Shown piece by piece: positions 1 to 12,239 of a DNA stretch of 12,239 nt. Numbering within the stretch: position 1 is the first letter of the stretch; every line of letters begins with the position of its first letter. The stretch covers positions 1-12,239 of the forward strand of contig JAISOO010000026.1 in NCBI GenBank assembly GCA_031275595.1, in the 5' to 3' direction. The notes beneath the pieces were generated by a model. It was not told the origin of the DNA and made no database searches. It saw nothing but the letters and a program-made list of their open reading frames with translations. The DNA is from Spirochaetaceae bacterium (GTDB lineage: Bacteria; Spirochaetota; Spirochaetia; Treponematales; Breznakiellaceae). A program made the position numbers and the translations under genes.

Positions 1-29
1 GCTAAAAAAACAATCATCTTTTTGGACAT
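1..29 (-). CDS. 5' end of an unidentified gene running off the left edge
   Basis: Read on the minus strand, an ATG at 29-27 opens a frame translating as MSKKMIVFLA before the window ends. A strong Shine-Dalgarno sequence, AAGGAGG, lies 6 nt upstream of the ATG (about 35-41), which is the main support that this is a real start. Two lysines followed by a hydrophobic stretch would suit a signal peptide or the first strand of a soluble protein; ten residues cannot decide. It lies downstream of the OmpA-domain gene on the same strand, with about 190 bp between, and has its own candidate promoter at 100-128. Confidence 0.6.
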
Positions 30-99
30 CGTTACCCTCCTTGACGGTCCGGAAACCCTGAAAAACCCCAAACCTGGGACGCTTCCCGGGCTACCTCTC

Positions 100-128
100 A
101 CTATACAAGATGCGATTCCCCGCCGCAA
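100..128 (-). promoter_or_regulatory. Candidate sigma70-type promoter for the gene at the left edge
   Basis: On the minus strand, TTGCGG (128-123) is followed after exactly 17 nt by TATAGT (105-100). Transcription would begin near 93, giving a leader of about 60 nt before the ATG at 29. The -35 box is only a partial match, and the call rests on spacing and the good -10 box. Confidence 0.4.
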
Positions 129-220
129 GCGCGTGGGGGCTGGGCCGGCGCGTGAAGCATCTAACCCCACCGGCACCAAGGGGGGATACCGGCCGCCGGT
201 TCGTTTGTCCGCGGTTCCCC

Positions 221-1642
221 CTATTCAAGAATGGTAATTTCCACCCGGCGGTTCTGGGCCCGGCCGGCCTCGTTTCCGTTGTCCCCCAGGGGTTTTGTGC
301 CGCCCCAGCCTTTGTAGATAAAACGCTCCGGGGGAATACCCCGGCGGACAAGCTCATCCACCATACGCCCGGCCCGTTTCAGGGAAAGTTCCATTTCCCC
401 CGAAGGGTTGCCCACCGCGGCGGTATGGCCCTCCACCAGAAAGGTCCGGCCGGAAATCTGCCCCAGGGCCCGGGCGATAAGGTCCAGCCGGGAGCGCTCC
501 CCGGGAAGAAATTCATCCGAATCAGGATAAAAACGGGCGTCCCTGAGGGTGAGGCGCAGGCCCTCATCCACCTCGGCAACATCGATACCCGCCGCGTCCA
601 TGGCCGGATCCGTTCCCCGGCCGCCGGAGGGACCCGGCGCCGGAGGGGATTTCAGGGCCTTCCCGATGGAAAGGGCCAGGGCGCCCCGATCCAGGGGGAT
701 GATCCCTTCGCCGAAGGTCAGGGTAAAGCCCCGGAACTGCACCGTGGTTCCGTCGGCCCAGGTATAGGTCTCGTCCAGGGTGTCCCGCATTAAAAGGAGC
801 ATACCGTCGGAGACCCGGATCAAAATATCCACCTCGTGGGTGCCCTGGAGCTGATTAAAACCCGGCCCCGGCTGTTGGTGCCGGGAGGCGTATCGGGCGA
901 AGATCCGGTGTACCGGAGTATCCCGGTATGATTCAACCCCCCGGTACTCATATTCCGCGGTCAGGGGAACCACCACGGGATGTCCCTCGTTGAGGGGGTC
1001 CACCGCCCGGCGGCCCGGGGCGGTCCATTTGACGCCCGCATTGACCGGTTCATGGGGAAAAACCGGGAAACCCCTGAGGGAGGGGAAGCCCCGGTCGTCC
1101 TCAACGCTGATCTCGCCCTGGCCGGTGATCTCAAAACTGACGGGAACCACCGCGTCCACCGCCCGGGCGCTCTGCCGCATGTCCCGAAGGGTTTCCTCAA
1201 GGACAAAAAAATTCCCCCGGTACCACCGGGCGCCGGGGAGTCCGGCGCCCTGATTCGGACCCGGAAGAATGGACGCCCGGACTTCCCGGTACACATGGCC
1301 CACATACCGCCCGTTGTCATATCGGGACCAGTCGGACCTTTCTACGATTTTGTAGGGCCCCCGGTCCTCCATGGAGCGTAGTACCGTCCCGGACTCCGAT
1401 GAGCGGGCTTGGGATCCCTTCGCGATTTGCTGGGCCAGTTCCACCGCCCCGAGGGGAAAAAGGCAGCCGGTAAAAAGGATGAGTATCCAGAAGCTTTCCC
1501 AAAACTTCAGTTTTGGGAAAGCAGCCCGGGCCCCGGCGGGAAAGGGCGGCCTTTTTTCCGCTTTCTCTAAAGCCCCTTCCGAAACCGGCCGGATTTTGGG
1601 AGAGGCCCCCCGGAACAACCCTTTCAAGCTGTATTCTTTCAT
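221..1642 (-). CDS. OmpA-domain envelope protein with a repeat element inside its signal-peptide region
   Basis: The C-terminal ~110 residues form an OmpA-like peptidoglycan-binding domain: a RFYPDSDEFLPGERSRLDLIARAL strand-helix part, then VEGHTAAVG, LSLKRAGRMVDELVRRGI and a GRAQNRRVEI ending typical of the family. The preceding ~280 residues are unassigned and rich in beta-type sequence. I chose the ATG at 1642 over the GTG at 1654 because GAGGA sits 5 nt before it, giving 473 residues. The start reads MKEYSLKGLFR, then 40 residues (about 12-51) coded by a palindromic repeat (1490-1608), then a hydrophobic run WILILFTGCLFPLGA. The run could be a signal peptide cleaved after PLGA or, less likely, an LFTGC lipobox. 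Joining the flanks without the repeat would give a conventional short signal peptide. Likely periplasmic or outer-membrane, anchoring the envelope to peptidoglycan. Domain call firm; role inferred. Confidence 0.85.
   Translation of the reverse strand: MKEYSLKGLFRGASPKIRPVSEGALEKAEKRPPFPAGARAAFPKLKFWESFWILILFTGCLFPLGAVELAQQIAKGSQARSSESGTVLRSMEDRGPYKIVERSDWSRYDNGRYVGHVYREVRASILPGPNQGAGLPGARWYRGNFFVLEETLRDMRQSARAVDAVVPVSFEITGQGEISVEDDRGFPSLRGFPVFPHEPVNAGVKWTAPGRRAVDPLNEGHPVVVPLTAEYEYRGVESYRDTPVHRIFARYASRHQQPGPGFNQLQGTHEVDILIRVSDGMLLLMRDTLDETYTWADGTTVQFRGFTLTFGEGIIPLDRGALALSIGKALKSPPAPGPSGGRGTDPAMDAAGIDVAEVDEGLRLTLRDARFYPDSDEFLPGERSRLDLIARALGQISGRTFLVEGHTAAVGNPSGEMELSLKRAGRMVDELVRRGIPPERFIYKGWGGTKPLGDNGNEAGRAQNRRVEITILE
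1490..1608. repeat. Composite palindromic repeat, copy 1 (inside the OmpA-domain gene)
   Basis: The left hairpin is perfect: GCTTTCCCAAAAC (1494-1506), loop TTCA, then GTTTTGGGAAAGC to 1523. The right end (1572-1606) is a decayed hairpin, CTTCCGAAACC against GGATTTTGGGAGAG. The outer ends are imperfect inverted copies of each other (GAAGCTTTCCCAAAAC and, on the other strand, GGCCTCTCCCAAAATC). Between them is a GC-rich middle with a CTTTCTCTAAAGCC stretch. Length is close to 120 bp, a multiple of three, which keeps the host reading frame open. It belongs with the copies at 2381-2521 and 11556-11675. Confidence 0.7.
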
Positions 1643-1844
1643 ATCATTCCTCACCGGGTCCGTTTCGTCATTGAAGTTTTAAACCGCACCCCTGTTTTTA
1701 GCAGATCTCCGCGAAAGCCGGCCGGGCCGCCGGGCGAATCAATAGTATGACCCCGCCGGACCCGCCGGATTCTGAAACCGCCTTCTCTTTATATTCGGCT
1801 TTTTTTGTCTTGTCCGGTGGTATTTTCTTTTGATATAATAAATT
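1643..1844. other. Divergent intergenic region between the OmpA-domain gene and the coiled-coil gene
   Basis: This ~200 bp stretch separates divergently transcribed genes and must hold both promoters. The plus-strand promoter is clear (1810-1839, listed separately). For the minus strand I see only weak -10-like strings such as TATAAA near 1791-1796 without a convincing -35 box. A direct repeat CCGCCGG occurs twice around 1753-1769. No small gene with a ribosome binding site is apparent. Confidence 0.5.
1810..1839 (+). promoter_or_regulatory. Sigma70-type promoter placed for a leaderless transcript
   Basis: TTGTCC (1810-1815) and a perfect TATAAT (1834-1839) are 18 nt apart. The ATG of the next gene begins at 1845, 6 nt after the -10 box, so the normal initiation point falls on or beside the start codon. 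There is no purine-rich ribosome binding site before the ATG. Confidence 0.65.
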
Positions 1845-2312
1845 ATGGATCAAACAAAACCACCGGCGGATGATCTTGCGGGCATGGATGCCGCCGGAGC
1901 CAAGGAATATATTTACCATCATATAACCGCTTTGAAGCTGGCCGGGAGGAAGCTTGAGGAGGTAAGGGGGGAGCGCGCAAAATGGAAGGGCCGGGTGGAT
2001 CTGGCCCGTTCCAGGGGGGAGGAATCTCTGGCCCTGGAAGCGGAAAAGGAGGTCCGGAATTTTGAGGCGAAGCAGGAGGCCCTGGCCGGGGAAATTCAGG
2101 AACTAACCGGGGAGATAGCACGGTTGCGCCGGCAGCTTCCCGGCCTCGCCGCCCGGGAACGGAGCATTGATCCGGACCTTCTGGAGCAGGAGTTGTTAAT
2201 GGTCCTGGGGGAAACGGACGAAGGGGCCCGTAAAACCGCCGGGGAATTCGAGAAGCTCAACGCCGATATGGCCCTGGAAGCCCTCAAGGCAAAGATGCGG
2301 CAAGACCCGTAA
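1845..2312 (+). CDS. Small coiled-coil protein of unknown function
   Basis: A 155-residue, highly charged and almost wholly helical protein. From about residue 18 to 110 it has long heptad-like runs of Leu, Ala, Glu, Lys and Arg (KLAGRKLEEVRGERAKWKGR, EAEKEVRNFEAKQEALAGEI), ending in a proline-containing break and a shorter helical C-terminus. No signal peptide or membrane segment, so cytoplasmic. The acidic and basic pattern recalls small phage-shock (PspA) or scaffold-type coiled coils, but I do not recognise a family. The 1845 ATG has no Shine-Dalgarno sequence; a TATAAT box 6 nt upstream suggests leaderless translation. A later ATG at 1884 also lacks a ribosome binding site. It precedes murJ on the same strand, separated by 229 bp that contain a repeat element, so co-transcription is uncertain. 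Confidence 0.75.
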   Translation: MDQTKPPADDLAGMDAAGAKEYIYHHITALKLAGRKLEEVRGERAKWKGRVDLARSRGEESLALEAEKEVRNFEAKQEALAGEIQELTGEIARLRRQLPGLAARERSIDPDLLEQELLMVLGETDEGARKTAGEFEKLNADMALEALKAKMRQDP

Positions 2313-2314
2313 AG

Positions 2315-2329
2315 GCCCCCTTTAGGGGC
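2315..2329 (+). terminator. Weak hairpin just after the coiled-coil gene
   Basis: GCCCC (2315-2319) and GGGGC (2325-2329) form a 5-bp GC stem three nt after the stop codon. No U-tract follows directly (only GATTTT about 10 nt later), so termination here would be weak. Confidence 0.25.
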
Positions 2330-2380
2330 GCCGGCCGCTGATTTTCACCCGCCGGTCCTCATTGGGGAAGAAGCTATTTC

Positions 2381-2521
2381 GAGGCTGTTCCAAAACTTCA
2401 GTTTTGGAACAGCTTCTTACCCCTGGAGAAAATTGCATAAGCCGTAAGCGCTTACTTTATAAGAAATAAGCAATTTTCTCCCCAAGCCAGTTCCAAAACC
2501 AACCGGGTTTTGGAACTGGCT
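2381..2521. repeat. Composite palindromic repeat, copy 2 (upstream of murJ)
   Basis: Three nested structures are visible. Hairpin 1 is GCTGTTCCAAAAC (2384-2396), loop TTCA, then its perfect complement (2401-2413). The middle stem is GGAGAAAATTGC (2425-2436) with its perfect complement at 2470-2481, enclosing the palindrome GTAAGCGCTTAC (2444-2455). Hairpin 2 is GCCAGTTCCAAAACC (2486-2500) with its perfect complement at 2506-2520. The outer ends are inverted copies (GAGGCTGTTCCAAAAC and GAGCCAGTTCCAAAAC). An extra 8-bp pairing, AAGAAGCT (2368-2375) with AGCTTCTT (2411-2418), could compete with hairpin 1. The element ends 20 bp before the murJ ATG. Confidence 0.8.
2433..2463 (+). promoter_or_regulatory. 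Possible promoter inside the repeat upstream of murJ
   Basis: TTGCAT (2433-2438) is followed by TTTATA (2456-2461, spacing 17) or TATAAG (2458-2463, spacing 19). Both boxes are imperfect and overlap the middle stem. It is the best promoter-like string I find between 2313 and 2541, so the repeat may supply murJ transcription. Confidence 0.3.
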
Positions 2522-2541
2522 CTATCGTTAAGGTTATTGCT

Positions 2542-4125
2542 ATGAGCAGCTCCGTCCGGTCCCTGGTGCGTCATGGTTCTGCCCTGTCCCTGCTCACCCT
2601 GGTTTCCCGGGTTTTGGGCCTGGTCCGGGAGATGACCAAGGCGGCGCTTTTAGGAACCAGCGTCCTTTCGGACGCCTTTTCCGTGGCCTTTTTGATCCCC
2701 AACCTTTTCCGCCGGCTCTTTGCGGAAGGCTCCATCTCGGCGGCCTTTATACCAACCTTTAAGGAATACCTTCTGGAAAACGACCGGGACAAGATCCGGG
2801 AATTTCTTTCCTCAATTTGTACTTTTTTGACCTTTTTCGTAACCCTGGCGGTGATGGCCGGAATCCTTCTCACCCCCCTTTTGGTCCCCGTCTTCGGCAT
2901 AAAAGCATTGGACGAAACCATCCTGTTAACCCGGTTGATGTTTCCCTTCCTGGGTTTCATCTCGCTGGCCGCTTTTTTTCAGGGCATTCTGAACAGCGTC
3001 CGGATATTCGCCCCCTCGGGGCTTGCCCCGATCCTGCTCAACCTGGTTACCATTTTATGCGCCTACGGCCTCAGCCCCTTTACCGCGAACCCCGCCCGGG
3101 CCATGGCCGCGGGGATCCTCCTGGGAGGCTTTCTGGAAGCGGCTATCCAGTTTCCCTTTGTGATGAAAAAGGGGATCCGGTTTTCTTTTACGGGCCTGAA
3201 ACGGGCGATGCGAAACCCCGGAACCCGGGCGGTCCTCAGGCTCATCGGACCCACCATCATCGGCATGGCGGCCTACCAGCTCAACGACCTGGTCTCCACG
3301 GCCCTGGCGGGTAACGCCGGGGAAGGGGTGGTCTCCAGCCTGCAATATTCCCTCCGGCTCCAGGAGCTTATGCTGGGGATATTTGCGGTTTCCATCGGGA
3401 CGGTGCTTCTGCCGGACCTGGCGGAGGACGCGAAAAGCTCCCGCTGGGAGCGTTATAACCAGCGGCTTCTTTCGGCCATGGATATCATCGCCCTGATCAC
3501 CATTCCGGTCACTTTTTTTTCCCTTGCCCAGGGGGAGGCCCTGATCCGCCTCCTCTTCCAGACCCGCAGCTTTGACGAGGAATCGGTCCGGTTGACCCTG
3601 GAGGCCTTTACCTTCCATATGCCGGGGCTCTTTTTTATCGCCCTGAACCGCATCCTGGCCCCGGCCTTTTACGCCCAGAGCAATTCCAAATCCCCCACCC
3701 TGGCGGGGCTGCTGTCCTTTGGGGTAAATATGAGCCTGGCGGCGATTCTGGCGGGTCCCCTGCGGGGGGCGGGAATCGCCCTGGCCCTGTCCCTGGCGGG
3801 GGCGGTCAATACCGCCCTGCTCCTCTTTTTTCTCCGCCGGAATCCCCATATCGCCCTGGGCAGGGCCCTGGGTCCGGCCCTGGGCTATGTCCTCAAACTG
3901 GTCCTCTTTTCCGGCATTGCCGTGGTTCCGGTCCTGTGGGTAAGCCCCCGCCTGGCGGCCCGGTTTTCAGGCTCAGGGAGGCTCGCCGCCCAGGGCATCC
4001 CCCTGGTTATCTCCCTGCTCATCTTTGCGGCGGTGGGGATATTCCTCCTCCTTATTACCGGGGACAAACAGGTCCGGGCCATACTCGGGATGTTCAGAAA
4101 GGGGGAACCGGCTTCCAAGGCATAA
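2542..4125 (+). CDS. murJ: Lipid II flippase MurJ (MviN)
   Basis: An integral membrane protein of the MOP exporter superfamily that moves undecaprenyl-linked peptidoglycan precursor (lipid II) across the inner membrane. At 527 residues it is full length for the family. The N-terminus carries the MurJ signature: SRVLGLVRE (about 22-30), DAFSVAFLIPN (about 44-54) and LFRRLFAEGSISAAFIPTF (about 55-73), with the arginines that line the substrate cavity. The remainder is a long series of hydrophobic helices separated by short basic loops (for example QGILNSVRIFAPSGLAPILLNL and ALNRILAPAFYAQSNSKSPT), which fits the usual 14 membrane segments. The ATG is preceded by a weak AAGG at 8 nt. A composite repeat lies 20 bp upstream, and a decayed repeat begins about 45 bp after the stop, so the gene stands alone. 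Family assignment is firm. Confidence 0.97.
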   Translation: MSSSVRSLVRHGSALSLLTLVSRVLGLVREMTKAALLGTSVLSDAFSVAFLIPNLFRRLFAEGSISAAFIPTFKEYLLENDRDKIREFLSSICTFLTFFVTLAVMAGILLTPLLVPVFGIKALDETILLTRLMFPFLGFISLAAFFQGILNSVRIFAPSGLAPILLNLVTILCAYGLSPFTANPARAMAAGILLGGFLEAAIQFPFVMKKGIRFSFTGLKRAMRNPGTRAVLRLIGPTIIGMAAYQLNDLVSTALAGNAGEGVVSSLQYSLRLQELMLGIFAVSIGTVLLPDLAEDAKSSRWERYNQRLLSAMDIIALITIPVTFFSLAQGEALIRLLFQTRSFDEESVRLTLEAFTFHMPGLFFIALNRILAPAFYAQSNSKSPTLAGLLSFGVNMSLAAILAGPLRGAGIALALSLAGAVNTALLLFFLRRNPHIALGRALGPALGYVLKLVLFSGIAVVPVLWVSPRLAARFSGSGRLAAQGIPLVISLLIFAAVGIFLLLITGDKQVRAILGMFRKGEPASKA

Positions 4126-4171
4126 CCCGGGACCATAGCCTTGAACAGGGCGCCTGGATATTCCGGATAAT

Positions 4172-4276
4172 ATGCGTTTGTCCTGGATCTTTGATGATTT
4201 CTCTCGACAGAAATATTATTTAGTGGTAGGATAAGGGAGCGTTTGTCCCTAAGGCAACCGGCTTTGTGGACAGGCC
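4172..4276. repeat. Decayed composite repeat, copy 3 (fused to the broken PLP-enzyme gene)
   Basis: The segment 4241-4275 (GTTTGTCC...ACCGGCTTTGTGGACAGGC) aligns without gaps to the right hairpin of the copy at 11503-11537, matching at about 28 of 35 positions, including the ACCG loop and CTTTGTGGACAG. A second GCGTTTGTCC at 4174-4183, 65 bp upstream of the one at 4239, corresponds to the left-hairpin arm of that copy. The left hairpin no longer pairs well. The right end runs directly into coding sequence of the PLP enzyme. A 20-codon open frame from 4173 lies in this element; I see no ribosome binding site for it. Confidence 0.55.
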
Positions 4277-5080
4277 CGGTTTAACCTATCCGTTACCTAT
4301 GTGGAGGGGACGGACAGCGCCGCCGTGATCCGGGCCATCAAGCCCGAAACCCGGGTGATCTACCTGGAAAGCCCCAGCTCCCTCACCTTTAAACTCCAGG
4401 ACCTTCCGGTTATTGCCGCTGCGGCCGCGGAGCGGAACATCAAGACCATTGCGGATAATACCTGGGCAACCCCGATCTTCTGCAATCCCCTCACCATGGG
4501 AATAGACCTGGTGGTACATTCGGGAAGCAAGTACCTAAGCGGCGCCAGCGATATTGTGGCTGGGGTTATCGCCGGGTCCCGGGAAGATATCGAACGGATC
4601 CGCCGGCAGGAATTCTGCCAACTGGGAACGGTCCCCGACCCCTTTATGGTGTGGCTCATCCTCCGGGGGATGCGGACCCTCCATATCAGGATGAAAACCC
4701 ATTATGAGTCCGCCCTGCGGGTGGCGTCCTATCTGGAGAAAAGCCCCAGGGTAGAAAGGGTTTTTTATCCCATGGCGGACTCATATCCCCAGCGGGAGCT
4801 GGCCCGCAAACTGTTCCGCGGCGGCTCGGGTCTGTTCAGCTTTACCGCCCGGACCCGTAACCTGGGGGACATAAAAAAATTCACCGACGAACTCCGGCTC
4901 TTTAAACGGGCGGTAAGCTGGGGCGGTTATGAAAGCCTGGCCTTCCCCGCGGCCATATCCAGCCCCCGGGAAGAAGATATCCCCCCGGACAGGCTCAGCC
5001 TGATCCGGCTCCATATAGGCCTTGAAAACCCGGAGCTTCTGATAGAAGATCTGGACCGGGCTTTAAAACACATCGGTTAA
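4272..5080 (+). pseudogene. 5'-truncated Cys/Met-metabolism PLP-dependent enzyme (cystathionine lyase/synthase type)
   Basis: Homology starts at ARFNLSVTYVEGTD (from about 4274) and runs to the stop at 5080. This is about the last 260-270 residues of an enzyme that is normally 380-400 long, so roughly the first third is missing. The retained part has the PLP machinery of the family: DNTWATP, whose Asp pairs with the pyridine nitrogen, and SGSKYLSGASD with the Schiff-base lysine (77th codon from the GTG at 4301). The C-terminal domain is intact (GGSGLFSF, SWGGYESLAFPA, LIRLHIGLENPELLIEDLDRAL). Reading upstream in frame meets TAA at 4250-4252 inside a repeat. The only start is GTG at 4301, with no convincing ribosome binding site. 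The missing N-terminal part normally supplies phosphate-binding and inter-subunit active-site residues, so activity is unlikely. MetB, MetC and MetY-type enzymes cannot be told apart from this fragment. Confidence 0.75.
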
Positions 5081-5094
5081 AAGCAGGGGCAGTT

Positions 5095-5120
5095 GGATGA
5101 CTGCGGCATGGCGGTCATCC
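5095..5120 (+). terminator. Stem-loop after the PLP-enzyme remnant
   Basis: GGATGACTGC (5095-5104) pairs with GCGGTCATCC (5111-5120) over 10 bp with one G-U, beginning 14 nt after the stop codon. The position fits a terminator, but no U-run follows. Confidence 0.35.
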
Positions 5121-5237
5121 TGCTCACGCCATGGGAATCTTTGCCGTTAGCCGGAAATTACCGCCGGTCTTCTGAAGGGTCCCGGGAGGAACCGCTGTCC
5201 GCAGCCTGTTTAACGCGGCATTCGCGTACCGTTTCAG

Positions 5238-5258
5238 CCTCCGGGTCTCTCCCGGAGG
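5238..5258. terminator. GC-rich hairpin between convergent genes
   Basis: CCTCCGGG (5238-5245), loop TCTCT, then CCCGGAGG (5251-5258) is a perfect 8-bp stem about 20 bp past the enolase stop. It could act for either strand. The flanks have only short T-runs (GTTT on the plus strand), so this is a tentative bidirectional terminator. Confidence 0.4.
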
Positions 5259-5277
5259 GTTTGCCGGACAGGGAGCC

Positions 5278-6576
<1,299 letters not shown>

Positions 6577-6763
6577 CTATGGCTCCTTTAAAGATTCGTT
6601 CTAACATATAAGAGGACGCTTCTGTCTCCTTACGGTTTAGAAAATCTCAATATATATAATCTTCCGCTTTTAGGGCCTCCTCGTCAAGGGCCCTCCTCCG
6701 GCGGTAATGTACCGTTACCATGATTTTTCCGGCCAGGCGGGCGCGTTCCGAACAAGTGCGCCG
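6577..6763 (-). other. Intergenic region between the TonB receptor and enolase
   Basis: Read on the minus strand, it has a 6-bp GC stem, AGGGCC (6673-6678) with GGCCCT (6690-6695), downstream of the receptor gene, and a smaller stem, GGTAA with TTACC near 6702-6718. Neither has a proper U-tract. A TATATATAT run at about 6650-6658 (minus strand) could be a -10 region for enolase, but no -35 box lies at a suitable distance. The AAAGGAG site of enolase is at about 6583-6589. Confidence 0.4.
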
Positions 6764-8776
6764 TTAAATTCCGGAGAAATTCACCCGGACCCCCAGGGTT
6801 ACGGTGAGGCCGGGCATATAGTAATCGTCAAAGGACTCGTAGCTTTGGTTGAGAATATTCCGGAGGACCGTGAAAACCGAGAAATTTTTACTTATCCCCT
6901 GGTTGAGGTTGGCGTTTACCAAAAAATAGGGCGGCAATGTGGTGAGATTTACCGTATCCCCATAGCGCGGGCCTTCGTAATGGCCCGAGAGGCTTAAGGA
7001 CCCCCCATAACCCCGGAAGCCCCTTGCCCAGGGTATGGTTACGGAAAATCCCAGCGTATGCTGGGGCATATAGGGAATCCGTTTGTCCGAGGCGAAGGAA
7101 TAGCCGTAACTCAAAAGATAACTCAGCAGGTACTGGTAGGAAAGGGAAAGGCTGATTTTTTCAAAGGGAGGACGGGCAAGGGGAACGGTAAAACCCAGCT
7201 TTGAATCCAGGCCGAAAAAAACCGCCTCCCCCACATTGGAAGGCTTCCAGGTGCCGCCGGAGGGATACCAATGGATGGAATCGGCGGTCCACTGGGTAAA
7301 GAGAAATCCCTCCAGGCTTATCCGGTCATTGACCTCGTAAGCGGCGCCCAGGTCCGCCCCCCAGCCGTCTTCACTTTTCAGGTCCGGGTTGCCGTACATC
7401 CCGCCCCCGTTCCAATAGAGGTCCTCAAAATCGGGTATTTTGAAGCCGCGGAAATAGTTGTTTTTGAAGATAAGGGAATCCGTGGGGGTCCAGACAAAAC
7501 CGAGCTTGGGAACGGGCACCGCCGGCTCGGTTCCGCTCCCCGGAAAAACGGCCTTGACCGACGGGATGACCAGGACCCGCCGGACCGGCTGAAATTCCGC
7601 GGTCAGGTAGAGGCCGCCGTCGTGCCGGCCATGGCGGCCCATGTCCGTGGAATTCAAAAAAGCATAGCGGTAATCCCCCCCCAGGGTAAGGGTGAGCCAG
7701 TCCAGGGGATACCAGCTCCAGCGGTTGATGACCGTGACGGCCTGCTGATCGTGCCGGGAGGAGGCGGCATACTCCCGGACCGACCAGGCATAGGACAGGG
7801 AAGCCTCGGCGGCAAGTTCGTCCCGAAAGGCCCGGGGCATATCCACCATAAGGTTCTGCCGGGTGGAAAGGTCCCGTTGTTTTTCCCCGATATCGGAAGT
7901 TCCCGAAAGGGGGATGTTTTTGTCCCCGTAGGAGAGGTCCCCGCCGATGAGGAGTTTTGCCTCATCCGGCAGATCCCGGATATAGGAGAGGGAAGCCCCG
8001 GCGTCCCACACCTCATTGCTTTCCCGGCGGAGGGTCCTGCCGTAGTAGTCCTTGAAAAGGAAATGATTCCCCGCACGGTTGGCGAAAAGCCCCCCGGACC
8101 AGGAGGATCTTTCGGCGCCGTAACCCAGGGACAGGGCGAAGTTTTGGGTGTCCGCCAGGTCCCGCCATTGGGGGCCCTGATCGCCCGACCGGGGCTTGTA
8201 GTATTTTCCCGGCAGGGCGGCGGTATTTGCGAGGCTGCCCCCGATCCGCAGGCCGGGGGCCTCTTTTTTAAGGGTGATGATATTGATAACCCCCCCAAGG
8301 CCGCCGGATACGTTGTATTTGGAATCGGAGCCGCCGTAGATAACCTCGATCCGGTCCACGGAGGAGAGGCCGAGCAGGAAAATGTCAAATTCCCCGGTGA
8401 TTGGGGAATTCACGGGAACCCCGTTGACAAGAAAGGCGATCCGTTCCGAATCAAAGCCCCGCATATTGATGCCCGTCTGGTTTCCGTAGGGGCCGTACCG
8501 GGTAACCCCCAGATCGAGGGTTTCCTGCAAAAGGACCGCCAGATCCGGGGCGTGGGTGTTTTCAATTTCTTCCCGGGTGATTACCCTTACCTGCTGGGTG
8601 GTTTCCGGGCTTGCGGTGATGGTGATCCCTTCCCGGTCTTCCATGATGAGGACCTCATCGCCCAAAAAGCCATCACCCCCTCCTGCCGCTTCCTGGGGAA
8701 AGAGGGGGGTGAGGATCCGGCAAAAGAGCATCAGGCCCGAAAGCAATTTCCCGGCCCGGGGGACGGATAAAACCAT
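6764..8776 (-). CDS. TonB-dependent outer-membrane receptor
   Basis: An outer-membrane gated beta-barrel for uptake of a scarce nutrient such as a metal chelate, haem or cobalamin; the ligand cannot be read from sequence. Signal peptide: VPRAGKLLSGLMLFCRILTPLFPQEA. The plug domain follows, with VRVITREEIENTHAPDLAVLLQ, GINMRGFDSERIAFLVNGVPVN and VDRIEVIYGGSDSKYNVSGGLGGVINIIT, which resembles the BtuB/FepA plug pattern. The rest is an aromatic-rich series of beta strands ending LNQSYESFDDYYMPGLTVTLGVRVNFSGI, the usual receptor C-terminus. I take ATG at 8776 (670 residues): the upstream lipoprotein gene stops at 8779, giving TAACGATG and likely translational coupling. A GTG at 8806 would add 10 residues that overlap the neighbour. 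Neither start has a clear ribosome binding site. No tonB, exbB or exbD gene is in the window. Confidence 0.93.
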   Translation of the reverse strand: MVLSVPRAGKLLSGLMLFCRILTPLFPQEAAGGGDGFLGDEVLIMEDREGITITASPETTQQVRVITREEIENTHAPDLAVLLQETLDLGVTRYGPYGNQTGINMRGFDSERIAFLVNGVPVNSPITGEFDIFLLGLSSVDRIEVIYGGSDSKYNVSGGLGGVINIITLKKEAPGLRIGGSLANTAALPGKYYKPRSGDQGPQWRDLADTQNFALSLGYGAERSSWSGGLFANRAGNHFLFKDYYGRTLRRESNEVWDAGASLSYIRDLPDEAKLLIGGDLSYGDKNIPLSGTSDIGEKQRDLSTRQNLMVDMPRAFRDELAAEASLSYAWSVREYAASSRHDQQAVTVINRWSWYPLDWLTLTLGGDYRYAFLNSTDMGRHGRHDGGLYLTAEFQPVRRVLVIPSVKAVFPGSGTEPAVPVPKLGFVWTPTDSLIFKNNYFRGFKIPDFEDLYWNGGGMYGNPDLKSEDGWGADLGAAYEVNDRISLEGFLFTQWTADSIHWYPSGGTWKPSNVGEAVFFGLDSKLGFTVPLARPPFEKISLSLSYQYLLSYLLSYGYSFASDKRIPYMPQHTLGFSVTIPWARGFRGYGGSLSLSGHYEGPRYGDTVNLTTLPPYFLVNANLNQGISKNFSVFTVLRNILNQSYESFDDYYMPGLTVTLGVRVNFSGI

Positions 8777-8778
8777 CG

Positions 8779-9300
8779 TTAGTCTTTTACGTATGGTCCG
8801 CCCCACACGGTTACGTAATAGCCGTCGCCCTTATCCCGGGTGAATTCTCTTTTTGCCTGGTCCGCGGTGGTGATTTTGGGGGTAATGTCATTATAGGGCG
8901 GGGCCGATTCCCAACGCCCGGCGGTAGCCATATTCATCTGGGCCGCCGTTAATCCCCGGTAATAGACCGCGCCGAAGGTACGGCCCGTGGCAGGCCCCCC
9001 GGTATTGTATCTAAAGATAATGACCCCTGAGGAATTATCAAAATCTTCAATAGAGGTGATGGTCCCGCTGAAATCCATGGCGGGAAAACCCGACTCATAG
9101 CGAATGGTCGTGTTGGTTATTATATACCCATCCCCAGCCTGTGGATCTCTCCAGGTTCCGGTAAGGGAGCCGCCTTCGCTGCCGCCGCTCCAATCGCAGC
9201 TTGAAAACAGGGCCGAGCCCATAACCAGGCATAAGACAAAAAAGGGCAAAATTTTTTTTACCCAAAAACCTTTCCGCCCGGAAGAACGGGATGAAAACAT
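8779..9300 (-). CDS. Small putative lipoprotein, operon partner of the TonB receptor
   Basis: A 173-residue exported protein. Basic residues (GRKGFWVKK) precede a hydrophobic segment (ILPFFVLCLVMGSALFSS) and Cys35 within LFSSC, a lipobox acceptable for spirochaetes, which tolerate Phe at -3. The mature part opens with a Ser/Gly-rich linker (DWSGGSEGGS) and then a compact beta-rich domain beginning SLTGTWRDPQAGDGYIIT and ending TVWGGPYVKD. The GTW...GDGY opening looks like a lipocalin-like or repeat-type lipoprotein domain, but I cannot name a family with confidence. ATG at 9300 has AAAGGAG 6 nt upstream. Its stop is 2 nt before the likely TonB-receptor start, so the two are almost certainly one operon with this gene first. 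That suggests a surface or periplasmic accessory for ligand capture, as inference only. Confidence 0.85.
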   Translation of the reverse strand: MFSSRSSGRKGFWVKKILPFFVLCLVMGSALFSSCDWSGGSEGGSLTGTWRDPQAGDGYIITNTTIRYESGFPAMDFSGTITSIEDFDNSSGVIIFRYNTGGPATGRTFGAVYYRGLTAAQMNMATAGRWESAPPYNDITPKITTADQAKREFTRDKGDGYYVTVWGGPYVKD

Positions 9301-9339
9301 ACGCTGCTCCTTTCCAAAGAAAATAAACTGTTTTTTCTG

Positions 9340-9500
9340 CGGGACCCCAGCAGTTTGTTGCGCTTTAGCGCAAAATCGTATAAAAATTCACGAAAGTGAA
9401 TTTTTATACCCTGCAAACTGCATTCGAACCGCAGGTTCGCGGAGCCCCAACAATCGGGAATTTTGCATGAATATGCAAAAATTCCACAAGCGCAACAGGT
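9340..9500. repeat. Multi-hairpin structured region between the chemoreceptor and lipoprotein genes
   Basis: Six pairings are visible. An outer stem GCAGTTTG (9350-9357) with CAAACTGC (9414-9421) encloses two hairpins: TTGCGCT with AGCGCAA (9358-9373), and a perfect 14-bp stem (9378-9391 with 9396-9409) closed by a GAAA tetraloop. Downstream are CGAACC with GGTTCG (9425-9439) and a 12-bp stem GGAATTTTGCAT (9457-9468) with 9473-9485, which has one bulge. A long-range pairing GTTGCGCTT (9357-9365) with AAGCGCAAC (9488-9496) could close the whole region. This differs in sequence from the other repeats but has a similar multi-stem plan. It could be an mRNA structure in the lipoprotein leader, a terminator complex or another repeat class. 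Confidence 0.65.
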
Positions 9501-9516
9501 TCCCAGGCCCGCGGAA

Positions 9517-11277
9517 TTATTCGGATGGGTTCTGCCCCGCGGCTATGGTTTTCGCCGCCTCCAGGGACGCCGCTATTCCCTGACAGGCGGTCTGCACGTC
9601 CGTCACGCTTTCATTTACATCCCGGGACAGATGCTTTAAGTTTTCCACGATGTCGTGAATGGAACCGCTCTCCTGTTTTATCATCTGGGAACCGGTCCTG
9701 ACCTGGTTCGCCGTATCCCGCAGGGTGGCGAGGGCCGTTAATATCCGGCCGCCGTTGGACGCCTGGGCTTCCACCGCCTCCATTACCCGGCTAAACGAAC
9801 GCTCCATATCCATTACTTCCCGGAACATCTGCTCCATGGTATCCACGGTCTCCACCGATACCTGCCGGATCCGGTCGATCCCTTCCCGCATTTCCTTTAT
9901 CTCCTGGCTGATCGTCCCCGATTCCTTGTTTGACGATTCCGCCAGGCTCCGCACCTCTCCGGCCACCACCGCAAAACCCTTCCCCGCCTCCCCCGCGTGG
10001 GCCGCCTCAATGGCCGCGTTCATCGCGAGGATGCTGGTCTGGGCCGCTATGTTCACCAGGGCCGCGTTCGCCTCTTCCAGAAACGCCGATTGTTCCGCTA
10101 TCCGCCCCAAATCTTCGCTGAGGGTTCTCAGCATCTTCTGCCCCGCGGCCGATGCCTGGCTCAGTCTGGTGGTGGTCTCGTGGGCCCGTTCCACCACCTC
10201 CCGTATCGCTTCAATATCCTGTACCATTTTTTCTATAGAATCTGAGGATTCATCGATGTTTTGCCCCTGGGTCTCCACCGCCGCGTCCAGGGAACGGATA
10301 TGGCTGATGATCCCCTCCACCGATTCCGCGGTTTGGTCCACCGATTTTATCTGCCCATCCGCCTTGCTCTGCACCGATTCCATGTTGCGGGTTATCACTT
10401 CCAGGCCGTCCGAGGATCTCCTGATGGAAACATGGAGCTCAGCGCTGATGTTTTTTTGGCTTAAATGTTCGTTGCTGATTTCCGTCAGGGCTTTTTTGAA
10501 CTCATCCCGGATAGTATTGAGGGCCCGCTGCATATTACCGATTTCGTCCTTCCGGTTAACGGGAATTAACACGTCAAAATTCATATCCGCCAGGGAGCTT
10601 CCCACATTGACCATTCCCTTGATCGGCCGGAGCAGGGAAAGGGACACGAAGAAAGCCACCAGGCCGGAAGCCAGGATCGCAAAACCCATGGCTGTCCCAA
10701 GGGCGATATAGGCCCTTTGTTCCAGATTGGTGATAAAGGAGACGTCATAGTCCAGGCAGAGGATAGTAGTAACCCTGCCCCCGGCGAAACAGGGGCTAAA
10801 AAGGGAAACAAAGGAGCCCCAGTTGTCGGTATAGGGATCGCTGAATTGACGCTTCCCGGTGGTATAGGCCGCTTCCACCTCACCGGGAATTTCCTCCGCC
10901 GGGTAGAGCTTAAAAACCTCGTCGATACCGGTGTTTTCATCCAGATCATCGGTATCAAAAAGAAACCGGTACTCCGTACCGTCCTTTATCAGGAGATAGA
11001 TGTAGGCGAGGCCGAAGGAATCGGCGAAAATCTTCATATCCCGGGGTATCTGCCAATAGGCCTCGGGATTCGCCTTTGCTTCGGCCATGATATAGTCCGG
11101 ATCGGAGAGTACCGGGTACTGGTGTTCTATCAGGTCCGCCAGACCGGTCAGGGTCCTGACATAGGAATCCTGGATATACCGGCGATATTCGACATATATG
11201 ACAATCCCAACCCCCAGGGCAATGAGAATGCTCAAAGCGACAAAATTAAGAAAAAAATTCGTCCGCAGGCTTTTCAT
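9517..11277 (-). CDS. Methyl-accepting chemotaxis protein
   Basis: A membrane chemoreceptor that signals through CheA/CheW to the flagellar motors. Domains in order, numbered from the ATG at 11277 (586 residues): membrane helix 1 (about 8-28); an extracytoplasmic sensor of about 160 residues, probably Cache-like ([20 protein letters not shown], a core [20 protein letters not shown]); membrane helix 2 (about 188-213); a HAMP linker (LRPIKGMV...[13 protein letters not shown]); and a long helical signalling domain with the hairpin tip [41 protein letters not shown]. The tip is slightly unorthodox (usual QTNLLALNAAIEAARAGE, VVADEVRKLAERS). No C-terminal NWETF-type CheR/CheB tether. I prefer this start over the GTG 60 nt upstream because GAGGGG precedes it and the membrane helix follows at once. 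The ligand is unknown, and no che genes are nearby. Confidence 0.95.
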
Positions 11278-11350
11278 GCCCCTACCCCTCTGTTGGATTA
11301 ATCTACCCGGAGTGGGGTTATCATCACCACAACCCACCCCTCAGGTTATC

Positions 11351-11379
11351 ATCGTAATTACTCGGCGTAAAAAAAACAA
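11351..11379 (-). promoter_or_regulatory. Candidate promoter of the chemoreceptor gene
   Basis: On the minus strand TTGTTT (11379-11374) and TACGAT (11356-11351) are 17 nt apart, giving a leader of about 65 nt before the ATG at 11277. A string of eight T residues in the spacer may add curvature. Two copies of GGTTATCATC (plus-strand reading, 11316-11325 and 11344-11353) lie at and just downstream of the -10 box, and could be operator half-sites. Confidence 0.45.
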
Positions 11380-11418
11380 GGGATTCGGGGGTACGCGCCA
11401 GGGCGAGGGCATATAAAT

Positions 11419-11540
11419 AGAGTCTGTCCATAATGTAGACACATTATGGACAGACTACCTTGAAAACCGCATTTTCGCAGCCATTAGGCGAGAAAATGCA
11501 AGGTCTGTCCGCAAAGTAACCGACTTTGTGGACAGACACT
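11419..11540. repeat. Composite palindromic repeat, copy 4 (GTCTGTCC-armed)
   Basis: Hairpin 1 is a perfect 16-bp stem, AGTCTGTCCATAATGT (11421-11436) with 11441-11456, loop AGAC. The middle unit is closed by ACCTTG (11457-11462) with CAAGGT (11499-11504) and holds GCATTTTC (11469-11476) with GAAAATGC (11492-11499). Hairpin 2 is GTCTGTCCGCAAAGT (11503-11517) with 11523-11537, one G-U, loop AACCG. The outer ends are inverted copies (AGAGTCTGTCC and AGTGTCTGTCC). Total about 122 bp. It lies between the chemoreceptor promoter and the next repeat, 15 bp away. Confidence 0.8.
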
Positions 11541-11555
11541 AAATAAAGGAAGAAT

Positions 11556-11675
11556 GAGGCTTTCCCAAAACTTCAGTTTTTGGGAAAGCAACCTTAGGTT
11601 TATTGGAAAAAGCGGGCTTTAGACCGCATTTTCGGAAGCCCTTCCCAAAACTCTCCCGAGTTTTGGGAAAGCCTC
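11556..11675. repeat. Composite palindromic repeat, copy 5 (TTTCCCAAAAC-armed)
   Basis: The ends are a perfect 16-bp terminal inverted repeat: GAGGCTTTCCCAAAAC at 11556-11571 and its complement at 11660-11675. Each end is also an arm of a hairpin: hairpin 1 spans 11559-11589 (one bulged T) and hairpin 2 spans 11641-11671 (stem TTCCCAAAACTC, loop TCCC). The middle has GGGCTT (11614-11619) with AAGCCC (11636-11641), and shares the 12-mer ACCGCATTTTCG (11623-11634) with the middle of copy 4, although the arms differ. Length exactly 120 bp. Confidence 0.85.
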
Positions 11676-11695
11676 GAATTTAACCGCAATCTCCC

Positions 11696-11725
11696 TTGAC
11701 AGGTGAATTTTTAACCGGTTATACT
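11696..11725 (+). promoter_or_regulatory. Strong sigma70-type promoter for the ABC transporter
   Basis: A consensus TTGACA (11696-11701) is followed by TTATAC at 17 nt (11719-11724) or TATACT at 18 nt (11720-11725). Transcription should start near 11731, leaving a leader of about 70 nt. The -35 box begins 20 bp after the end of repeat copy 5. The leader has a loose palindrome, GTTATGATAATCTAAC (about 11730-11745), that could bind a regulator. Confidence 0.7.
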
Positions 11726-11802
11726 GAGGTGTTATGATAATCTAACTTACTGTCTTTAAATTCCGATGGTTTAAAAACAGCCTGAGATTTAAGGGGAATT
11801 AT

Positions 11803-12239
11803 ATGGAAAATACCACGGGACACAAAACCGGCATGGCCCGGCTCTGGGAACTGGCGCTGCGGAAAAAATTTTGGGTCATCACCTCCTGCGTATTCTCGGT
11901 GCTCAGCGTGGCGGTGTCCTTTACCCCCTTTGTCGCCGTCTACTACCTTATCCGGGAACTGGTGTCCCACTTTGCCGATTTTGGGGGCCTGGGATTCACC
12001 GAATCCCTTAACCGGGCCTACATGATGCGCCTCGGCTGGCTTGCCGCGGGCGGGGCCGCGGCGGCGGTGCTGCTCAACTTTATCGCCCTCATGTTTTCCC
12101 ATGTGGCGGCCTTTACCACCCTCTACGGCCTCAAGCTGGAATTCACCCGCCACATCGCCGCCCTGCCCCTGGGGTTCCACACGGAGAATTCCACCGGCAA
12201 GCTGCGGAAAATCGTGGACGAGAACATCGAAAAACTGGA
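11803..12239 (+). CDS. Exporter-type ABC transporter, N-terminal membrane domain (runs off right edge)
   Basis: The frame is open from ATG at 11803 to the window end, 145 complete codons. AAGGGG lies 6 nt before the start. The protein begins with a short polar N-terminus (MENTTGHKTGMARLWELALRKK), then a hydrophobic helix (FWVITSCVFSVLSVAVSFTPFVAVYYLI), a loop, a second helix (MRLGWLAAGGAAAAVLLNFIALMFSHVAAFTTLYGL) and the intracellular coupling region LKLEFTRHIAALPLGFHTENSTGKLRKIVDENIEKLE. The last stretch is characteristic of type-1 ABC exporters, in which residues like LP..FH...TGKL precede the third helix. Family members usually have a nucleotide-binding domain in the same chain, often with a paired second half gene; both would lie beyond the edge. 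The substrate is unknown. It is read divergently from the chemoreceptor and has its own strong promoter. Confidence 0.85.
   Translation, partial: MENTTGHKTGMARLWELALRKKFWVITSCVFSVLSVAVSFTPFVAVYYLIRELVSHFADFGGLGFTESLNRAYMMRLGWLAAGGAAAAVLLNFIALMFSHVAAFTTLYGLKLEFTRHIAALPLGFHTENSTGKLRKIVDENIEKL

Follow-up and report, generated by a model that had tools for sequence, protein, structure and literature searches.

Hairpin-ended repeats in the window

The window, by which we mean the whole 12,239-nucleotide stretch of DNA analysed here, carries short palindromic repeats that fall into two classes (Table 1). The intact class-2 copy is intergenic, as are two of the three class-1 copies. Class-1 ends, read inward, have the form GAG(G/C)CTKTYYCAAAAC; each runs on into its own complement and so forms a hairpin, and the core holds a third.

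Table 1. Repeat elements of the window and the target duplications beside them
Positions	Strand	Feature	Details
1490..1608	.	Decayed class-1 doublet, 119 bp	Intact hairpin 1493-1522; within long OmpA-domain ORF
2381..2522	.	Class-1 doublet, 142 bp	Hairpins 2381-2416, 2425-2481 (core) and 2485-2521
4230..4273	+	Decayed fragment alike to class-2 right half	75% to 11492-11535
11414..11419	.	TAAATA, left 6-bp target duplication of 11420-11539	Flank comparison
11420..11539	.	Class-2 element, 120 bp	GTCTGTCC-type hairpin ends; hairpin 11421-11456
11540..11545	.	TAAATA, right 6-bp target duplication of 11420-11539	Flank comparison
11552..11555	.	GAAT, left 4-bp target duplication of 11556-11675	Read from sequence
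11556..11675	.	Class-1 doublet, 120 bp	Hairpin 11559-11589, core, hairpin 11642-11669
11676..11679	.	GAAT, right 4-bp target duplication of 11556-11675	Read from sequence

An initial annotation had described at least five copies of a single hairpin-core-hairpin element. All the hairpins listed in Table 1 were found, and three of the five copies hold (2381-2522, 11420-11539 and 11556-11675), but the copy at 1490-1608 is decayed and that at 4230-4273 is only a fragment. The perfect terminal inverted repeat reported for 11556-11675 is present, at 17 bp rather than 16. The two arm types that the initial annotation recognised are distinct, but they belong to two families, with duplications of 4 and 6 bp, and not to one. 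Folded as single-stranded DNA, the three intact copies are far more stable than shuffled sequence (z -6.4, -13.2 and -12.4); the decayed copy has a z of -2.2, with 5 of 200 shuffles folding at least as well. The sequence CCAAAACTNCAGTTTTGG, with up to three mismatches, matches six times in the window (three places, both strands), whereas 200 shuffles gave a mean of 0.04 matches and at most 2. Rfam, IMG/VR (by pattern search), PLSDB and INPHARED returned no match.

Between the same two genes, the element at 2381-2522 is missing in all five relatives that have the gene pair; its flanks, TTTC and TATC, agree at three of four bases and form no exact duplication. No target duplication is visible at the flanks of 1490-1608, and in five of the six closest relatives the alignment starts no earlier than residue 80.

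The initial annotation also proposed that arms had been swapped around a 12-mer core common to 11420-11539 and 11556-11675. Comparison with relatives does not support this: in place of the 12-mer, class-1 relatives of 11556-11675 read ACCGCTTTTTCC (for example at L013) and class-2 relatives of 11420-11539 read AACGCATTTTCG (L017), so it is not a common core. What remains of the proposed modularity lies within class 1, in which, on a rough comparison, each of the two arm subtypes is found with more than one core. Pairing is maintained across these subtypes, as had been claimed.

Target duplications and spread among relatives

Curated class-1 doublets are 118-173 bp long, have terminal inverted repeats and contain no transposase gene. 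Exact 4-bp duplications flank 23 of 37 such doublets, against a mean of 1.44 and a maximum of 7 in 2000 permutations, and duplication lengths of 3 and 5 show no enrichment. Isolated single hairpins, a set of 31 that leaves out seven hairpins with another arm within 180 bp, carry exact 4-bp duplications in 13 cases (permuted mean 1.03, maximum 5). The remaining 14 doublets and 18 singles have no exact duplication. The duplicated target is A+T-rich, about AWWT. Complementarity does not extend far outward of the palindromes: past base 9 from the core it drops to roughly the background level, apart from a few longer cases. The class-2 copy of the window represents a separate MITE family, likewise hairpin-ended, whose insertion duplicates 6 bp of the form TAnnTA; the duplication is exact in five of eight copies.

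Relatives of the window elements are spread through many genomes of related, Treponema-like spirochaetes. Of 291 genomes in the order, 41 contain the perfect class-1 hairpin, with up to 87 per genome. Within the genus the distribution is patchy (5 of 39 genomes). In G002, all 14 contigs examined begin 115-119 bp inside an element and then run into unlike DNA; the near-identity of these copies beside unlike neighbouring DNA indicates sharp element edges. Taken with the copy numbers, these contig starts suggest that a few species have seen recent bursts. It matters to users of such MAGs that G002 contig ends are marked by the elements, at about one assembly word length. An empty site is seen in G004, which has no element at the position of the solo hairpin L017 and aligns on both flanks. 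This is the only clean two-sided comparison, those at L169 and L157 being one-sided and those at L102 and L081 messy. Comparison of the G003 elements with the sole other genome of its genus gave no empty site, and revealed the L091/L414 pair described below.

We conclude that class 1 is very probably a gene-less MITE that makes a 4-bp duplication and is moved in trans by a staggered-cut transposase. The exact target duplications, sharp edges and lineage-specific presence all argue for a MITE, and on the same grounds the non-autonomous mobile element of the initial annotation is upheld, though not on the REP/RAYT side. A putative DDE transposase encoded elsewhere in the cell would recognise the class-1 ends and insert the element. 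The hairpins may help in recognition of the ends, either by folding as single strands or as cruciforms; alternatively, they may persist because both arms are binding sites. After insertion, deletion between its repeated arms can turn a doublet into a solo hairpin, as is seen once. Counting against this reading are the lack of an autonomous partner among the loci scanned (see below), the single clean two-sided empty site, the doublets, isolated singles and two window copies that have no exact duplication, and the solo hairpins that simple decay of doublets does not fit.

Solo hairpins as a possible starting point

Solo hairpins of 36-40 bp with a duplication of their own are common. Most 36-bp solos have identical ends, unlike doublets; even so, they bring their own duplication, as though each had inserted by itself.

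It is possible, though doubtful, that the 36-bp solos are mobile units in their own right and the doublets composites of them. The exact duplications at isolated singles point this way, as does the L017 solo at a site where G004 has none. So do the ends: among duplicated singles of 36-38 bp, 8 of 12 have identical 11-base ends, whereas just 1 of the 23 duplicated doublets does (Fisher p 0.00016). Against this, deletion accounts for at least one solo, L091/L414 being a doublet and a same-site relative cut to a solo hairpin by deletion between the arms, and several G002 solos show the mixed ends that such deletion predicts. Moreover, 36 bp would be very short for a synaptic complex.

The bolder form of this idea, which we likewise consider doubtful, is that a 36-bp perfect palindrome is itself a transposable unit, the smallest mobile form of the family, and that the larger hairpin-core-hairpin MITEs are assembled from it; such a unit would probably insert as a folded hairpin or cruciform at a 4-bp staggered cut. 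Were this so, the solos would not be remnants. The puzzle that they pose makes the question of how small a transposable unit can be testable by strain comparison.

Candidate movers and known systems

An ORF-bearing partner of class 1 would lie between GAGSCTKTYYCAAAAC ends and 4-bp duplications. Among about 50 DDE_Tnp_1 loci and other sequence, in fragmented MAGs, no ORF-bearing pair of class-1 ends with a 4-bp duplication was found. A scan for end pairs returned five weak, unconvincing pairs (L030, L046, L061 twice and L236), and relaxing the scan to inverted ends of any sequence beside a 4-bp duplication gave pairs in L285, L297, L380, L394 and L397, with other end sequences. An IS4-type element of G006 has GAGCCTGTTCCAAAACCC 77 bp past its transposase stop, but was dismissed because its copies share an edge of their own, CACTGTCAACAASTTAAG; in two copies a GAGCC motif is found about 40 bp beyond that edge, and in a third it is several hundred bp away. 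HUH-less RAYT relatives were also set aside, their upstream regions, by eye, sharing a motif near TAAAGC..CATATATA but not the class-1 ends.

One alternative, a REP/REPIN/BIME system whose units a RAYT (Y1 HUH) transposase would mobilise as single-stranded DNA, is most improbable, despite the same outer look of short palindromes, single and in inverted pairs, at high copy number. G001 has the one bona fide RAYT encountered (NF047646, 99 bits). Of the 39 genomes of the genus, 16 have RAYT-type matches, including three of the five with the hairpin, but also 13 of the 34 without it. G004 has 33 perfect hairpins and no RAYT-type match (although MAGs are incomplete), while G043 has 36 such matches and three hairpins. 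The initial annotation had looked to a RAYT gene bordered by the same hairpins, but the 2.5-kb locus around the G001 RAYT (G001:C206, L129) yielded no such hairpin, nor did any of the few Y1 loci inspected have flanking class-1 hairpins. The 4-bp duplications oppose such a mover, since IS200/IS605-type transposases are stated to make no larger target duplications (PMC2817692). Least probable of all are selected RNA hairpins (terminators, stabilisers or attenuators) scattered by ordinary mutation: maintained pairing and the intergenic copies would fit, but the target duplications refute this as a sole explanation, and the empty site, patchy presence and near-identical copies in unlike surroundings also count against it, although the elements may have acquired a later regulatory role.

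As described in a review (PMC10969869), bacterial MITEs resemble class 1 in being about 100-150 bp long, gene-less and numerous, with terminal inverted repeats and a target duplication. Class 1 differs in that its terminal inverted repeats themselves form hairpins and its core forms a third, that 36-40 bp solos with their own duplication are common, and that no parental insertion sequence was found. REPINs and BIMEs with their RAYT, as described in PMC3116915, PMC2817692 and PMC6006769, likewise set two palindromes in inverse orientation on either side of a spacer, occur singly as well as in doublets, and have maintained pairing; class 1, in contrast, has 4-bp duplications, no class-1-flanked RAYT among the loci inspected and a palindrome foot of GAGG or GAGC rather than a GTAG tag, although some REP classes have other feet (CnGA; PMC6006769). 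The Rickettsia palindromic elements outlined in PMC10969869 are also palindromic repeats of about 120-150 bp and, like them, the copy at 1490-1608 lies inside an ORF, its 119 bp plus 4 bp making a multiple of three; here, however, this sole genic copy sits in a poorly conserved N-terminal region and its use in protein is putative. A literature search at the level of listings gave no description of these elements in these spirochaete MAGs.

LTR elements leave solo LTRs by deletion between repeats, and L091/L414 likewise retains one end-like unit, although the repeats here are hairpin arms inside a MITE. Short palindromic repeats are easily filed as REP/RAYT, and here the same look hides staggered-cut insertion with measurable duplications, seen in two families that share a hairpin-ended design. 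A possible third family sharing the hairpin tip was set aside, as it had just one example.

Two hairpin-ended element families

Class 1, with hairpin ends starting GAG(G/C), is a real family of hairpin-ended MITEs that looks recently active, and class 2 is a second family of the same hairpin-ended design. The initial annotation had placed these repeats in a single element family; the repeats are real, but its fourth copy belongs to class 2, with other ends and a 6-bp duplication.

We curated class 1 as end pairs starting GAG, with at most two mismatches to GAGSCTKTYYCAAAAC (K = any of A, G, T) and 33–190 bp apart, and removed nested pairs and duplicates; the sample is mostly sequence chosen for hairpin matches. 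The resulting 90 elements comprise 37 doublets (hairpin–core–hairpin, 118–173 bp), 38 singles of 36–40 bp and 15 mid-size elements of 50–76 bp. Seven singles belong to larger structures, with another arm no more than 180 bp away, and the other 31 are isolated; of the 15 mid-size elements, at least 8 represent the last hairpin of a doublet (L044, L072 and six truncated by the start of a contig).

Exact 4-bp repeats border 23 of 37 doublets (permuted mean 1.44, maximum 7 in 2000), 14 of 38 singles (mean 0.94, maximum 5), 13 of the 31 isolated singles (mean 1.03, maximum 5) and 2 of 15 mid-size elements (mean 0.19, maximum 2). Tolerating one mismatch raises the counts to 30, 20 and 3 for doublets, all singles and mid-size elements, and edge repeats of 3 and 5 bp stay inside the permuted range. 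Among 39 exact duplications the first base is A in 24 and the last is T in 24. A first test, on uncurated pairs, had scored 36 of 71 at 100–260 bp and 18 of 151 at 30–45 bp.

Class-1 doublets follow one plan: the loop of the first hairpin is tight, the core hairpin falls into about three types, and the loop of the last hairpin varies and often encloses further small palindromes. In 29 of 37 the two ends differ at their fourth base, one having G and the other C. The loops are of several palindromic kinds, as if hairpin tips were exchangeable; compared with L044 2999-3138 (140 bp), for instance, L036 4358-4514 (157 bp) has a last-hairpin loop 17 bp longer, with an extra CCGGCTATGCCGG palindrome. 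The covariation that the initial annotation had proposed to look for is present in the first hairpin. Across 225 unique 36-mers that were anchored solely by their 5' half, two-sided changes occur at 11 of 17 pairs, and two-sided-change cells (285 versus a shuffle mean of 144, maximum 183 in 300 shuffles) and paired cells (3227/3825 versus 3036, maximum 3075) both exceed the shuffles, although related copies inflate these counts.

Arms had also been thought to swap around a common core. In rough regex classes, each class-1 arm subtype is indeed combined with at least two cores (TGTTCC: types A, B and C in 14, 7 and 6 elements; TTTCCC: A and C in 15 and 8; of 52 elements classified, two had a core of no assigned type, and another 7 were not orientable). 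The 12-mer that copies 4 and 5 share is nevertheless no common core. Neither copy's relatives keep it: those of copy 5 have ACCGCTTTTTCC (for example L013) and those of copy 4 have AACGCATTTTCG (L017).

The eight class-2 copies (copy 4, L017, L062, L114, L118, L153, L166 and L288) span 119–130 bp, with solos of 39 bp, and end in G(T/A)GTCTGTCC. A 6-bp TAnnTA duplication is exact in five, differs at one of its six positions in L166 and L288, and is decayed in L114; a 5- or 7-bp duplication fits none of the eight.

Features of the window and loci of the RAYT-derived family
Feature	Location	Details
Decayed class-1 doublet	1490-1608	No flanking duplication; covers residues 16-55 of the OmpA-domain protein's long ORF
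Class-1 element	2381-2522	Flanks TTTC/TATC
Cys/Met PLP-enzyme ORF	4230-5080	First third missing; profile match 124-381 of 381
Nested palindromes	9340-9500	For example 9378-9409, GTATAAAAATTCAC/GTGAATTTTTATAC; between 173-aa ORF and chemotaxis gene
Class-2 element (copy 4)	11420-11539	Duplication TAAATA
Class-1 element (copy 5)	11556-11675	Flanks GAAT both sides
RAYT-derived family	L124 (G003); L126, L132 (G006); L135, L140, L144 (G007); L137 (G001); L232, L253, L255, L257 (G043)	

Insertion history and solo hairpins

Related genomes supply sites with and without elements. A solo at L017 (GATT both sides) is missing in G004, where both flanks align with 85% identity over the joined flanks, and likewise in G043, with poorer alignment. 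At the L169 doublet (TGAG both sides), G004 has no doublet but carries its own 35 bp further, with homology at the left flank only. A 155-aa ORF was recognised upstream of murJ in 5 of 30 MurJ loci (L171, L172, L174, L177 and L197) and adjoins murJ in all five, leaving no space for an element; in the window the interval measures 229 bp and contains the class-1 element 2381-2522. All 14 G002 contigs selected for a match near the contig start begin 115–119 bp within an element and continue into unlike DNA; we infer that near-identical copies defeated assembly of these contigs, which are named k119.

The 140-bp doublet of L091 is bordered by TACA at each edge, and at a second site in the same genome (L414), with flanks about 95% identical, the last hairpin stands alone, the deletion lying between both copies of the arm CTTTCCCAAAA. 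Some solos are therefore remnants. Several G002 solos have mixed ends, as simple deletion predicts. Identical 11-base ends, however, mark 19 of 28 isolated 36–38 bp solos versus 2 of 37 doublets (Fisher p 7.8e-8) and, among duplicated elements, 8 of 12 versus 1 of 23 (p 1.6e-4), both p values being indicative given related copies. Either this symmetry arose later or such solos inserted as they stand; we consider the latter unlikely. The solo hairpins of class 1 pose a testable question.

Distribution and the search for a mover

The pattern CNNTYCCAAAACTNNAGTTTTGGRANNG matched at least 120 stretches of a genome-contig database; among the matches listed, 119 titles are Treponema or Spirochaetaceae MAGs and one is an Oscillospiraceae MAG. 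The latter (L058, JAISBW010000046.1) bears class-1 elements on a 4.3-kb contig, reflecting either transfer or mis-binning. A genome search of the kind that the initial annotation had proposed gave further copies: the perfect hairpin TYCCAAAACTNNAGTTTTGGRA is present in 5 of 39 genomes of the genus of G001 (87, 33, 3, 1 and 1 copies), in 41 of 291 of its order and in all 39 genomes preselected for having matches (1–30 each), the reversed pattern scoring 0 in every genome of these scans. IMG/VR gave no match to the hairpin pattern. G001 contains locus L027 (record JAITIC, Treponema sp. isolate Pcl387_bin1), from a MAG series that we take to come from termite guts.

Of the REP/BIME or MITE reading first offered, MITE stands and the RAYT link is not supported. 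In G001, no hairpin was detectable in the 2.5-kb locus of its RAYT (L129; NF047646, 99 bits). RAYT-type matches occur in 16 of 39 genus genomes, among them 3 of the 5 hairpin-bearing genomes and 13 of the other 34; G004 has 33 hairpins and no such match, G043 36 matches and 3 hairpins. RAYT presence does not track hairpin presence.

Among some 50 DDE_Tnp_1 loci and the other sequence scanned, no ORF-bearing element combined class-1 ends with a 4-bp duplication. Several of the IS1182, IS701, IS1380, ISH3 and rve families, which lay outside this search, make 4-bp duplications. An IS4-type element in G006 was a false lead as a partner of class 1; its ends, as seen in L338-L357, are CACTGTCAACAASTTAAG, and the GAGCCTGTT motif lies outside the element in three G006 copies, which suggests insertion into other repeats.

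In a RAYT-derived family the HUH motif is replaced by FYIK or similar and the RAYT C-terminal part is absent. Its copy number is very high in some genomes (PF01797 matches: 47 in G007, 18 in G006 and 36, many partial, in G043) though catalytically dead as judged by sequence, and an expanded family predicted to be dead merits separate study. Hairpin arrays of CTCGCAATGACG / CGAAGCAATC (L126 15-254, L116 3951-4120) are a different repeat family.

Setting of the window

The window encodes MurJ, enolase, a TonB receptor, a chemotaxis receptor and an OmpA-domain protein. It lies near G001's genus because its MurJ shares 78% amino-acid identity with that of G001 and 77% with that of G004; one MurJ fragment, from G037, reaches 81%. 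Rather than a tolerated in-frame insert, the decayed doublet in the OmpA-domain ORF may represent upstream or signal-peptide DNA, because in five of the six closest relatives the alignment starts no earlier than residue 80 (in L202 it starts at residue 19). The 5' part of the Cys/Met PLP-enzyme ORF may have been removed by insertion or deletion. A decayed class-2 fragment (4230-4273) lies just upstream of this ORF. The nested palindromes beside the chemotaxis gene are unrelated in sequence to class 1 and class 2.
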